DNA of 64,000 bases from Thermocoleostomius sinensis A174 (GTDB taxonomy: Bacteria; Cyanobacteriota; Cyanobacteriia; Elainellales; Elainellaceae). The stretch covers positions 2,333,026-2,397,025 of the forward strand of contig NZ_CP113797.1 in NCBI RefSeq assembly GCF_026802175.1, written 5' to 3'. The notes beneath the pieces are model-generated. The model saw only the letters and a program-made list of their open reading frames with translations, did not search any database and was not told where the DNA came from. Of the stretch, positions 1-64,000 are shown piece by piece (the stretch's first letter is position 1; each line of letters opens with the position of its first letter). The translations under genes and the position numbers were made by a program.

Positions 1-102
1 GGTAAACAATGCGAGTGCAAATGGGTGTAACACTGGATAGATGAGATAAATCAGTCATTCCCGATCGCGCTCTCTCTCCTACAATCTCTTCTACCAAATC
101 GG

Positions 103-486
103 TTAGTTTCGACGATTTGGGCCGCCTGCCCAAGGCGGCGGACCTTGCGATGGACGGATATTCATAACACTGCCGTCACTGCGAACGATCGAAAAGGCAT
201 CTAACTCGCCGCTTCGCCCTACTTCACCTGTCACAGTCAACTCTTCGCCTTCAGAAATTTCAATCTCTTGCCACCAGCGTGGCCCGGCATCGACAATGAT
301 TTGCCCCGTTCCATCATCGAGAATAAAATCATTGCCAACGACACTGACCACTCGACCGGAGAGAGTAATGCCGGGACTGCTTTGCCGAAGCTCGTTAATG
401 GAAGTTTGACGTTGAGCCAAACTGGGCATAGCAACGACTGGAAGCGTAGCTGCGATCGCTAATCCCAGGAAGATGCCAAATTTCAT
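103..486 (-). CDS. Secreted OB-fold protein (YgiW/BOF-like)
   Basis: The 127-residue product begins with a signal peptide (hydrophobic stretch about residues 4-20, cleavage likely after a PSLAQ-type site). A single small beta-rich domain follows, with the pattern SGRVVSVVGNDFILDDGTG and then a hydrophobic strand and a charged turn. This resembles the bacterial OB-fold (BOF/YgiW) periplasmic family, which binds small ligands or cations. The tail is rich in Pro, Gly and Arg. The ATG at 486 has a GGAG about 10 bases upstream. The gene stands alone, transcribed away from the PEP-CTERM gene. The fold is inferred from pattern; no substrate can be assigned. Confidence 0.7.
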   Translation of the reverse strand: MKFGIFLGLAIAATLPVVAMPSLAQRQTSINELRQSSPGITLSGRVVSVVGNDFILDDGTGQIIVDAGPRWWQEIEISEGEELTVTGEVGRSGELDAFSIVRSDGSVMNIRPSQGPPPWAGGPNRRN

Positions 487-959
487 GGGTCGTTTTCTCC
501 TGACTCGTGCTTCATCTTTACTATGACAAGAAAAAATGACATGAAAGTGTCAAAGTTAAGAGTGATGGATTGGGGTTAGTGACTGGTCTTTTGGTTGGAC
601 AGAATAGGCGAGTGATCAATAATGACGCCTTCCAGAATAATGACGCCTTCCAGTTTTCAGGCAGTTTTCAAAGAAAACATCCCATCGATCGAGCTTTTGC
701 TCCTTATCATTCATAAAAGCGTTATCGCAATTCGCTCTTTTATACGTATATACACTTAAGTTTAGTAGCTTATACTACTTAATATGCAAGATTCACTCTT
801 AAAGTGAGACGCCTTCACGTGTTTTTTCGAGTATGTCAAACCGTCTTTCGATCAAATATAAGCTTTTAAAAATTCAGTTAGATGCCGGATGCAAAAGCTT
901 AGCTTTAGAGGTAGTTTTTTATACAGAGTTATTTTTTGATTTAGTGAGTTCCAAATAGC
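487..959. other. Intergenic region with short repeats
   Basis: This is 473 bases without a credible gene, between two divergently transcribed genes for exported proteins. It is AT-rich towards the right. It holds an exact 18-bp tandem duplication at 618-653 and a small inverted repeat AGTAG-CTTATA-CTACT at 764-779. It probably contains the promoters of both neighbours, but no promoter is clear enough to place. Confidence 0.5.
618..653. repeat. 18-bp exact tandem duplication
   Basis: AATAATGACGCCTTCCAG occurs twice head to tail (618-635 and 636-653). A shorter 9-bp echo (CAGTTTTCA) follows directly. It is non-coding and most likely a replication-slippage duplication. Confidence 0.85.
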
Positions 960-1853
960 ATGAGCACTTCTTTCCTGACCAGAGTTTTTTCATCTACTGC
1001 GGCAACTGCTAGTCTGCTTTTGCTTTCGTCTTTTTCATCTGCTGAAGCCGCATCGTTTACCTTCAACACAAGTAACTTCACAGGGGCAAATGCAAAAGTA
1101 TCAATTACCCTAGATGATAAAGCTGCTGGAGAGGGCAACATTCAGTTCACTGTCAAAATGGCAGCCGATGCTACGACGATCGGTGACATTCGCGGACTGT
1201 TCTTTAATATTTCGGATGATTCGTTATTAAGCGGTTTGCGGGCGACAGGTTCCCATGTCACGACGACGGCTTATGGGGCAGGTAAAATTAGTTCCGTCGG
1301 CAAGGCCAACCTCAACGGAGATGGTGGAAATCATCTCTTCGACTTTGGAATTGAAATTGGTGAAAACGGGTTAAAGGGGGGCAAAGACGATATTCAAACG
1401 ACAACCTTTGTCCTTTCCCATACATCGCGTGCCCTTGATTTAAGCCTATTTGCCCAGCAAGATTTTGGAGTGCGGTTGACCAGTGTTGGAACAGTTGGAG
1501 GCAGTCGCGAATTAAGCAGCAAATTGGTTGGAACTAGTCCTTTACCGCCCATCCAGGTAAATCCGCCATCACCTTCTCCTAGCCCATCACCTGCCTCTCC
1601 CAGTCATAGCTCTAGTCCTAGTCCGAACCCCAGCCCTTCTCCTGTATCCTCCAGTCCGGCTCCTGCCCCGGCTCCAGTTGTAATTACACCTCTACCCTCC
1701 GCATCCCCGATGCCTGCGCCTGTGCCTAGCAGTTCTACTGAAATCCCTGAACCAAGTATTACAGCAGGGCTGGTATTGGCAACAGCCGGAGCAATCAAAT
1801 GGTTGAGGAAGAAAGGTGCAACAGTTCAAACAGAAACCGATTCGCTAGCCTAG
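960..1853 (+). CDS. PEP-CTERM surface/exported protein
   Basis: The 297-residue protein has an N-terminal signal peptide (about residues 1-31, ending SSAEAA). A beta-rich extracellular domain of about 160 residues follows, then a Pro/Ser-rich linker (about 193-258) built from repeated PSPSP and PAPAP units. At the C-terminus are a PEP motif near residue 263, a hydrophobic helix and a basic end (WLRKKG). That tripartite tail is the PEP-CTERM sorting signal recognised by exosortase in bacteria with exopolysaccharide-rich envelopes. No exosortase gene lies in the window. The globular domain is not recognised. The protein is probably cell-surface or matrix associated (inference). Confidence 0.85.
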   Translation: MSTSFLTRVFSSTAATASLLLLSSFSSAEAASFTFNTSNFTGANAKVSITLDDKAAGEGNIQFTVKMAADATTIGDIRGLFFNISDDSLLSGLRATGSHVTTTAYGAGKISSVGKANLNGDGGNHLFDFGIEIGENGLKGGKDDIQTTTFVLSHTSRALDLSLFAQQDFGVRLTSVGTVGGSRELSSKLVGTSPLPPIQVNPPSPSPSPSPASPSHSSSPSPNPSPSPVSSSPAPAPAPVVITPLPSASPMPAPVPSSSTEIPEPSITAGLVLATAGAIKWLRKKGATVQTETDSLA

Positions 1854-1869
1854 CAGCCTATCGACTCAA

Positions 1870-1922
1870 GGTGGTAGGTTTGAGCGAGACCAAACCCCAC
1901 CCTGAGGACAGCCTAACCACCG
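1870..1922. terminator. Inverted repeat between convergent genes
   Basis: GGTTTG (1877-1882) pairs with CAAACC (1891-1896) inside an outer arm GGTGGT-AGG that pairs with CCTAACCACC at 1913-1922. It sits at the convergence of the PEP-CTERM gene and tldD and slightly overlaps the end of tldD. A bidirectional terminator is plausible, but there is no clear T-tract. Confidence 0.4.
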
Positions 1923-3349
1923 CCAAAAATTTCTACCTCTGTAAACACACAAACAGGAGAACCGTGACCGACGCGAATGGCTTGGTTGGGTTCTCCTTTG
2001 CCGCAATAGGGCGTACCGTACATTTGCCAGGTCGATTCATCGCCAACTTGCGACAAGCGATGCCAAAATTCAGTAGTGGTCGATCGATAGTTAGGATTCC
2101 GTAATGTTTTCGTTAGTTGACCGTTTTCAATTAATTTGGCGTACTCACAGCCGAACTGAAACTTGTGGCGCTGATCGTCAATTGACCAAGAGAGATTCGA
2201 CTCCATGTAAACACCGTGCTCAATCGCAGCAATGATTTCCTCAAACGAGTTTGTTCCTGGTTCCAAGTTTAAATTGGCCATGCGATCGATAGGTGGACGA
2301 TTCCAAGATGATGCCCGAGCACAGGACACCCCTGGTATGCCCAGTCGTGCTTGACTTTCCAAACTGCCCAAGCCACGCAACAGTACCCCTTCTTTAATCA
2401 GATACTCGCGGGTAGCAGGAGCACCAATGTCGTCAAAATTGTAACTGGCAAATTCGCCCAGTACGGTGGGATTGAACGTAATGTTCATCAATTTAGAACC
2501 ATAGACCAACTGGCCAAAATCGCTGGGCTTCACAAAACTGCCGCCAGCGTAGTTACGCTCGTCGCCTAAAATTCGATCGAGTTCCAAGGGATGCCCAACA
2601 CTTTCGTGAATTTGCAGCATCATTTGGTCGGGAGCCAGTACTAAAGTTGAGGCGATCGTGGGGCATTCCTCAGCCGTCAGCAGTTCCACCGCTTGTTCTC
2701 CAATCCGTTGAGCTTGTGCCCACAGATTCACTTCCGGAAATAACTCCCAACCGCCTTGGTAGCAATGTGCTAAATGACCATTGTGGCTACGTTGCTGAAC
2801 AATCGCCCCCTCTTGCGCCGTGACCCCATAATGGGTTTCCAGCATGAGAAAGTGTTGATAGACATCAGAACCGTTGCTGCTGACGAACCAAGATTCGGTC
2901 TCATTCGTGATTGCCAGGGCATTCGTTTGAACAATCTGATCGGACACTTTTAAACTACGACAAAGACGAACGAGTAGATCATTCACCTCACCAGGTGTGA
3001 GAGCATCAAAAGGCTTCGTGAAAGGTGAGGTGTAGCTGCCTACGACTTTGGGACGCACGGTTGTCGTCATGGGATGAATTCCCCACCGACTGGCAGCGAT
3101 TGCCTGTTGATAGGCAGTTTTGGCAGTTGCATGAATGTGATCAATGTGCAGCGAATTCGTGGCAGCATAGCCGATTTGTCCATTGACCAAGACCTCGACC
3201 ATCACCCCGTGGCTTAGGGATTTGCCGTTATTTTGAGGCACTTCATCTCGAACAGACCGATACGCCATCGTTTCTTTGACAGCCCGCAACCCAACCCAAT
3301 CGACTGGAAGATCTAGCGTGGCGATCGCATGATTTAAATCAGAGTTCAT
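1913..3349 (-). CDS. tldD: TldD/PmbA-family metalloprotease
   Basis: The 478-residue product carries the HESVGH zinc-binding motif near residue 250, then LELDRILGDERNYAGGSFV. This is the signature of the catalytic TldD-type subunit. PmbA/TldE-type partners have lost this motif. The family acts with a partner subunit in proteolysis of small peptides and antitoxins and in maturation of some RiPPs. No pmbA-like partner is in the window. The longest open frame starts at a GTG at 3373; I prefer the ATG at 3349 (MNSDLNH), though neither start has a good ribosome-binding site. The fold is complete, ending with the typical Gly-rich C-terminus. Its cellular substrate cannot be read from context. Confidence 0.85.
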   Translation of the reverse strand: MNSDLNHAIATLDLPVDWVGLRAVKETMAYRSVRDEVPQNNGKSLSHGVMVEVLVNGQIGYAATNSLHIDHIHATAKTAYQQAIAASRWGIHPMTTTVRPKVVGSYTSPFTKPFDALTPGEVNDLLVRLCRSLKVSDQIVQTNALAITNETESWFVSSNGSDVYQHFLMLETHYGVTAQEGAIVQQRSHNGHLAHCYQGGWELFPEVNLWAQAQRIGEQAVELLTAEECPTIASTLVLAPDQMMLQIHESVGHPLELDRILGDERNYAGGSFVKPSDFGQLVYGSKLMNITFNPTVLGEFASYNFDDIGAPATREYLIKEGVLLRGLGSLESQARLGIPGVSCARASSWNRPPIDRMANLNLEPGTNSFEEIIAAIEHGVYMESNLSWSIDDQRHKFQFGCEYAKLIENGQLTKTLRNPNYRSTTTEFWHRLSQVGDESTWQMYGTPYCGKGEPNQAIRVGHGSPVCVFTEVEIFGGG

Positions 3350-3719
3350 AACTTTAATGATTTGGCAGAGCACTGAAGCGTGAGACAGCCATTATAGGCG
3401 TAAGACAGCCTCGGTTTTGTCACATGGCTGGCTGCTCTAGAGGGAACAGTTGCCCCAAATGGATAGCGTTTCAGATGTATGGCTTCCATGCCCCCGGCTG
3501 TCGCCGTCCCCTTAGTCAGGGGAGTATAGGGGGGCATCGGGAGATGTCACCAGGTTTGAAACACCGTCCAAATAATATCTAGACTATGATACCTAGACTA
3601 TATGTAGCCTTGGATACCTAGACTATATGTAGCCTTGATATGGGCATGAACCTAAACCAGCCGCTAGAGAAAAGCACCTCGTCCTTATTTTAACCAGTCT
3701 CCTGTGGGAAGCAAGCGAA
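3350..3719. other. Intergenic region with tandem repeat
   Basis: About 370 bases lie between tldD and cobO, both on the minus strand. It contains a CCCCT-tagtc-AGGGG inverted repeat near 3508-3522 and the 25-bp tandem duplication at 3588-3637. A minus-strand frame at 3346-3537 overlaps the tldD start and has no recognisable product. I see no RNA gene. Confidence 0.5.
3588..3637. repeat. 25-bp exact tandem duplication
   Basis: A 25-bp unit starting GATACCTAGACTATATGTAG is present twice in perfect tandem (3588-3612 and 3613-3637). A partial third copy (TCTAGACTAT) lies just upstream. It is non-coding, upstream of tldD and downstream of cobO. Confidence 0.9.
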
Positions 3720-4406
3720 CTAAAACTCGATGCCAGGTTGTGCTTTCACACCCTGTTCTCGAAACGGATGCTTAATCAGCGTCATTTCTGTCACCAAATC
3801 AGCCTGATCGATCAGTAACTGAGGCGCTCCGCGTCCTGTTAAGATCACATGTGAGGCGGCTGGTTTTTGCTCTAAACCTGCCGAAACTTGTTCTACTGAC
3901 AAATATCCTAACTTCAGCGCCACATTAATCTCGTCTAAAAGCACCAGCTTGAATTCAGGATTGCCAATAAATGTCAGGGCTTTGGCCCAAGCTTCGGTTG
4001 CTTTTTGCATGTCTCGCGATCGATCTTGGGTTTCCCAGGTAAAGCCTTCGCCCATTGCATGAAATTCCAATTGCTTTGGCCATAGGCTAAATACTCGCTT
4101 CTCGGCAGGCTCCCAACCGCCTTTAATGAATTGAACAATTGCCACCTTATAGCCATGTCCGAGCGATCGCAGCACCATTCCCAATGCGGCCGTAGTTTTG
4201 CCTTTGCCATTGCCCGTATGCACAATAATCAACCCTTTTTCCCGATTGCGTTCGGCTAGACGTTGCTCCTGGACTTCTTTGCGCCGCTGCATTTTGCGGT
4301 GATATTGTTCATCCGTGAGTCCGGGAGCGGTGGCCTCTTCATCAAGACGGGTGGCTTCTTGATCCTTTGATACATTCGAAAGAGAGTTTTCAGAAGTGGT
4401 AGTCAT
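3720..4406 (-). CDS. cobO: Corrinoid adenosyltransferase
   Basis: The 228-residue protein is of the CobO/BtuR/CobA family, which transfers the adenosyl group of ATP to cob(I)alamin-type corrinoids to form adenosylcobalamin precursors in the cytoplasm. It has the family P-loop GNGKGKTTAALG near residue 65, VQFIKGGW, the acidic LVLLDEINVAL segment, and the closing VILTGRGAP and TEMTLIKHPF segments. The first 50 residues are a charged, low-complexity extension. It lies 48 bp downstream of nadB on the same strand and is probably co-transcribed with it. There is no room between them for a cobalamin riboswitch. The ATG at 4406 is well placed. Confidence 0.93.
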   Translation of the reverse strand: MTTTSENSLSNVSKDQEATRLDEEATAPGLTDEQYHRKMQRRKEVQEQRLAERNREKGLIIVHTGNGKGKTTAALGMVLRSLGHGYKVAIVQFIKGGWEPAEKRVFSLWPKQLEFHAMGEGFTWETQDRSRDMQKATEAWAKALTFIGNPEFKLVLLDEINVALKLGYLSVEQVSAGLEQKPAASHVILTGRGAPQLLIDQADLVTEMTLIKHPFREQGVKAQPGIEF

Positions 4407-4454
4407 GGGTCGTTCAATTCCAGCAAAAAACTGATTAAGTTTACAGCAGAGCGA

Positions 4455-6167
4455 TTACACGGACCTTGATCGTCGCCAGGTTTGGTGTTCAACCAGCGTA
4501 TGCACTTGCCATTTCGGATCGACCGCAGGATAGTCCGATCGATAGTGTCCTCCTCGGCTTTCAGTCCGTAAGACTGCACTTTTGAGGATCAGATCAGCCA
4601 CATCCAACAAGTTGCGCGTTTCGCCCCACAGCCGCAGTGATTGGCTTAGGGTGGAAGAACTTAGTGATAGCGGCGCTCGATTCGGTGAATTGAGCAGGTG
4701 CACCAGCGTTTGGCTCAGGGGCAGTGCCATGAGTTCCTGTTTCCAGGTTTCAACCTGAGTGATGGCGGCATTGAGCGATCGATGTTCACGGCAAATTCCG
4801 GCACTCTGCCACATCAAGCGGGGTAACTCCTGTCGCCAATATTTAATTTGAGCCAGTTCCTCCAATGCTCGTTCCAGCTTGTTTGCATCTCGATCTGAAT
4901 CAGCATCAGAAATGGGATCTGGCGGCAAATCAGATAATTCCAGCGATCGCAGTTGCGCCCCAAACACCAAACACTCCAAAAGAGAGTTACTAGCCAGACG
5001 ATTGGCTCCATGGACTCCGGTGCTGGCGGTTTCGCCAACGGCATACAGTCCAGCAAGGGTCGTGCGACTAAGGGTATCGGTAGTGATACCGCCCATCCAA
5101 TAGTGAGCAGCGGGGGCAACAGGAATTGGTTCCTGTAGCACATCTATTCCCCAGGTTTGACAGACGTGAATAATATTAGGAAAACGCCGACGTACGGTTT
5201 CTGGAGCGATCGGACGCAGATCAAGCCAGACATGGGCAGTAGTTGGATCGGGGGTGGTTTGCTGCAAGTGGTTGAAGATGGCACGGCTGACGACGTCTCT
5301 AGGAGCTAATTCACCTGCTGGATGATAGTCAAACGCAAACCGCTTGCCTTGGGCATCAATTAAATGCGCTCCTTCGCCCCGAACCGCTTCGCTGATCAGA
5401 AAACGCGGAGCACCTGGTTTTGTCAGGGCTGTGGGATGAAACTGAAAAAACTCTAGATCGCGGAGTTGCGCACCAGCTCGCCATGCCATTGCCACGCCAT
5501 CCCCCGTGCTGAGAGCAGGATTTGTAGTTTGGGCAAATACCTGTCCTCCCCCTCCTGTGGCTAGCACCACCGCTTTAGCCGTCAGCCATCGGATTTCGTT
5601 GGACTGAACAACGATCACACCTCGACAGCGTGGTTCCGCCTGCCGATCGCCCCCTTGACAACTCACCCACAAATCCAACACAAAGGCTTGTGGCAAAACC
5701 CGAATATTAGGACGGTTCAGCACATGAGCTTGCAGCGTCGTCACCATTGCCCGCCCGGTGGTATCTGCTGCATGAAGCACCCGCCGACGGGAATGGGCCG
5801 CCTCCAGGGTCAGAGCCAACGAATCGCCATGCCGATCGAACGCGACGCCCATATTGACCAACGACTGGACACATTGAGGAGCTTGCTCGACTAACAGGTT
5901 GACGGCCTCGACATCGCACAATCCGGCTCCAGCTTTCAGCGTGTCTTCTACATGTAGCACAGGAGAATCATCGGGGGCGATCGCTGCCGCAATGCCTCCT
6001 TGGGCCCAGTCACTTGCCGACAACGCCAGTGTATCTTTCGTGATTAAACCCACACGATAGTGGTCAGGCAAGCAAAGGGCAGCATAAAGTCCAGCGGCTC
6101 CACCGCCAATCACCAAAACATCAAACAACTGAGACGTTGCAGTCGAGGGTACAGAAATGGCAACCAA
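4455..6167 (-). CDS. nadB: L-aspartate oxidase
   Basis: The 570-residue flavoprotein oxidises L-aspartate to iminoaspartate, the first step of de novo NAD synthesis. The N-terminal FAD dinucleotide-binding motif VIGGGAAGLYAAL is at about residues 19-31. DWAQGGIAAA, the HTAD-like HAADTTGRAM segment, RGEGAHLIDAQGKRF and RLASNSLLECLVFG follow, all family hallmarks. A helical C-terminal domain carries the usual Arg-rich end. The only usable start is a TTG at 6167, with AGGA seven bases upstream; the frame is closed by a stop four codons further up. It is the promoter-proximal gene of a likely nadB-cobO unit. Confidence 0.93.
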   Translation of the reverse strand: MVAISVPSTATSQLFDVLVIGGGAAGLYAALCLPDHYRVGLITKDTLALSASDWAQGGIAAAIAPDDSPVLHVEDTLKAGAGLCDVEAVNLLVEQAPQCVQSLVNMGVAFDRHGDSLALTLEAAHSRRRVLHAADTTGRAMVTTLQAHVLNRPNIRVLPQAFVLDLWVSCQGGDRQAEPRCRGVIVVQSNEIRWLTAKAVVLATGGGGQVFAQTTNPALSTGDGVAMAWRAGAQLRDLEFFQFHPTALTKPGAPRFLISEAVRGEGAHLIDAQGKRFAFDYHPAGELAPRDVVSRAIFNHLQQTTPDPTTAHVWLDLRPIAPETVRRRFPNIIHVCQTWGIDVLQEPIPVAPAAHYWMGGITTDTLSRTTLAGLYAVGETASTGVHGANRLASNSLLECLVFGAQLRSLELSDLPPDPISDADSDRDANKLERALEELAQIKYWRQELPRLMWQSAGICREHRSLNAAITQVETWKQELMALPLSQTLVHLLNSPNRAPLSLSSSTLSQSLRLWGETRNLLDVADLILKSAVLRTESRGGHYRSDYPAVDPKWQVHTLVEHQTWRRSRSV

Positions 6168-6280
6168 TGGAACATCCTATGTAGAGAGCAAAACAGGGTA
6201 GTACCACAGTTTAATCCATAGATTTAATCAATGTGAGTCAATCAAAATCTGTAAGCGAACAGCCGCGACTCACACCAGAA

Positions 6281-6313
6281 CCAAATAAAAACAGAGTCCG
6301 CCGGAGCGGACTC
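6281..6313 (-). terminator. Rho-independent terminator of psbU
   Basis: On the minus strand, GAGTCCGC and GCGGACTC form a perfect 8-bp stem with a 4-base loop (6294-6313). The stem is followed directly by TGTTTTTATTT. It lies about 100 bases after the psbU stop and is oriented to end psbU transcription before nadB. Confidence 0.85.
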
Positions 6314-6415
6314 GTGGAACTGCTCGTAGAACTGTAGGATGAAAATGCTTGAAATCAGGCCTAGCTTTAAACCTAAGAACTGGAAAAAGTTTCTAATGAG
6401 CAACGACTTACAGCG

Positions 6416-6844
6416 TTATCGATAAATGCCATTGTTGAATCGATCGCCTCCTTCTACCAGAGCATCTTCTGGAGGAGTCACCGTAAAGTTGCCTAAATTA
6501 GCTTGCAGTACTTGTTTTTGTCGATCGGTTAAACCGGGCATATCCAGCACATCTTCTACGTGCTCAAACGGAGCATATTTGAGGATTTGGCGAGCCAAGG
6601 TTGGATATAAACCTGGGTAATCCATAAATGCACGGACATTCGTATTATTTAAATCAATTTTTTGACCAAACTCAGTGCTGAGCTTATCGTCCATAACATT
6701 ACGAAATTCTGCCAGCACGGTGGGCGATGTCTTGAAGGATAGTGTGCTTAAGTTGGCTGCCATGGCTGACTGACCTTGCCCAAACCAACCCAAGCTGCTA
6801 ATCATCAACCCCAACGCCATGATGATACTAACCAGCCGTCTCAT
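6416..6844 (-). CDS. psbU: Photosystem II 12 kDa extrinsic protein PsbU
   Basis: The product is a 142-residue precursor of the lumenal PsbU subunit, which stabilises the manganese cluster of photosystem II. The signal peptide ([20 protein letters not shown] ... SAMAA) directs export to the thylakoid lumen. The mature part carries the paired helix-hairpin-helix-like segments typical of Psb[11 protein letters not shown]-type, [13 protein letters not shown] and [20 protein letters not shown]. The open frame extends 13 codons further (to 6883), but the ATG at 6844 has a strong GGGAGGG about 9 bases upstream and gives a proper signal peptide. It is transcribed alone and closed by the hairpin at 6281-6313. 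Confidence 0.95.
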
Positions 6845-7061
6845 CCGTAAGATCCCTCCCAATTTCAGCGAATCAAACTTCATATACCGCTCGAATACAC
6901 AGCTTATATTTAGAGACTACCACTGAAAGGGGTATAAGTAATGCAGAATGCGCGAGTATGCTCGATACAACAGAGTTTGATTTGCCTTTTCATCGGTATC
7001 TACCCAGTGATCAAATTACCGTCGCCTGTAGGATTAAGGAATGTACACCCGTTGGAGCCGT

Positions 7062-7856
7062 ATGAATTTGGAGCAGAATTCCTCGTTGCCCTCAGTTTCG
7101 CGCCGCCGATTCATCAGCAAAGTGCTTGGCTCGGCAGTACAGTTATGGCTTCGATCGCAAGTAGAATCGGCAGAGACCTTACAGGTTCAGATTGAGGGGG
7201 GCGATTGGCAGATTTTATCGGGATATATCCCTACGGTAACAATCGCTGCTGAGGACGTGGTTTATCAAGGCATTGCTCTCCATCAAATTTTTCTGAGAGG
7301 AACAGACATTCGAGTCAATTTAAAGGATGTTTTGCAGGGCAAACCGCTACAACTCCTGGATGTTGTTCCTGTGCAGGCAGAAGCAACGCTGAATCAAGCT
7401 GGGATCAATACTTCGCTGCGATCTCCCCAGTTGGCAAGTACTATCAAAGCGTTGGTGATAGAGTGGCTGCGGTTGTCAGCCGAGGAATTGCCTACGGCTC
7501 TTCAGTTGCTGTTACGAACCAATCCGATCGAGGTAGAACAGCCTCAACTGGCTTTCCATGGTGGACACCTGCGACTTTGGGGACGACTAGTTGCCAACGG
7601 TTCAGCATCTCAACCCTTACAACCCCAAGACCGATCGCAGCCGTTTGCCATCAAGACGGGCCTGAACGTGATCGAGCGATCGAAGATTCAACTTGATCAG
7701 CCACAATGGCTTTCCCACCCTAACGCCATACAGGGAGAAGATTTGTCAACCTTACAGAATTTTGAAATCGATCTGGGCACAGATGTCTGTATCCACAGAC
7801 TTAGCCTGGAAGCCGGGCGACTTGTTTGCGGTGGCATCATCAACGTGATTCCCTAA
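7062..7856 (+). CDS. LmeA-like phospholipid-binding protein (DUF2993)
   Basis: The 264-residue protein fits the DUF2993/LmeA pattern common in cyanobacteria: RFISKVLGSAVQLWLRSQVE, then IEGGDWQILSGYIPTVTIAA and the VVYQGIALHQI strands. The family is thought to bind lipids at the membrane; the mycobacterial LmeA acts in envelope lipomannan elongation. No catalytic residues or signal peptide are evident. The ATG at 7062 has GGAG five bases upstream and is preferred over the ATG at 7041. The gene is divergent from psbU. Confidence 0.75.
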   Translation: MNLEQNSSLPSVSRRRFISKVLGSAVQLWLRSQVESAETLQVQIEGGDWQILSGYIPTVTIAAEDVVYQGIALHQIFLRGTDIRVNLKDVLQGKPLQLLDVVPVQAEATLNQAGINTSLRSPQLASTIKALVIEWLRLSAEELPTALQLLLRTNPIEVEQPQLAFHGGHLRLWGRLVANGSASQPLQPQDRSQPFAIKTGLNVIERSKIQLDQPQWLSHPNAIQGEDLSTLQNFEIDLGTDVCIHRLSLEAGRLVCGGIINVIP

Positions 7857-7886
7857 TAGGCAGTCTGTCCTAGACAGTTGGTTGCA

Positions 7887-8234
7887 TCACACATCGTAGT
7901 TCAGCAAAAACTCGAACTCTGCTCTCAAGGCCTCTACATCTCCCACCCTAGCCACCAATAAATTCTCGGTTCCAGCCTCGCTTAGTCGCTGTTTCCAATG
8001 AGAGATTTGATCGGCGTTGTTCAGCCAAAAATTAATGACGCTATCAACAATGCGATCGAGCCGCCAATTTTGACGCATGGGCAAGTCTTCAATCGAAGTG
8101 ATGAATGCATCTAGGGTGCATTGATAGCTTCCCAAGTACTCTGCACCCGCATGGCGTTGCTGTCGAATGGCCTGTTGATGATTAAAAAATTCTAAAACAG
8201 GCGATACTCCAACAATTTCAAACGAGTATTCCAT
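7887..8234 (-). CDS. Conserved hypothetical protein, 115 aa
   Basis: This is a soluble 115-residue protein starting MEYSFEIVGVSPVLEFFNHQQ, with no signal peptide or membrane segment. The first part looks mixed alpha/beta and the second helical, and the composition is ordinary coding. I do not recognise the family. The ATG at 8234 has AGAGG six bases upstream, which supports it as a real gene. It converges on the LmeA-like gene, 30 bp away. Confidence 0.65.
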   Translation of the reverse strand: MEYSFEIVGVSPVLEFFNHQQAIRQQRHAGAEYLGSYQCTLDAFITSIEDLPMRQNWRLDRIVDSVINFWLNNADQISHWKQRLSEAGTENLLVARVGDVEALRAEFEFLLNYDV

Positions 8235-8534
8235 ATGCGCCTCTATTCTGTTTTGATCGATACAAATTCAGATGAAGTTTCCTAACTCAGAAACACGTTT
8301 AATTGTGAATGTTTGAGCAATCTTAACAAGATTGGGTAGAAAGATCGGGATGTTTAAACATAATTTTTCATCTTGTCGATCGTCAGATCTGTAGCGCTAA
8401 TTGCAAACGGATTGCAGTACCAGATTTAATTGGTATTGGCCATGTGATATGGTAGTTTTTGATTTCAATCTCCCGTTCATCGTAGGCTATGCTGAGTAAA
8501 TCTCCTCTGGTGCAGGTGCAGCAGTCGCATCGGT

Positions 8535-9881
8535 ATGGCTCAATCTGATTTGCTCAAACTAGCTCAACGAGGTGATCCAGGAGCGATCGCACTTCTGCTT
8601 AATCGTAAGCTTCAGCCCAGAGGTGTCACCGCCAAGGTGGTGTTCAAGGACAACTGCCTCAAAATTTTGTTGACTTCGACTCGCCCGCTGGAACAGCAGG
8701 CATTCATACAGTTTCTAGAGCAGCAAGTTGCCAGTCTGGACATTAACAACCTGGAGTCGGTGAAAGTATACAGTCAGCAAACTGGCGCCGTTTCCCCTGC
8801 CTGGACTCAGGATTTTATTCCCACGTCTGTTGCCACGCTGAACTCATCAAACACCACTACTCAAAATCTGCGTCTGTCCTCTCTAACCCGCCCACCTGCT
8901 CAGTCTAGCCCCAGCCCAGCCCCAAAGAGTTCTACCGCAAGTAAACCGTCTAGTGCAATCGTTAAGTACAACAAGCCCAATCCATCCAACCCAATTGGGT
9001 TTTGGCAAGCCCTGCGTAGTTTTCAAATCAAGACGATTTTTCCCTATCGCGATGTTTTAAGCCGTGATCTTTACCGCAACTACACGGTTCGGTTGCTGCT
9101 ATTTTTAGGGGTGTTTCCTCTGGTAATTAATCTGTTCGCTGAGCAGGCCACTCTAGCACAAACCGCTTGGCTATTGGGCATTTACTACGCTTCGATTTGG
9201 GGCGTGGTGCTGTATAACCTGATTCGGCCGCCGCAGTTCTCATGGAGCAACACCCTCAAGTGCACCCTGTTTACCACCTTTATTGGCATTCCGACACTAC
9301 TACTCTTTCAACGGGTTCCTCCGTTTAATACCTTGTATGATGCGGTCAATGGTGGGTTAGTGGCGCGTACCGTTGGTTTTGTGTTTGGTGTTGGGTTGCT
9401 CGAAGAAATCTGCAAAGCACTCCCTGTGTACTTATTATTATTGCGACCGGGAAAACTCAACGATCCGCAAACGTCCGCTTTCTATGGAGCGATGTCGGGT
9501 CTGGGATTTGCGATCGCAGAAGGAGCAGCTTATTCGCTGCGCTATGCTTTTGGTCTTTCGCGAGGTGAAATTGGCTTGGGGTCTTATGTGGCGGCCAATA
9601 CCATTCGGTTTGTCTCATTGCCGCTATTTCACGCCATCCTAGCAGGCATTGTGGGATATTTTATGGGGCTAGCCGCCATTAATCCGTCCCGACAAAATGC
9701 CATTTTGTTGATTGGAATGACGATCGCCATTGTACTGCATGGCTTGTACAACACCTTTGCTGGCGGCATTCTGGGACCCTTTATCATTGGGTTTACAATT
9801 CTGCTGTTCGTCAGCTACTTGCGCCGCAGTAAACAAATGGTAGATGAGATGCAACAGGCAGAACGAGAGCATTTTAAGTGA
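8535..9881 (+). CDS. PrsW-family intramembrane metalloprotease
   Basis: The 448-residue protein has a hydrophilic N-terminal half (about 1-160, Ser/Pro-rich at 110-150) and then about eight membrane segments. The membrane part has the PrsW/CPBP-like motifs: GLLEEICKALPVYLL near residue 288 (EExxK), GFAIAEGAAYSL near 323, a membrane His (LFHAILAGI) near 365, and LHGLYNTF near 401. PrsW of Bacillus cleaves an anti-sigma factor within the membrane. The substrate here is unknown. The long soluble N-terminal extension is not part of the protease core and could bind substrate or partners (inference). Confidence 0.8.
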   Translation: MAQSDLLKLAQRGDPGAIALLLNRKLQPRGVTAKVVFKDNCLKILLTSTRPLEQQAFIQFLEQQVASLDINNLESVKVYSQQTGAVSPAWTQDFIPTSVATLNSSNTTTQNLRLSSLTRPPAQSSPSPAPKSSTASKPSSAIVKYNKPNPSNPIGFWQALRSFQIKTIFPYRDVLSRDLYRNYTVRLLLFLGVFPLVINLFAEQATLAQTAWLLGIYYASIWGVVLYNLIRPPQFSWSNTLKCTLFTTFIGIPTLLLFQRVPPFNTLYDAVNGGLVARTVGFVFGVGLLEEICKALPVYLLLLRPGKLNDPQTSAFYGAMSGLGFAIAEGAAYSLRYAFGLSRGEIGLGSYVAANTIRFVSLPLFHAILAGIVGYFMGLAAINPSRQNAILLIGMTIAIVLHGLYNTFAGGILGPFIIGFTILLFVSYLRRSKQMVDEMQQAEREHFK

Positions 9882-9885
9882 GAGG

Positions 9886-10866
9886 TTAGGAATTGGGGCG
9901 ATCGGTTAAGTCATCATCCTCTAAATCTAATCCCCAGTCGTCATCTCCCCAGTCGTCATTGTCACGACTGTCAGCCAGACTAACGTCATTTGTGGGCGGC
10001 GGCACTTCTTCGAGATCTGGGCGGTAAGGCGGCGTGATCACGCGATATTCGGCGTCATACACCTCACTGGGTTTAGAAACTGAGTTAGGATTGGGACGCG
10101 GTGGCGGTGGTGGCGGCGGCGGCAGCGGCGATGTAGAACCATCTGCTCGACGATAGCTGACGGAATAGACCGAACCAGATTGGCGCTGCGTTTCCGGTTC
10201 TTGTTTGGCCTCAAAATCTGTGCGGCGAGGCCCAGCATCGGGATAGGCATTTTGCGAGGCACGATGGCGATCGACCACCTCATCCTCGAATTCATCAAAT
10301 TCATCCGATGGAGTGCGCTTACCTAGCTCTAAGTCTTCATAACCGTCCCAGTTAGCCCAAGCTTCATCTTCTGTGTCACGCACTTGAGTATTGGAATTCG
10401 GCACTGTTTGGCGATCGGTTAAATCGGCAGGCGCCCCCCAATCGTTCCAATCATCCCGACTCTGTTGAGTAGTCTCCCAGTCATCGCCAGTACGAGGAGC
10501 GGTTGAGCCAGGTGATCTAGTATAGCTGCCTGTATAATCTCCAGTTGAGCTAGCTGGTTGCCGAGTTTCGCCAGACCTTCCGCCAGACCAAGGTGTCCGA
10601 AAGCCAGTTGTTGTCGTGCGATTGGTGCTGCGGGGGGGAGTACGCTTAGACCGAGCCGATGCCGATGTAGAGCGACCCACTCCCACTAATCCCGCCATTA
10701 ACAGTGTTGTCAAACCACCCAGGATAACCGCCAGCACAACCCATAGTCCTAGCGGGAGGGATTGTGTCGTAAAGCCCAAAAAATTTAGGGCAATTGGCGA
10801 GAAATTAGACAACACCAGCACCACAAACGCGGCAACGATCGCTAATAACAGTGCAACTCTGACCAT
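9886..10866 (-). CDS. LapA-domain membrane protein with disordered tail
   Basis: The 326-residue protein has two membrane helices in the first 65 residues, separated by NFSPIALNFLGFTTQSLPLG. This is the LapA (DUF1049) layout. The remaining ~260 residues are low-complexity: Ser/Thr/Arg, a Pro run near residue 245, and an Asp/Trp-rich acidic end (DDWGDDDWGLDLEDD). The tail is probably a disordered cytoplasmic region. The ATG at 10866 has AGAGGAAAG upstream. It converges on the PrsW gene with a 4-bp gap. The role is unknown; an envelope-assembly or scaffold function is a guess. Confidence 0.7.
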   Translation of the reverse strand: MVRVALLLAIVAAFVVLVLSNFSPIALNFLGFTTQSLPLGLWVVLAVILGGLTTLLMAGLVGVGRSTSASARSKRTPPRSTNRTTTTGFRTPWSGGRSGETRQPASSTGDYTGSYTRSPGSTAPRTGDDWETTQQSRDDWNDWGAPADLTDRQTVPNSNTQVRDTEDEAWANWDGYEDLELGKRTPSDEFDEFEDEVVDRHRASQNAYPDAGPRRTDFEAKQEPETQRQSGSVYSVSYRRADGSTSPLPPPPPPPPRPNPNSVSKPSEVYDAEYRVITPPYRPDLEEVPPPTNDVSLADSRDNDDWGDDDWGLDLEDDDLTDRPNS

Positions 10867-11051
10867 AACTTTCCTCTGAGACTGGAGGCTTCTAGAGCCT
10901 AGGTGTAAGCTTTTCTCTTTCTTTTCAATACTATCGATCGTGGCTTCAATTGGTTCATATGAGATGGTTCATGCAAGGACTGCGATCGGGCGACGCCATC
11001 ATCATCACCATCAACACGGTTTTTACAATCTTTGCCTGTCTCGTTCCTCCC

Positions 11052-11717
11052 CTACGCTCCTTCCTTGCTTCCCCGGTCTGCCTCCTTTCCCAAATGTCCC
11101 TGCCACCGTCGCAGCGGTACACAATCAATTTCAAATTGATCGAGGGCCCGCGCTACTACAAAATCAACCAGGTCTTCGATGGTCTGAGGATGGTGATACC
11201 AAGCGGGAATCGCGGGAACAATTCTGGCCCCGGCTTCTGTCAAGCTGGTTAAGTTGCGCAAATGAATGAGGCTAAATGGTGTTTCACGCGGCACAATCAC
11301 CAGTTTACGCCCTTCCTTGAGTTGAACATCGGCCGCTCGTTCTAGTAGATCAGAACTAAGACCAGCAGCCAATTTGGCCACCGTGCTCATGCTGCATGGA
11401 ATGATCACCATGCCGTAGGTGCGAAAAGACCCGCTGGCGATCGTTGCACCCACATCGCCCCACGGATGACAGTGCAACTTACCACCCGTTTCTACACCGG
11501 CTTGCTGTCGCCAAAACTGCTCTTGTTGTTCTGCTTCGATAGGCATCCGGATACCATGTTCGGCTTGCCAAACCATATAGGTTGACTTGGAAGCCACAAG
11601 TTCGATGGCATAGTCGGCTTGTAGGAGATATTTCAGCGATCGTACGGCATAAATTAGCCCCGACGCGCCAGTGACGCCAAGAATCAGAGGGCGAGAGGTG
11701 GAATAGGGTGTAGACAC
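11052..11717 (-). CDS. ubiX: Flavin prenyltransferase UbiX
   Basis: The 221-residue protein of the UbiX/Pad1 family attaches a dimethylallyl group to FMN to make the prenylated cofactor used by UbiD decarboxylases in quinone synthesis. Visible motifs are GVTGASGLIYAVRSLKYL at the N-terminus, the SMSTVAKLAAGLSSDLLERAADV core, the VPRETPFSLIHLRNL segment, and PAIPAWYHHPQTIEDLVDFV. Length is normal. It starts at a GTG at 11717. No ubiD is in the window. Confidence 0.93.
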   Translation of the reverse strand: MSTPYSTSRPLILGVTGASGLIYAVRSLKYLLQADYAIELVASKSTYMVWQAEHGIRMPIEAEQQEQFWRQQAGVETGGKLHCHPWGDVGATIASGSFRTYGMVIIPCSMSTVAKLAAGLSSDLLERAADVQLKEGRKLVIVPRETPFSLIHLRNLTSLTEAGARIVPAIPAWYHHPQTIEDLVDFVVARALDQFEIDCVPLRRWQGHLGKEADRGSKEGA

Positions 11718-11940
11718 AGAGAGAACCTAGAAATGAGGAATGACGAGGCTGTGATTTTCATGGCAACGGAAGAAAAGATAGTACTATCCAACGTTGCCAG
11801 AATCAATAGCCGTTAGACAGTGAAATCGAAAGACGGACATCGTTTTCGCGGTCTGTTTATGGCTATAACATTCGCTAGAAAATCACCACTCTGTTGTTGA
11901 GTGTAGGCCAACCATCACGTCAGCGGTGTGTCTAGTTACA

Positions 11941-12192
11941 TCAGGTGTGATGACAGGGAAGCACCAATAAGGTAATTCCCTGAATGGCAAGAATTTCAAC
12001 AGAATCGCCAGGCATCAACACTGTATGGCGATCGGCATAGTAGAGCTTTGCAAACCAATAAGAGCCATTAAACTTAACGCGCCACAGGCGACCTTGCACA
12101 ATGGCTTTATCAACTGTTCCGTAGTTTGGTTCAGGAAACATTCTAGATGCTTCAGAAAAGAACAAGCTATTCAAGGTGTCACCTCTTGTCAT
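11941..12192 (-). CDS. NfeD-type OB-fold protein
   Basis: The 83-residue protein is almost only the NfeD C-terminal OB domain: DKAIVQGRLWRVKFNGSYW, then MPGDSVEILAIQGITLLVLP. Full NfeD proteins add membrane segments and often a protease and pair with stomatin-like proteins. Here the membrane part is missing and no stomatin gene is adjacent, so it is a stand-alone OB domain. The function is unknown; a binding or scaffolding role is likely. Confidence 0.7.
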   Translation of the reverse strand: MTRGDTLNSLFFSEASRMFPEPNYGTVDKAIVQGRLWRVKFNGSYWFAKLYYADRHTVLMPGDSVEILAIQGITLLVLPCHHT

Positions 12193-13019
12193 GTGAGTTG
12201 CCGGTTAACTGAACAACACTCACCCCTCCAAGAACCCATCTGTCTATAAACCGTTGAACATTCAAACACAAACAAGAAATCTGTCAGTTCGATCGAATCT
12301 CAGATAGGTTCTGACCACTAACAGTCAGTACTGCCAAGTCCTGACATGACTCCTTTCAAGCTTTTCTATCTCCAGGAGCGTTCTCAAAAAACTCCACAGA
12401 ACCTCACAAAAGTGAGATACGATCAATGAACCAGTATTCAATTCTGTGGAATAGCTAGAGATAAAAATCGTGTGGAAATCCTCAATGATATTGGCGATAC
12501 TGACCACTAACATGACTTGGTTAAGATCAATGTCAGTGTTTTGCGCTTAGTTGGAAAATACGGAATGACCTTCAATTACCTGTCAATTTGGGCAATATAG
12601 ACGATTCAATAGAAAGCGCCCTGCTAGGCGAACATGTGTATTGAGTTCCTGGTTGTGTTTGCGCTTGCTCTGTTCGACTTTGCCCTGAACTTAGCCCTGC
12701 CTCGTGCTTAGCTCTGGTTCTATTCGACCTTTTCTAGTTATGTGAGAGTCGTTGAGATAACCATATCTCACATTTGTGAGAAAATCAAGTTATCGGTGCA
12801 AACGTAATGCAATAGCTGAACTACTAAACAATTAACTTTGTCGGTAGCCATAGAAAAGTTGATTTTTAAGCTTTTCCTACTGTTCAATTTGCCGATGGTC
12901 TACAGTAAGATGAAACAATGTTGAAAAAAATAAAATCACATAAGTGAACAGTGTGATAAAAGTGGGTATTGGCTGATGTGAGTTGATTGCTGCTTGTTTA
13001 GAAATGTGAGTGTATAATC
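12193..13019. other. Long non-coding region with CTCAC/GTGAG repeats
   Basis: About 830 bases contain no credible gene; a 62-codon minus frame at 12325-12513 shows no family features. The region carries several inverted motifs: CTCAC-AAAA-GTGAG at 12403-12416, a perfect TCTCACA-TT-TGTGAGA at 12766-12781, and TCAC-ATAA-GTGA at 12936-12947. Single TGTGAG elements lie at 12741, near 12977 and near 13005. They cluster toward the start of the NB-ARC/WD40 gene and may be operators for it. Confidence 0.6.
12766..12781. promoter_or_regulatory. Perfect 16-bp palindrome, candidate operator
   Basis: TCTCACATTTGTGAGA is a perfect inverted repeat with a 2-base centre, about 240 bases upstream of the NB-ARC/WD40 gene. 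Related CTCAC/GTGAG and TCAC/GTGA pairs lie at 12403-12416 and 12936-12947. It superficially resembles half sites of CRP-type factors, but their orientation is reversed. The binding protein is unknown; the N-terminal HTH of the adjacent protein is one candidate. Confidence 0.45.
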
Positions 13020-16000
13020 GTGATTCCTCAAGACGCTCTAAAAACTCTCGCGCGATCCTATGGCGTGTCTGATACTGAATTGGAAGTGCTGTCCTTAGCC
13101 ATTGAGGGACGCTCTCTAGATGCCATTGCTAAGCAGCTACAAATTAGACCGGATGCCACTCGCAAACGGCTTGGGGAGGTATATCGCAAATTTGAGATTA
13201 CTGGCAGTGGTCCTGGCAAACTGGCAAAGCTGCAAACGAAGCTACAGAAAATTCTGGCGTCCCACTCCACTCAGATTGGGGTGAACGAGCTATCGGCTAC
13301 AAGCGATCTGGATCAATTTCAACCGCTGCCTCGCCCAAAATATCGAGATTGGGGAGAAGCGATCGACGATTTGCGAGGGTTTTATGGTCGTGAGTCTGAC
13401 CTCGCTCAGTTACACCATGCCATTGTCACCGAGCGCTGCCAATTGGTGGCCATCCTCGGCATCGGCGGCATTGGCAAAACAGCCTTATCTTTAAAACTAG
13501 CGAAAGATGTAGAAGATGAGTTTGATTATGTGATTTGGCGATCGCTGAAAAATGCAATTCCGATTCAAGATCTCTTAGCAGATTTGATTCGATTTCTATC
13601 TCAGAATCATTCGATTGATTTACCCATAACCTTGCAAGGTAGAATCACGCTTTTGTCAAACTATTTACGTCAATATCGTTGCCTCATTGTTCTGGATAAT
13701 GTCGAAACAATTCTGCAAAGTGAGGCACTCGTTGGCCAATATCGAGAGGGATATGAAGGATATGGGGAACTGTTCGAACGCATCGGCCGGGGGCGATTAG
13801 GCGAAACACCCTCACAAAGCTGCTTGTTGCTGACCAGCCGCGAAAAGCCGATCGAGCTTTCGGGGCTAGCCGAAATTGACTTGCCGGTGCAACTGCATCA
13901 CTTAGAAGGATTAAATGAAAGTGATGCCAAGAAAATTCTAGAAATTAAGGGATTCACCGGAACCGAAGCGGGATTAGATCAACTGATTGAAATTTATCGC
14001 GGTAATCCCCTTGCTCTGAAAATTGTTTCTACCACGATTCAAGAATTGTTTGGGGGCAATATTCGCGAATTTTTAAGTCAAAGCACCACGGTGTTTGGAG
14101 AAATTCGCAGTTTATTAGCTGAGCAATTTGATCGGTTGTCTGAGCTAGAAAAAAACATTATGTATTGGCTAGCGATCGATCGAGACTGGGTGACGCTGCC
14201 CGATCTACGAGGAGATATGGTTCCACTGCCTTCACCGCCTGCCCTACTAGAAGCTCTAGAGTCCTTGGGCAGGCGGTCTTTAATTGAAAAGAATACCGTT
14301 GGGTTTCAACAGCAACCCGTCGTTGTGGAATATGTGACCGAACAATTTGTTGAATGCATTTGTCATGAAATTTGTACTGGAGAAATCTCGCTCTTTAACA
14401 GCCATGCCTTAATTAAGGCTAAAGCGCAAGATTATATTCGCCATACCCAAATTCGCTTCATTCTTGAACCCATTGTTAATCAACTATTGAGTCAAATTGG
14501 CACAGTAGAACGAGTTGAATATCATCTCAGAAAGATTTTGATGGCACTGCAAGATAGCCCCATGCTGAAACCAGGGTACGCTGGCGGCAATATTTTGAAT
14601 TTGCTAGTGCAAATGGAAGTGGACTTAGAAGGCTACGATTTTTCCGATCTCACCGTGTGGCAAGCTTATCTGCAAAATGTAGACCTGCACCGCGTTAACT
14701 TTACCCATGCCGATCTGTCGAAGTCGGTATTTGCAGAAACCCTCAGCAGTATTTTGGCGGTGTGCTTTAGTCCTGTCGGAGATTGGATGGCGATCGGAGA
14801 GGCTAGCGGCAAGGTGCGGTTGTACAACTCAGAAGGCGAGTTATTCATCTGCGAAGGGCACATGGGTTGGGTGCGTTCGGTTAGCTTCAGCGCGGATGGT
14901 GAACTGTTAGCCAGTGCTGGTGATGATCGCATCATTCGCCTCTGGAACGTCCGCACCGGGCAATGCTTGAAAACACTGTCCGGTCATACCGATTTAATTC
15001 GATCGGTATGTTTTGCTCCCCAGAGTCTCTTGTTGGCAAGCGGTGGTGACGATCGCACCGTCAAACTTTGGAATGTGGAGACGGGTCAGTGTGTGACGAC
15101 GCTCACGGGGCATGAAGGACGAGTGCTCTCGGTGGCCTTTAGCCCCGATGAACAGCAGCTAGCCAGTGGCAACAGCGATCGCACCATTCGCCTGTGGGAT
15201 GTGCAAACGGGCAAAAACTCTGCTATTTTTCGAGGCCACAGCGCCAAAATTTGGACGGTGGCCTTTAGCCCCGATGGTCTACACCTGGTCAGTGGCGGGG
15301 CTGATAAAACCGTCAGACTGTGGGATCGTCAAACGGGGGACTGTCGCTGGGTTGTCCGCGACCATATCAAGGCCGTCCTCTCTGTCTGTTTTAGCCCCGA
15401 TGGTTCTGTCGTCGCCAGCAGTAGTGACGATCAAACGGTGAAACTATGGAGAGCCAAGACGGGTCAAGCGATCGCAACCTTGGAAGGGCACACCTGCCGC
15501 GTGTGGTCGCTGAGCTATAGCCCCGATGGTCAAATCGTAGCTAGTGGCAGTGATGATCAAACTATCAAACTCTGGGATGTGAACAGTCGCGAGTGTCGGC
15601 AAACGCTGCAAGGGCATACGCGCGGCATTCGGGCAGTGGGTTTCAGTCCAGACGGGCAAACCTTGGCCAGTGGTGGAGAAGATCAACTGATCCGGCTGTG
15701 GGATCTCAGTGACGCTCGTCTCACTGCAATTAGAAATCAGTACAGTTACCCGGTTCAGAAAGTACTGCGGGGGCATCTCAGCCGCATCTGGTCATTGTCC
15801 TTTAGCCCCGACGGACAGCTACTAGCCAGTGGCAGTGACGATCGCACTATCAAACTGTGGCAATGTCCAACCGGGTTTTGCTCTCGTACCTTGTTTGAAA
15901 TTTCGCAGGAGCATGCTGATTGGATTCGGGCTGTTACTTTTAGCCCCAACGGAGAAATTTTAGCAAGTGGGACAGATGATACCACTATCAGCTTGTGGAA

Positions 16001-16646
16001 TGTGGCAACTGGAGAGCTATTGCGGCGGTTACAGGGACACGAACAATCAAGTTGGGTTTGGTCGGTTGCCTTTAGCCCCGACGGAGCCATGTTAGCCAGC
16101 AGCAGTAGCGATTGCACGATCCGTCTGTGGCAGGTGAACACAGCCGAGTGTTTGTCCATTCTGCGGGGACATAGCGATACGGTGTTTTCGGTCGCCTTCA
16201 GCCCAGATGGTAAAACCCTGGCCAGTGGCAGTCGCGATCACAGCATCAAACTCTGGGATGTGGAGACTGTCCGTTGCCTGCAAACTTTGCAAGAACACAC
16301 AAGTTGGGTGCGATCGGTGGCCTTTAGTCCCGATGGCACATGGTTAGCCAGTGGCAGCAATGACCAAACCGTGAAGCTATGGAACTTAAAAACTGGAGGC
16401 TGTCGCACCCTAACAGGACACACCGATCGGGTCCGATCGATCGCCTTCAGTCCTGACGGACGATGGCTAGCGAGTGGTAGCGGCGATGCCTCGATTCGCC
16501 TCTGGGAGGTTGAGACTGAGCAGTGCCACACCGTCCTAAAAGTTCGCAGTCCCTACGAAGGCATGAATATCACTGGAGCCAAAGGACTCACCACGTCTCA
16601 TCGCGCTACTCTAATTGCGTTGGGAGCGATCGATCAGGGCTTGTGA
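13020..16646 (+). CDS. HTH/NB-ARC ATPase with 14 WD40 repeats
   Basis: This 1208-residue STAND-type protein has a LuxR-like helix-turn-helix at about 18-62 (LEVLSLAIEGRSLDAIAKQL, RPDATRKRLGEVY). An NB-ARC/AP-ATPase follows, with Walker A GIGGIGKTAL at ~147, Walker B CLIVLDNVE at ~221 and LLLTSRE. Then come a helical segment, a short pentapeptide-like stretch (LEGYDFSDLTVWQAYLQNVD) and 14 WD40 blades from ~576 to ~1167, enough for two seven-bladed propellers. Such proteins are ATP-driven switches in which the repeats sense a ligand. Bacterial STAND NTPases include regulators and anti-phage sensors; no effector domain other than the HTH is visible. It starts at a GTG and is not in an operon. 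Confidence 0.92.
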   Translation: MIPQDALKTLARSYGVSDTELEVLSLAIEGRSLDAIAKQLQIRPDATRKRLGEVYRKFEITGSGPGKLAKLQTKLQKILASHSTQIGVNELSATSDLDQFQPLPRPKYRDWGEAIDDLRGFYGRESDLAQLHHAIVTERCQLVAILGIGGIGKTALSLKLAKDVEDEFDYVIWRSLKNAIPIQDLLADLIRFLSQNHSIDLPITLQGRITLLSNYLRQYRCLIVLDNVETILQSEALVGQYREGYEGYGELFERIGRGRLGETPSQSCLLLTSREKPIELSGLAEIDLPVQLHHLEGLNESDAKKILEIKGFTGTEAGLDQLIEIYRGNPLALKIVSTTIQELFGGNIREFLSQSTTVFGEIRSLLAEQFDRLSELEKNIMYWLAIDRDWVTLPDLRGDMVPLPSPPALLEALESLGRRSLIEKNTVGFQQQPVVVEYVTEQFVECICHEICTGEISLFNSHALIKAKAQDYIRHTQIRFILEPIVNQLLSQIGTVERVEYHLRKILMALQDSPMLKPGYAGGNILNLLVQMEVDLEGYDFSDLTVWQAYLQNVDLHRVNFTHADLSKSVFAETLSSILAVCFSPVGDWMAIGEASGKVRLYNSEGELFICEGHMGWVRSVSFSADGELLASAGDDRIIRLWNVRTGQCLKTLSGHTDLIRSVCFAPQSLLLASGGDDRTVKLWNVETGQCVTTLTGHEGRVLSVAFSPDEQQLASGNSDRTIRLWDVQTGKNSAIFRGHSAKIWTVAFSPDGLHLVSGGADKTVRLWDRQTGDCRWVVRDHIKAVLSVCFSPDGSVVASSSDDQTVKLWRAKTGQAIATLEGHTCRVWSLSYSPDGQIVASGSDDQTIKLWDVNSRECRQTLQGHTRGIRAVGFSPDGQTLASGGEDQLIRLWDLSDARLTAIRNQYSYPVQKVLRGHLSRIWSLSFSPDGQLLASGSDDRTIKLWQCPTGFCSRTLFEISQEHADWIRAVTFSPNGEILASGTDDTTISLWNVATGELLRRLQGHEQSSWVWSVAFSPDGAMLASSSSDCTIRLWQVNTAECLSILRGHSDTVFSVAFSPDGKTLASGSRDHSIKLWDVETVRCLQTLQEHTSWVRSVAFSPDGTWLASGSNDQTVKLWNLKTGGCRTLTGHTDRVRSIAFSPDGRWLASGSGDASIRLWEVETEQCHTVLKVRSPYEGMNITGAKGLTTSHRATLIALGAIDQGL

Positions 16647-16667
16647 GGACAGCAGCGCTGAGCAATT

Positions 16668-18539
16668 CTATTCTTGACCTGCTGCTGCTTTTCCTCTGGA
16701 TGTCACTATGATTTTGAGCGAGTATTGTTCTTCCTCGATGGAGTTATCAGCCAATCGCAGTCGAAAGTTCATGCGATAGTGCCCCGGTTGTCTAGGATAG
16801 CGAATCACCCCCAACGCCATCCCTTCTGCATTTGGCTCTACCATACCTTGCAAAAACAGGCTGCCTCGAATGCCGTTCACGGTAAATACTTGGTCTTGTT
16901 CATCCACAAATGAAACGCGAACAGACTGCACGAGTTGCGAACCGGGACCCACATCATAGCCAAACCATGTAGACGATCCAGTGTTGCGCAAGGTGGCATA
17001 CAGCAGTGCTTCTTGACCAGCACGCACCTGCTCCAAATCAGCCAAAATCTTGCCATCTCGATCGTGCACCGATTCTATCTTGCCGGCCAACCCTTGCTGA
17101 TAGGCATTCACATCGGTGGTGACTGGAAAAATTTTGTGGTAAACCTCCCAACTGGTGCGAGTCACAATATTATCTTGCACATCCCAAATCCGGGTCTTTT
17201 GCGGTGTCGGGGTTCGGTTCCAGGTATGATCACCAAATGCCCCAATCAACTGAACGTAGGTTGAAATACAAAGTGCTATCAAGAAAACAATAAACGATCG
17301 ATGAAATAGTCCTCGTTTGCCTTGATTAACTTGAGAAAAATGTTGATATAGAAAATAGTTAATTAGAAAGCAAAGCACCGGAATCGTATCAATTAAGAAC
17401 CTGGAAGGGCCATACACAAAAATGCCCGGCCAGCGAGTGTAGAACCAGTAATGAACATATAGAATTAAACAGGAAATTGTCAAACCAGCTAGTAACTTTT
17501 CCTCATGTTCTGCTCTCCAGCGGGCAATGTGTCGTACCCCTGGAATGGCAAACAGCAGCACCGGGCAGAGTGTAATTAAACCACGATTAGGACTAAACAG
17601 TAAACCGACGATCGCTTCGGGCACATTCCTTAAACCGTAGGGAGATTGGCCAAAATGATCCGAATAACCACCACTGAAAGCGCTACCAAAACCAAAGTAG
17701 TAGACATTCCAAGCGATATTAAAAAGAATCGAGAATAGCCCTAAGCCAAAGAAAATAGCTTGCTGACGATAGACAACAATAGCATAAATCACAAACGGAA
17801 CCAGAAATACCAAGCTGGTTGGGCGACTGCCGGGCAATAAGCCACAAAAGAATCCGGCCGTAATCACCAAAAGAATTTTGACGGTTCCCTGCGATCGATT
17901 TGCTTTCAGAATGGCTAATAGGGTGGCTATTACGACAACATTGGAGATGGTATTTTGTCGAATGCCTTGCGAACAAACAACCCAAGTAGAGGTGGCAAAG
18001 GCATACACAAAGGTAGAGACTATTGCTGTCACGCGGTTGAATTTGAGGCTGGAAGCGAGGTAAAACAAAACAGCCGACAGCGAGGTAATAATCGATGCAG
18101 CTAGTGTGTCAAATTGGCGGCGATCGTTGCGTAGAAAAGTTTCGCTAGTTAAATCAAGAGGCTGAATAGAATAATTAATTGAATCAATGGCGTTTGTGCC
18201 TAGTAAAGACAGCCATGCTTGTAATTTCAAATACAGAAAAAAACTAACATAAATCGGAAATGTCACAATTGCTGGACCGATCGGATACGGAGAACTGACA
18301 TGTCCATTTTTAGCTTCTATAAAGAAATAGGGCGACTCTGCTTCTAAATTGATGCGGTTGGTATAGAGAGACGATTCTCTAAAAATATCAAAATTTAACT
18401 CCTGATTTTCTAACCAATTAAATGCCAACAAGGAATTCGCAATATCATCATTCGATGTCAGCGCTTGTCCATTCGCTAAATACACGAACAAGCAAGTACA
18501 AAAAATTAACAAGCAAATCAATCGTTGGACGGGCTTCAT
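16668..18539 (-). CDS. Polytopic membrane protein with C-terminal beta domain
   Basis: The 623-residue protein starts at an internal ATG (18539) that opens a signal-anchor helix (RLICLLIFCTCLFVYLAN). The longest frame reaches 18653, but its first 38 residues are polar. About ten membrane segments with a large first extracytoplasmic loop give a GT-C glycosyltransferase-like topology. The C-terminal ~120 residues (AGQEALLYATLRNTGSSTWF ... QPGHYRMNFRLRL) form a soluble Ig-like beta domain. No catalytic motif is certain, so transfer of a polyprenyl-linked sugar is only a possibility. It converges on the WD40 gene and is divergent from pgm. Confidence 0.7.
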   Translation of the reverse strand: MKPVQRLICLLIFCTCLFVYLANGQALTSNDDIANSLLAFNWLENQELNFDIFRESSLYTNRINLEAESPYFFIEAKNGHVSSPYPIGPAIVTFPIYVSFFLYLKLQAWLSLLGTNAIDSINYSIQPLDLTSETFLRNDRRQFDTLAASIITSLSAVLFYLASSLKFNRVTAIVSTFVYAFATSTWVVCSQGIRQNTISNVVVIATLLAILKANRSQGTVKILLVITAGFFCGLLPGSRPTSLVFLVPFVIYAIVVYRQQAIFFGLGLFSILFNIAWNVYYFGFGSAFSGGYSDHFGQSPYGLRNVPEAIVGLLFSPNRGLITLCPVLLFAIPGVRHIARWRAEHEEKLLAGLTISCLILYVHYWFYTRWPGIFVYGPSRFLIDTIPVLCFLINYFLYQHFSQVNQGKRGLFHRSFIVFLIALCISTYVQLIGAFGDHTWNRTPTPQKTRIWDVQDNIVTRTSWEVYHKIFPVTTDVNAYQQGLAGKIESVHDRDGKILADLEQVRAGQEALLYATLRNTGSSTWFGYDVGPGSQLVQSVRVSFVDEQDQVFTVNGIRGSLFLQGMVEPNAEGMALGVIRYPRQPGHYRMNFRLRLADNSIEEEQYSLKIIVTSRGKAAAGQE

Positions 18540-18721
18540 TGCCAAATCTCTGGAAGCTGTTGAAAAAGTATAAAGGATTATGCTGTTGTCGATATCGGCT
18601 TCTGCCCCCAGAGAACTTACGATAAAGTTCCGAGGCGAAGTGAGTAGGGGCACTTAGGATTCGGAGGATTTCACGTTATTCTGGACATGGCAAAACCATG
18701 ACGGGATATGGAGACAGCGAC

Positions 18722-20383
18722 ATGCAGACAGTCGATGAAAAGATTAGCCCCCTTGCAGGCAAGCCTGCCCCCGCCGATAGCTTGATTGACGTTGCCAAGC
18801 TGTTGCAGGAATACTACACCATTCATCCTGAACCAACCAACCCCCTACAAAAAGTGAGCTTTGGTACGTCAGGGCATCGAGGTTCGGCTGCCAACGGCAC
18901 ATTCAACGAAGATCACATCCTGGCTGTGTCGCAAGCGGTGGCAGAATATCGTCGCAGCAAAGGCATTGATGGGCCACTATATATGGGGATGGATTCCCAT
19001 GCCCTTTCCGGCCCTGCCCAAAAGACGGCTTTGGAAGTACTAGCAGCACACGGCATTGACGTCTACATGGCTCCGACAGAGGGCTACGCGCAGTATACTC
19101 CTACCCCGGTTGTGTCTCATGCCATCTTGACCTATAACCAAGGTCGAACCAACGGCTTAGCGGATGGCATCATCATCACGCCCTCCCACAACCCTCCGAG
19201 TGACGGTGGCTTTAAGTATAATCCATCCTCTGGTGGCCCAGCAGACCCCGAAATCACGAAATGGATTCAGGAACGGGCCAACGAGTTGATGGCAAACGGC
19301 AATAAAGAGGTGCAGCGGATGCCTTATGAATCGGCACTGAAGGCTTCCACCACGCACATTTATGACTACATCACGCCCTATGTGAATGATCTAGAGACCA
19401 TTATTGATCTCGAGGCGATTCGGACAGCCGACATTCGCATCGGGGTTGATCCGCTCGGTAGCTCTAATATTGCCTACTGGGAGCCGATCGCCAATCGATA
19501 TGGACTCAACCTGACCATTGTCAATCGCACGATCGATCCCACCTTCAGCTTCATGACCGTAGACTGGGACGGCAAAATTCGCATGGATTGTTCTTCGCCC
19601 TACGCTATGGCTAGCTTGGTGAACGTGAAAGACGACTATGATATTGCTTTTGGCAACGACACCGATTCCGATCGCCATGGGATTGTTACCCCCAGCGTGG
19701 GCTTAATGAACCCTAATCATTTTCTGTCGGTGGCCATTCGCTATTTGTTCACCAGTCGCGCCAATTGGCCAGCTAATAGCGCCATTGGGAAAACCCTTGT
19801 CAGTAGCAGCATGATCGATCGGGTGGCGAAGGACATTGGGCGACAACTCTGCGAAGTGCCAGTTGGCTTCAAGTGGTTTGTAGCAGGACTATTGGATGGC
19901 TCCTTTGGGTTTGGGGGCGAAGAAAGTGCAGGAGCTTCCTTCCTGCGGAAAAACGGCACGGTTTGGACGACCGACAAAGATGGCATCATCATGGATCTGC
20001 TAGCGGCCGAAATTACGGCTAAAACAGGCAAAGATCCAGGGCTACATTATCAAGACCTGACCGATCGTTTGGGCAAACCATATTACACCCGCGTAGACTC
20101 GCCAGCTTCACCCGAACTAAAAGCCAAGTTGAGCAAGCTCTCTGCCGAAGACGTGAAAGCATCAACGCTAGCAGGAGAGCCAATCACGGCCAAATTGACC
20201 AAAGCCCCTGGCAACGATGCGGCGATCGGCGGCTTGAAAGTCACCACCGACAATGGCTGGTTTGCTGCTCGCCCGTCTGGGACTGAAAATGTTTACAAGC
20301 TGTATGCTGAAAGCTTTAAGAGCGAGGAGCATCTTAGCGCAATCATCACCGAAGCCGAACAGATTGTCAGCAGTGCCATGTAG
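18722..20383 (+). CDS. pgm: Phosphoglucomutase, glucose-specific
   Basis: The 553-residue enzyme interconverts glucose 1-phosphate and glucose 6-phosphate in the cytoplasm, linking glycogen and sugar-nucleotide metabolism to glycolysis. Motifs are [19 protein letters not shown] at the N-terminus, the phosphoserine loop [15 protein letters not shown], the metal loop NDTDSDRHG, the sugar loop [10 protein letters not shown], and the phosphate loop [16 protein letters not shown] at the C-terminus. These match the alpha-D-glucose-specific Pgm type. The open frame begins at 18698, but the ATG at 18722 has GGAG eight bases upstream and better fits the family length. Confidence 0.95.
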
Positions 20384-20401
20384 GCAATTCAGCATCCAGC
20401 T

Positions 20402-20495
20402 AATGGGTTATCCCATTGATGCTTCATCTATTTCGCCTTCCAGATCGGAAAGTGGGCTATATTTCAATGTCCCTCTCCCAAAGCCAGAGAGGGAC
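20402..20495 (+). terminator. Two hairpins after pgm
   Basis: AATGGG-TTAT-CCCATT lies at 20402-20417. A stronger perfect 9-bp stem, GTCCCTCTC with GAGAGGGAC, lies at 20469-20495 with a 9-base loop. Neither is followed by a T-tract. The second belongs to the CCCTCTCCC-type intergenic repeats also seen near 32.9 and 52.9 kb, and it may end transcription from both sides between convergent pgm and the ABC gene. Confidence 0.45.
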
Positions 20496-20581
20496 GTAAG
20501 GTGAGGGCAGTATGAGGTTGGCTAGTTAATCAGGAGTTGGCCGTCAGCCCTCACTCCCTACCCTTGCCAGCGCCAACCTCT

Positions 20582-22519
20582 TCAGCCCAAATACGACTTC
20601 ACATCCTCTAGTGTGCCCTCTGCTTCAATTCGTCCATCGCTTAGCACGATGATGTGATCGGCATGATGCAGAATGGTAGGGCGGTGGGACACGACCAGAC
20701 AAGTAGGGTTCCAAGCTCGATCGACCTTCGAGGCTGAATTTACAGATGAGGACAGTCCAGGCGTTCGCCTGGACAAAAGGCGAGACCACAATTGCGCCTC
20801 GGTGTTCACATCCAATGCACTAGAAAGATCATCAAACACCAGTAATTCCGATCGGCGCACAAACATCCGTGCCGCTGCTGCCCGTTGTAACTGTCCGCCA
20901 GACAGCCGCATTCCTTTTGGACCCACTGCGGTTTCTAATCCATGTGCCATCGTTGCCAAGTCAGCATCAAACACGGCTAACTCGATCGCCTCTTTTAAGG
21001 ACGTATCATCCCGATGCAACCCCAGTAGCAAATTCTCCCGAAGCGTATGGCTAAACAATTGCGGCACCTGTGGTGTATAAGCACTGCGGGGCGGCACAAA
21101 AAAAGTAGCCGGATCGAGAACCAACCGTTGATTCCAATAGATCTCCCCTGCCTGCTTTGGTAATAATCCTAACAACACCCGCAATAAAGTCGTTTTGCCT
21201 GAGCCAACTCGTCCCGTAATCACCGTCAAGCTACCGCGCTTCAGGGTGAAATGAATATCAAAAATACCGCGATCGGGCGATCGAGCAGCAGAGTAACGAT
21301 AGGTGAGATTTGTAACCACCAGTTCTTGCAACGGCAATGTCTCGTCTTCGAGGGGTTGATCTAGAGGTGGCAACCCAGGAGAACGCCCCCACAGATCGTT
21401 GAGATAAAGTGGTTCAGGAGCAACAAGTGCCAGGTCGGAAGTTGTATCTTTTTGGGTATTTGGTTTAGTTAACACTGTATCTTGACTAGGAGAGGGGTGA
21501 TTGCTTTGCGATGGTTGAAAAGAATTATCTGCTGTAATCAACGCAGTCATCCGCTCAAAGGATACTTCCGTTTGCTTTGACAATGCCAAAAAGCCACCGA
21601 GGTACCACAAAAACTCGGTCACAAAAGACAGATAGTAAACGAATAAGGCAAAATCTCCAACGGTTAGCGTTGCCTCGCCCCTCGCCAGAAATTGAGCCGC
21701 GATCAACAGAATTAGCCCTGTACCTACATTGACCAAATTTTCTAGAACGGAATTTAGTAGAGCCGTGAAAACGTGATCGCGTACCATCACTTGGCGGCGT
21801 TGCTCGTTTAGTTGTCGCAAGCGATCGAGCACAGCGACTTCAGCCCCAGCTACCTGAATCGCTTGGATGGCATTAAACATTTCACCGATGTGCCCCGTCA
21901 CTTGCTGCGTGGCTTGGCGGCTAACCCGACGATAGTTTTTAATGCGCAGTTCGGCTCGTTGGACAATTGCAGCAATCGCCACTAGTGGCAAAACCACAAA
22001 CAGCGTCAATTGGACATTCACGCTCATGAGAATCAGCAGTGATATAACGGCAAATACGCCATTACCAAACACTTCATTGGTTCCCACCACATTGTCTTCA
22101 ATTTGAGCCGCATCTTCTCGAAAAAAGCTGATCACTTCACCTAGTGCAACAGGTTTGCTGTGATTGGGTAACACTAGCGGTTGTGCTCCAGGACGCCGTA
22201 GCAACTGAGCGAGTAAGTTGTGCTGCAACAGGGAACTCATGGTGAAGCGATGCTGCGTTTTAGTAATACGTCCAATAAAAATGGCAACGATGCGGGCCAA
22301 ACCTGTGGCAATGAAAAGAGCAATTAGGGCGATTGGTGATAGATTTAATTGAGATTCACCAGTGAGCGTATTGAAGAAGGCTTGAATGATTAACCCAGGA
22401 ATGGCAGGCAACCCCATAATAAACATCCACAGGAAGCTATCTAGTAAATACAGCTTCAGGGCATAGTGAATCATGTGCCACAGCAGTTGCCAGATCGGGA
22501 CTCGATGAGTAGGGGTCAT
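20582..22519 (-). CDS. ABC exporter, fused permease and ATPase
   Basis: The 645-residue type IV exporter half-transporter has about six membrane helices in residues 1-310, then an unusual ~85-residue Ser/Pro/Asn-rich linker. The ATPase domain follows, with Walker A GRVGSGKTTLL near 435, the LSGGQLQRAAAARM signature near 538, and Walker B LLVFDDLSSALD, ending VVSHRPTILHHADHIIVL. It would act as a dimer in the plasma membrane, exporting a lipid, peptide or small molecule. It is divergent from the GH3-type gene, 297 bp away, which hints that it moves the product of the neighbouring enzymes (inference). Confidence 0.9.
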   Translation of the reverse strand: MTPTHRVPIWQLLWHMIHYALKLYLLDSFLWMFIMGLPAIPGLIIQAFFNTLTGESQLNLSPIALIALFIATGLARIVAIFIGRITKTQHRFTMSSLLQHNLLAQLLRRPGAQPLVLPNHSKPVALGEVISFFREDAAQIEDNVVGTNEVFGNGVFAVISLLILMSVNVQLTLFVVLPLVAIAAIVQRAELRIKNYRRVSRQATQQVTGHIGEMFNAIQAIQVAGAEVAVLDRLRQLNEQRRQVMVRDHVFTALLNSVLENLVNVGTGLILLIAAQFLARGEATLTVGDFALFVYYLSFVTEFLWYLGGFLALSKQTEVSFERMTALITADNSFQPSQSNHPSPSQDTVLTKPNTQKDTTSDLALVAPEPLYLNDLWGRSPGLPPLDQPLEDETLPLQELVVTNLTYRYSAARSPDRGIFDIHFTLKRGSLTVITGRVGSGKTTLLRVLLGLLPKQAGEIYWNQRLVLDPATFFVPPRSAYTPQVPQLFSHTLRENLLLGLHRDDTSLKEAIELAVFDADLATMAHGLETAVGPKGMRLSGGQLQRAAAARMFVRRSELLVFDDLSSALDVNTEAQLWSRLLSRRTPGLSSSVNSASKVDRAWNPTCLVVSHRPTILHHADHIIVLSDGRIEAEGTLEDVKSYLG

Positions 22520-22643
22520 TCCTTAGCCTATTAAATGAGAGTAATTATCAAATGTTTGCGATCGAGCGTCAATGGTATCTCCCCTATCTCTGATCTCTCT
22601 TCCTGCTTTCGTTAACCTCTAGATGCTTTTAGGACGTTGGGTT

Positions 22644-22763
22644 CCCGACAGTTTCTGACAAGTTTCCGACAGTTTATTTTGTGTCTACTCGCGGCTTGCA
22701 TTAGTCCATTCTTCTACTACGCTTTTTTAGTATTAAACGTATAAAAACCTGGTAAAAACCTAG
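22644..22763. repeat. Short tandem motifs between divergent ABC and GH3 genes
   Basis: Three imperfect copies of GACA(A)GTTT run in tandem at about 22644-22676 (CCGACAGTTTCT, GACAAGTTTC, CGACAGTTTATT). An 11-bp pair TAAAAACCTGG / TAAAAACCTAG lies at about 22742-22763. They occupy the shared promoter region and could be binding sites or simple slippage products. Confidence 0.45.
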
Positions 22764-22816
22764 AAGTTTATGCCAGCCATTGCCGTGTGTTCCCCTTACT
22801 CCAAGTAATTCATCTC

Positions 22817-24517
22817 ATGTCCACGTTGATGCTATCGTTGGCGGCAGCGGTTTCTAAACAAGTCAAGACACGGTTTATTCGTCAAACTCATCACGCCGAA
22901 GCCGCTCAAGATGCTTTTTTGCGCACATTGCTGCAAGCACACTGCCAAACGGAGTTTGGACGTGAACTAGGGTTGGTGGACATAAAAACGATCGATCAAT
23001 TTCGCGATCGCGTCCCCATTTCTTCCTACAGCGACTACGAACCCTACATCGATCGCATTGCCAAAGGCGAGCGCAATATCCTGACTCCTGATCCGGTGAT
23101 TTACCTGAGTTTAACGAGTGGCTCGACTGGAAAGCAGAAGCTGATTCCGATTACGCCCCGATCGCGACGGTTTCGCAGTTACGTCAATCAAGTCAGTGCC
23201 GGATTCATTGCTGAAGCAGCCCAGCGTCATCAGCGCCCCTTGGGAAAAATGCTGTTGACTAGTTCGTTGCAATTGGTGGGTCACACCAGCAGCGGTATTC
23301 CTTACGGGCCCATCAGTGCGGGAGATTTACGCCTCAACAGCACGTTATATCGTCAAGTCTTTGCGCATCCATTTGATGCGCTGAAACCTGCCGATAGCTT
23401 GGCGCGTCATTATGTCTGCCTGCTATTTGCCCTTGGCGATCCCCAGACTCGCGTGATTGGGGCTAATTTCCCTGTGTTAGCCCTGAGATTAGCCGATTAT
23501 TTGGAATCCTATGCCGACGACTTGATTCACGATCTCGAAACGGGAGAAATTGCCTCCTGGTTAAAGCTAGAGCCGGAACTACGAGCCAAGCTAGAGCGAC
23601 GGTGGTTTCCCAACCCCAACCGCGCTGCCGAACTCCGGCATATTCTTAAAACTGAAGGACGTTTAACCCCGCGATCGGCTTGGAACTTGTCACTGCTTAT
23701 CACTGCACGGGGCGGCACATCTAATTTCTACTTTGAGCGCTTTCCCGCTTATTTTGGAAATACTCCAATTTTTGGCGGGCTATATGCCTCGTCTGAAGCC
23801 GCTTTCGGCAGCTATTACGACTTCAACCAAGATGGAGCCATTTTGGCGATCGATACTGGGTTTTTTGAGTTCATTCCCGAGGATCAGTGGTACGTTAGCC
23901 AACCTCAAACGGTGTTAGCTAGCGAAGTGATTCCCAGCCAATGCTATCGAATTTTAGTCACCAACTACAACGGGCTTTATCGCTACGACATTGGCGATGT
24001 GGTGGAAGTATTAGGGTTCTACAATCAAGCCCCCATCATTGTGTTTCGGCATCGCTTGGGCGGAATGCTGTCATCGATCACCGAGAAGACAACTGAATTT
24101 CACGTGATGCAGGTCATGCAACAACTTCAGCAAGAATTTCACGTCACGTTGGAAAACTTTTGTATCACCTTGTCTGAACAAGACATTCCCCCCCATTACT
24201 TGGTCAATATTGAACTTGCACCCGGATCGCTGTTACCAGATCCAGTCAGCTTTATTCACCAGTTCGATCGCCATTTGCAAGCCATTCATACCTCCTATGC
24301 TATTAAACGTCCCGATCAAATTCCCGCACCCCGTTTGCGCATTTTAGCCCCTGGTAGTTTCGCTATCCTTCGCCAACGGTTACTACAACGTGGTATTCCC
24401 GAATCTCAATTGAAGTTTCCTCACATCAGCAACGATCGACAGTTTCTAGCGGGATTGACAATTGAACAAGAGGTGGAGGTAGAAGAAGTTAAAGATGATT
24501 GGGCCAGATACTTTTAG
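22817..24517 (+). CDS. GH3-family acyl-adenylating enzyme
   Basis: The 566-residue protein has the three ATP/AMP motifs of the GH3 branch of the ANL superfamily: SLTSGSTGKQKLIPIT, then FGGLYASSEAAFG, then VTNYNGLYRYDIGDVVEVLGF. Plant GH3 enzymes adenylate an acyl acid (jasmonate, indole acetate) and conjugate it to an amino acid. Bacterial members are mostly uncharacterised. The ATG at 22817 is preferred to the GTG at 22787; neither has a clear ribosome-binding site. It is followed after 34 bp by the AspH/LpxO-type gene, so the two are very likely an operon. Activation of a carboxylic acid for amide formation is the expected chemistry. Confidence 0.88.
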   Translation: MSTLMLSLAAAVSKQVKTRFIRQTHHAEAAQDAFLRTLLQAHCQTEFGRELGLVDIKTIDQFRDRVPISSYSDYEPYIDRIAKGERNILTPDPVIYLSLTSGSTGKQKLIPITPRSRRFRSYVNQVSAGFIAEAAQRHQRPLGKMLLTSSLQLVGHTSSGIPYGPISAGDLRLNSTLYRQVFAHPFDALKPADSLARHYVCLLFALGDPQTRVIGANFPVLALRLADYLESYADDLIHDLETGEIASWLKLEPELRAKLERRWFPNPNRAAELRHILKTEGRLTPRSAWNLSLLITARGGTSNFYFERFPAYFGNTPIFGGLYASSEAAFGSYYDFNQDGAILAIDTGFFEFIPEDQWYVSQPQTVLASEVIPSQCYRILVTNYNGLYRYDIGDVVEVLGFYNQAPIIVFRHRLGGMLSSITEKTTEFHVMQVMQQLQQEFHVTLENFCITLSEQDIPPHYLVNIELAPGSLLPDPVSFIHQFDRHLQAIHTSYAIKRPDQIPAPRLRILAPGSFAILRQRLLQRGIPESQLKFPHISNDRQFLAGLTIEQEVEVEEVKDDWARYF

Positions 24518-24551
24518 CTTTTAGCCTGTTTAATCACACAGTGAGGAGTTT

Positions 24552-25307
24552 ATGAAAGGAATCCTACAAGAGAAACTAAACAAAATTGAAAGTATTCGCC
24601 CTGAGAAATTTGCTTTCGTTAAAAAGATAGAAGCCCTAGTTCCACACTATTCGCTGGTTGGCGATTCCGTGTTCTTTTCAAAGGACTATTTTCCGTGGGC
24701 AGAAGAGCTAGAAGCCAACTGGCAGGTCATTCGTCAGGAACTCGACCAAATTATGGTCTATGCCGATGCATTGCCCAACTTTCAAGACATTTCACCTCGG
24801 CAACACCGCATCTCGCCAGATAATCTGTGGAAAACATTTTTCTTCTGTGCTTTTGGCTATCGATCGCAAACAAACTGTGAGCGCTGCCCTGAAACGGCCA
24901 AGCTGCTACAAAAAATCCCCGGATTGAAGGTGGCCTTTTTCTCCATCTTGGCCCCTGGCAAACATATTCCTGAACATCGCGGCAAGCACAAAGGACTGAT
25001 TCGCTGTCACTTAGCCCTGAAAGTTCCTGAGCCTAAAGAAAACTGTTGGATTCGCGTTGCCGATCAGATAGCCCATTGGGAAGAAGGCAAAACCCTGTTC
25101 TTTGACGATACCTTTCCCCATGAAGTCCGCAACGATACCAACGATTATCGTGTTGTACTATTTCTAGACATTGCCCGGCCGCTAAAATTTCCGCTGTCAT
25201 TGGTGAACTGGCTTGTAAATAGTCTGGTTGGCATTTCGCCGATCGTTCAAGTTGCTAAGGGCAATCACGAAAGTTGGGAACAACAATTTGAAAAAATGCT
25301 GCGATAG
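24552..25307 (+). CDS. Aspartyl/asparaginyl beta-hydroxylase-type dioxygenase
   Basis: The 251-residue 2-oxoglutarate/Fe(II) oxygenase belongs to the AspH/LpxO family. The core reads HIPEHRGKHKGLIRCHLALK, then CWIRVADQIAHWEEGKTLFFDD, FPHEVRNDTNDYRVVLFLDI. The two iron-binding His residues (in RCHLAL and FPHEV) and the 2-oxoglutarate-binding Arg (in DYRVVL) are present. Relatives hydroxylate EGF-like domains (AspH) or the 2-position of lipid A fatty acyl chains (LpxO). The ATG has GAGG nine bases upstream, and the gene follows the GH3 gene by 34 bp. The substrate is unknown; an acyl chain or a conjugated amino acid is plausible. Confidence 0.88.
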   Translation: MKGILQEKLNKIESIRPEKFAFVKKIEALVPHYSLVGDSVFFSKDYFPWAEELEANWQVIRQELDQIMVYADALPNFQDISPRQHRISPDNLWKTFFFCAFGYRSQTNCERCPETAKLLQKIPGLKVAFFSILAPGKHIPEHRGKHKGLIRCHLALKVPEPKENCWIRVADQIAHWEEGKTLFFDDTFPHEVRNDTNDYRVVLFLDIARPLKFPLSLVNWLVNSLVGISPIVQVAKGNHESWEQQFEKMLR

Positions 25308-25391
25308 GGAAGCCGGGAACCGGAAAAAGGATTAGTGCCGGCGTTGCTGATCGAAACCAACCCCAATCCCTGATCCCCAGTTCCCCAATCC

Positions 25392-26597
25392 CTACTTCTT
25401 TGCCTGCGCCAAACTGACAAAGCTGGCAGCCGCTGCAATCACTCCAGCCGCATAAAACACAGGTGGCAAGCCAGCGTACTTCCAAATGGGACCCAAAATG
25501 ACAGGGGAAGCAAATTGCCCCAAGGAATTAAACCCCGTGCCGATCGCTAGCACGGTTGTTTTAGAATCTGCAGGGGATAGATCTGCTAGCTTATCGTAGA
25601 GATTAGGAGTGATGATGCCAAATCCGGCTCCAAACAAAATGGCGGTAGGGAGGATCAGATAAAGTTGGGTGAGGAAGGGAATCGTTACTAGGGTCATCGA
25701 CATGAGGCTGAAGCCAAATGCAATGGCACGGTTTCGTCCCATACGACGGGCAATGCGGCTGGCTCCAAACGCTGAAACGATCGCCGCTCCCACCAACCGA
25801 ACGGCTAGCACTAGGCCATTTAATTCTGGCTCTGCACCAATGGCTTGCTTTAAATACAGCGGTGTATAAATGACAACTGCATAGACAATCATGGCGGCTG
25901 CACCAATAAATAGGTACAGCGCGATGATGTTAGGATTGCGGAGCAGTTCTTGCAATTGCTGGGTCTGGTTGCCATCACCCAGAATGGAGGGCGATCGCCC
26001 CCGCCGCTCCCTCAAGCTGAAGGCAGCCACAACCGCCAGCGGCAGCCCCAGCCCATAAAGATAAAAAGCATACTGCCAACCCATACCCCCAGCCCAACCC
26101 CCCAATAGCGGAAAGAAGATTGCCGAGGTCGTCATGATACTGGTGGCATAGCCCAAAATTCGCGATCGAGCTTCTCCGTCATACATACCGCCCAGTAAGC
26201 CGATCGTTGCCGCCGCTACTCCACCGCTGGCTGCTCCCAACAGCCCACGACTTGCTAGCAACAGGGGCATGTGCGTAAAAAACGCCGTCGATACGCCAAA
26301 TACGGCATAAAGCATCAGGCAAGGAATCAACACTTTCAACTTACCGACGCGATCGGCCACAAGACCCATCAACGGTGTACAAAGTGCCGAGGTCAGGGCA
26401 TGAAGACTAACCAGGGTTCCGGCCCAGCGTGGATCAAGCTGAAGCTGCTGCACCATTTCGGGCAATACTGGAGAAACTACCCCACCTGTCATAGTGGTTA
26501 AGCAGCCGGCCGCCAACAAAATTAGAAGCTGCTGGCGGTGGTTCCAAGCAGCAGTTCTGAAGATTCCTGTTCGAGACGTTTTACCAACAGGGAGCAT
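25392..26597 (-). CDS. MFS transporter (multidrug/efflux type)
   Basis: The 401-residue protein has about 12 membrane helices. The cytoplasmic loop after helix 2 reads GLVADRVGKLKVLIPCL, the MFS motif A (G-x-x-x-D-R-x-G-K/R). The TTMTGGVVSPVLPEMVQQL first helix and the LLGAASGGVAAATIGLLGG fourth helix are typical of drug:proton antiporters. The open frame extends to a TTG at 26675; I prefer the ATG at 26597. It sits between the AspH-type and Rieske genes, on the opposite strand to both, which would suit export of their product (inference). Confidence 0.88.
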   Translation of the reverse strand: MLPVGKTSRTGIFRTAAWNHRQQLLILLAAGCLTTMTGGVVSPVLPEMVQQLQLDPRWAGTLVSLHALTSALCTPLMGLVADRVGKLKVLIPCLMLYAVFGVSTAFFTHMPLLLASRGLLGAASGGVAAATIGLLGGMYDGEARSRILGYATSIMTTSAIFFPLLGGWAGGMGWQYAFYLYGLGLPLAVVAAFSLRERRGRSPSILGDGNQTQQLQELLRNPNIIALYLFIGAAAMIVYAVVIYTPLYLKQAIGAEPELNGLVLAVRLVGAAIVSAFGASRIARRMGRNRAIAFGFSLMSMTLVTIPFLTQLYLILPTAILFGAGFGIITPNLYDKLADLSPADSKTTVLAIGTGFNSLGQFASPVILGPIWKYAGLPPVFYAAGVIAAAASFVSLAQAKK

Positions 26598-26944
26598 AAC
26601 CCATTTTTTCAAGAGTACTCCTACGATAGAAGACTGGGCTGAACTCTCTGTTCCGCCATAGGACAGTAATCGCAATCGGTGACGAGTGTCCTAGTCAAGG
26701 TGCAGTGGCGGTTTAGAACCAGATGCAAGAACTATTTCAAAATCTGGTACAGAAGAACAAAATCGCTTTAGCGGATGTCATAAAGATAGAGGTTATAAGA
26801 ATATCTTGAGAGTTTGTGAGATGCAGCAAGAATGAACTGTTCAGATGCATAAGGTTCGTAGTAAAGTGGCACACAGCCGTCTAGGGGACAGAACTTGAAG
26901 CGGTATTGTAAAGATCTCTCACGTTGGGTTTAGGTTAAGCATCG
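26598..26944. other. Divergent promoter region with inverted repeat
   Basis: About 350 bases lie between the divergent MFS and Rieske genes. It holds a 7-bp inverted repeat ACCAGAT (26718-26724) and ATCTGGT (26742-26748). No gene is visible. It is a possible shared control region. Confidence 0.4.
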
Positions 26945-28084
26945 ATGGAACTGGCAGTCACCCTTAAGAGTCAGACAATCCAGAACAAAGTTCGTGAGGT
27001 TGGTATTAATGAAAACAATTGGTATCCTGTCGCTTGGGCTAATACGCTAAAGCCAGGTGAAGTGATACCTGTGACAATTTGGCAAAAATCGATCGCCGTT
27101 TATCGAGACAATCACGGTCAGGTTCATGCCCTGGAAAATGCCTGCCCCCACAAAGGCATTGAACTGCATCTCGGCGAGATTCAGGGCGATCGAATTGTCT
27201 GTCCCTATCACGGTTGGGAATTTGATGGTGACGGTCAATGCGTCAACATTCCCTATTTCCCCAAGGAACAGAAGCTGCCATGCGCGCAGGCGCGTAGCTA
27301 TCCGGCAGAAGACCGTTACAGTGTGATTTGGGTGTTTCCGGGTGATCCAACCTTGGCAACCGAACGGCAAATTCCAGATGTGCCGGAATATGCTGATCCA
27401 AATTGTCTGATGATTCCCATCACGGGTGTATTCAGGGCGCATTTTTCCATCTGTAACGAAAACACTATGGATGTGTTTCATGGGTTCTTGCACAAAAACC
27501 TGCAAGGTTGGTTTGATCCAATCTTGCTGAAGTTGCAAGACGGTGATGATTTTGTCAAAGCTGATTATCGCGTCTCCTATCAGGGAATTCTCACCCGCTT
27601 TTTGGGGATCGATCGAGATGGATCAGGCGTAACCACTCGCACCGTTTCAATTCACTATCAATATCCGCACTACCACAGCACAATGGAAGGGGTGTCGTCG
27701 CTCTATTTGATGCGCTTGCCCGTTGGCCCAAACGAAACGCGATCGTTCTCGCTGCTATTTTTGCCCAAGATTCGCCTGCCAAAGTGGTTGCTTCGTACAA
27801 TCAAGCCAGTGATGGTTCCATTGGTGCGACGGTTCTTATTCATGCGGTTTTTGGAACAAGATGTTGGCATGATGGAAAGTGAACAGCGGACATATCGTGC
27901 TAACCCCAATCGCCGTTATGTAGAGGTGAACCCAGCGATTATCGCGCTTCAGCGAATAATTGTCCGGCAATATGAAACTTTTGTGCAACAATCTAGTCAA
28001 TCGCCATTTCATTCACAGCAGAGTTCACACACCTCTGCACCGATCGCTGGGTTGGCAACATCTGTTTCCACAGAGCGCGGTTGA
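26945..28084 (+). CDS. Rieske non-heme iron oxygenase
   Basis: The 379-residue alpha subunit belongs to a Rieske oxygenase. The [2Fe-2S] ligands are Cys67-x-His69 (ACPHKG) and Cys86-x2-His89 (VCPYHGWEFD). The catalytic domain has NENTMDVFHGFLHKN, which supplies the mononuclear-iron His residues and Asp. Such enzymes hydroxylate, demethylate or desaturate substrates with electrons from a reductase; none is encoded nearby, so ferredoxin is the likely donor. The C-terminal ~30 residues are Ser/Gln-rich and probably disordered. Its neighbours suggest a role in tailoring the product of the GH3/AONS enzymes. Confidence 0.9.
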   Translation: MELAVTLKSQTIQNKVREVGINENNWYPVAWANTLKPGEVIPVTIWQKSIAVYRDNHGQVHALENACPHKGIELHLGEIQGDRIVCPYHGWEFDGDGQCVNIPYFPKEQKLPCAQARSYPAEDRYSVIWVFPGDPTLATERQIPDVPEYADPNCLMIPITGVFRAHFSICNENTMDVFHGFLHKNLQGWFDPILLKLQDGDDFVKADYRVSYQGILTRFLGIDRDGSGVTTRTVSIHYQYPHYHSTMEGVSSLYLMRLPVGPNETRSFSLLFLPKIRLPKWLLRTIKPVMVPLVRRFLFMRFLEQDVGMMESEQRTYRANPNRRYVEVNPAIIALQRIIVRQYETFVQQSSQSPFHSQQSSHTSAPIAGLATSVSTERG

Positions 28085-28382
28085 CTCATGAGTTGTTGAC
28101 AAGCTGAATTGATAGAGCGATCGTTGGATGTGACTGTGGTGTAACTGTACCAATACAAATGTTTGAGGATTTCAATCTGTGGCAATCTGGTGAGTAAATT
28201 TTTTTGCATTGAGACTTCATAACTCAGTAGTGACGAAGTGACTCCAACAGTGAGGATATTGATCTTTATATAAGTCTGGCGATGGGCTTCGATCTGAATT
28301 GCTGTGCCTCGTTGAGATGGTTGCAGTTCAGTCACCAACGTAATCAGCGGTTTCAACGAACTTAAGGTGAGGGGAGTTTACT

Positions 28383-29669
28383 GTGCAAGTTGTCAAGGAA
28401 TACATTCAGCGCGTAGACGAAAACGGGCTTTTACCAGATGAGTACGTCTGCTATGCCAGACAAGGAAATCTGGTTGATATTGAAGAAGCAGCCACCAGCA
28501 CTCGTCGAACGGTTTTAACGTTTTGCACCAATGACGTTCTGGGGTTAGTTCAAAACAAAGCGGTTCAACAAGCTGCGATTGATGCCATCATGCAGTATGG
28601 CACGTCCAACAGCTCTACCGGCCCCCTCAGCGGTCGCATCGATCTGCATCGTCAGCTTGAGCGAGAAATTTCTGCCTTCAAGCATTTGCCCTACACTCAA
28701 CTATTTTTGAATGCTTGGATGGCGATGCAAGCGTTGATGGATGCCTTTTGTCATTTAGCCATTCCGGTGCCCGGGTTTCAAAATACTCGTGAGACATTGA
28801 TTCTAACGGATGTTTTAAATCATGGCTGTATTGTCTCCGCGCTGGCAAATGCCGGCAATCGATCGGGTAAGCTGTTTAGCCACAGTCCTCGTGTGCGGAT
28901 TCGTGCCTATCGCCATTGTGATATGGAGGATTTTGCTCGCAAGCTAAAGCGCTATGCCCGACCGGATGACCGGATCATGGTTGTTTCGGATGCGGTCTTC
29001 TCGATGGATGGTGACATTGCGCCATTGCCCGACATGATCGATATCCTGTCGAACTATGATGGCAGTGTGTTAGTGATGGATGAGGCCCACGCTAGCGGGG
29101 CGTTGGGGGCGTCAGGCGGTGGGATTTATGAGCACTTTGGGCTGTTGCCGCAGCAGGCGATCGAACGCGGTATTTCTCCGCTCATTATGACCACCTTCTC
29201 TAAGTTCGCAGCCTCGGCCGGGGCCGCCATCAGCAGCCATGTAGCCGAACTGATTCCCTTACTCAACTGTTCGCCGACCTCGATCGGCACCATTTCTTTG
29301 CCAGCGCCCACCACCGCCGCCGCCCTAGAAAGCATTCGCCAAGTGCGGCAGCATCCTGAATTGGTGCAGCGTCTCCAGGAAAATACCAAGTACCTCCGCG
29401 CGCTGCTGCTTGAACATGAGTTTGATGCGATCGGCGAAACCAATGTGATTCCTGTGATTTTGCCGCCCGAAATCAATCCCAAGTACTTCGCTCGCAAGCT
29501 GATGCATGATCATGGCATTTGGGTGTCACCAATCTGGTTTATTGCCAAGCCTCGTCTGCGCATCACCGCTAATGCGTTGCATACGAAAGATGAAATCGAT
29601 CGGTTGGTGGCGGGCATGGCTGAAGTACGCGATGCCATTTATAACAAAACTACGACCATTAGCGCCTGA
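28383..29669 (+). CDS. AONS-family PLP acyltransferase (alpha-oxoamine synthase)
   Basis: The 428-residue fold-type I PLP enzyme is of the family of 8-amino-7-oxononanoate synthase, KBL, ALA synthase and serine palmitoyltransferase. It has FCTNDVLGLVQNKAVQQAA, then the STGPLSGRIDLHRQLEREIS loop, VVSDAVFSMDGDIAPL, and MDEAHASGALG (Asp233 and His236 contact PLP). The PLP Lys is Lys274 in TTFSKFAASAG. Family members condense an amino acid with an acyl thioester. No biotin genes are near, so BioF is unlikely; an amino-ketone or sphingoid-type product is possible. It starts at a GTG with a GAGGGGAG-type site just upstream and follows the Rieske gene on the same strand. Confidence 0.85.
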   Translation: MQVVKEYIQRVDENGLLPDEYVCYARQGNLVDIEEAATSTRRTVLTFCTNDVLGLVQNKAVQQAAIDAIMQYGTSNSSTGPLSGRIDLHRQLEREISAFKHLPYTQLFLNAWMAMQALMDAFCHLAIPVPGFQNTRETLILTDVLNHGCIVSALANAGNRSGKLFSHSPRVRIRAYRHCDMEDFARKLKRYARPDDRIMVVSDAVFSMDGDIAPLPDMIDILSNYDGSVLVMDEAHASGALGASGGGIYEHFGLLPQQAIERGISPLIMTTFSKFAASAGAAISSHVAELIPLLNCSPTSIGTISLPAPTTAAALESIRQVRQHPELVQRLQENTKYLRALLLEHEFDAIGETNVIPVILPPEINPKYFARKLMHDHGIWVSPIWFIAKPRLRITANALHTKDEIDRLVAGMAEVRDAIYNKTTTISA

Positions 29670-29714
29670 AGCAGGGGCGAAGCATTGGTAGCAGCCTCTC
29701 CATAGCACCCATTC

Positions 29715-29732
29715 CAATAGTTGCAGCTATTG
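29715..29732. terminator. Hairpin between convergent AONS and hisA genes
   Basis: CAATAG-TTGCAG-CTATTG forms a 6-bp stem. A wider GGCGAAGC / GCTTCGCC pair (about 29676 and 29742) flanks it. There is no T-tract. It lies in the 88-bp gap between convergent genes. Confidence 0.35.
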
Positions 29733-29757
29733 CGGTGTCACGCTTCGCCTCTCTGGA

Positions 29758-30531
29758 TCAGGTCAACGTTGAGGAGCCAAAATCAGGGGGCACATCCTGC
29801 CAACGGCCTTGCCCCACGGCACGGATTGCTTCTTTCAAAGAAACCGCCCCCGTATATAAAGCCCGGCCGACGATCGCCCCCGTCACACCTAACGGCTCCA
29901 GCGACAAGAGGCTGAGGAGATCAGAGGTAGAACTGATGCCGCCCGACGCAATCACAGGAACAGCCACGGCACTGGCTAATGCGCGCAAAGCACCCTTATT
30001 GGGGCCTTGCAGCGTTCCGTCTCGGTGAATATCTGTATAAATAATGGCAGCCACTCCGGCGGCGGCCATTTGCTGAGCCAACGTTACGGCTTCAACGTCT
30101 GAGGTTTCCAACCAACCCCGAGTCGCTACCTTGCCGTTGCGGGCATCAATGCCTACCACAATTTGACCAGGAAATTCTTGGCACAGGTGCTCGACTAATT
30201 CCGGTTGCTCTACAGCCACGGTTCCCAAAATGACTCGACGCACGCCCAGCGCCAGCAGATCTGCCACGGCCGATCGATCGCGCAAGCCCCCCCCCACCTG
30301 CACAGGGATCTCAACCGATCGCACAATTGCCGCGATTGCCTGCTGGTTCACTGGGTGGCCAGCTTTTGCTCCATCCAAATCTACTAAATGCAGCCAAGTC
30401 GCGCCCTGTTCTGCCCATTGCTGGGCGACTGCCACCGGATTGTCATCAAACACCTGTGATTGCGCATAATCCCCTTGATACAGCCGCACACACTGGCCCT
30501 CTAGCAGATCGATCGCGGGAATAACATCCAT
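29758..30531 (-). CDS. hisA: HisA isomerase (histidine biosynthesis)
   Basis: The 257-residue TIM-barrel enzyme isomerises ProFAR to PRFAR, the fourth step of histidine synthesis. It has [22 protein letters not shown] (catalytic Asp8), VQVGGGLRD, the second catalytic Asp in [13 protein letters not shown], and [13 protein letters not shown] for phosphate binding. Length is normal. ATG start. It is encoded as a single gene, not with other his genes, as is usual in cyanobacteria. Confidence 0.96.
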
Positions 30532-30661
30532 AATTTACGTCCTAAGTTTCACTTTCCCTACTGTATTCACAAAGAAGGTAAAAGGTAAAAGGAACCCACC
30601 ACTGGTTAGAAATAGGGCAGAAATAGGGCCGTCCACCCTCATAGCCTTCATCCTTTTCCCT

Positions 30662-31324
30662 TTACTCCACCAGATGATGCTCAATTGCATACCGCACCAA
30701 CTCTGCCCGGTTGTTGGTATCTGTTTTGCGAAGCAAGCTACTGACATGTTTTTCGACGGTGCGCGGGCTGAGGTGAAGTCGTTCGCCAATTTGAATGTTG
30801 GATAAGCCTTGCACTAGCACCGCCAGCACTTCTTGTTCTCTGGGGGTTAAATCCAACGTTAGTAATGCAACCTGTGTAGCGATCGCATCCGGCAGACGCG
30901 GTTCTTCAGAGTCATTGGGTCGCACTCGTAGCCGCCATTCCGACTCAATCAACTGAGAGCGTTCCAATAGATTACGAACGATTGCACCCAACTCCTCGAG
31001 TTCAAACGGTTTGGGCAAATAAACATCACACCCCAATTGGTAAGCCCGAATCCGTTCTTCTACATTGGTCCGCGCTGTCAAGAAAATTACGGGCAACAGA
31101 CGAAAGGTTGGCTGTCGGCGCACTTGTCGTACCAACTCATAACCATCCATTAACGGCATGGTGATGTCTGTCACAACGAGATGCGGCTGATATTGCTGCA
31201 CCATTTCCAAAGCTTTTCGACCGTTTTCTGCGGAAACGACCGAATATCCACACAGCTCAAGGTAGTCGCTAATCGACAGTCGCGTTCCCAGGTCATCATC
31301 AGCAACAAGAATGGTCAGTGGCAT
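30662..31324 (-). CDS. NarL/LuxR-type response regulator
   Basis: The 220-residue protein has an N-terminal receiver: DDD acidic pocket (VADDDLGTRLSI), phosphoacceptor Asp in LVVTDITMPLMDGYEL, Thr in FLTART, and Lys in YLPKPFELEEL. A C-terminal LuxR helix-turn-helix follows (LTPREQEVLAVLVQGLSNIQ, then SPRTVEKHVSSLLRK). It is a DNA-binding transcription factor activated by a sensor kinase not found in the window. The open frame extends upstream to a TTG at 31411; the ATG at 31324 (MPLTILVADDD) fits the family. The layout resembles plastid Ycf29-type regulators, but I cannot confirm orthology. Confidence 0.9.
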   Translation of the reverse strand: MPLTILVADDDLGTRLSISDYLELCGYSVVSAENGRKALEMVQQYQPHLVVTDITMPLMDGYELVRQVRRQPTFRLLPVIFLTARTNVEERIRAYQLGCDVYLPKPFELEELGAIVRNLLERSQLIESEWRLRVRPNDSEEPRLPDAIATQVALLTLDLTPREQEVLAVLVQGLSNIQIGERLHLSPRTVEKHVSSLLRKTDTNNRAELVRYAIEHHLVE

Positions 31325-31786
31325 GGAGGTAGCAAACGCGATAGGAAGACGTAAAAGAGCACAAAGGCTCAGCAAATTCAGAGTTAGATGCTTTGACTTG
31401 GCACAACCCAAAAGACTCGTCTCTGTATGAGTTCTAATCCTAGCCTAAGCCAATATCAACCGATTCGGTTTCCTTCTATCTGTAGAGGCGTATTAATTAG
31501 AAACGTTATTCAATAAAGTTAGTTACGGTATTTGTATAAATATTAAGAAATAACAAAGTTTTCGATCGTTAGAGAGACCTGAAATGCGATGGACAGGAGA
31601 AAAACTGACACATTTGCCTCTGTTGCAGGGTCGAGCAACAACGAGAATGAGGGCGATCGCAAGCCATTACCAACCTAGACATACTGTAAAAATTCTTTAC
31701 ATGAGAACGGACATAGTACTATCTGGTTGGTTTTCGACGGCTAGAAATTAACCCAATTGGTTTCTGTGGTGTAGGAGATCGCAGGC
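31325..31786. other. Divergent intergenic region with TGTAAA palindrome
   Basis: About 460 bases lie between the divergent response regulator and the Gfo/Idh/MocA oxidoreductase. An inverted repeat TGTAAA-AATTC-TTTACA spans 31685-31701. It overlaps a possible -35 (TTTACA) followed 15 bases later by TACTAT, facing the oxidoreductase. It is a possible operator and promoter; no gene is seen. Confidence 0.4.
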
Positions 31787-32863
31787 GTGCAAGACAATCT
31801 TTCGCTAGAACAAACGAGCGCTCATCGCCATCATCCAGATCCCATTCGGATTGGTGTTATTGGCGTTGGCAACATGGGTCAACATCATGCTCGCGTCCTC
31901 AGTTTATTGAAGGATGTTGAGCTAGTTGGCATTTCGGATATTAATGTGGAACGCGGTTTAGATACAGCCAGCAAGTATCGCGTTCGATTTTTTGAAGATT
32001 ACCGTGACTTGTTGCCTCATGTGGATGCGGTGTGCGTGGCTGTTCCCACCCGGTTGCACTATGCCGTAGGAATGCACTGTCTGCAAGCGGGGGTGCATGT
32101 ATTAATTGAAAAACCAATCGCCGCTAGCATTGCCGAAGCCGAGTTACTGGTGAATGCAGCTGCTGAATCTCATTGCATTTTGCAAGTGGGTCATATTGAG
32201 CGCTTCAACCCGGCGTTTCAAGAACTCAGCAAGGTTTTAAAAACAGAAGAACTGTTGGCCCTTGAAGCTCAACGCATGAGTCCATATTCCGATCGAGCGA
32301 ACGATGTATCGGTCGTGCTGGATCTGATGATTCACGACATTGATTTGATGTTGGAGCTAGCGGGTGCGCCAGTGGTGAGACTAACTGCCAGCGGTAGCCG
32401 TGCCGCTGATTCAGGATATTTAGATTATGTCACCGCCATTCTAGGCTTTGCGAATGGTATTGTTGCGACCCTGACCGCCAGTAAAGTTACGCATCGCAAG
32501 ATTCGCCGCATTGCCGCCCATTGCCGCAATTCTTTAACTGAAGCTGATTTTCTCAACAACGAAATCCTGATTCATCGTCAAACCACGGCAAACTACTTAA
32601 CCGATCATGGGCAGGTGCTCTATCGCCAAGATGGATTAATTGAGAAGGTTTACACCAGCAATATTGAGCCACTCCACGCCGAACTTGAGCACTTTGTCCA
32701 TTGTGTACGAGGTGGCAATCAACCCTCGGTGGGCGGCGAGCAAGCTCTTAAAGCGCTGCGTTTGGCTAGTCAAATTGAGCAAATGGCTTTAGATGGGCAA
32801 GTGTGGCAACAACCCGACCTTAGCGATATGTATGCCAATGTTTCAAAGGTGACGGTTCCTTGA
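31787..32863 (+). CDS. Gfo/Idh/MocA-family oxidoreductase
   Basis: The 358-residue NAD(P)-dependent sugar or polyol dehydrogenase has the Rossmann motif GVIGVGNMGQHHARVLS near residue 22. AVCVAVPTRLHY, the signature EKP (HVLIEKPIAAS, with the catalytic-region Lys), and GHIERFNPAFQEL follow. The C-terminal alpha/beta domain includes DLMIHDIDLMLEL. This subgroup often acts on UDP-sugars or cyclitols; no substrate is evident. It starts at a GTG with AGGAG nine bases upstream and stands alone. Confidence 0.88.
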   Translation: MQDNLSLEQTSAHRHHPDPIRIGVIGVGNMGQHHARVLSLLKDVELVGISDINVERGLDTASKYRVRFFEDYRDLLPHVDAVCVAVPTRLHYAVGMHCLQAGVHVLIEKPIAASIAEAELLVNAAAESHCILQVGHIERFNPAFQELSKVLKTEELLALEAQRMSPYSDRANDVSVVLDLMIHDIDLMLELAGAPVVRLTASGSRAADSGYLDYVTAILGFANGIVATLTASKVTHRKIRRIAAHCRNSLTEADFLNNEILIHRQTTANYLTDHGQVLYRQDGLIEKVYTSNIEPLHAELEHFVHCVRGGNQPSVGGEQALKALRLASQIEQMALDGQVWQQPDLSDMYANVSKVTVP

Positions 32864-33227
32864 GCCTCGTTCATCTTAATACACGTTCATCTCAATGCAC
32901 TAGTTCGGACACTTTTTGTGCCAGATCACCCTCATTCCCCAACCCCTTCGACCCAAAAGGGTGAAAGAGCGCCAGATTGAAGTCCTCCTTCCACGTTGAG
33001 AGAGGGGTTTAGAGTGCGGGCTGAAATTTGTAGTGTGGCAAGGGTCTTCAGCATTTCCACGCAAACTGTTTAAAGGATTGTTATTGTTAATAGTACTCAT
33101 ACCGGACTACCCCACTGCTGGCGGCACCTCTCCTGACTAAGGGAAGGCTAGGAGAGATCTGAATCTGTTGCGGTCATCATTTCTTTTGGTATGAGAGGCA
33201 TTTACCGTTCATTCGTATAGATCGCCT
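32864..33227. repeat. Intergenic region with CCCTCA-type repeat remnants
   Basis: About 360 bases hold no gene. The stretch 32926-33030 (CCCTCATTCCCC ... GAGAGGGGTTTAGAGTGCGGG) resembles the repeat-like sequence near 52.9 kb. A CTCTCCT / AGGAGAG inverted repeat lies at 33128-33156. These look like degenerate copies of a dispersed intergenic palindromic element. Confidence 0.4.
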
Positions 33228-34577
33228 TTAAGCTGTGGGTGAGATAGCAGTTTCCGAGCACAGAAAATCTACAAACTGTCGCGCTGTGCGGCCCGATCGC
33301 CCATTATGACGAGTGGCCCACTGCAATGCACGAAATTCTAATGCTTGTGGACCAATCGCGAGTCCTGCCTGCTGAGCCAAATGCTGAACAATCTCTAAAT
33401 ACGTAGTTTGATCGACTGGTTCAAAGGTGAGGGTGAGACCAAACCGATCGCTAAACGACAGCTTTTCTTGCACGGTGTCCCACTGGTGAATTTCATCAGC
33501 CTCACTGGGGCGGGGGCGATCGCTAAAGAACTCGCGAATTAAATGGCGACGGTTGGAGGTGGCATAGACGACGACATTGGGCGGTCGGGCAGTGAGATTT
33601 CCTTCCAGCACTACCTTTAGGGCTTTATAAGCATCATCGTCTTCTTCAAAGGACAAATCATCCACAAAAATAATGAATCGTTGCGGTACGTTGCGCAGAA
33701 TATCTACGATCGTTGGCAAATCCTTCAAAGCAGCTTTGCTCACTTCCACTAGACGTAATCCACTGGCCCCATAGGCGGGCAACAGCGCCTTTACCAGCGA
33801 CGATTTACCAGACCCGCGACTGCCATACAGTAACACATGTAGGGCAGGATAGCCACGTAGCAAGGCTTCGGTGTTTTGCAGTAACGTTGCTTTTTGCTGC
33901 TCGTAGCCGACGAGTTCATTCAAGTGAATCGGGTCAGGATACGCAATGCCAACTAGCTGCCCGTCTTGCCAGCGAAATGCTCGATAAGACGCAAACACGC
34001 CACTGCCAAATTGATGATAGTGGGCTGCTAACGCTTCAATCAGCGTTCCCCAGTCGTGACTGATTTGCAACTGTGCCCAAATTGGCTGCTGCCGTAATAA
34101 AGAGAGGGTTGGTTCAAGTGGCGTTGTTGAGGAAGGTTGCCAGACGATCGGTGCAGTTAGCAGGTTGGCTTGGGCTTGCACCCATTGGCTAATCTGAGTT
34201 CCATCGCAGCGATAGAGTTGATGGAGCGATCGGAGATCCTGCTGAGCGGCAGCAACCAAGCTAGGAGCGAGTTCGGCAAACTGATGGCGATGTGCCTGTT
34301 GCGCAAACGGATTGTCGGCGGTGAGAAGTTGCCCAATGAGATGCTCTTGCCAACTGAGTTGCTCGCTTGCCTGTGCATGGAACCAATCACCATAGGCGCG
34401 TAAACAGGACAAATCTGGCTCGGAGGTTGCCAACAATTGCAATAAATTAAGAAACGTTTGAGCGATCGGACTTTGCAAAACAGCCTGATACAGTAGCAGA
34501 GAAGCCGCATGACGCTGGAGATCGATCGCCGCAACAATGGGAACGTGCACCGGAGGAGGAGGCGTAAAGTCGGGCAT
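33228..34577 (-). CDS. DUF815-type AAA ATPase
   Basis: The 449-residue protein has a helical N-terminal half (1-240) and an ATPase C-terminal half. Walker A is LLYGSRGSGKSSLVKALL near 251, Walker B FIIFVDDLSFEEDD, then VVVYATSNRRHLIREFFSDR and FSDRFGLTLTFEP. These match the DUF815 family, an AAA branch related to DnaC-like ATPases whose role is not established. ATG start. It is divergent from the small TMEM14-type gene. Biological role unknown. Confidence 0.85.
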   Translation of the reverse strand: MPDFTPPPPVHVPIVAAIDLQRHAASLLLYQAVLQSPIAQTFLNLLQLLATSEPDLSCLRAYGDWFHAQASEQLSWQEHLIGQLLTADNPFAQQAHRHQFAELAPSLVAAAQQDLRSLHQLYRCDGTQISQWVQAQANLLTAPIVWQPSSTTPLEPTLSLLRQQPIWAQLQISHDWGTLIEALAAHYHQFGSGVFASYRAFRWQDGQLVGIAYPDPIHLNELVGYEQQKATLLQNTEALLRGYPALHVLLYGSRGSGKSSLVKALLPAYGASGLRLVEVSKAALKDLPTIVDILRNVPQRFIIFVDDLSFEEDDDAYKALKVVLEGNLTARPPNVVVYATSNRRHLIREFFSDRPRPSEADEIHQWDTVQEKLSFSDRFGLTLTFEPVDQTTYLEIVQHLAQQAGLAIGPQALEFRALQWATRHNGRSGRTARQFVDFLCSETAISPTA

Positions 34578-34664
34578 GGGTTTCGGAACGGATAACGGTA
34601 TTCACCGCGTAGACGCAGTTTGCACACTGCCCTTTAGGGTATCAGTTAAGCAGGATGAGTGAAC

Positions 34665-34976
34665 ATGATGAGTATCAGTAGTATTGCCGCGATCGCCTAC
34701 GGGCTTTTGGCCGCGGTGGGTGGCATTCTAGGATACGCCAATGCCAGAAGCAAACCCTCGCTGATGGCTGGATTAATCAGCGGGGCGCTATTGATAGCTG
34801 GCGGTGTGGCCCACGCACAAGGACTCGGCTGGGGTTGGCCGTTATCGCTGGTGATTACGATCGTTTTGTTAATAGTGTTTGCGGTTCGCTTCTGGAAAAC
34901 TCGTACGTTCATGCCCGCTGGGTTGATGATCCTGGCAGGGGTGTTGGCGCTGATTGGGTTATGGGTGGGGCAATAA
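34665..34976 (+). CDS. TMEM14-family small membrane protein
   Basis: The ~103-residue protein is almost entirely four membrane helices. The TMEM14 pattern is visible: AYGLLAAVGGILGYANARSKPSLMAGLISG and later AVRFWKTRTFMPAGLM. Eukaryotic relatives (FAX1, TMEM14C) transport fatty acids or porphyrin intermediates across organelle membranes. The bacterial function is unknown. GTG (34659) and two ATGs are possible starts; the ATG at 34665 has AGGA nine bases upstream. Confidence 0.85.
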   Translation: MMSISSIAAIAYGLLAAVGGILGYANARSKPSLMAGLISGALLIAGGVAHAQGLGWGWPLSLVITIVLLIVFAVRFWKTRTFMPAGLMILAGVLALIGLWVGQ

Positions 34977-35011
34977 AGGGGAGTCAATTGTGGCGTACTG
35001 TTTGCGTACTG

Positions 35012-36148
35012 CTATTGTTGCGTACTGCGCGGGTCGAGGGCATCCCGCAAGCCGTCCCCCAATAAGTTAAACGCTAGCACCGTCAGGACAATCAGCACCG
35101 CTGGTGACCAAACTAACCAGGGCTGAAGCACTAGAATGGATGCATTCGACGCTAGCGACAGCATATTTCCCCAGGATGGATCAGGTTGCTGAATTCCTAA
35201 TCCAATGAAGCTTAAGGTGGCTTCGGCAATGATGAAACTGGGGATGGCCAGTGTGGCCGCAATGATCAGATAGGTTGCGGTTTGGGGCAACACATGCCGC
35301 AAAATGATGTAAATCGATCGCCCACCCATTGCTTCGGCCGCTTGCACAAATTCACGCTCTTTAATGGAAAGTACCTGACCGCGAATGACGCGCGCCAATC
35401 CGGCCCAGCCAATGAAGGATGTAATCAGAACAATCAACAAAAACCGCTGGGTATTGGTCAACTGCGGCGGCAACACCCCGGCCAATGCCACTAGTAAATA
35501 AATCCCCGGAATGGTCATCAGCACTTCTACGATGCGCATGAGTCCAGCGTCTACTAACCCGCCAAAGTAACCGGAAATGCCTCCAACTAACATTCCGAGC
35601 GGGAAGGAAATGAGAATACCGACAATCCCAATGCTGAGGCTAATGCGACCGCCATAGATCAGCCGGCTGAACTGATCGCGCCCTTGTTCATCTGTGCCCA
35701 ACAGGTTAATGCGGGCTGGGCCATCTGTGCCAAAGAGCCGTAGGTTTCCCCGAATGCCAGGGAATAATGTCACGTCCTGAAAGCCTGGATCAGTGAGGGA
35801 GAACCGAGTGGGAATGGGCAGTTGCAGTCGCAGAAAGCGATATTCTTCGCCTGGCACAAACAAGCGGAGCCGCGAGGGTTGACTGCGATCGACCTCTAGC
35901 AACCGATCGCCTGTGTCAATGTCCACTGGCCCTTGGGTTGTGGGATAGACGTGCGGACCAATGAATTGTCCGGATTGATCGCGCCAATAAATTTGAGTCG
36001 GAGGCAGCAACGAGCCGTCTGCTTGTGACCCATAGGGATCATAGGGAGCGACAAACTCGGCAAAGATGACGGTTAGATAGAAAATCAGCAGGACAATGGC
36101 CCCAAACCGAGCTAACGAGTTGCGTTTAAGCTTCTGCCACCACTTCAT
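35012..36148 (-). CDS. Oligopeptide-type ABC permease (DppC/OppC)
   Basis: The 378-residue inner-membrane permease has an N-terminal helix followed by an extended ~100-residue periplasmic insert. Five membrane helices follow, with the permease EAA-type motif EFVQAAEAMGGRSIYIILRHVLP and the closing IIAEATLSFIGLGIQQPDPSWG of DppC proteins. It would pair with a DppB-like permease, a binding protein and ATPases for peptide or nickel import, but none are adjacent. Orphan permeases like this are common in cyanobacteria. It converges on the TMEM14-type gene. Confidence 0.9.
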   Translation of the reverse strand: MKWWQKLKRNSLARFGAIVLLIFYLTVIFAEFVAPYDPYGSQADGSLLPPTQIYWRDQSGQFIGPHVYPTTQGPVDIDTGDRLLEVDRSQPSRLRLFVPGEEYRFLRLQLPIPTRFSLTDPGFQDVTLFPGIRGNLRLFGTDGPARINLLGTDEQGRDQFSRLIYGGRISLSIGIVGILISFPLGMLVGGISGYFGGLVDAGLMRIVEVLMTIPGIYLLVALAGVLPPQLTNTQRFLLIVLITSFIGWAGLARVIRGQVLSIKEREFVQAAEAMGGRSIYIILRHVLPQTATYLIIAATLAIPSFIIAEATLSFIGLGIQQPDPSWGNMLSLASNASILVLQPWLVWSPAVLIVLTVLAFNLLGDGLRDALDPRSTQQ

Positions 36149-36231
36149 AAGTTCTAGGTCGTAATGAAAGAACGATCACTGATGTTGACGTTGATCTTAG
36201 TGTGAATCTTCATGACTTGCCAGAACAAAAT

Positions 36232-37494
36232 GTTTCAATCCCTGAAAGGGTTTTGAGTGAATTGAAATGCCGTTGCTGAAAATATGCCGCCTCAAGCTGG
36301 CGGTTTCAATCCCTGAAAGGGTTTTGAGTGAATTGAAATCCCCCCCTCCAAATACTCATCTAGCTCACGGTAGGAGTTTCAATCCCTGAAAGGGTTTTGA
36401 GTGAATTGAAATCATTGATTTTCCACTTCAGCAAACTGCGTCCTTTGGGTTTCAATCCCTGAAAGGGTTTTGAGTGAATTGAAATGGTAGCAGAAACCAG
36501 GTGAATCCCAAATTTACGAGTTTCAATCCCTGAAAGGGTTTTGAGTGAATTGAAATCGATCGCTTCTCTTTGTCTTTTTTTGCTAGATCGGTTTCAATCC
36601 CTGAAAGGGTTTTGAGTGAATTGAAATACATCCATGTATGGCAATATGCGCCCGGGCGATCGTTTCAATCCCTGAAAGGGTTTTGAGTGAATTGAAATAA
36701 GCCCAGTGTGGCAAAGTCAGCCCCCAGATAAAGTTTCAATCCCTGAAAGGGTTTTGAGTGAATTGAAATGCCGCTCCACCTCCGCCCATTTCTCTAGCAC
36801 CTCAGTTTCAATCCCTGAAAGGGTTTTGAGTGAATTGAAATCAAAACCGGATATGTCTGAGAGTCATATCTGATTTGTTTCAATCCCTGAAAGGGTTTTG
36901 AGTGAATTGAAATCATTTCCGTACATTTCTTCAATGTCGGCAGGGAACGGTTTCAATCCCTGAAAGGGTTTTGAGTGAATTGAAATCTGGCTTCACTTCC
37001 AAGTTGCCTGCAATATCAGCAGTTTCAATCCCTGAAAGGGTTTTGAGTGAATTGAAATTCGCATCATCCGAAAGCATATACCACAATGCCCCGGTTTCAA
37101 TCCCTGAAAGGGTTTTGAGTGAATTGAAATCGATCGAAAATTTTTCTAGCTGCTCCCACTCTGCTGCGTTTCAATCCCTGAAAGGGTTTTGAGTGAATTG
37201 AAATGCCCGGATGCTTGCCAAGCTACCGGACTACCTCATTTCAATCCCTGAAAGGGTTTTGAGTGAATTGAAATTTCCCTCTCCTGTACCTGTTCGTCCA
37301 ATGTTGAGGATTTCAATCCCTGAAAGGGTTTTGAGTGAATTGAAATAGGGTCAATTATTGAGCACCTGCTAGAGAGCACAGAATTTCAATCCCTGAAAGG
37401 GTTTTGAGTGAATTGAAATAGACCCTGTTGTTTAACGGCTGTCACTACGTCATCTAAATTTCAATCCCTGAAAGGGTTTTGAGTGAATTGAAAT
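36232..37494 (-). CRISPR. CRISPR array, 18 repeats and 17 spacers
   Basis: A 37-bp repeat is present 18 times at 36232, 36303, 36376, 36449, 36520, 36591, 36662, 36733, 36805, 36877, 36950, 37022, 37094, 37168, 37238, 37310, 37383 and 37458 (starts). Spacers are 33-38 bp and all different. On the plus strand the repeat runs GTTTCAATCCCTGAAAGGG ... GTGAATTGAAAT. On the minus strand it ends GGGATTGAAAC, the usual 3' handle of type I-D/III cyanobacterial repeats, so I assign the minus strand. Repeats 1-14 start with G (plus strand); the last four (37238-37494) start with A. No cas gene is in the window, so the array depends on proteins encoded elsewhere. Confidence 0.97.
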
Positions 37495-37793
37495 AGGGCA
37501 GGCTTCTGGAAGCCGGACTATATTTAGTTTTCCAGGTTCACTTGCGCGGATTTCTCTCATCATAGCATCGCAGCCCTCAATCGATGCAACTTTTTTAAAA
37601 ATCGATCGCCTCAACCCCAGACTTGACAACCGTTTCCAGCCTTGCGCGGATCGGTTAATTAGTCTCGATCGGTTCAAAGCCTTGTGTCTTCTGGGCTGAA
37701 GTGCCCTGCAACTGCCCTCATCTTTTAAACACCTACCCTTCCGCGCAAACTTGCCCTTTTGAGATTGTTTTGACATCAAATGTTTCAGAGATA
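37495..37793 (-). promoter_or_regulatory. Probable CRISPR leader
   Basis: This is 300 bases between the array and mazG without a gene. It holds two direct copies of CTTGCGCGGAT (37541 and 37641, plus strand) and an inverted copy TCCGCGCAAA (37740). A palindrome GGCTTC-TG-GAAGCC (37501-37514) lies seven bases from the first repeat. The minus strand near the array reads GAAAACTAAATATAG. Such GCGCGG motifs and AT-rich tracts are what I recall from leaders of this repeat family in other cyanobacteria. The opposite flank (36149-36231) is only 83 bases and lacks them. Confidence 0.6.
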
Positions 37794-37794
37794 T

Positions 37795-38655
37795 CTACGG
37801 TTGATCGACATTCATTAGACGAACCGCATCATTCGCCAGTTGCGCTTTTGCCTGTTGCCAAAGAGCATCCAACTCTTCACTACTGTAGTCCGACAGGGGG
37901 CGATCGGCCACCGTCTCAATGCACATTAACCGTTTAATAAAGCGCTGATTAGTGCTGTTCAACGCCTCATCCGGATCAAGATCGTACCAGCGAGCCAAAT
38001 TCACAAGCGTAAATAACAGATCGCCCAGTTCCGCTTGTTGATGGGCTTTTGTTTCCGTTTGCAGTGCCTGTTCAAACTCAGCCAATTCCTCGTGGAACTT
38101 GTCCCACACCCCCTGTACAGTCTCCCATTCAAACCCAGCCGCCGCCGCCTTGCGTGAAATTTTCATCGCCGCTGTCAGTGGAGGCAGCGATCGAGCATAG
38201 CGACTGAGCCGAGGAACCAACGAAGTTTCACCCGTTGCCGTTTCTGAGAGCGATCGATCTTGTTCTTCCGTCGCTTTAATGGCTTCCCAATTTTGTTTAA
38301 CCGCCTCCACATCGGCCACCGCCACATCACCGAACACATGTGGATGCCGACGAATCAACTTTTCAGTAATGCTTGCCGCCACGGTTGCCAAATCAAATTG
38401 ACCCGCTTCACTAGCAATTTGCGCTTGCAGAACCACCTGAAGCAACAAATCACCCAACTCATCAGCAATAGCATCCGGGTCTCCTTGCCGCAGCGCATCC
38501 ACCACCTCGTATACTTCCTCCAGCACATAGGGAATGAGCGTCTGTGGTGTTTGGGCTAAATCCCACGGACAGCCCTCATCAGGCGATCGCAACCGGGCGA
38601 CCACTTGAATCAAATCTTGCAATTTTTGCAACACAGCAAGAGACGAATTTTGCAT
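37795..38655 (-). CDS. mazG: Nucleoside triphosphate pyrophosphohydrolase MazG
   Basis: The 286-residue all-alpha NTP pyrophosphatase hydrolyses (d)NTPs to monophosphates and pyrophosphate, a house-cleaning enzyme. The first MazG domain has CPWDLAQTPQTLIPYVLEEVYE, then ADELGDLLLQVVLQAQIA (metal-binding EExxE and ExxD). The second repeat has ELGDLLFTLVNLARWYDLDP and RRHPHVFG. It abuts the probable CRISPR leader on the right side of the array. ATG start. The adjacency is likely coincidental, but MazG enzymes have been linked to nucleotide alarmone control. Confidence 0.93.
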   Translation of the reverse strand: MQNSSLAVLQKLQDLIQVVARLRSPDEGCPWDLAQTPQTLIPYVLEEVYEVVDALRQGDPDAIADELGDLLLQVVLQAQIASEAGQFDLATVAASITEKLIRRHPHVFGDVAVADVEAVKQNWEAIKATEEQDRSLSETATGETSLVPRLSRYARSLPPLTAAMKISRKAAAAGFEWETVQGVWDKFHEELAEFEQALQTETKAHQQAELGDLLFTLVNLARWYDLDPDEALNSTNQRFIKRLMCIETVADRPLSDYSSEELDALWQQAKAQLANDAVRLMNVDQP

Positions 38656-38971
38656 CGTGTGGCCCCACCGTTTCTTAAAGATTTGTGTTGAACCCGCTTT
38701 GGATTGTACCGTTGTTCGCCTGCCCTCAGCGCAACATTCTGCATGACATTGCCACCCGCTCTTCCTTTAATTGCACTAGTCCTGTATGTCTTAATAGACG
38801 TTTTAATCAATCGTCTTTATTGTCCTGTTTATTGTCCTGGGTTGCTCACTTAGCAGTCCTGACGCCCGATCGCTCCCGTGGAAGAGTATTTCATCAAAGA
38901 TTTATAGAATCCTGTCCCAGATGCCGCCGACAGTTAGCAACTTTCGCTAGCCTAAGCATAGAATCTTTGAG
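38656..38971. other. Divergent region with tandem 12-mer
   Basis: About 316 bases lie between mazG and the TonB-like gene. TTTATTGTCCTG occurs twice in exact tandem (38816-38839), just after a GACG / CGTC inverted repeat (38797-38815). No credible gene is seen; plus-strand frames here lack family features. Confidence 0.45.
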
Positions 38972-40198
38972 GTGGATGATTTGCGAAATCGGTCTATGGC
39001 TTCCTCTACTCCAATCAAACAGCTAACTCCCGGGGTGCGTCAGGTGCTTCAGCAACCAGCAGCCGTCTCAGCGATTGCATCCTTTGGGGTACATTTACTG
39101 CTATTTGCCGTGCTTCCTGTTTTGCCCCACGCTGCTTTTACCGAATCTGAACCCGATATTCGGCGATCGGTCGAAGTAGTAGAATTGACCCCCGAAGAAC
39201 AAAGCCGCCTGCCAGAATTTTCCAACGACCGCCTGGATTTACCGCCCCTATTTCAAGAGCCATTGCCGGGAACATTGACACCCCTGCCGATTCCGGATGC
39301 CTCTAAAACACCTCCTCCGGCCGACGGGTTATTCTCCGATCCACTGTTTAACGTCCCCTTACCGAACTTTTCTTTCCCAATTTTTCCACAGACTGTTCCA
39401 GTGCCGCCGCCCGTTGCTCAGCAGCCTCCAGCAGACACTAAACCACCAGAACAACCACCCGTTGTACCGGAAACCGAAGCGGAAACCACTGAAACCGACG
39501 ATGCCCCTCGTCGCATTACCCTAAGCCCAGGGGGATTGCCAATTTTGCCAGAGGGCAGTGAAGCGTTAGAAGTTCCATCTGAACGCTTGAACCCACCTCG
39601 CGGTGACGATCGCATCGCTGCCAATCAGGAAGCCACCGAGTCAGATACCACCGAGTCTCCTGTGCCAGAAGCCCCAGCCCCAGCCCGCTCTAACGAAGAG
39701 ATTATTGCCGCCTTGCGCCAAGATGTAGAAGCACGACGACGAGAGATCGCTATTCAACGGCAGCTTGCCTATAACCCCTCGGGAACCGAGCAAGATCCAA
39801 ATTATCATGCTGGATCAGCTTGGGCCCAGTGGATGCAAGGGCTAGAAGCAGCAGGCGTGAACCTCTCAAACGTAGGCGAAAACAACCAATTTCCTAGGAC
39901 GGCGATCGAACTCCCTTTTCCTGCCGAAGCGTGTGAAGTGGTTCAGCGCACGGTCAGTACCGATATTGGCGTCGTGATTGATGCAGAGGGTAAACCCGCT
40001 GGTGATTTTACGGTTCTGCGCAGTTCGGGCTATGAATTTTTCAACAATGTAGCTGGTGAATCTATTTTAGCGAGCACGTTTGAAAACCCCACCGGCAAAA
40101 ACATACCCTACCAAATTACGGCGACCTTTTCCTATACCGGTGAGTCTTGCGCGGGCAACACCGAGAGCATCACCGCCGCTCCTAATCCAAATGGATAG
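38972..40198 (+). CDS. TonB-like C-terminal domain protein
   Basis: The 408-residue protein has one N-terminal membrane helix (about 31-55, SAIASFGVHLLLFAVLPVLP). A long Pro/Glu/Thr-rich spacer of ~200 residues follows and could span the periplasm. The C-terminal TonB-like domain has the alternating pattern TDIGVVIDAEGKPAGDFTVLRSSGYEFFNNVA. The layout is that of energy transducers that couple ExbB/ExbD to outer-membrane receptors, but no exbBD or receptor gene is nearby. The ATG at 38972 has GAGG close upstream; an ATG at 38996 is an alternative. Confidence 0.75.
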   Translation: MDDLRNRSMASSTPIKQLTPGVRQVLQQPAAVSAIASFGVHLLLFAVLPVLPHAAFTESEPDIRRSVEVVELTPEEQSRLPEFSNDRLDLPPLFQEPLPGTLTPLPIPDASKTPPPADGLFSDPLFNVPLPNFSFPIFPQTVPVPPPVAQQPPADTKPPEQPPVVPETEAETTETDDAPRRITLSPGGLPILPEGSEALEVPSERLNPPRGDDRIAANQEATESDTTESPVPEAPAPARSNEEIIAALRQDVEARRREIAIQRQLAYNPSGTEQDPNYHAGSAWAQWMQGLEAAGVNLSNVGENNQFPRTAIELPFPAEACEVVQRTVSTDIGVVIDAEGKPAGDFTVLRSSGYEFFNNVAGESILASTFENPTGKNIPYQITATFSYTGESCAGNTESITAAPNPNG

Positions 40199-40280
40199 AG
40201 ACAGAAACGTGAGGGGCAAGGCCTCGCTGCATTCTATGCCCCCGCCTAGCTAGAATAATCGGGTGTGGTGGCGATCGTGC

Positions 40281-41264
40281 TTACACCCGTAACGCCATCA
40301 TTTTTTGGACAGCTTCTACAATTTGCGGTGGCTGCACGATTGTCAAATTTTCCAGCGTGCCATTGTAAGGTGTGGGAATATCTTGAGACGCCAACCGCAA
40401 CACCGGGGCATCGAGTTCATCAAAAAAGCGATCGTTGATCGAAGCTGTCAGTTCCGCCCCAATCCCACCCGATCGCATACACTCTTCGACAATGATGACC
40501 TTATGAGTTTTGGCAACTGAAGCGCCGATTGTATCAAAATCCAGCGGTTTCAGCGAAATTAAATCAATGATTTCTGGATCATATCCCTGCTGCGTTAGCG
40601 TCTTTAAAGCCGTGGTGCAATGATGCCGCATCCGCGAGTAGGTGAGGATGGTGACATCTTTGCCGTGACGCACAATTTCTGCTTTGTCAAGCGGTAAGAT
40701 ATATTCCTCTTCGGGCAGGTCTTCTTTGAGGTTGTAGAGCAGTACATGCTCAAAAAACAGCACTGGATTGTCATCACGAATGGCGGCCTTCAAGAGTCCT
40801 TTAGCGTTGTAGGGCGTCGAGCAAGCCACCATTTTCAGCCCTGGTACGCCTTGGAAATAGGCCTCCAGCCGTTGCGAGTGCTCGGCTCCCAGTTGGCGCC
40901 CCACGCCGCCTGGACCACGAATTACCATCGGAATTTTGTAGTTACCGCCAGAGGTATAGCGCAACATCCCGGCGTTGTTGGCAATTTGATTAAATGCTAA
41001 CAGCAGAAAGCCCATATTCATGCCTTCAATAATGGGCCGTAGTCCGGTCATAGCGGCCCCAACCGCCATCCCTGTAAAGCTGTTTTCGGCGATCGGCGTA
41101 TCCAGTACCCGCAGTTCTCCATACTTTTTGTAAAGATCTTTGGTGACTTTGTAGGAACCGCCATAATGCCCTACGTCTTCGCCTAAGACAAAAACCGTAG
41201 CATCACGTTCCATTTCTTCATCGATCGCAGCCCGGAGTGCATTAAATAAAAGGGTTTCTGCCAT
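40281..41264 (-). CDS. pdhB: Pyruvate dehydrogenase E1 beta subunit
   Basis: The 327-residue transketolase-like beta chain of the E1 component of the pyruvate dehydrogenase complex makes acetyl-CoA from pyruvate. It has [17 protein letters not shown], the phosphate/metal-contact segment [40 protein letters not shown], and the C-terminal [14 protein letters not shown]. The frame begins at 41300, but the ATG at 41264 (MAETLLF) fits the family. The alpha subunit is not in the window, as usual in cyanobacteria. Confidence 0.94.
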
Positions 41265-41620
41265 GTATATAACCAGGAAAGTTAGAGTTGCCCGTTTCAC
41301 CGTTGAAAGGTTGTTTAAACAAGCATCTTAACTGCTAAGGGGGCAAGATTGGTACAGGGTGATCGCTGCTCTCGGCATGACACAACATCTGTGTAAAGAT
41401 TTTGTGTAAAGACTTTAGAAGCAAGCCGTCGGTTAAGTGGCCATTTTCTCATGAATGAACGGTCGTCGGTTAGAGGTGTCCGATTGGATCAACGGATTAA
41501 AGTAATAAAGAAGTAATGCAGTATGGGTGTGAATTGGCACTGAATTTCAACCAACCTGTAACTCAGCAGACCACTGTCTTGGGTGAAGTGCGGCATGATC
41601 AAACAAATTGGTGTGAGGGT

Positions 41621-42559
41621 ATGAAATTTAACATTCGACTTAATAGTCAACCGATCGCAGTGCGGATGTTAGGGTTGGCGCTAGCCACACTGCTGGCGGT
41701 TGTCGCGATCGGCGGCATTCGGGCGATTGCTCGCGGCGATGCCACTGACCGTGATCAATCAACTCCACTTGAGGTACAACCTCCTATGCCCATGAACGAG
41801 TGGGACGAAACCCTGAGTCCGGTGTCTCCTTCGGTTGCTCCACCAGTGACCCCTGAATCTCCCGCTTCTGCAACACCCCCTCCAGCCCAACCTGCGACCA
41901 GTTCTTCGCTTTCTCCAGTGCCGACGACAACTGTACCAGTGCCCACTGCCATGCCAGCCTATACCCCGCCCCAGGAAACAGCCGCGGCCGATCCAACCAA
42001 TTACGGCGATCGGTATGCGACAGATATTTTTGGGAATCCTGTCAGCAACGATTGGTTAATTGTGCTGCACGAAACCGTTGGTACGGCTGATAGTGCTATT
42101 CAAACCTTTCAAACCCCCCATCCCAACGAAGCAGATCAGGTCAGCTACCATACTGTCATTCGCCGTAATGGTGGCGTCGTTTACATTGTTCCTCCCGAAA
42201 AGCGGGCCTATGGAGCGGGCAATTCGGTCTTCAACAGCAGCAGTGGACCTGAAGCGGTTCGCACTGACCCTAAGTTTCCACCTTCGGTGAACAATTTTGC
42301 TTATCACATCTCCCTCGAAACTCCGCCGGATGGACATAATGATGCCCAAAGCCACAGTGGCTACACCCGCGAGCAGTACCAATCTCTTGCGTGGCTGATT
42401 GCCCGAACCTCTGTTCCCGAGCATCGCATCACAACCCATCAGGCAATCGACCAGTCAGGATCACGCATTGACCCTCGCAGCTTTAACGCCCAGCAATTTC
42501 TTACTTATCTCCATGCCTATCCCAATCGTCATCCTGCTACAGCAAATCAGGCGCAATGA
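41621..42559 (+). CDS. N-acetylmuramoyl-L-alanine amidase (Amidase_2)
   Basis: The ~312-residue envelope protein starts with a membrane/signal helix (LALATLLAVVAIGGI). A Pro/Thr-rich linker follows, then an Amidase_2/PGRP domain. The domain has IVLHETVGT (zinc His), SYHTVIRRNGGVVYIVPPE, HISLETPPDG and the closing HQAIDQSGSRIDPRSF (second zinc His and Asp). It should cleave the amide between MurNAc and the stem peptide. The open frame extends upstream to 41516 without a signal there; neither start has a good ribosome-binding site, so the N-terminus is uncertain. Confidence 0.85.
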   Translation: MKFNIRLNSQPIAVRMLGLALATLLAVVAIGGIRAIARGDATDRDQSTPLEVQPPMPMNEWDETLSPVSPSVAPPVTPESPASATPPPAQPATSSSLSPVPTTTVPVPTAMPAYTPPQETAAADPTNYGDRYATDIFGNPVSNDWLIVLHETVGTADSAIQTFQTPHPNEADQVSYHTVIRRNGGVVYIVPPEKRAYGAGNSVFNSSSGPEAVRTDPKFPPSVNNFAYHISLETPPDGHNDAQSHSGYTREQYQSLAWLIARTSVPEHRITTHQAIDQSGSRIDPRSFNAQQFLTYLHAYPNRHPATANQAQ

Positions 42560-42655
42560 TATTTGGAAGGAAATATTCATATCAAGCTGACTTGGATAAT
42601 TGTGAGCTATGTAATAAATAGCCGCATGGTCAATGATTAAAACAAGGAGTTAGAT

Positions 42656-43111
42656 ATGGAGCTTACGGGGTTTGAGTTGGGCGTTTTTGGCGCTGGCTTG
42701 GGGGCGGGGTTGGTCGTCGCGATCATCGTATGGATTGGGAAACTTGCTGTGCGATCGTCGTTGCAGAAAGAAATCGAAGGCCTAAAAAGTCACCTGCATA
42801 CTCAAATGAGCATTAATGCCAAGGGATATGAAGAACTGCAAAAAGAGGTAGAAACCCTCAAACATCAGAATGAAAATCTCCGTATTACTGTAGCCACGCT
42901 GTCAAATAAACCCGGACGGGCAGAACTCAAAACCTTACACATTTGGGATAAAGCCATTCGCACCTTGATTTTAAATTCGCCGGCCTTTGCCCCTGCTTGG
43001 GAAATGGCGATCGCGGAAGCCAAGAAAGAAACCGAAGAGGCAGATACTGGCGTTAAAGCGTTGGTACGTCGAGTGTTTTCAGTGTTGCCACAAGATCAGT
43101 TGCAACAGTAG
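42656..43111 (+). CDS. Membrane-anchored coiled-coil protein, 151 aa
   Basis: The protein has one N-terminal helix (about residues 8-32, GVFGAGLGAGLVVAIIVWIG). A heptad-rich stretch follows (about 38-85, EIEGLKSHLHTQM ... LQKEVETLKHQNENLR) that should form a coiled coil. A conserved C-terminal helical part begins LKTLHIWDKAIRTL. AAGGAG lies eight bases before the ATG, a strong start. I do not recognise the family; it looks like a conserved cyanobacterial protein of unknown function. Confidence 0.75.
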   Translation: MELTGFELGVFGAGLGAGLVVAIIVWIGKLAVRSSLQKEIEGLKSHLHTQMSINAKGYEELQKEVETLKHQNENLRITVATLSNKPGRAELKTLHIWDKAIRTLILNSPAFAPAWEMAIAEAKKETEEADTGVKALVRRVFSVLPQDQLQQ

Positions 43112-43243
43112 GGCGGTGGGGGTTGGAAATTAGGTAAACCTGACGCACTTGCCCCCTCACTGCGCACATATCTTCCTTAGGCTGACTTTCGTTCAGCCTT
43201 TCGTTCAGCCTACAATAGCCTCGGAGGACAAAAATCTAGGGGT

Positions 43244-44077
43244 ATGGAAGCCAACCACTGTTCTCAATCGCTGCCAGCTTCCCGTTCATCTAGAGCGCTG
43301 CAAACTCGTTTGCGATCGCTTGTCGGCAAAGCCATTCAGGATTACCACATGATCGAGGCGGGCGATCGGGTCATGGTGTGTTTATCGGGTGGCAAAGATT
43401 CCTACACGTTGCTGGACATTCTGCGAGAGCTTCAGCGTCGCGCTCCCATTTCGTTTGAGCTTTTGGCAGTCAATTTGGATCAAAAGCAGCCGGGTTTTCC
43501 AACCCATGTGTTGCCAGCCTATTTACAGGCGATGGGGGTGCCCTATCGGATTGTCGAGCAGGATACCTACAGCACGGTGAAGCGGGTGATTCCCGATGGC
43601 AAAACCCTCTGTAGCCTCTGTTCTCGATTACGGCGCGGGGTGCTGTACCGGGTAGCGCGTGAAGAAGGAGCCACTAAACTTGCCTTGGGACATCATCGCG
43701 ATGACATTGTAGAAACGCTGTTCCTCAATCTGTTTCATGGGGGCAAGCTCAAAGCCATGCCACCCAAACTAGTGAGTGATGAGGGCAACCAGATCATTAT
43801 TCGGCCCTTAGCCTATTGCTCAGAAGCAGACATTGCACAGTATGCGATCGCTCGGCAATTTCCTATCATTCCCTGTAACCTCTGTGGCTCTCAGGAAAAT
43901 TTGCAACGACGCCAAATTAAACAAATGCTGCAAGCGTGGGAGCAGGACGATTCCGGCCGCATCGATCGAATCTTCCGCAGTCTGCAAAACGTTGAACCCT
44001 CACACTTAGCCGATCCTCACCTGTATGACTTTGCCAATCTCGCCGCTTTCTCTGCCCCTACTTCAACCGACTTTTAG
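43244..44077 (+). CDS. ttcA: tRNA 2-thiocytidine biosynthesis protein TtcA
   Basis: The 277-residue PP-loop ATPase thiolates cytidine 32 of certain tRNAs. The PP-loop [16 protein letters not shown] lies near residue 48. [13 protein letters not shown] near 123 and CNLCGS near 211 provide the iron-sulfur cluster cysteines of the TtcA group. [20 protein letters not shown] is a family hallmark. Length fits. The upstream gap of 130 bases holds no gene. Confidence 0.92.
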
Positions 44078-44233
44078 ATTCAATTGAGTGAACCGCAATT
44101 AAGACGGTCATTCACGGCTGTAATTATTAGAACAAGAGTATTAAGATAGAGCAGATGGATTCTATATCAATAGATTCCGTCTATCTAGCGTGGAAGCATG
44201 GTTTAACTAGGCTCATTGGCTCGATCGTCCATC

Positions 44234-45982
44234 ATGACTTCAGACACCCCCCTCGGTTCCGTCATTCAAGGTTCACTCAGCCAAGGGCTGGAAGTGCGGC
44301 TACATCCAGATGTTTCCGTAGAAGATATGCGAGTGGGTAAGTTTTTAGTAGTGCAGGGGCGGCGATCGCGCTTCTTCTGCATGTTGACAGATGTGGCGCT
44401 GGGAACTTCTAGCGCTCGGATCTTGGCCAATCCACCTGATCCTAATAATTTGTTTTTGCAGGAAGTGTTGGCTGGCAGTGGCACCTATGGCACGGTGAAT
44501 TTAACACCGATGCTGATGTTTACGCCCAAGGATGGGGAGTCGGCAAAGCAAGGGGAGTGGGGAGTCGAGAGTGGAGAGTCGGCGAAGAAAAAGGCGAAGC
44601 AAGGCTCAAAATCCAAATTGGCGTCCTATGAAGCGAATACGAATGCGGTAGAACTGTTGCCTGTAAAAACAATTCCCAGTCACTTCAGCCAAGTCTATGA
44701 TGCTTCAGAACGAGATTTTCGGGCAGTGTTTGGCTGGGAGGATGACCCGCATCGCCGCAATTTTGCCATCGGTGAACCGATCGACATGAATGTGCCCGTT
44801 TGTATTGACCTCGATCGGTTTGCCGAACGCAGTAATGGGGTATTCGGTAAATCGGGAACGGGAAAATCGTTTCTAACCCGCCTGTTGCTGTCGGGCATCA
44901 TTCGCAGACGAGCGGCGGTGAATTTGATCTTTGATATGCACTCGGAATACGGCTGGGAGGCGGCTAAAGAAGGTAAGCAGTTGAGTACTGTCAAAGGGTT
45001 GCGGCAACTTTTCCCCAGTCAGGTGCAGATCTATACCCTTGATCCCGAATCCACGAAACGACGAGGAGTGCGCGATGCCCAAGAGCTTTATATTAGCTAT
45101 GACCAAATTGATGTAGAAGATTTGGCACTGGTACGGGGCGAACTCAATTTATCGGAAGCCAGCTTGGAAAATGCCATTATTCTTCGCAATGAGTTTGGTA
45201 AAGCTTGGATCAATCGACTGTTAACGATGAGTAATGAAGAAATTCAGGAATTTTGCGAAGTCAAAATGGGCAGTAAGTCTTCAATTATGGCGCTGCAACG
45301 TAAACTCACCCGATTGGATGACTTGAAATACCTGCGCAACACCTGTCCGAAAAATTATGTGGGGCAAATTTTAGAATCACTAGAAGCGGGAAAGCATGTG
45401 GTGATTGAGTTTGGTTCTCAGTCCAACATGTTGTCTTACATGCTGGCAACCAACGTTATTGCCCGCCGCATTCATGCTAGTTATGTGCATAAAGCTGAGA
45501 AGTTTTTGCAAACGAAAAATCCTAGCGATCGCCCCCATCAATTAGTGATTACGATCGAAGAAGCTCATCGGTTTCTTGATCCAGCAACGGTGCGACAGAC
45601 GATTTTCGGTACGATCGCTCGCGAAATGCGCAAATATTTCGTCACGCTCTTGGTGGTCGATCAACGCCCGTCTGGGATTGATAATGAAGTTATGTCTCAG
45701 ATTGGGACTCGTATTACGGCATTGCTGAATGACGAGAAAGATATTGATGCTATTTTTACAGGGGTTTCGGGCGGGCAAGCGCTGCGATCGGTCTTAGCTA
45801 AGCTGGATTCTAAGCAACAAGCCCTGATTTTGGGTCACGCTGTACCTATGCCCGTCGTCATTCGCACACGCCCTTACGATGAGACCTTCTATGCTGAGAT
45901 TGGCGAAACCCCTTGGGAAGATCTGCCATCTGAGGACATCTTTAAAGTGGCTGAAACCGCCAAGGCAGACCTAGGGTTTTAG
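44234..45982 (+). CDS. HerA-type P-loop ATPase (DUF87)
   Basis: The 582-residue HerA/FtsK-superfamily ATPase has an N-terminal HAS-barrel-like part. Walker A GVFGKSGTGKSFLTRLLLSG lies near 204. Walker B-like LVITIEEAHRFLDPATVRQ, sensor LLVVDQRPSGIDNEVMSQIG and a terminal arginine-bearing segment follow. HerA hexamers pump DNA in repair or defence, usually with NurA nuclease or Sir2-type partners; none is adjacent. Residues ~99-128 form a Lys/Ser/Gly/Glu insertion encoded by GGGGAGT-like short repeats. The TTG frame start at 44216 is possible, but I prefer the ATG at 44234. Confidence 0.85.
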   Translation: MTSDTPLGSVIQGSLSQGLEVRLHPDVSVEDMRVGKFLVVQGRRSRFFCMLTDVALGTSSARILANPPDPNNLFLQEVLAGSGTYGTVNLTPMLMFTPKDGESAKQGEWGVESGESAKKKAKQGSKSKLASYEANTNAVELLPVKTIPSHFSQVYDASERDFRAVFGWEDDPHRRNFAIGEPIDMNVPVCIDLDRFAERSNGVFGKSGTGKSFLTRLLLSGIIRRRAAVNLIFDMHSEYGWEAAKEGKQLSTVKGLRQLFPSQVQIYTLDPESTKRRGVRDAQELYISYDQIDVEDLALVRGELNLSEASLENAIILRNEFGKAWINRLLTMSNEEIQEFCEVKMGSKSSIMALQRKLTRLDDLKYLRNTCPKNYVGQILESLEAGKHVVIEFGSQSNMLSYMLATNVIARRIHASYVHKAEKFLQTKNPSDRPHQLVITIEEAHRFLDPATVRQTIFGTIAREMRKYFVTLLVVDQRPSGIDNEVMSQIGTRITALLNDEKDIDAIFTGVSGGQALRSVLAKLDSKQQALILGHAVPMPVVIRTRPYDETFYAEIGETPWEDLPSEDIFKVAETAKADLGF

Positions 45983-46879
45983 CCATCAGGCTGCTGGGGT
46001 GAAAGGGGCGAAACAAAACTGGTGGTTCGTTCGTCTGAAGCTGAAACGGTTGGCGGACAACTCACCAATCAGACTGTTGCAACCTATTTCACCGCGAATG
46101 AATGGTACGGTTATTTCGCTAGGATCTCCGTACTTGTATAACTCATCAAGCAAGGCATAGTAATAAAGCAGCAAGTTCTATCCCTGTATAAGCATAAGAA
46201 ATTTGAACACGAAGAACTTGGACAGTTGAACGCATCGACTGTTGCCTTAGGTAAAGAAGCAAATGCTAATCGCTCGATCGTTGAAGAGAATCGCTATGAT
46301 GGATCGCTCAAGATCCAAGATCATCCAACTGGATGAATTGCAAACGCTTTACTCGAACTTAAACTTATACTACCATAGTAAATAGATTGAACTCATAACG
46401 GTTCCGGCTTACGTAGCTCTGCAACTTAAGTTCATTACACAAGTTCATTACTCAACATCGATGACTGTTCATCGATCGTAGTGTTATTTTTCTGGTCCGC
46501 TGGTTCCTGTAATTTGTTTGCTAGTCGATTGTTGAAGTGTAGTTACTTGTCTATTGCTTGCCTAGTCCTAATCGTCAGTTTCTAATGGTTGTTCTTCGAT
46601 ACGATTTTTGATGTTGAGTTGAATCGTTTAGCGGCCGCGTAGTGATGGCCACCTGAGATAGCCCCCAAGCTTGCTCGCATTCACTGAAATTTTCACCTGT
46701 TTTCGATTTTAGTAGCGATAGACTGCTGGTTCACGCTTCGCTAGCACAACTAAAGGCAGGGATTGGATTCCCTCCTTTGATGGTTAAAGCCAGCGCGCTA
46801 CCTATCCCAAGATGAGGGAAACCATGGTTTCCCCGAACTCGTAATCTCTGTATCCCTGTCCATAGGAGTTCACTGCCCC
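45983..46879. other. Long intergenic region before sigB
   Basis: About 900 bases have no convincing gene; a 62-codon minus frame at 45986-46174 shows no family features. AAGTTCATTAC occurs twice in near tandem at 46428-46451. The last 150 bases are likely the 5' leader of sigB and contain two hairpins (46752-46778 and 46816-46833). Confidence 0.5.
46752..46833 (+). promoter_or_regulatory. Structured 5' leader of sigB
   Basis: One hairpin has AAAGG-c-AGGGA pairing with TCCCT-CCTTT (46752-46778). It is followed by a perfect 18-bp palindrome GGGAAACCATGGTTTCCC (46816-46833), 46 bases before the sigB ATG. Either could be a protein-binding operator or an RNA structure acting on translation. No known riboswitch class is recognised. 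Confidence 0.45.
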
Positions 46880-47875
46880 ATGCCAACCGCAAATACTGAA
46901 GCCAAAACATCAAAAGCGAAAGCCGCTCCCACCTTCACGGCAGATATGGTTCGCACCTATTTGCATGAAATTGGTCGAGTGCCGCTGCTGACGCATGAGC
47001 AGGAGATTGTCTACGGTAAGCAAGTCCAACATATGATGTCGCTGTTGGAAACCAAAGAAGCGCTAGCAGAAAAGCTTGATCGCGAACCTACCAAAGCCGA
47101 ATGGGCAGAAAAAGCCAAGCTGAGTGAGGCAGAGCTAGACAAGGCAATGCGTTTGGGTCAGCGAGCTAAGCAAAAAATGGTTGAAGCCAACCTCCGTTTG
47201 GTCGTGGCGATCGCTAAGAAGTATCAAAAGCGCAACCTGGAATTTCTGGATCTGATTCAAGAAGGTACGTTGGGTCTAGAGCGCGGTGTTGAGAAGTTTG
47301 ATCCAACTCGCGGCTATAAGTTCTCGACCTATGCCTATTGGTGGATTCGTCAAGCCATTACACGGGCGATCGCTCAGCAAGCCCGCACGATTCGATTGCC
47401 CATTCACATCACCGAGAAGCTCAACAAGATCAAGAAAGTGCAACGTGAGTTAACCCAAACCTTGGGTCGTAGCCCCAATCCGGCTGAGATTGCCGAGGCG
47501 TTAGAATTAGAGCCTGCTCAAATTCGCGAGTTCTTGATGATGGCGCGCCAACCTGTCTCATTGGATTTGAAGGTAGGTGATAACCAAGATACCGAATTGC
47601 AAGATTTATTAGAAGACGAGAATGCATCGCCAGAGATTTATGCTACGCAGGAATCCTTGCGGCGCGATTTAGAGGGGATGTTGTCTGAACTAACCCCTCA
47701 GCAGCGAGAAGTGCTGGTGCTGAGGTTTGGTCTCAACGATGGTAACGAATTATCCCTAGCCAAAGTTGGACAACGCATGAACATCAGTCGCGAGCGGGTG
47801 CGGCAGCTAGAGCGACAAGCTCTGGATCATTTGCGTCGTCGTAAAGCTAACATTCGAGGGTATTTGGCGAGCTAG
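46880..47875 (+). CDS. sigB: Group 2 RNA polymerase sigma factor (SigB-type)
   Basis: The 331-residue sigma-70 protein lacks the long region 1.1 of the primary factor. Region 1.2 ([21 protein letters not shown]), region 2 ([20 protein letters not shown], then [19 protein letters not shown]), region 3 and region 4 ([18 protein letters not shown], then [20 protein letters not shown]) are intact. The N-terminus MPTANTEAK and the whole pattern match the cyanobacterial SigB group of stress and nitrogen/carbon-responsive factors. Orthology to SigB rather than another group 2 factor is likely but unproven. It is followed by a strong terminator. Confidence 0.9.
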
Positions 47876-47929
47876 TTGAGCATACACAACCAATTATCTC
47901 TGTGCATTTACACGGAGACAGGGAGACCC

Positions 47930-47964
47930 GGGGGCATGAGTTCTATGCTCCCGCGTTTCTTTTT
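47930..47964 (+). terminator. Rho-independent terminator of sigB
   Basis: GGGGGCAT (47930-47937) pairs with ATGCTCCC (47945-47952), with one G-T wobble and a 7-base loop. GCGTTTCTTTTT follows. It lies 55 bases after the sigB stop. Confidence 0.85.
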
Positions 47965-48125
47965 GAAGAAGCAGGTCGATCGTCCCAACAACCCATGAAT
48001 CGTTAGTGATCAACACAAGAATTCATCTAGCCCGAAAAATTTTAACAAAAACTCAAAGCAATCTGTGAAACAAAGATCGAGATCCTGTATCTAAGATCCT
48101 AAAGAGGAAGCATTTTACGTGAGTC

Positions 48126-50468
48126 ATGGCAGAAATCGTTGTAGATGGCAGAGTTTATGTTCCAGCCGATGAATTGCCCATTCCAGGCTGGGCTTGTATT
48201 GAAACAAGCAAGTATTCGCCAACCCTAACCCTGAAAGATGATGATTTGTTTTTAATTACCGACACCTTGGGCAACATTGGTGGGTGTTCAGACGAAGAAG
48301 CCATCAGTAGCCTAGGATTGTTCTGTCGGGACACACGATTTCTCAGTCGGTTAGAGTTACAAATCGAAGGACGGTTGCCGATTTTGCTGAGTAGCAATGC
48401 TCAGCATGGTTTTGCGCTTTCGGTGCTTTGTTCTAATCCTCGGATTGACGATCGCATTCCGGCCGAAACCCTCAGCATTCAGCGGGAAATTTTGCTAAAT
48501 GGTGGACTGTTCGAGGAATTGACCATTACTAATTACGGGACTCAACCCGCTCAATTTGAACTGAGCCTCAGCTTCGATGCCGATTTTCTCGACTTGTTTG
48601 AGATTCGCGGATTCGATCGCAAACAACGGGGGCGACTGCTGCGACGGGTAGACCCAATGGCTCACCAAGGAGCACACCGAGAACGATCAGAGATGTCACA
48701 GTCGGAGGGCGGAGAACCCAACGAAAACGGCAACGTCCAAATTGACACCGACCAAATTGTATTCACGCCCTATTCTGCCCTCACAGAACTGTCTTTAGCC
48801 TATCAGGGGCTAGACGACGGCATTATGGAATCGCGGATTGAGTTTCGCCATCGTCCCCCTGATTTTATTAAGGGCTACACAGCCATTTGGCGCATCGAAA
48901 TTGCCTCCCATGAAACCGAACGTTTGGGCTACCGCCTGGAGATGTTGACCAATAACCGTCCGGTATCACGGGTCAATATTCCCATGACGCTGATGCAGGC
49001 TAAAGCCGCCGAGATGATGGAGGAACAAGAGTGGCGGGCTAACATCACCCAAATTCGATCGGATAACCGCACGTTTAATCAGGTGATTGAGCGAGCCGAA
49101 CAAGACATTTACCTGTTGCGGCAAACCTTTACTCAGGGAAAAATTCTCTCGGCTGGGGTTCCTTGGTTCTGCACCTTATTTGGTCGAGACTCAATTATTG
49201 CAGCGTCTCAGACCCTCATTCTCGATCCAGCCATTGCCCGCGAAACGCTGACAGTCCTAGCTCATTATCAGGGCAAAGTCGATGACGAATGGCGCGAAGA
49301 GGAGCCAGGCAAGATCCTGCACGAACTGCGATTGGGTGAAATGGCTCGCTGTCATGAGATTCCTCATACTCCCTATTACGGCACCGTGGATGCAACGCCG
49401 CTATGGATTATGCTCTACGCCGAATATTATGCGTGGACGCACGATCGCGAAACCTTAGAGAAATTATGGGAACCTGCATTGGCGGCGATGGAGTGGATCG
49501 ATCGCAGTTGTAAAGAAACAGGATACCTCAGCTATGATCGTCGATCGCGGCGGGGGCTGAAGAATCAGGGCTGGAAAGATTCAGGCGATTGCATTGTCGA
49601 TCGCAACGGTCAACAGGCAGTGGGGCCCATTTCCCTAGCGGAAGTACAAGCCTATGTTTATGCCGCCAAAATCCGCTTGAGTGAAATTGCCCGGCTGAAG
49701 AAACGCATTGACCTCGCCGATCGGTGGTTGGAGGAAGCGCATGATCTGAAAGTGCGGTTTAATCGCGATTTTTGGATCACCGATCTGGATTACTGCGCCC
49801 TAGCCCTTGATGGGGAAGGCAATCAAGTAGACAGTATTACGTCGAATCCTGGACATTGCTTGAATTATGGCATCTTCCCTGCCGAGCGAGCCAAGAGCAT
49901 TGCGGAACGTTTACAAGCACCTGATATGTTTAACGGTTGGGGCATTCGCACCCTCAGCAGCCTATCGCCAGCCTATAACCCGATGGGCTACCATGTTGGT
50001 TCAGTCTGGCCACACGACAACGGAATCATTACGCTGGGGTTGCGATCGTTGGGTTTAGTCGATCAAGCGCTGGAGGTAGCTCAGGGGTTGATTGATATGA
50101 CCATTCAGCAGCCCTATCAGCGCCCACCCGAGTTGTTCTGCGGCTATGAACGCAATGGTGAGAGTGGCCCGGTTCGCTATCCGGTGGCCTGTTCTCCGCA
50201 AGCATGGGCAACTGGAACCATTTTCCAACTGCTGCAAATGATGGTGAACCTAGTGCCCGATGCGCCTGGCAACCATGTCCGCATTATTGATCCAGCGCTG
50301 CCACCTTCGATTCCGCATCTGTCGCTGAAGAACTTGAAAGTGGGATCGACCCTCCTAGACCTGGAGTTTGTCAGAGAAGGAACGTCCTTGAAGGAGCGAT
50401 CGGGCGCAACCACTGCCTGCCGGGTTGTCAAGAAGCGGGGCAACTTGCGGGTGGTAATTGAGGCATAG
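48126..50468 (+). CDS. Glycogen debranching/amylo-1,6-glucosidase-type enzyme
   Basis: The 780-residue protein has an N-terminal beta-sandwich domain of the GDE_N_bis type (TLKDDDLFLITDTLGNIGG, SLGLFCRDTRFLSRLELQIE). A C-terminal (alpha/alpha)6 barrel follows (FCTLFGRDSIIAASQTL, ILHELRLGEMARCHEIPHTP, GYHVGSVWPHDNGIITLGL). This architecture is shared by amylo-alpha-1,6-glucosidases and related GH63-like enzymes acting on glycogen or compatible solutes. The acidic residues of the barrel are present, but the exact substrate is uncertain. It is encoded alone. Confidence 0.85.
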   Translation: MAEIVVDGRVYVPADELPIPGWACIETSKYSPTLTLKDDDLFLITDTLGNIGGCSDEEAISSLGLFCRDTRFLSRLELQIEGRLPILLSSNAQHGFALSVLCSNPRIDDRIPAETLSIQREILLNGGLFEELTITNYGTQPAQFELSLSFDADFLDLFEIRGFDRKQRGRLLRRVDPMAHQGAHRERSEMSQSEGGEPNENGNVQIDTDQIVFTPYSALTELSLAYQGLDDGIMESRIEFRHRPPDFIKGYTAIWRIEIASHETERLGYRLEMLTNNRPVSRVNIPMTLMQAKAAEMMEEQEWRANITQIRSDNRTFNQVIERAEQDIYLLRQTFTQGKILSAGVPWFCTLFGRDSIIAASQTLILDPAIARETLTVLAHYQGKVDDEWREEEPGKILHELRLGEMARCHEIPHTPYYGTVDATPLWIMLYAEYYAWTHDRETLEKLWEPALAAMEWIDRSCKETGYLSYDRRSRRGLKNQGWKDSGDCIVDRNGQQAVGPISLAEVQAYVYAAKIRLSEIARLKKRIDLADRWLEEAHDLKVRFNRDFWITDLDYCALALDGEGNQVDSITSNPGHCLNYGIFPAERAKSIAERLQAPDMFNGWGIRTLSSLSPAYNPMGYHVGSVWPHDNGIITLGLRSLGLVDQALEVAQGLIDMTIQQPYQRPPELFCGYERNGESGPVRYPVACSPQAWATGTIFQLLQMMVNLVPDAPGNHVRIIDPALPPSIPHLSLKNLKVGSTLLDLEFVREGTSLKERSGATTACRVVKKRGNLRVVIEA

Positions 50469-51207
50469 CAGAGAGCGAATGATGCAACGACTGGTTTCAT
50501 GAGACGAGTTCCATTCAAACAATGCGGGGGTGCGGATACCGTGCCCCTTTTTGACGTGAAGCTTACGGCTCTGGTGAGGATCGGAATCAGATAGACCGCT
50601 ATTGTCCCCCAAAACGTACCCATTTCCCTTCAGCTTGACCACCATTTTTTGTGAACGATCGTCATTAGGTGTGAACAGAAGAAAAATATAATTCAATTTT
50701 CTTAACGTTGGTTATTTTTGAAAAAGGCGTGTTATAAGAATGGGGAAACAGCTAAACAGTAAATCTTGAAGTTGCTGCACAGGATCTCACGGTATGCGAT
50801 TTACAATTCATGTCTACTCATAACCAGTTGAGTTCCTCTGGCATTTCGGTTTATTGAATTAGCAATCGTCCCTTTTTAAGGTTGACCTATTGCCTTTCCA
50901 TAGGGGAGAAATTGCTGTGCTCTCTGCTGAGAAGCAGCAAACAGCAGATAGCTGAACCCGTTTAACCTTTCGACGTTGTTCGTTTCAAACAGTCAGATCT
51001 AATTCGCTCAAAACGCCTCTAGAATCCCAAGTTATCTTTTCAGCTTCTAGAGAGTTGGTAGAGGGGATTTGATAGGTTTTGCATAGTATTTCTCAGCAAA
51101 TCTATTGGAGATCTTGCACGTTTTGAAATGGCGCTTTGTTGCGATCGAAATTGTTATTGCTCGAAGTCATTGTTTAGCCCTTATTCGCATTAATCCAGAG
51201 GTGTCGT
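50469..51207. other. Long intergenic region with three hairpins
   Basis: About 740 bases without a gene. The window 50886-51052 has three inverted repeats in succession; see the ncRNA entry. The rest is AT-rich and shows no motif I can name. A poorly supported promoter-like TATAAG lies near 50738. Confidence 0.5.
50886..51052 (+). ncRNA. Candidate structured RNA or 5' leader
   Basis: CCTAT/ATAGG lies at 50886-50904. A two-part stem GCTGT...CTGCT-GAGA-AGCAG...ACAGC lies at 50914-50945. CTCTAGAA/TTCTAGAG lies at 51017-51052. They lie 155-320 bases before a 66-codon gene with a strong ribosome-binding site. This could be a long regulated 5' untranslated region or a separate small RNA. The evidence is structural pattern only. 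Confidence 0.35.
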
Positions 51208-51408
51208 ATGCAGTATTTATTGATTGATCCCCATCAGCGTTTGCTTGGTACGCTTAACAGTGAGAAAGTGTTGTCCGTTGGTGACACGTTCGAGAACCAC
51301 AATGCTCAGTTTTATACTGTGATTGGGTTGAACTGGTTTAAACAGCGTTCACAGGCTCAATCGCTGACAGTCATTCCAGCGAAACCTGCCAAAGCGGTGG
51401 CACAGTAG
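51208..51408 (+). CDS. Small conserved protein, 66 aa
   Basis: The small soluble protein reads MQYLLIDPHQRLLGTLNSEK at the start and VGDTFENHNAQFYTVIGLNW in the middle, with a Lys/Ala tail. AGAGGT five bases before the ATG and the normal composition support a real gene. It looks like one beta-rich domain. No family is recognised. The long possibly structured leader suggests tight expression control. Confidence 0.65.
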   Translation: MQYLLIDPHQRLLGTLNSEKVLSVGDTFENHNAQFYTVIGLNWFKQRSQAQSLTVIPAKPAKAVAQ

Positions 51409-51469
51409 AAATAACAAGAAATAACAGTTTGGCAGGGGTGATTAACCAATCGCCCCTACCCAAAACTGG

Positions 51470-52099
51470 CTAATGCTCGAATATATTCTGGTATTGCAAC
51501 AGATCAAGGCTGACGATCGTGGGTAAACAGTTAAAACACTGTTGGGCCAGTTCCCAGCGCCCCTCTCGTTGTAACATCTCCATTAGCCGCGATCGGGCGC
51601 TAATCAAATAACGTACATCGTTGGCAGCATAGCGCAACTGTTCAGGTGTTAGGTTGGCAGGATTGCCCCAGTCGGATGTTTGAGCCGTTTTGTCAAGTTC
51701 TACGTGCTCCAATTCCAAAATTAAGTCTTTCAGTCCGTGTTTCGGGGTGTAGGTGCGGGCTAGTTTACTGGCAATCTTAGTGCAAAACACAGGAGCCACC
51801 AGAATGCCGAGATGATGGCGAAGGGTCGCTAAATCAAATCGGGCAAAGTGGAAGATCTTCAGCACTGTGGGGGCTTCCAGTAGTTGCTTCAAGTTGGGAG
51901 CGGCCGTTTGCCCCATGGCAATGCGAATGACGCTGATTCGTCCTTGCGGATCACAAAGTTGCACCAGACATAGGCGATCGCGCTGCGGCAAGAGTCCCAT
52001 CGTTTCTGTATCTACCGCTAGGGCATCGGCTTGCTGATAGTCCGAGAGGGCCGTATCGCTGAGATCGCGATCGAATACCTGAAAGTCTTCTAGGGGCAT
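51470..52099 (-). CDS. RNase D-like 3'-5' exonuclease
   Basis: The 209-residue DEDD-family exonuclease has exo I DALAVDTETMGLLPQRDRLC (DxE), exo II FHFARFDLATLRHHLG, and exo III LRYAANDVRYLISARSRL (DEDDy Tyr). It carries only the catalytic domain, without the HRDC domains of E. coli RNase D, so it is a short RNase D-like protein acting on RNA 3' ends. It overlaps nothing and lies 27 bp downstream of the CAP-domain gene on the same strand. Confidence 0.85.
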   Translation of the reverse strand: MPLEDFQVFDRDLSDTALSDYQQADALAVDTETMGLLPQRDRLCLVQLCDPQGRISVIRIAMGQTAAPNLKQLLEAPTVLKIFHFARFDLATLRHHLGILVAPVFCTKIASKLARTYTPKHGLKDLILELEHVELDKTAQTSDWGNPANLTPEQLRYAANDVRYLISARSRLMEMLQREGRWELAQQCFNCLPTIVSLDLLQYQNIFEH

Positions 52100-52126
52100 A
52101 GGGTTGATGGGCGCATCAAATCAGCG

Positions 52127-52657
52127 CTAGCGAAGAATAAAGATTTGCGTAAAGTAATACTCGCCCTGTGGGGTGCGAACCACGCCAATGCCAGTGGCAT
52201 CATAGGTTCCCTCAATATTCTGGCGATGACTAGGGCTATTTAACCAACCGTCGATTGCCTTTTCTACAGGATCAGCATATCCCTGATTCGATGCAACATT
52301 TTCTGCCGCACTGCGATGAGTAACGATCTCGGCAATTCGGGCAATGCGTTGCTCAAACCCATCATGACTAATGGCGTCACGGTTGGCCATCTCTTGGCTA
52401 TGTAAGCGAGATTGTTGGGTGATAGCTGAATCAAGGCTCAAAGGAGACAAGCCCCGCGCTTGGCGATATTGATTAATTCGTTCAAACACTGCCTGTTCTA
52501 TGGCTACCGTTTCATTCGTTGAGGAAATCGAGCTAATTTGGTGGGGGCGAGACGGACTAGTTGCCATCGCAGCCGATCGTTCTAAAGCACTGAACCACAG
52601 AAGAGGCAGGACGCCTCCGCACAGGGTCAAAGTGGTGAGCAAGCGTGACTTCAGCAT
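52127..52657 (-). CDS. Secreted CAP/SCP-domain protein
   Basis: The 176-residue protein has a signal peptide (LLTTLTLCGGVLPLLWFSAL) and a CAP (SCP/PR-1) domain. The domain has VFERINQYRQARGLSPLSLD, SRLHSQEMANRD, AENVASNQGY, GWLNSPSHRQNIEG and YFTQIFILR. The His and Glu residues of the CAP cavity are present. CAP proteins in bacteria are secreted with roles in surface or biofilm biology, mostly undefined. It is probably co-transcribed with the exonuclease gene 27 bp downstream. Confidence 0.88.
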   Translation of the reverse strand: MLKSRLLTTLTLCGGVLPLLWFSALERSAAMATSPSRPHQISSISSTNETVAIEQAVFERINQYRQARGLSPLSLDSAITQQSRLHSQEMANRDAISHDGFEQRIARIAEIVTHRSAAENVASNQGYADPVEKAIDGWLNSPSHRQNIEGTYDATGIGVVRTPQGEYYFTQIFILR

Positions 52658-53022
52658 CCAGGTTCTCCTAGAAAATTGTTCAAATCAGTGCAACTTCACT
52701 GAGGTTGATTTTGTCCTAGGAGATTATAAGGAGGGAGACGATCGAAAATCTTGCTCTCGATCACAGTTCATCTATCTTTCTATAGGTTTTTAAGTTTTTT
52801 GGCGTTCAATCAATCTATTGAAGTTCTATTACAAGGTCATAGGGGTCAGCATGGCGTTGCTGAACAGAAATATAATTCTTGTGCTGGCGCTTCTTGCAGT
52901 CCTCACCCTGTCCCTCTCGCAAAGGAAAGGGAACAATAAGTCTGGCTCCCTGCCCCCTAGGGAAAAGGGTTGGGGATGCGGGCAATTCACATCTGCGTTC
53001 AGCAACGCCGGGGTCAGCATCC
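52658..53022. repeat. Intergenic region with CCCTCA-type repeat remnants
   Basis: The region 52895-53010 (CCTCACCCTGTCCCTCTCGC ... GGGATGCGGGC) resembles the element near 32.93-33.03 kb. It contains internal CCCT/AGGG inversions but no gene. Plus-strand frames here are short and lack any domain. Confidence 0.4.
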
Positions 53023-54267
53023 CTAAAGCTCGGAATTTAAGTGTTTTGCCACGGTTTGCACATCTTTGTCGCCTCGCCCAGAACAGTTGATGACAATGCG
53101 AGGGCTGCCAGCAAGTTGGGGACAGAGCACGTCTAAATAGGCGATCGCGTGGGCAGTTTCAAGGGCTGGAATAATACCTTCTAAGCGCGACAACCGTTGC
53201 AGTCCTTCTAAGGCTTCGCGATCGGTCACACTGTAGTATTCTGCTCGACCCAAATCTTTTAAATAGCTATGTTCTGGACCCACACCGGGATAATCTAAGC
53301 CAGCGCTGATGGAATAGGGTTCAATGACCTGTCCGTCTTCGTCTTGCAGCAAATAGCTCATGGCTCCGTGCAGAACACCAACCCGCCCTCTGGTTAACGT
53401 GGCAGCATGTTTTTCAGACTGTAAGCCTTCCCCCCCCGCTTCAATGCCAATCATGCGCACGCCAGCGTCTTCGACAAACTCATGGAACAGTCCCATCGCA
53501 TTAGAACCGCCACCGACACACGCCAGCAGAATATCCGGCAAGCCGTTCCATGCCGCTTGGCACTGTCGCCGCGTTTCCTGTCCAATAATGGCTTGGAAAT
53601 CGCGCACAATCATCGGGTATGGATGTGGTCCGGCGACTGATCCCAAAATATAGTGTGTAGTTTCTACATTTGTCACCCAATCGCGAATGGCTTCCGATGT
53701 AGCATCTTTCAAGGTTCCGGTTCCCGCTGCCACAGGACGAACTTCTGCCCCCATCAGCCGCATCCGAAACACGTTGAGCGACTGTCGCTCCATGTCGTGG
53801 ACACCCATGTAAATAACGCAATCTAACCCAAATCGCGCACAAACAGTCGCGGTAGCTACGCCATGCTGTCCGGCTCCAGTTTCGGCAATGATGCGCTGTT
53901 TACCCATGCGCTTGGCTAGTAACACTTGACCCAGGGCATTGTTGATTTTGTGGGCCCCAGTGTGGTTCAGATCTTCGCGCTTTAAGTAGATTTGGGCGCC
54001 GGTACCATCAGGACGAGCATAATACTGCGTCAGACGTTCGGCAAAATACAGCGGACTCGGCCGTCCCACATAATCGCGCAGTAAACCTTGAAACTCTTGT
54101 TCAAAGTCTGGATCATTACAGTACTGGTGGAAAGCGGTTTCTAGTTCACTCAAGGCAGGCATCAGTGTCTCAGGGACGTACTTACCGCCAAATTGTCCAA
54201 AGCGACCTTGGGAATCAGGGCGTGGCGCGATCGAGGGGGAGGGTGCTTGAGAATCCGTTGTCAGCAT
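53023..54267 (-). CDS. trpB: Tryptophan synthase beta chain
   Basis: The 414-residue PLP enzyme condenses indole and serine to tryptophan. It has [20 protein letters not shown], then the PLP Lys in [20 protein letters not shown]. The substrate loop is [16 protein letters not shown], the phosphate-binding loop [13 protein letters not shown], and the end [12 protein letters not shown]. It is the standard TrpB1 type. The open frame extends 56 codons further to 54435, into the divergent SUI1 gene region; the ATG at 54267 is right. trpA is not in the window. Confidence 0.95.
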
Positions 54268-54400
54268 GAGACTAAAAAAAGAAAGAGCAGATCTCGATAG
54301 GATAGAAATTAGTCTCCTCATTGTATCGGCAATGGCGGAACCGGAGAATAGGGCAAAGCAGGCAGTTGATTTTGTTGCGGTGTTTACGATAGGAAGCAGT

Positions 54401-54766
54401 ATGAGTTCTAAGAAAAAGCCGATCGATCGAAGCAAGGCAGAAAACCGAGTAGTTTATTCCGAGTTTGGCCCTGCGGCAAATTCAGACGCTACTGCCCGCC
54501 CGATTTCTGAACTGCCCCCGAATCAGCAAAACCTGCGAGTGCAAGCCTCACGCAAAGGTCGCAAAGGCAAAACTGTTACTGTCATCAGTGGGTTTCAAGC
54601 AAAGCCTGAGACCTTAACAAATTTATTAAAACAACTCAAAACCCAATGTGGAGCCGGAGGCACGATCGAAGAAAATGAAATTCTGATTCAAGGCGATCAT
54701 GCCCAAAAACTGGTGCAGCTACTGACGCAGATGGGTTACAAGGCCAAGGTCAGTGGCGGCAAGTGA
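54401..54766 (+). CDS. SUI1/eIF1-type translation factor (YciH-like)
   Basis: The 121-residue protein has a basic N-terminal tail and an eIF1/SUI1 fold: [18 protein letters not shown], then [20 protein letters not shown] and [21 protein letters not shown]. Bacterial YciH-type proteins are thought to affect start-site fidelity on the ribosome. The frame starts at 54266, but the ATG at 54401 has AGGA six bases upstream. It is divergent from trpB. Confidence 0.92.
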
Positions 54767-54878
54767 ACAAGGTTCCTAGGGACAGGACAACACTTCGCTC
54801 CTGGTAATGGATGATCCAGTGATGGAGATCTGATCGTCCACCTTTCGTCCACCTTTCATCTATTTTCCGTTCTTGCCC

Positions 54879-55871
54879 TCAGCTTTTAGCCTTTTGAAAT
54901 AGCTGGCACAACTCAATCACCTTCGTTTGCAACAGCGCGATCGGTTCTTTGCCAGACTTTAAGCCAAACTCCAGATCTAGCAGCAACGACAGGCTTTGCT
55001 CTAATCCTGCTAATGGCAACGCAGCCACTTCTTGACGCAGAAAGTAAATACGTTTCGGATTTGCCACTTCGGCAGCACGGGCAATTTCCTTTTCGTCGCG
55101 TTCTTTGGCGTCTACCATCACTTTCACCCACAACCAAGTGCGAAACTGACCGACCAACGTAGCAACAATCCGTAGCGGCGGTTCGTTGTGGTTCAGCAAG
55201 TCAGCAATCAGTCCTAGCGATTCGGCAGTATCACCTTGGCGAATGGTAGCAGCTAGTTGCAGACTGGTTTGAGTCGAGGCTGTCACTAGGGTACGAACGG
55301 CGGCCGCATTGAGGGGGCGATCGTCTGTGAAGCCATAGAGCAACAGCTTTTCCAGTTCATTGTACAGTTGGCGTGAGTTGTTGCCCACAGAATCGGCTAA
55401 AAGCTGAATGGCGTCATCCGTAAGCTTGACACCTACTTCCTGAGCGGCTCGACGAACCTGTTGCACCAGCAGATCGGTTTTCCAGGGTGGAATAGGAGAA
55501 AATTCTTGAATCTCACCATACTTTTGCAATAGCTTGGTAGATTTAAGACGCCCATCGGGTTTGTGGCTGTGGGTCAGCAGTAACACAGATGAGTCTGGTA
55601 GATGGGGCAAGCTGCGATCGAGTTCGCGCAGGATCTCGTCAGAACAGCGCTGAAATAACAGAGTATCTGCGAGCCAAACCATCCGGTTGCCTGCGCCAAA
55701 CGGAGGCGTCAGCGCTAAATTTAGGGCTTGCACCACCGCGTCTGGTTGCTCTGAAGAAAGTTTGTCGTAGTTAAAGCTGACCCAAGCCGGATCAAGGGTG
55801 CGATCGCGCAGCGCTTGTACGGCTCGATTGAGGGCAAACTCGTCTTCTCCCCAGAATAAATAGATTGGCAT
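54879..55871 (-). CDS. holA: DNA polymerase III subunit delta
   Basis: The 330-residue clamp-loader delta subunit begins MPIYLFWGEDEFALNRAVQA. It has the inactive AAA-like layout LLTHSHKPDGRLKSTKLLQK, LADSVGNNSRQLYNELEKLLLY, and a helical C-terminal collar domain with TLVGQFRTWLWVKVM. It opens the sliding clamp during replication. Length is typical. ATG start. Confidence 0.92.
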   Translation of the reverse strand: MPIYLFWGEDEFALNRAVQALRDRTLDPAWVSFNYDKLSSEQPDAVVQALNLALTPPFGAGNRMVWLADTLLFQRCSDEILRELDRSLPHLPDSSVLLLTHSHKPDGRLKSTKLLQKYGEIQEFSPIPPWKTDLLVQQVRRAAQEVGVKLTDDAIQLLADSVGNNSRQLYNELEKLLLYGFTDDRPLNAAAVRTLVTASTQTSLQLAATIRQGDTAESLGLIADLLNHNEPPLRIVATLVGQFRTWLWVKVMVDAKERDEKEIARAAEVANPKRIYFLRQEVAALPLAGLEQSLSLLLDLEFGLKSGKEPIALLQTKVIELCQLFQKAKS

Positions 55872-55989
55872 TCTCTTTGAACCTCACCTTTCATCCTTTA
55901 TCCTGTATGCTGTATGCTTGTATGCGTTTGCCGCTACATTAAAAAAATCTCTATTGTTGCTCCCACGTTAAGGTACGAGGTAAGCGAGA

Positions 55990-56781
55990 TTGGACGACAC
56001 TTACCAAGTTTATGTAAATCGAGTGGCACGGATGACGCTCCCCGAGGCGTTTCAGTCTCAAGTGCAATACATTCAGCTTTCTCCCAAATTTCAAACGCTT
56101 TCTGATGGAACCATTCAACCCGCTGCATTTCCCGGCTATACAGTAATCAGTCCGCCCTACATGGACGACGATAGAAATACTGCTTTCTATCACCATCTTC
56201 AGCACTATCAGCAACGTGTATTAGAGCAGCTTGAACCAGGCTTGCTCATTCCCGTACCCAGCAACAGTTTTCACTTTACCCTCAGCGATTTAATTTGGGC
56301 GAGTGCGTTTCGGCATAGTCAAGATGAAGATCCAACCTTCGAGCAGCGCCTACAGGATTGTGTTGCTCAGGTGTTTCAAAAGTGTGAGCCAATGGTGCGA
56401 GCGGAAAAGCCCATTTATTGGCAGGTCATTGGGTTGTTTCTAAGAACGCGGGCCTTGGGCGTTTGCCTGGTTCCTAAAGATGAAGATTCCTATGAGCGGG
56501 TCTTGCAGTTGCGACGCATGGTATATCAGTCGCCAGATTTGATTGCCCTAGGAATTGAGCAGCAATATAACTTCACGGCTCACATTACCCTAGGATATTT
56601 TGGGGAGCCAGCTACCACGGCCGATCACGATACGCTCGCTCAATCACTGATTGTCCTCAATGATTACTGGCTAGAATCGGCAGAACCCGCTGAGATATGG
56701 GTCCATCGGGCTGAATTGCGCAAGTTTGACGATATGACGCGCTACTACCGCGAACCCTCCTGGCCGGTACTGGAATTCTAA
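55990..56781 (+). CDS. 2H phosphoesterase-like protein (DUF1868)
   Basis: The 263-residue protein has the two HxTx motifs of 2H phosphoesterases: SFHFTLSDLIW (His near 95) and HITLGYF (His near 198). These families hydrolyse 2',3'-cyclic or other RNA-type phosphodiesters. A TTG at 55990 (with GAGG nine bases upstream) or an ATG at 56032 are possible starts; the TTG keeps the N-terminal VNRVARMTLPEAF segment, which I recall in relatives. Substrate unknown. Confidence 0.8.
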   Translation: MDDTYQVYVNRVARMTLPEAFQSQVQYIQLSPKFQTLSDGTIQPAAFPGYTVISPPYMDDDRNTAFYHHLQHYQQRVLEQLEPGLLIPVPSNSFHFTLSDLIWASAFRHSQDEDPTFEQRLQDCVAQVFQKCEPMVRAEKPIYWQVIGLFLRTRALGVCLVPKDEDSYERVLQLRRMVYQSPDLIALGIEQQYNFTAHITLGYFGEPATTADHDTLAQSLIVLNDYWLESAEPAEIWVHRAELRKFDDMTRYYREPSWPVLEF

Positions 56782-56969
56782 TCCTAGATTTGGGAGGCGA
56801 AGGGCATCCATACCTGCTATTGACTTCACGGCTTTGCTATGGCACTGATAGCCATAGGCAAGTTTTGGGCAATCTGTGCAATATAGCCACAGCTAGGAAG
56901 AAGCTCAATTGTCCGCATTTGTGCGATCCTTCGTGGCGCAATTTCTGCCCTTTTGTCGATCAGTGGTCT

Positions 56970-58316
56970 ATGTCAGAAACCCAACGTCCGCCTACTCCTC
57001 AACCAGCGCCTCGTGTGCCGCTGCCACCACCACCCCGCCCGATCGCGGCTACTGCTGGCGTCACTACACAAAGGATGCCGTCTCAAACGGTACCAACTCC
57101 GTCTGTCCCTCCTCCTCCCCCTGCACCCATCTCCCCTACCAGTCCGGGCCTCAGCAACCGAGCAGCCCCGCCCCCCCCTGCCATCCCTCCTGGACACCGC
57201 GCCCCTGCACCTGCGCCTCCGGGTCGTGGAGTGTCCCGCAGTCAGCCTAGCGCAGGTCAACCTATGCTTGAACAACTGGTCCGTGAAGCCTTTGACAAGG
57301 GGTTTTCAGATATTCATGTAGGGGTGGGCGAACCACCGCGTTTTCGCAACCGGGGTGAGATTGATAAAGCCGATTATCCTATCACCGACAGTGATACGTT
57401 CCTTAGTTGGCTGAAAGAAGTCCTCAGCGACGACGATATTCAAACATTTCAAAATACGCTCGACTATGACGGGGCAACTCAGTATGAGTTTGCGCGAGTC
57501 CGCCTCAACATTTTTGATTCGTTGCGGGGTCCGGCGATGGTGATGCGCCTGATCCCGCTGAAGATTTTAACCATGGAACAACTGAATCTACCAACGGTTT
57601 TCAAAGACGTTTGTCATTATCACAAGGGTTTGATTTTAGTAACAGGACCCACTGGCTCTGGGAAATCGACGACGATGGCCGCCATGATTGATTACATCAA
57701 CACTGAGATGCCCAAGCACATCATCACCATTGAAGACCCGATCGAGTTTATCCATCAAAGTAAGCGATCGCTCATTAAGCAACGGGAAGTTGGAATTCAT
57801 ACTCGTAAATTTGATAATGCCCTAAAAGCTGCCCTACGTGAAGATCCAGATATTATTTTGGTGGGTGAAATGCGCGACAAAGAAACGGTCAATACCGCCC
57901 TAAAAGCAGCACAAACTGGACACTTAGTCATGGGAACGCTGCACACTAATAGCGCTGTCAAAACGATCGAACGAATTCTCAGCCTCTATGAACCTGATCA
58001 ACAGGGGCCGATGCGAATTGCCCTCGCTGAGTCACTGGTGTCTGTCATTGCCCAAGGTCTTTGTCGAACTACCGATGGTAAGCGCGCCGCATTCCATGAC
58101 ATTATGATTAACACGGATGCCATTAAAGATTTCATTCGTCGGGGCGAAATTGATGAAATTGAAGCTATCATTCCCCGTTGCACCTTTGACGGGATGTGCA
58201 CTATGAACCAGTCACTATACAAGCTTTACGAAGCCGGACGAATCACCGAAGAAACGGCGCTAGAACAATCCCCCAAGCCAAACGAAATGGCACAAATTCT
58301 TCGAGGTCGCGTCTAG
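56970..58316 (+). CDS. pilT: Twitching motility ATPase PilT
   Basis: The 448-residue retraction ATPase of type IV pili has a Pro-rich N-terminal tail (about 1-90). The PAS-like N-terminal domain MLEQLVREAFDKGFSDIHVG follows. Walker A GPTGSGKSTTMAAM lies near 226, Asp-box ITIEDPIEF, Walker B DPDIILVGEMRD near 293, and the His-box HTNSAVKTIERIL. It is cytoplasmic and assembles as a hexamer at the pilus base. The long Pro-rich tail recalls PilT2-type paralogues in cyanobacteria. The open frame extends to 56790, but the ATG at 56970 is the right start. No other pil genes are nearby. Confidence 0.93.
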   Translation: MSETQRPPTPQPAPRVPLPPPPRPIAATAGVTTQRMPSQTVPTPSVPPPPPAPISPTSPGLSNRAAPPPPAIPPGHRAPAPAPPGRGVSRSQPSAGQPMLEQLVREAFDKGFSDIHVGVGEPPRFRNRGEIDKADYPITDSDTFLSWLKEVLSDDDIQTFQNTLDYDGATQYEFARVRLNIFDSLRGPAMVMRLIPLKILTMEQLNLPTVFKDVCHYHKGLILVTGPTGSGKSTTMAAMIDYINTEMPKHIITIEDPIEFIHQSKRSLIKQREVGIHTRKFDNALKAALREDPDIILVGEMRDKETVNTALKAAQTGHLVMGTLHTNSAVKTIERILSLYEPDQQGPMRIALAESLVSVIAQGLCRTTDGKRAAFHDIMINTDAIKDFIRRGEIDEIEAIIPRCTFDGMCTMNQSLYKLYEAGRITEETALEQSPKPNEMAQILRGRV

Positions 58317-58470
58317 ATTTCTTCTATTTATTAATATTTATTAACTAGAAAAACGAAAAACGGGTGGGGTGGGAATTGCTCCCCCTACCCCAATGTTTAG
58401 TTTGGAGTGTGAACGGCACAGTCAAGCTTTTTTCGTTAGGCTCAGTAGGAGGATAAGGAACGTTGCACCA

Positions 58471-59271
58471 ATGACCGCCGATTCAAACTTCACTCCCCAC
58501 ACTCTAGACCTGTTCAAAGGCATCGCCTTGTTTACGCCAGGCGGCGATCTAGTTTATTGCATCGATCCACAGAAGCAAAGTCGGTGGCATTTGCAGCTTT
58601 GTGCCGTCTTGCAGGAAATGTTGGGGTTATCTGAACCTCCTCATTTTTTGGTGCCTTGCTATACAGCGACGATCGATCGGTGGTTTAATCCTCGTACCCA
58701 GCAGCTACAGACCTTTGCCGAAGCGTGTCCGTCGGTGTTGCGCTATCAACCGCTTTTGAATGCAATTTTTGGGGTAGAAGATTTAGACTGGCAAGCAGTC
58801 ACATATCCAGAGGGGGTGTGTGATCCACGGGTTTTGAACTCCTATCGCAATCAGTTCCCGCAGCTTTGGCAAGACCATGATTTAGTGATTCGCTACGAAA
58901 AAAATGAGACGCGATCGCTGTCCACGGCTCAAGGTAATTCCGTGTTATCTTGGTCGCCCTCTCGCCAGGATGATGAGGCCGAGGGCTATGTACTGCGGTT
59001 GTTTGTGGCGGGTAATAATCCAGCCACCGCGCACATTTTGAAGAATTTGTATGAACTGCTAGAACGATCGCTCCAACGTCCTTATACCCTGAAAGTTATT
59101 GACATCCACAAACATCCAGAACTAGCAGAATTAAATCAAGTCACGGCTACTCCGACCCTAGTAAAAGTTTGGCCACGACCCGTCCGACGAATTATCGGAA
59201 ACTTAGATGATTTCACTACCATTGCCAGAGTGCTGCAACCTTCTCCAACGAACTATAGGCAGCGAAACTAG
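58471..59271 (+). CDS. KaiB-domain fusion protein
   Basis: The 266-residue protein has an unrecognised N-terminal domain (about 1-165, TLDLFKGIALFTPGGDLVYC). A KaiB-type thioredoxin-like domain follows (about 172-255: YVLRLFVAGNNPATAHILKN, YTLKVIDIHKHPELAELNQV, TATPTLVKVWPRPVRRIIGN). KaiB is the fold-switching protein of the circadian clock; this longer form is a paralogue with no kaiA or kaiC nearby. The open frame starts at 58369; the ATG at 58471 (MTADSNF) is preferred. The N-terminal part may couple clock or redox state to an output (inference). Confidence 0.85.
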   Translation: MTADSNFTPHTLDLFKGIALFTPGGDLVYCIDPQKQSRWHLQLCAVLQEMLGLSEPPHFLVPCYTATIDRWFNPRTQQLQTFAEACPSVLRYQPLLNAIFGVEDLDWQAVTYPEGVCDPRVLNSYRNQFPQLWQDHDLVIRYEKNETRSLSTAQGNSVLSWSPSRQDDEAEGYVLRLFVAGNNPATAHILKNLYELLERSLQRPYTLKVIDIHKHPELAELNQVTATPTLVKVWPRPVRRIIGNLDDFTTIARVLQPSPTNYRQRN

Positions 59272-59348
59272 CAGTGCATCCTAGAGAGCGTCTGCACTGC
59301 TACAGCCCTCTGTCCTGAACCATTTAGCTGTCTACACACTCATATTGC

Positions 59349-59798
59349 CTACATGGGTAATAATGAGCGCTGGCAACTAGGACACACCGCATGAACAATC
59401 AGTTGACAATCAAGTAGGTGGTAACCCTCTTTACGAGCCGTTTTAGCTCCCATCTTTAGAATGGAATCATTCTTGAATTCGATGGTTTTGTTACACCGCA
59501 CACAAATTAAGTGGTGGTGGTGATAAGGTGAGGGTTGGTTGATTTCGTAGTGCTTGTGCCCTTCAGCTAGCTCCAACTCTCTCAAAATGCCCATGCGTGC
59601 CATCAGCTTCAAGTTGCGGTAAATGGTGGATAAGCTAATCGCTTCACCGTCTTCATGCAGCCGATCGTGCAAATCTTCGGCGCTAAGATGCTGTCCTTTG
59701 GGAAGATTTTGAAAGACCTGCAGAATGGTTTCTCGCTGGGGGGTCAGACGCCAGCCTCTCTCATTCAATTCAGCTTTAAGGGAGGATACGCTGTACAT
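59349..59798 (-). CDS. fur: Fur-family transcription regulator (FurA-like)
   Basis: The 149-residue Fur protein has a winged-helix domain (ELNERGWRLTPQRETILQVF, ISLSTIYRNLKLMARMGILR), the metal-binding HHHHLICVRC segment, and two CxxC motifs (CVRC and CPSC). The EGHKHYEINQPSPYHHHH run and the cysteine pattern match cyanobacterial FurA, the iron regulator, rather than Zur, as I recall the family. The ATG at 59798 is sound. Probable Fur boxes lie upstream (59831-59894), consistent with autoregulation. Confidence 0.88.
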   Translation of the reverse strand: MYSVSSLKAELNERGWRLTPQRETILQVFQNLPKGQHLSAEDLHDRLHEDGEAISLSTIYRNLKLMARMGILRELELAEGHKHYEINQPSPYHHHHLICVRCNKTIEFKNDSILKMGAKTARKEGYHLLDCQLIVHAVCPSCQRSLLPM

Positions 59799-60111
59799 CG
59801 CTGGCTCACCTTTCTCAATAATGCCGTCTTAATGAGAATGATACACAATCCTCCCTGCAATTTGCAAGAAACTAGGCTTATTGAGAATAATAACTAAAAG
59901 ATGTAGAGGATGACTTGACTAAACTGCTACTCTAATGCTGCGAAGTTACCTAATGCTGCGAAAAGAGAAGAAAGGTTGAAAATATCAAGAATGGTAAACA
60001 GTCGCAGCAGATGAGAATTGCTTGCAGTTTGTTGTCTATTATCGGCAGTTTCACCTGCTAGTTTGATGAAATTTTATAGAATCAAACCATTGAACTATCG
60101 CTATAACTGTT
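59799..60111. other. Divergent fur/ribE region
   Basis: About 310 bases lie between divergent fur and ribE. The left part carries the Fur-box candidates. The right part carries a 13-bp direct repeat CTAATGCTGCGAA at 59932 and 59950. No FMN riboswitch is recognised and no gene is seen. Confidence 0.5.
59831..59894 (-). promoter_or_regulatory. Candidate Fur boxes upstream of fur
   Basis: AATGAGAATGATAC at 59831-59844, and TTATT-GAG-AATAA inside TTATTGAGAATAATAAC at about 59878-59894, resemble the AT-rich iron box. The second is an inverted repeat with a 3-base centre. They sit 30-100 bases before the fur ATG and suggest autoregulation. Strength cannot be judged without scoring. Confidence 0.5.
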
Positions 60112-60810
60112 ATGTTCACGGGACTGATTCGGGCGATCGGAACATTGCGCGCTATTGAAAATAACCAGGTGCAAGTCAGTTGCCCCGTTGCCGATTTACT
60201 GCCAGAGTTGGAGTTGGGTGACAGTGTGGCAGTAGATGGCGTTTGCTTAACTGTGACACAAATTCTGCCCACCGGATTTTTGGCAGCCGTTTCACCGGAA
60301 ACCACCAGCCGCACAACCTTAAAACAGACTACTGAAGAAATTTACGTCAACTTGGAGCCATCGTTGCGAGTCGGCAGCAAATTGGGCGGGCATTTTGTGA
60401 CAGGTCATATCGATGGGGTGGGATGGCTAGAAACCGCTGAGCAGACTGAAAACGCTTGGGAAATGAGTTTCCAAGTCACCGATCCTCGCATATCTCGATA
60501 CATCGTTCCAAAAGGTAGTGTGGCCATTAACGGGGTCAGCTTAACCGTAGCAGATTGTAACGCCACAGGCTCCTGGTTTAAGGTAGCCGTGATTCCTCTA
60601 ACCTATGCTGAGACAAATTTGCAGTATCTACAACCGGGAAATCTGGTTAATTTAGAGGGAGATGTCTTGGGCAAATATGTCGAGAAGTTTTTGCGGCTAG
60701 GCAGTCATAGCAATCCAGCCCTCGCGTCGTGGGCGGAGTTGAGTCAAACCCAAGCGGCGATCGAAGATCCTCTCACGCCTCAGTTTCTAGCAGAACATGG
60801 CTATCTTTAA
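60112..60810 (+). CDS. ribE: Riboflavin synthase alpha chain
   Basis: The 232-residue protein catalyses dismutation of two 6,7-dimethyl-8-ribityllumazine molecules to riboflavin. Two lumazine-binding repeats are visible: MFTGLIRAIGTL with VDGVCLTVT, and GHFVTGHIDGVG with NGVSLTV. The pattern matches the RibE/RibC family throughout, with normal length. ATG start. It is encoded alone, divergent from fur. Confidence 0.95.
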   Translation: MFTGLIRAIGTLRAIENNQVQVSCPVADLLPELELGDSVAVDGVCLTVTQILPTGFLAAVSPETTSRTTLKQTTEEIYVNLEPSLRVGSKLGGHFVTGHIDGVGWLETAEQTENAWEMSFQVTDPRISRYIVPKGSVAINGVSLTVADCNATGSWFKVAVIPLTYAETNLQYLQPGNLVNLEGDVLGKYVEKFLRLGSHSNPALASWAELSQTQAAIEDPLTPQFLAEHGYL

Positions 60811-60853
60811 ACTCCACAGTTCTGCCATAGGCTGACGATACAGCAGCCTGCGG

Positions 60854-62338
60854 CTATCGCTTAGGTTTAGGGTTGCGTCCGATCGCAGCATTATAGAGTT
60901 TCTCGTTGGCTTCTGCGGATTTGAACAAATCAACGATCGGATTGGGATAATCCACTCCGATCTGCACCCCAAATCGTTTTTGCTCCACAGGCTGTAGCTT
61001 CCAGGGTTCATGCACCTTGCTGGACGGAACATTGGTTAATTCGGGCAACCAAAGTTTGACATATGCTCCTTGTGGATCATAGTCTCTGGCCTGCTTCAGA
61101 ATATTGAAGAAGCGAAAGCCACGGGCATCATTGCCGACACCAGCCGTATAGTTCCAGTTGCCCCAATTGCTACACACATCGTAGTCAATCAGGAGTGACT
61201 CAAACCACTCGGCTCCCATGCGCCAATCAATGCCTAGATTTTTAGTCAGAAAGCTGGCCACGTTTTGGCGTCCGCGATTTGACATGAAGCCCGTCGCAGC
61301 AATTTCTCGCATATTGGCATCCACTAAGGGAAAGCCTGTCCTACCCTTGCGCCATAGATCAAACCGCTGCCAGTCTTGCTTCCAGGGAATTGGTATCCCC
61401 TGCAATCCAGACGGGTAAAAGATTTGGTTCCCGTGTTTAGCACAAATCAAACGAAAGTAGTCGCGCCACAGCAACTCAAAAATAAGCCAATAGGTGGAAT
61501 CATTGCGGATGCGCTGATCTTCATAATGCTGAACTTGTTCGTAGACATAGCGAGGGGATAGACAGCCCAAGGCCAACCAAGGGGAAAATTTAGAGGAATA
61601 ATCTGCCCCCACCATGCCATTACGGGTTTCTTTATACACCCGTAATTTGTCTGCCTGCCAAATGTAGTGCTCTACTCGATCGCGCCCTGCGGTTTCGCCC
61701 CCTTGAAACCGCAGCACTGCCCGATCGTCTAACGTGGGGCTTTCTAAACCCAAATCTGTCAATTGGGGAATGTCACCCACTGCTACCTCTGGAGGTAATG
61801 ATTGCAGCGATCGCGGCGTGGGGAACATGGGATTAACTGTTGATTGTTTTTCTACCTGCTTGCGGAAATTCGTAAACACTTCTGGAATTCTTTGAATCTC
61901 AAACGGCAAATCATCCGGGTGATATAGGGTATGTCCCCAAAAGCGTTTTACAGAAACACCCAACGGCGCTAATGCTGCCTGCAACGCCGCCTCAACAGTC
62001 TGTTCTTCTGATGTGAGTTCCGTGTGATAGTAGACTGCTGCAATATCTAATGGCTGCACGAGGTTGGGAATTACCTGTTCTGGTTTACCCTGTCGCACAA
62101 TTAAGTCACTGCCAAGCGATCGCAATGACTGTCGCAAATTTGCCACGCTTTCCAGTAAAAACTGGGCCCGAAACGATCCGGTTTTGGGAAAGCCAAATGA
62201 TGTTTGCCCAAATTGACGTGGATCGAAACAGTAGACCGGAATCACCCGCGATTGATGCTTCAGCGCTTGGTGCAGCGGTTCGTGATCATGCAAACGGAGA
62301 TCGGTGCGATACCAAATGAGAATACGCAGTTCGGCCAC
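60854..62338 (-). CDS. cry: Cryptochrome DASH / DNA photolyase
   Basis: The 494-residue flavoprotein has an N-terminal Rossmann domain (LILIWYRTDLRLHDHEPL-type start) and a C-terminal FAD domain. The latter has SSKFSPWLALGCLSPRYVYE, ELLWRDYFRLICAKHG, DANMREIAATGFMSNRGRQN and DYDVCSNWGNWNYTAGVGND. This matches the cryptochrome-DASH group, which repairs cyclobutane dimers in single-stranded DNA and may sense blue light. It starts at a GTG at 62338. Confidence 0.93.
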   Translation of the reverse strand: MAELRILIWYRTDLRLHDHEPLHQALKHQSRVIPVYCFDPRQFGQTSFGFPKTGSFRAQFLLESVANLRQSLRSLGSDLIVRQGKPEQVIPNLVQPLDIAAVYYHTELTSEEQTVEAALQAALAPLGVSVKRFWGHTLYHPDDLPFEIQRIPEVFTNFRKQVEKQSTVNPMFPTPRSLQSLPPEVAVGDIPQLTDLGLESPTLDDRAVLRFQGGETAGRDRVEHYIWQADKLRVYKETRNGMVGADYSSKFSPWLALGCLSPRYVYEQVQHYEDQRIRNDSTYWLIFELLWRDYFRLICAKHGNQIFYPSGLQGIPIPWKQDWQRFDLWRKGRTGFPLVDANMREIAATGFMSNRGRQNVASFLTKNLGIDWRMGAEWFESLLIDYDVCSNWGNWNYTAGVGNDARGFRFFNILKQARDYDPQGAYVKLWLPELTNVPSSKVHEPWKLQPVEQKRFGVQIGVDYPNPIVDLFKSAEANEKLYNAAIGRNPKPKR

Positions 62339-62518
62339 AAATTGTTCAGCGAATACGGGATATTAGAATTAATCAGGACACTGAATATAGTCTGCTGAAT
62401 TTATTGTAAGTTCATTCTTCACCTGGGTAGTGCCCTTTTATCACAAGTAGAGGGAAAATAGGCAGTTGGATCTATCTCATCTTGATTCAATCTTGATTCA
62501 ATGTTGTATCTCCAACCC

Positions 62519-63217
62519 CTACCCCCCCAGCACCGAATTCAGCCAAAACCCAACGATCGCACTACCCAACGGAACAGTAAGATTATCAATTCCTAAGCGC
62601 GAAAAGGCTTCCAATGCAGTCGCGATTAGCGCAATAGCAATCGACACAAGCCACGTTTGCCAACTGTTACCCTGTACATTCAGCAACAGGAGGCTACTGA
62701 TGACAAAACTAACCCAACACATCGTGATCGAGCCTTCCCAACTTTTTTGAATGCCGCCCACTTTATAGGGATGTGTTCCCCAGCGCTGACCAATCAGGGC
62801 TGCCAGCCCATCTCCCCAAGTCATGACTAAGATGCCGATAACAGCATAGTATGGATACTGCTGCCAAAATATCGCAATCAGCACCCCGATACTGACGGCA
62901 TAGAAAAACGTGCCCAAACTTTTACGACCAACACTGTCGATGCCGGGAAGGAGAGGAAATCGATAAGACACAAGCGTAACAATACTGAAGAAAATCGAGG
63001 CCGCAATGCCCAACCAAGCGGGGATTTGTAGCCACCACGCCAGCAGAATCACATTCCCCGTCCCAACATGAACGATTTTACGAACAATTTCGGCATCAGC
63101 TTGATTCTGACTTGCTCCCAGCGCCACCAACCCAACCACACCGACCCAAGCAGCAACGATCGCAATTTGCAGCCAAATGACAGGAAGATTCAGCGTATTA
63201 GACAGGGAATCAAGCAA
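62519..63217 (-). CDS. Phytol/polyprenol kinase-type protein
   Basis: The 232-residue protein has about seven membrane helices. It carries RKIVHVGTGNVILLAWW, MTWGDGLAALIGQRWGTHPY and KSWEGSITMCWVSF, the conserved motifs of the dolichol/phytol kinase and cytidylyltransferase-like family. Cyanobacterial VTE5-type proteins phosphorylate phytol for tocopherol synthesis, which is the likely role. The frame starts at a TTG at 63217; no ATG is closer to the family N-terminus. Confidence 0.85.
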   Translation of the reverse strand: MLDSLSNTLNLPVIWLQIAIVAAWVGVVGLVALGASQNQADAEIVRKIVHVGTGNVILLAWWLQIPAWLGIAASIFFSIVTLVSYRFPLLPGIDSVGRKSLGTFFYAVSIGVLIAIFWQQYPYYAVIGILVMTWGDGLAALIGQRWGTHPYKVGGIQKSWEGSITMCWVSFVISSLLLLNVQGNSWQTWLVSIAIALIATALEAFSRLGIDNLTVPLGSAIVGFWLNSVLGG

Positions 63218-63382
63218 TGCCTACCTGGATCGACTAGATCCACCAACTCATCTGATTTTTATTCTAGTGATTTGTGTAACCTGCACCAAGCATTCAGCCA
63301 TCCAGTGGTCTAGCCAGCGGCTCCTTCCCTTGGCAAGGCAAGGTTGGGAGGGATTGGCATCATGTGAAACCGGGGGTATCAT

Positions 63383-64000
63383 CTACTTCAATCCGTTGCG
63401 CTCTTGATACTCTAGAATAATTTGCACATTCTGCTTTTCTAAGGTTGATAGCAACTCATTAGGAAATTCATCCGGTGAATAAATTGGGGTATACCAAGGG
63501 CGACTATTAAAGTATGCTTGCAATGCTTCGTCCATAAATCGACGCCCATGCATGGCAAAGATGGCATTGCGGAGGATATCGAGTTCAAACGCCGTCTTTC
63601 CTGCCAAATCGACATCAGTGACGGGTCGGGTGGTGAGCCAAGCGAACTCATTCGATGACATGATATCGGATGATGCAACGTTGGGGGATTCGACATCAGT
63701 AGCGTTCGATGTCGATGCAGGAGTGGGCTGAGGCAGAGAGGGCGTGGGAACATCCGGTTGTGGGATTGTCGGCGTCGGAATTGCCAGCGGCGTTTGACTT
63801 GAATTCGTAGTCGGATTGCTGGTAGGCGACGATGGCGCATCGATGGGTGACGGTGATGCATTCGCTGCATCGGGGAGAGGCGGTGGGTTGACAGCAGGAC
63901 GCCGCAGCACCAACCCCAGTATCACAGCCGCTCCAATCAACCCACTGGCGATGAAACTGCCCAGAATAATGCCATTGTTGCGTTGCCCGGTGGCTGATGA
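63383..64000 (-). CDS. YARHG-domain membrane protein, partial
   Basis: The frame is open to the right edge of the window, so the N-terminus is missing. The visible part begins at the edge with a short polar stretch and a membrane helix (GIILGSFIASGLIGAAVILG). A ~110-residue Pro/Ser/Thr-rich linker follows, then a YARHG domain at the C-terminus (DLAGKTAFELDILRNAIFAM, HGRRFMDEALQAYF, RPWYTPIYSP). YARHG domains are thought to sit outside the membrane, and in cyanobacteria they can follow kinase or other regulatory domains. The TTG at 63940 is not a real start, because the reading frame continues upstream in good coding form. Confidence 0.85.
   Translation of the reverse strand, partial: SSATGQRNNGIILGSFIASGLIGAAVILGLVLRRPAVNPPPLPDAANASPSPIDAPSSPTSNPTTNSSQTPLAIPTPTIPQPDVPTPSLPQPTPASTSNATDVESPNVASSDIMSSNEFAWLTTRPVTDVDLAGKTAFELDILRNAIFAMHGRRFMDEALQAYFNSRPWYTPIYSPDEFPNELLSTLEKQNVQIILEYQERNGLK

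Follow-up and report, generated by a model that had tools for sequence, protein, structure and literature searches.

The closest described systems are the ceramide pathways of Caulobacter and E. coli BL21, which consist of spt, aca/bCerS (= yghO), epi/CerR, acpR and aasR; a dedicated AcpR and AasR encoded beside spt are a feature of the Rhodobacteria ceramide pathway. PMC9386255 pairs E. coli YghO with Caulobacter CC_1154 as its counterpart, and CC_1154 is one of the genes needed to form dihydroceramide. Two cyanobacteria are reported to contain sphingolipids, and a 2022 paper states that no cyanobacterial sphingolipidome or genetic basis had yet been reported. Lipidomics of Nostoc punctiforme in the same paper, the one cyanobacterium so examined in the literature consulted, showed no sphingolipids, the only reported AOS of this organism being BioF-like.

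Here we describe a locus of Thermocoleostomius sinensis A174, lying in an analysed stretch of 64,000 nucleotides of contig NZ_CP113797.1 (the window), that an earlier note on this DNA had put forward as a candidate undescribed pathway. No prior description of the cyanobacterial gene set was found in searches of an open-access library, and within that scope the term is fair for the set; its core, however, represents a version of a bacterial pathway already described. Judged from the sequence, the window probably (at roughly 60%) holds most of a divergent Spt-bCerS-CerR-like pathway that would yield an N-acylated, hydroxylated long-chain-base (ceramide-like) lipid.

Gene content and order of the locus

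All six open reading frames were confirmed at the coordinates and in the families that the earlier note had given them, as was their placement between two housekeeping genes, phosphoglucomutase and hisA. The genes of the locus, and two further genes of the same genome, are as follows (window positions unless marked C1).

18698-20383: phosphoglucomutase, one flank of the locus
20582-22519, minus strand: ABC exporter (P0001), an adjoining gene judged to lie outside the system
22787-24517, plus strand: GH3 acyl-adenylating amide synthetase (P0002) with three GH3 Pfam domains, the proposed conjugating enzyme
24552-25307, plus strand: 2-oxoglutarate-dependent Asp_Arg_Hydrox protein (P0003), AspH/LpxO/OlsC-like, a proposed acyl-chain 2-hydroxylase
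25392-26675, minus strand: MFS transporter (P0004), a proposed exporter
26945-28084, plus strand: Rieske [2Fe-2S] oxygenase (P0005), a proposed lipid hydroxylase
28383-29669, plus strand: alpha-oxoamine synthase (AONS, P0006) of a distinct cyanobacterial clade, proposed to be Spt-like and to form a long-chain base
29758-30531: hisA, the other flank of the locus
C1 774335-775462 (matched stretch): GNAT of the YghO/bCerS family, in the window's genome, outside the window
C1 777463-778407: SDR, putatively of the CerR/epi kind, in the window's genome, outside the window

The GNAT and SDR genes lie about 1.6 Mb from the AONS in this genome, and both had been overlooked in the original gene list. 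A promoter and terminator scan gave values near those of shuffled sequence (9 against 8.9 and 11 against 8.1) and was uninformative.

Among 98 genomes analysed, 54 carry both the AONS and a Rieske gene of the window type, and in 50 of them the two are no more than 3 kb apart, a grouping in excess of chance. In a set of named genomes made up of the best 80 of 168 matches, the Rieske gene is immediately upstream of the AONS on the same strand at 63 of the 75 loci with sufficient upstream DNA, and Rieske, AONS, GNAT and SDR follow one another as one run at 21 of the 80. An Aphanothece locus (L161) carries the complete set, that is, the run of four plus GH3, AspH and MFS, as does a locus of Nostoc sp. 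WHI (L188), where a cupin replaces the MFS. Within the same best 80 of 168 matches, 59 loci extend more than 8.5 kb upstream of the AONS; an MFS gene of the window's kind is present at 30 of these (28 MFS members were found across 26 of 61 loci), and an ABC exporter copy of at least 45% identity is present at none, so the ABC exporter was rejected as a member of the system. The conserved group is made up of the GH3, AspH, MFS, Rieske and AONS genes; of the two exporters originally listed, only the MFS protein is conserved with the group.

Co-occurrence in the 98 genomes was counted on a strong-match class for each protein, picked by hand from the match listings. For the AONS this class comprises matches of about 70% identity or more (some AONS match occurs in 94 of the 98, the rest being mostly weaker paralogues), for the Rieske protein those of at least 47% (some match in 86 of 98), for GH3 those of at least 50% (some match in 54 of 98; G092, at 32%, was left out), and for AspH those of at least 50% plus a broken copy in G034 (some match in 53 of 98). 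Counted in this way, the AONS is present in 58 genomes, the GNAT in 56 and the SDR in 57, with mismatches among the three limited to G020, G024 and G029 (78, 85 and 69% complete). Across 31 families, GNAT and SDR are both present in 13 of the 13 families with the AONS and in none of the 18 others (p 4.8e-9), and the contrast persists within f13 and f16, two families of mixed composition. Family-level association with the AONS was also seen for GH3 (Fisher p 9e-8), Rieske (6e-6) and AspH (0.008). GNAT and SDR are no more than 5 kb apart in 38 of 56 genomes, and GNAT and AONS no more than 15 kb apart in just 11 of 56. That the genes of the window are on different strands and in different transcription units might suggest chance neighbours with no joint function, but adjacency and co-occurrence are conserved over 13 families while other neighbours vary, and for AONS, Rieske, GNAT and SDR the idea is already contradicted; we regard it as extremely improbable.

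By sequence match the GNAT is a homologue of the YghO/bCerS-family N-acyltransferases, and by co-occurrence and gene order it is linked to the AONS. When E. coli YghO was used as the query, this GNAT was the one match in the window's genome (E 5e-45), with none else up to E 10, and a representative GNAT (L082) matches YghO at 28.8% identity with 98% of the query covered. In the reference locus L231, the Spt adjoining yghO exceeds an NCBIfam SPT cut-off (600 against 500 bits). Proteins of the YghO family also occur away from AONS genes: a Diaphorobacter stretch (L236) has one with no AONS annotated, and 44 plasmid records contain a YghO-family protein (E <=1e-5), but 4 plasmid records an AONS match to P0006 (E <=1e-30). 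The SDR shares only 21% identity with the E. coli enzyme, and its assignment is contextual; the SDR of a Streptomyces operon finds it as best match in the window's genome (83.6 bits, the next at 39.6). We also considered a hopanoid or sterol pathway, hinted at by an HpnA/SdmB-like SDR and an SdmA-like Rieske protein. HpnA is, however, the best NCBIfam model for both the E. coli ceramide-cluster SDR and that of the window's genome, so HpnA likeness cannot separate a hopanoid or sterol reading from a ceramide one. The product had been guessed to be a hydroxylated amino-ketone, sphingoid or N-acyl compound, and the linkage of the AONS to a YghO/Aca homologue and an SDR, operonic in many genomes, both supports and sharpens that guess.

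The alpha-oxoamine synthase clade

The AONS orthologues are 71-88% identical (73-87% across the 20 named genomes aligned) and form their own long-stem clade with support of 100/100, positioned outside the BioF (99/98), KBL (100/100) and SPT (97/96) clades. The best tree pairs this clade with KBL at a support of 35/0, and sister positions to the SPT clade (AU p 0.39), to BioF (p 0.52) and to PKS-AONS (p 0.46), our own putative label for AONS domains within very large ORFs, were likewise not rejected. The tree holds 14 AONS rows of 41 fetched, one duplicate (L227) having been dropped; L239, L256, L253 and Ec_BioF are long branches of unsure placement, and the row cyPara_L237 is a Nonomuraea fragment, non-cyanobacterial despite its label. 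Against three SPT models the AONS scores 171, 147 and 97 bits, reaching none of the cut-offs (640, 500 and 670). In a scan of the window's genome with the last of these, SPT-alpha, two other AONS proteins score higher (230.8 and 145.5 bits, against 95.1 for this one), and its cut-off is reached in 0 of 14 control genomes, which marks the model as strict.

The top NCBIfam model for the AONS is BioF, at 221 bits or about half the cut-off of 426, and a BioF-clade row also gives the top pairwise BLAST score in the set compared (177 bits, followed by a Rubrobacter AONS at 167 and a Bacteroides SPT at 157). Taken with the unrejected BioF position and the KBL pairing of the best tree, these scores could indicate that the AONS is a mere variant BioF or KBL of biotin or threonine metabolism with incidental neighbours. 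However, its scores are far below the cut-offs of both families (for KBL, 154 against 493 bits with TIGR01822 and 183 against 460 with NF005394), both clades exclude it, and it is constantly linked to Rieske, GNAT and SDR. Moreover, 13 of the 58 genomes with the AONS, among them that of the window (99.98% complete), show no match to BioB (E 1e-20), so a role in biotin synthesis is unlikely. In 11 of these 13 no protein exceeds 400 bits for BioF; of the 45 carriers in which BioB does match, 40 have a protein above 400 bits for BioF, the remaining five being G029, G032 and G034 (68-83% completeness) and G038 and G066 (partial matches). Model scores, clade exclusion and the pattern of BioB and BioF absence led us to judge BioF or KBL identity very unlikely. 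The earlier note had set such an identity against its own proposal; the AONS lies outside both clades and far below the model cut-offs, with a BioF sister position not rejected, and on this point the proposal therefore stands.

The PLP lysine and the adjacent His/Asp are conserved in the AONS clade, which also carries two clade-specific insertions. Since the clade is separate, on a long stem, and has these insertions, its amino-acid partner may differ, and the AONS could use cysteate, alanine or glycine to build another backbone (sulfonolipid-like or 1-deoxy), an amino-ketone that the same GNAT and SDR would acylate and reduce to a lipid that is sphingolipid-like, not a ceramide. Co-occurrence with GNAT and SDR fits a non-serine backbone equally well, and cysteate acyltransferase is among the solved structures matched (100.1 bits, one entry), but the top match among solved structures is serine palmitoyltransferase (149.5 bits), no gene for cysteate synthesis was noticed in ten recurrent neighbour families, and we consider a non-serine backbone rather unlikely. 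The predicted AONS structure (mean pLDDT 60.9, 21 sequences) was too weak for a fold search.

Candidate tailoring enzymes and the proposed route

The Rieske family retains C-x-H...C-x2-H in 35 of 35 members and N-x2-D-x2-H-x3-H in 32 of 35, and the top NCBIfam model for P0005 is SdmA (232 bits, matched across almost the entire length; cut-off 600). P0003 matches Pfam Asp_Arg_Hydrox at 177 bits and, among NCBIfam models, OlsC at 260.9 bits (cut-off 450, not reached) followed by LpxO at 126.1 (cut-off 500). The GH3 N, M and C domains are all present in P0002 (275, 84 and 79 bits), for which OlsH is the sole NCBIfam model matched (83 bits; cut-off 620, not reached); on plasmids GH3 has three matches, one with more than 80% query coverage. 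One GH3 and one AspH motif pattern matched only some members and were not used.

Strong-match GH3 is present in 52 of the 58 AONS carriers against 1 of the 40 non-carriers, and AspH in 40 of 58 against 1 of 40, although AspH is restricted to 5 of the 13 AONS families. A distance of 15 kb or less separates GH3 from the AONS in 21 of 52 genomes (counting the best copy per genome plus some second copies) and AspH from the AONS in 14 of 40; among the named loci with more than 8.5 kb upstream (best 80 of 168), they are near the AONS at 21 and 12 of 59. Checked by neighbourhood, then, the genes are inherited together as a set, yet GH3 and AspH frequently sit in other parts of the genome, a scattering that partly tells against the grouping first proposed. 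It is possible, though doubtful, that two lipid modules share the neighbourhood, with AONS-GNAT-SDR-Rieske making one lipid and GH3-AspH independently making N-acyl amino acids (OlsH/OlsC-like lipids). The top models for GH3 and AspH point in this direction, as do the GH3>AspH pairs found apart from the AONS in seven stretches (L101, L102, L103, L110, L111, L116 and L117) and the lack of AspH in 18 and of GH3 in 6 of the 58 carriers. However, close homologues of GH3 and AspH are almost confined to genomes with the AONS (of the 40 genomes that lack it, one has GH3 and one AspH, in both cases G020, 78% complete), and both are part of the full cluster in Aphanothece and Nostoc sp. WHI (best 80 of 168). 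For the AONS part, the existence of two modules is compatible with the best explanation.

For the ceramide-like pathway that we favour, we infer all substrates, the step order and the final structure from what was directly observed: gene content, co-occurrence, gene order, GNAT-YghO homology, and the AONS and Rieske catalytic motifs. The AONS would join an amino acid, most likely serine, to a long acyl thioester, giving a 3-keto long-chain base that the YghO/bCerS-family GNAT would N-acylate; the SDR, putatively of the CerR/epi kind, would then reduce the keto group, and the Rieske oxygenase may hydroxylate the base or the chain. In a subset that includes the window's genome, the OlsC/LpxO-like oxygenase would 2-hydroxylate an acyl chain and the GH3 ligase would use ATP to attach an acyl or amino-acid moiety through an amide bond. 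The MFS protein would move the product. Several observations count against this route: the low SPT model scores of the AONS and the higher SPT-alpha scores of two other AONS proteins in the genome, the BioF preference of its model and pairwise scores, its position outside the SPT clade, the low identity of the SDR, the occurrence of YghO-family proteins apart from AONS genes, the distance of GNAT and SDR from the AONS in this genome, the limited spread of AspH over the AONS families, and the lipidomics of N. punctiforme.

More tentatively, the 58 of 98 genomes and 13 of 31 families with the AONS may share a widespread, unrecognised class of cyanobacterial lipids, hydroxylated, GH3-conjugated and ceramide-like, whose backbone AONS evolved separately and is not nested in known SPTs. 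If true, the AONS enzymes would gain another clade, one that follows substrate rules of its own. The gene set could serve as a genomic predictor of cyanobacteria that make sphingolipid-type lipids, such as Nostoc sp. WHI, with N. punctiforme a predicted non-maker if the set is absent there, and it supplies candidate genes for deletion. Rieske, OlsC-like and GH3 proteins would be added tailoring enzymes, not met in the accessible portions of the ceramide-pathway literature.

Relation to known systems

The putative tailoring enzymes each resemble a described family. OlsH, the GH3-like lyso-ornithine lipid synthetase of planctomycetes, shares with P0002 the use of a bacterial GH3 in lipid amide formation, but the low OlsH model score of P0002 indicates another subfamily. 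P0003 shares Pfam Asp_Arg_Hydrox with the OlsC/LpxO acyl 2-hydroxylases and has OlsC as its best model, at a score under the OlsC cut-off. SdmA, a Rieske 4-methylsterol monooxygenase, is the best model for P0005, again under the cut-off, and the context of P0005 is lipid-amine, not sterol.

The same AONS-GNAT-SDR order is seen in Rubrobacter radiotolerans and in Streptomyces sp. NBC_01001, in operons whose annotation names no pathway, and their GNATs are 35-37% identical to the cyanobacterial GNAT over nearly the full length; their AONS proteins fall inside the SPT clade, unlike the cyanobacterial AONS. As in the Caulobacter/BL21 pathway, the cyanobacterial set combines an AONS enzyme, a YghO-family N-acyltransferase and an SDR, often in one run. 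Neither AcpR nor AasR was noticed in ten recurrent neighbour families of the cyanobacterial loci. Unlike that pathway, its AONS belongs to a separate clade that scores far under the SPT cut-offs, and the set adds Rieske, OlsC-like and GH3 proteins.

Conservation and linkage of the gene group

All six genes that the earlier note had grouped as a candidate undescribed pathway (an ABC exporter, GH3, an AspH-type hydroxylase, an MFS pump, a Rieske oxygenase and an alpha-oxoamine synthase, AONS) were present at 20582-29669 of the window, with the families as claimed; the window itself is G000 C1 2333026-2397025, part of one 5.81 Mb contig of the A174 genome (G000). We searched 98 genomes, A174 and 97 relatives from 31 families, and found a close AONS ortholog, 71-88% identical and either whole or interrupted by contig ends, in 58 of them, covering 13 families. 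Counting only the strong-match class, with weaker paralogs excluded, the window-type Rieske gene was present in 54 of the 98 genomes, every one an AONS carrier, GH3 in 53 (52 being carriers) and AspH in 41 (40 being carriers). Rieske was found in 10, GH3 in 12 and AspH in 5 of the 13 AONS families, and each in 0 of the 18 families without AONS. The nearest named AONS relatives, among the matches listed, came from filamentous cyanobacteria: strain CCP2 (87%), Oculatellaceae Prado106 (84%) and Oculatella LEGE 06141 (83%).

In 50 of 54 genomes no more than 3 kb separated Rieske from AONS, and Rieske stood immediately upstream of AONS in 63 of the 75 named loci with enough DNA (best 80 of 168 AONS matches). 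The neighborhood co-conservation envisaged for the four enzymes held for this pair and, in a minority of genomes, for the other two: GH3 was within 15 kb of AONS in 21/52 genomes and AspH in 14/40, indicating that both are co-inherited with AONS but often sited elsewhere. Since many genomes are fragmented, these proximity counts are lower bounds. The ABC exporter had been included in the group, but no window-like copy (at least 45% identity) occurred in the 59 named loci with more than 8.5 kb upstream of AONS. A cupin_8/JmjC protein, absent from the window cluster, recurred in 11 of 59 named loci.

Partner genes outside the window

Mapping the genes of the window and 60 fetched stretches revealed two further genes downstream of AONS in several other families: one encodes a GNAT protein of ~383 aa, whose Pfam domain is barely above cut-off (21.1 vs 20.7 bits), and the other an SDR/epimerase of ~323 aa. 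The matched stretches in A174 are:

G000 C1 774335-775462, GNAT protein
G000 C1 777463-778407, SDR/epimerase

With GNAT in 56 and SDR in 57 of the 98 genomes, the distribution tracks AONS almost exactly, each being found in 13/13 AONS families and 0/18 others (p 4.8e-9). Genomes of the mixed families f13 and f16 that lacked AONS also lacked all the partner genes. The mismatches were G024 and G029, with AONS and without GNAT and SDR, and G020, with SDR and without AONS (85, 69 and 78% complete, respectively). In 38/56 genomes at most 5 kb separated GNAT from SDR, and in 11/56 GNAT was within 15 kb of AONS. Among named loci from the best 80 of 168 matches, GNAT was immediately downstream of AONS in 25 of 67, and Rieske>AONS>GNAT>SDR formed one run in 21 of 80. 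The order was GH3>AspH>MFS<Rieske>AONS>GNAT>SDR in Aphanothece sp. CMT-3BRIN-NPC111 and SDR<GNAT<GH3>cupin>Rieske>AONS>AspH< in Nostoc sp. WHI. The gene set is real and conserved, and bears out the earlier note in part; its decisive partners, GNAT and SDR, lie outside the window.

Between GNAT and SDR, A174 encodes a 526-aa B12-binding radical SAM protein under every NCBIfam cut-off (L127 7846-9426 = G000 C1 775845-777425), and the relative G001 has an IscB-like RNA-guided endonuclease gene (L128 8235-9410; 98 bits, cut-off 175). Recurrent neighbors of their own accompany both the GH3 copies distant from AONS (stretches L112, L113, L118) and the GNAT-SDR pair (L127-L145); behind the latter, judged by eye, are ABC ATPase-like, permease-like and flavin disulfide reductase-like genes.

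Placement of the AONS and proposed tailoring enzymes

In alignment, the AONS retains the PLP lysine (FSK), DEAH aspartate/histidine and stacking histidine, which we take to be catalytic. Two of these residue roles are also given in PMC8895605. Two insertions, each of ~11-12 residues, were present in 4/4 ortholog rows and 0/10 other rows aligned, and both hold residues invariant in 21 orthologs. In a 41-row tree the orthologs formed one clade (100/100), its stem measuring 2.7 changes per site, outside the SPT (serine palmitoyltransferase; 97/96) and 'PKS-AONS' (AONS domains inside very large ORFs; 100/99) clades. Membership in BioF or KBL, which the earlier note had raised, was not seen in this tree: the protein falls within neither clade (99/98 and 100/100). 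None of SPT, BioF and PKS-AONS was rejected as sister group (AU p 0.39, 0.52 and 0.46), and the best tree joins the clade to KBL with support of 35/0. The AONS scored under the cut-off of every curated model, and two other A174 AONS proteins outscored it with an SPT model. Its best pairwise scores were to a BioF-clade row (177 bits), then Rubrobacter AONS (167) and Bacteroides SPT (157).

A role in biotin synthesis was considered and fails on gene content, because BioB had no match in 13 of the 58 AONS carriers, A174 included, and 11 of these 13 were also without a BioF-model match above 400 bits; of the 45 carriers that do have BioB, 40 showed such a match. The lack of a BioB match in the 99.98% complete A174 genome suggests that this strain is unable to make biotin by the usual route.

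A further AONS domain in A174 (G000 C1 1178743-1179792) lies in a 2679-aa ORF, possibly a synthase fusion, and scored 230.8 bits with the SPT model, above the window AONS; similar large ORFs occur in relatives and have their own AONS clade.

The AspH-type protein was nearest to the OlsC model (261 bits, cut-off 450), with LpxO at 126 bits (cut-off 500). GH3 carries three of three Pfam domains, and its sole NCBIfam match was OlsH (83 bits, cut-off 620), an enzyme reported to use ATP in joining ornithine and fatty acids into lyso-ornithine lipid (PMC12493201). Most members of the Rieske family keep the motifs for the cluster and the iron intact. For the window's Rieske protein the nearest model was SdmA (232 bits, cut-off 600), and the nearest solved structures were SxtDIOX (99 bits) and SxtT (96 bits).

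A proposed route and known ceramide systems

E. coli YghO as query matched exactly one A174 protein, the GNAT, and the GNAT of a representative locus (L082) is 28.8% identical to YghO at 98% query coverage (5e-45). In the E. coli BL21 cluster, yghO (ECD_02850) is listed as the 'aca' acyl-CoA N-acyltransferase gene, the counterpart of Caulobacter CC_1154; Caulobacter dihydroceramide formation needs spt and at least four others (ACP, ACS, epimerase/dehydrogenase and acyltransferase), roles that the BL21 genes 'might' have (PMC9386255). On an E. coli PN43 plasmid record (L231), Spt is over an NCBIfam cut-off (600 vs 500 bits) and adjoins acyl carrier protein, epimerase, acyl-AMP ligase and yghO. 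Against GNAT specificity, Diaphorobacter L236 has a YghO-family protein with no AONS annotated nearby. Plasmid records numbered 44 with GNAT vs 4 with an AONS match, the AONS limit being stricter. Searched against A174, the Streptomyces SDR had the partner SDR as its top match (83.6 bits vs 39.6 for the next). HpnA, under its cut-off, was the best NCBIfam model for both the A174 and the E. coli SDR, but their direct identity is just 21%, so the reductase assignment leans on gene context.

The gene set is conserved and has a coherent reading. Most likely, AONS would form a keto long-chain base, which GNAT would N-acylate and SDR would then reduce; Rieske would hydroxylate the product, AspH would hydroxylate an acyl chain, GH3 would attach an amide-linked group and MFS would export the result. 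N-acylation ahead of reduction is one of two orders given in PMC9386255. We give this whole route a probability of roughly 60%: its genes are observed, and its chemistry is inferred from protein families.

Judged by title and abstract opening, none of the open-access papers listed by our searches covers the cyanobacterial gene set. PMC8895605 reports that Nostoc punctiforme had no sphingolipids and one AOS, which is BioF-like, and cites two previous accounts of sphingolipids from cyanobacteria, Scytonema julianum and Moorea producens, neither with a genetic basis. Spt-like proteins were reported for 38 bacterial phyla among Black Sea genomes (PMC11334938), a paper in which cyanobacteria are mentioned in a reference title. 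Rubrobacter and Streptomyces plasmids share the order AONS-GNAT-SDR, with a GNAT 35-37% identical to that of A174. Mooreaside A, a cerebroside with a C17 base, differs from the product proposed here, which would carry extra hydroxylations that mooreaside A, as described in PMC6272925, lacks.
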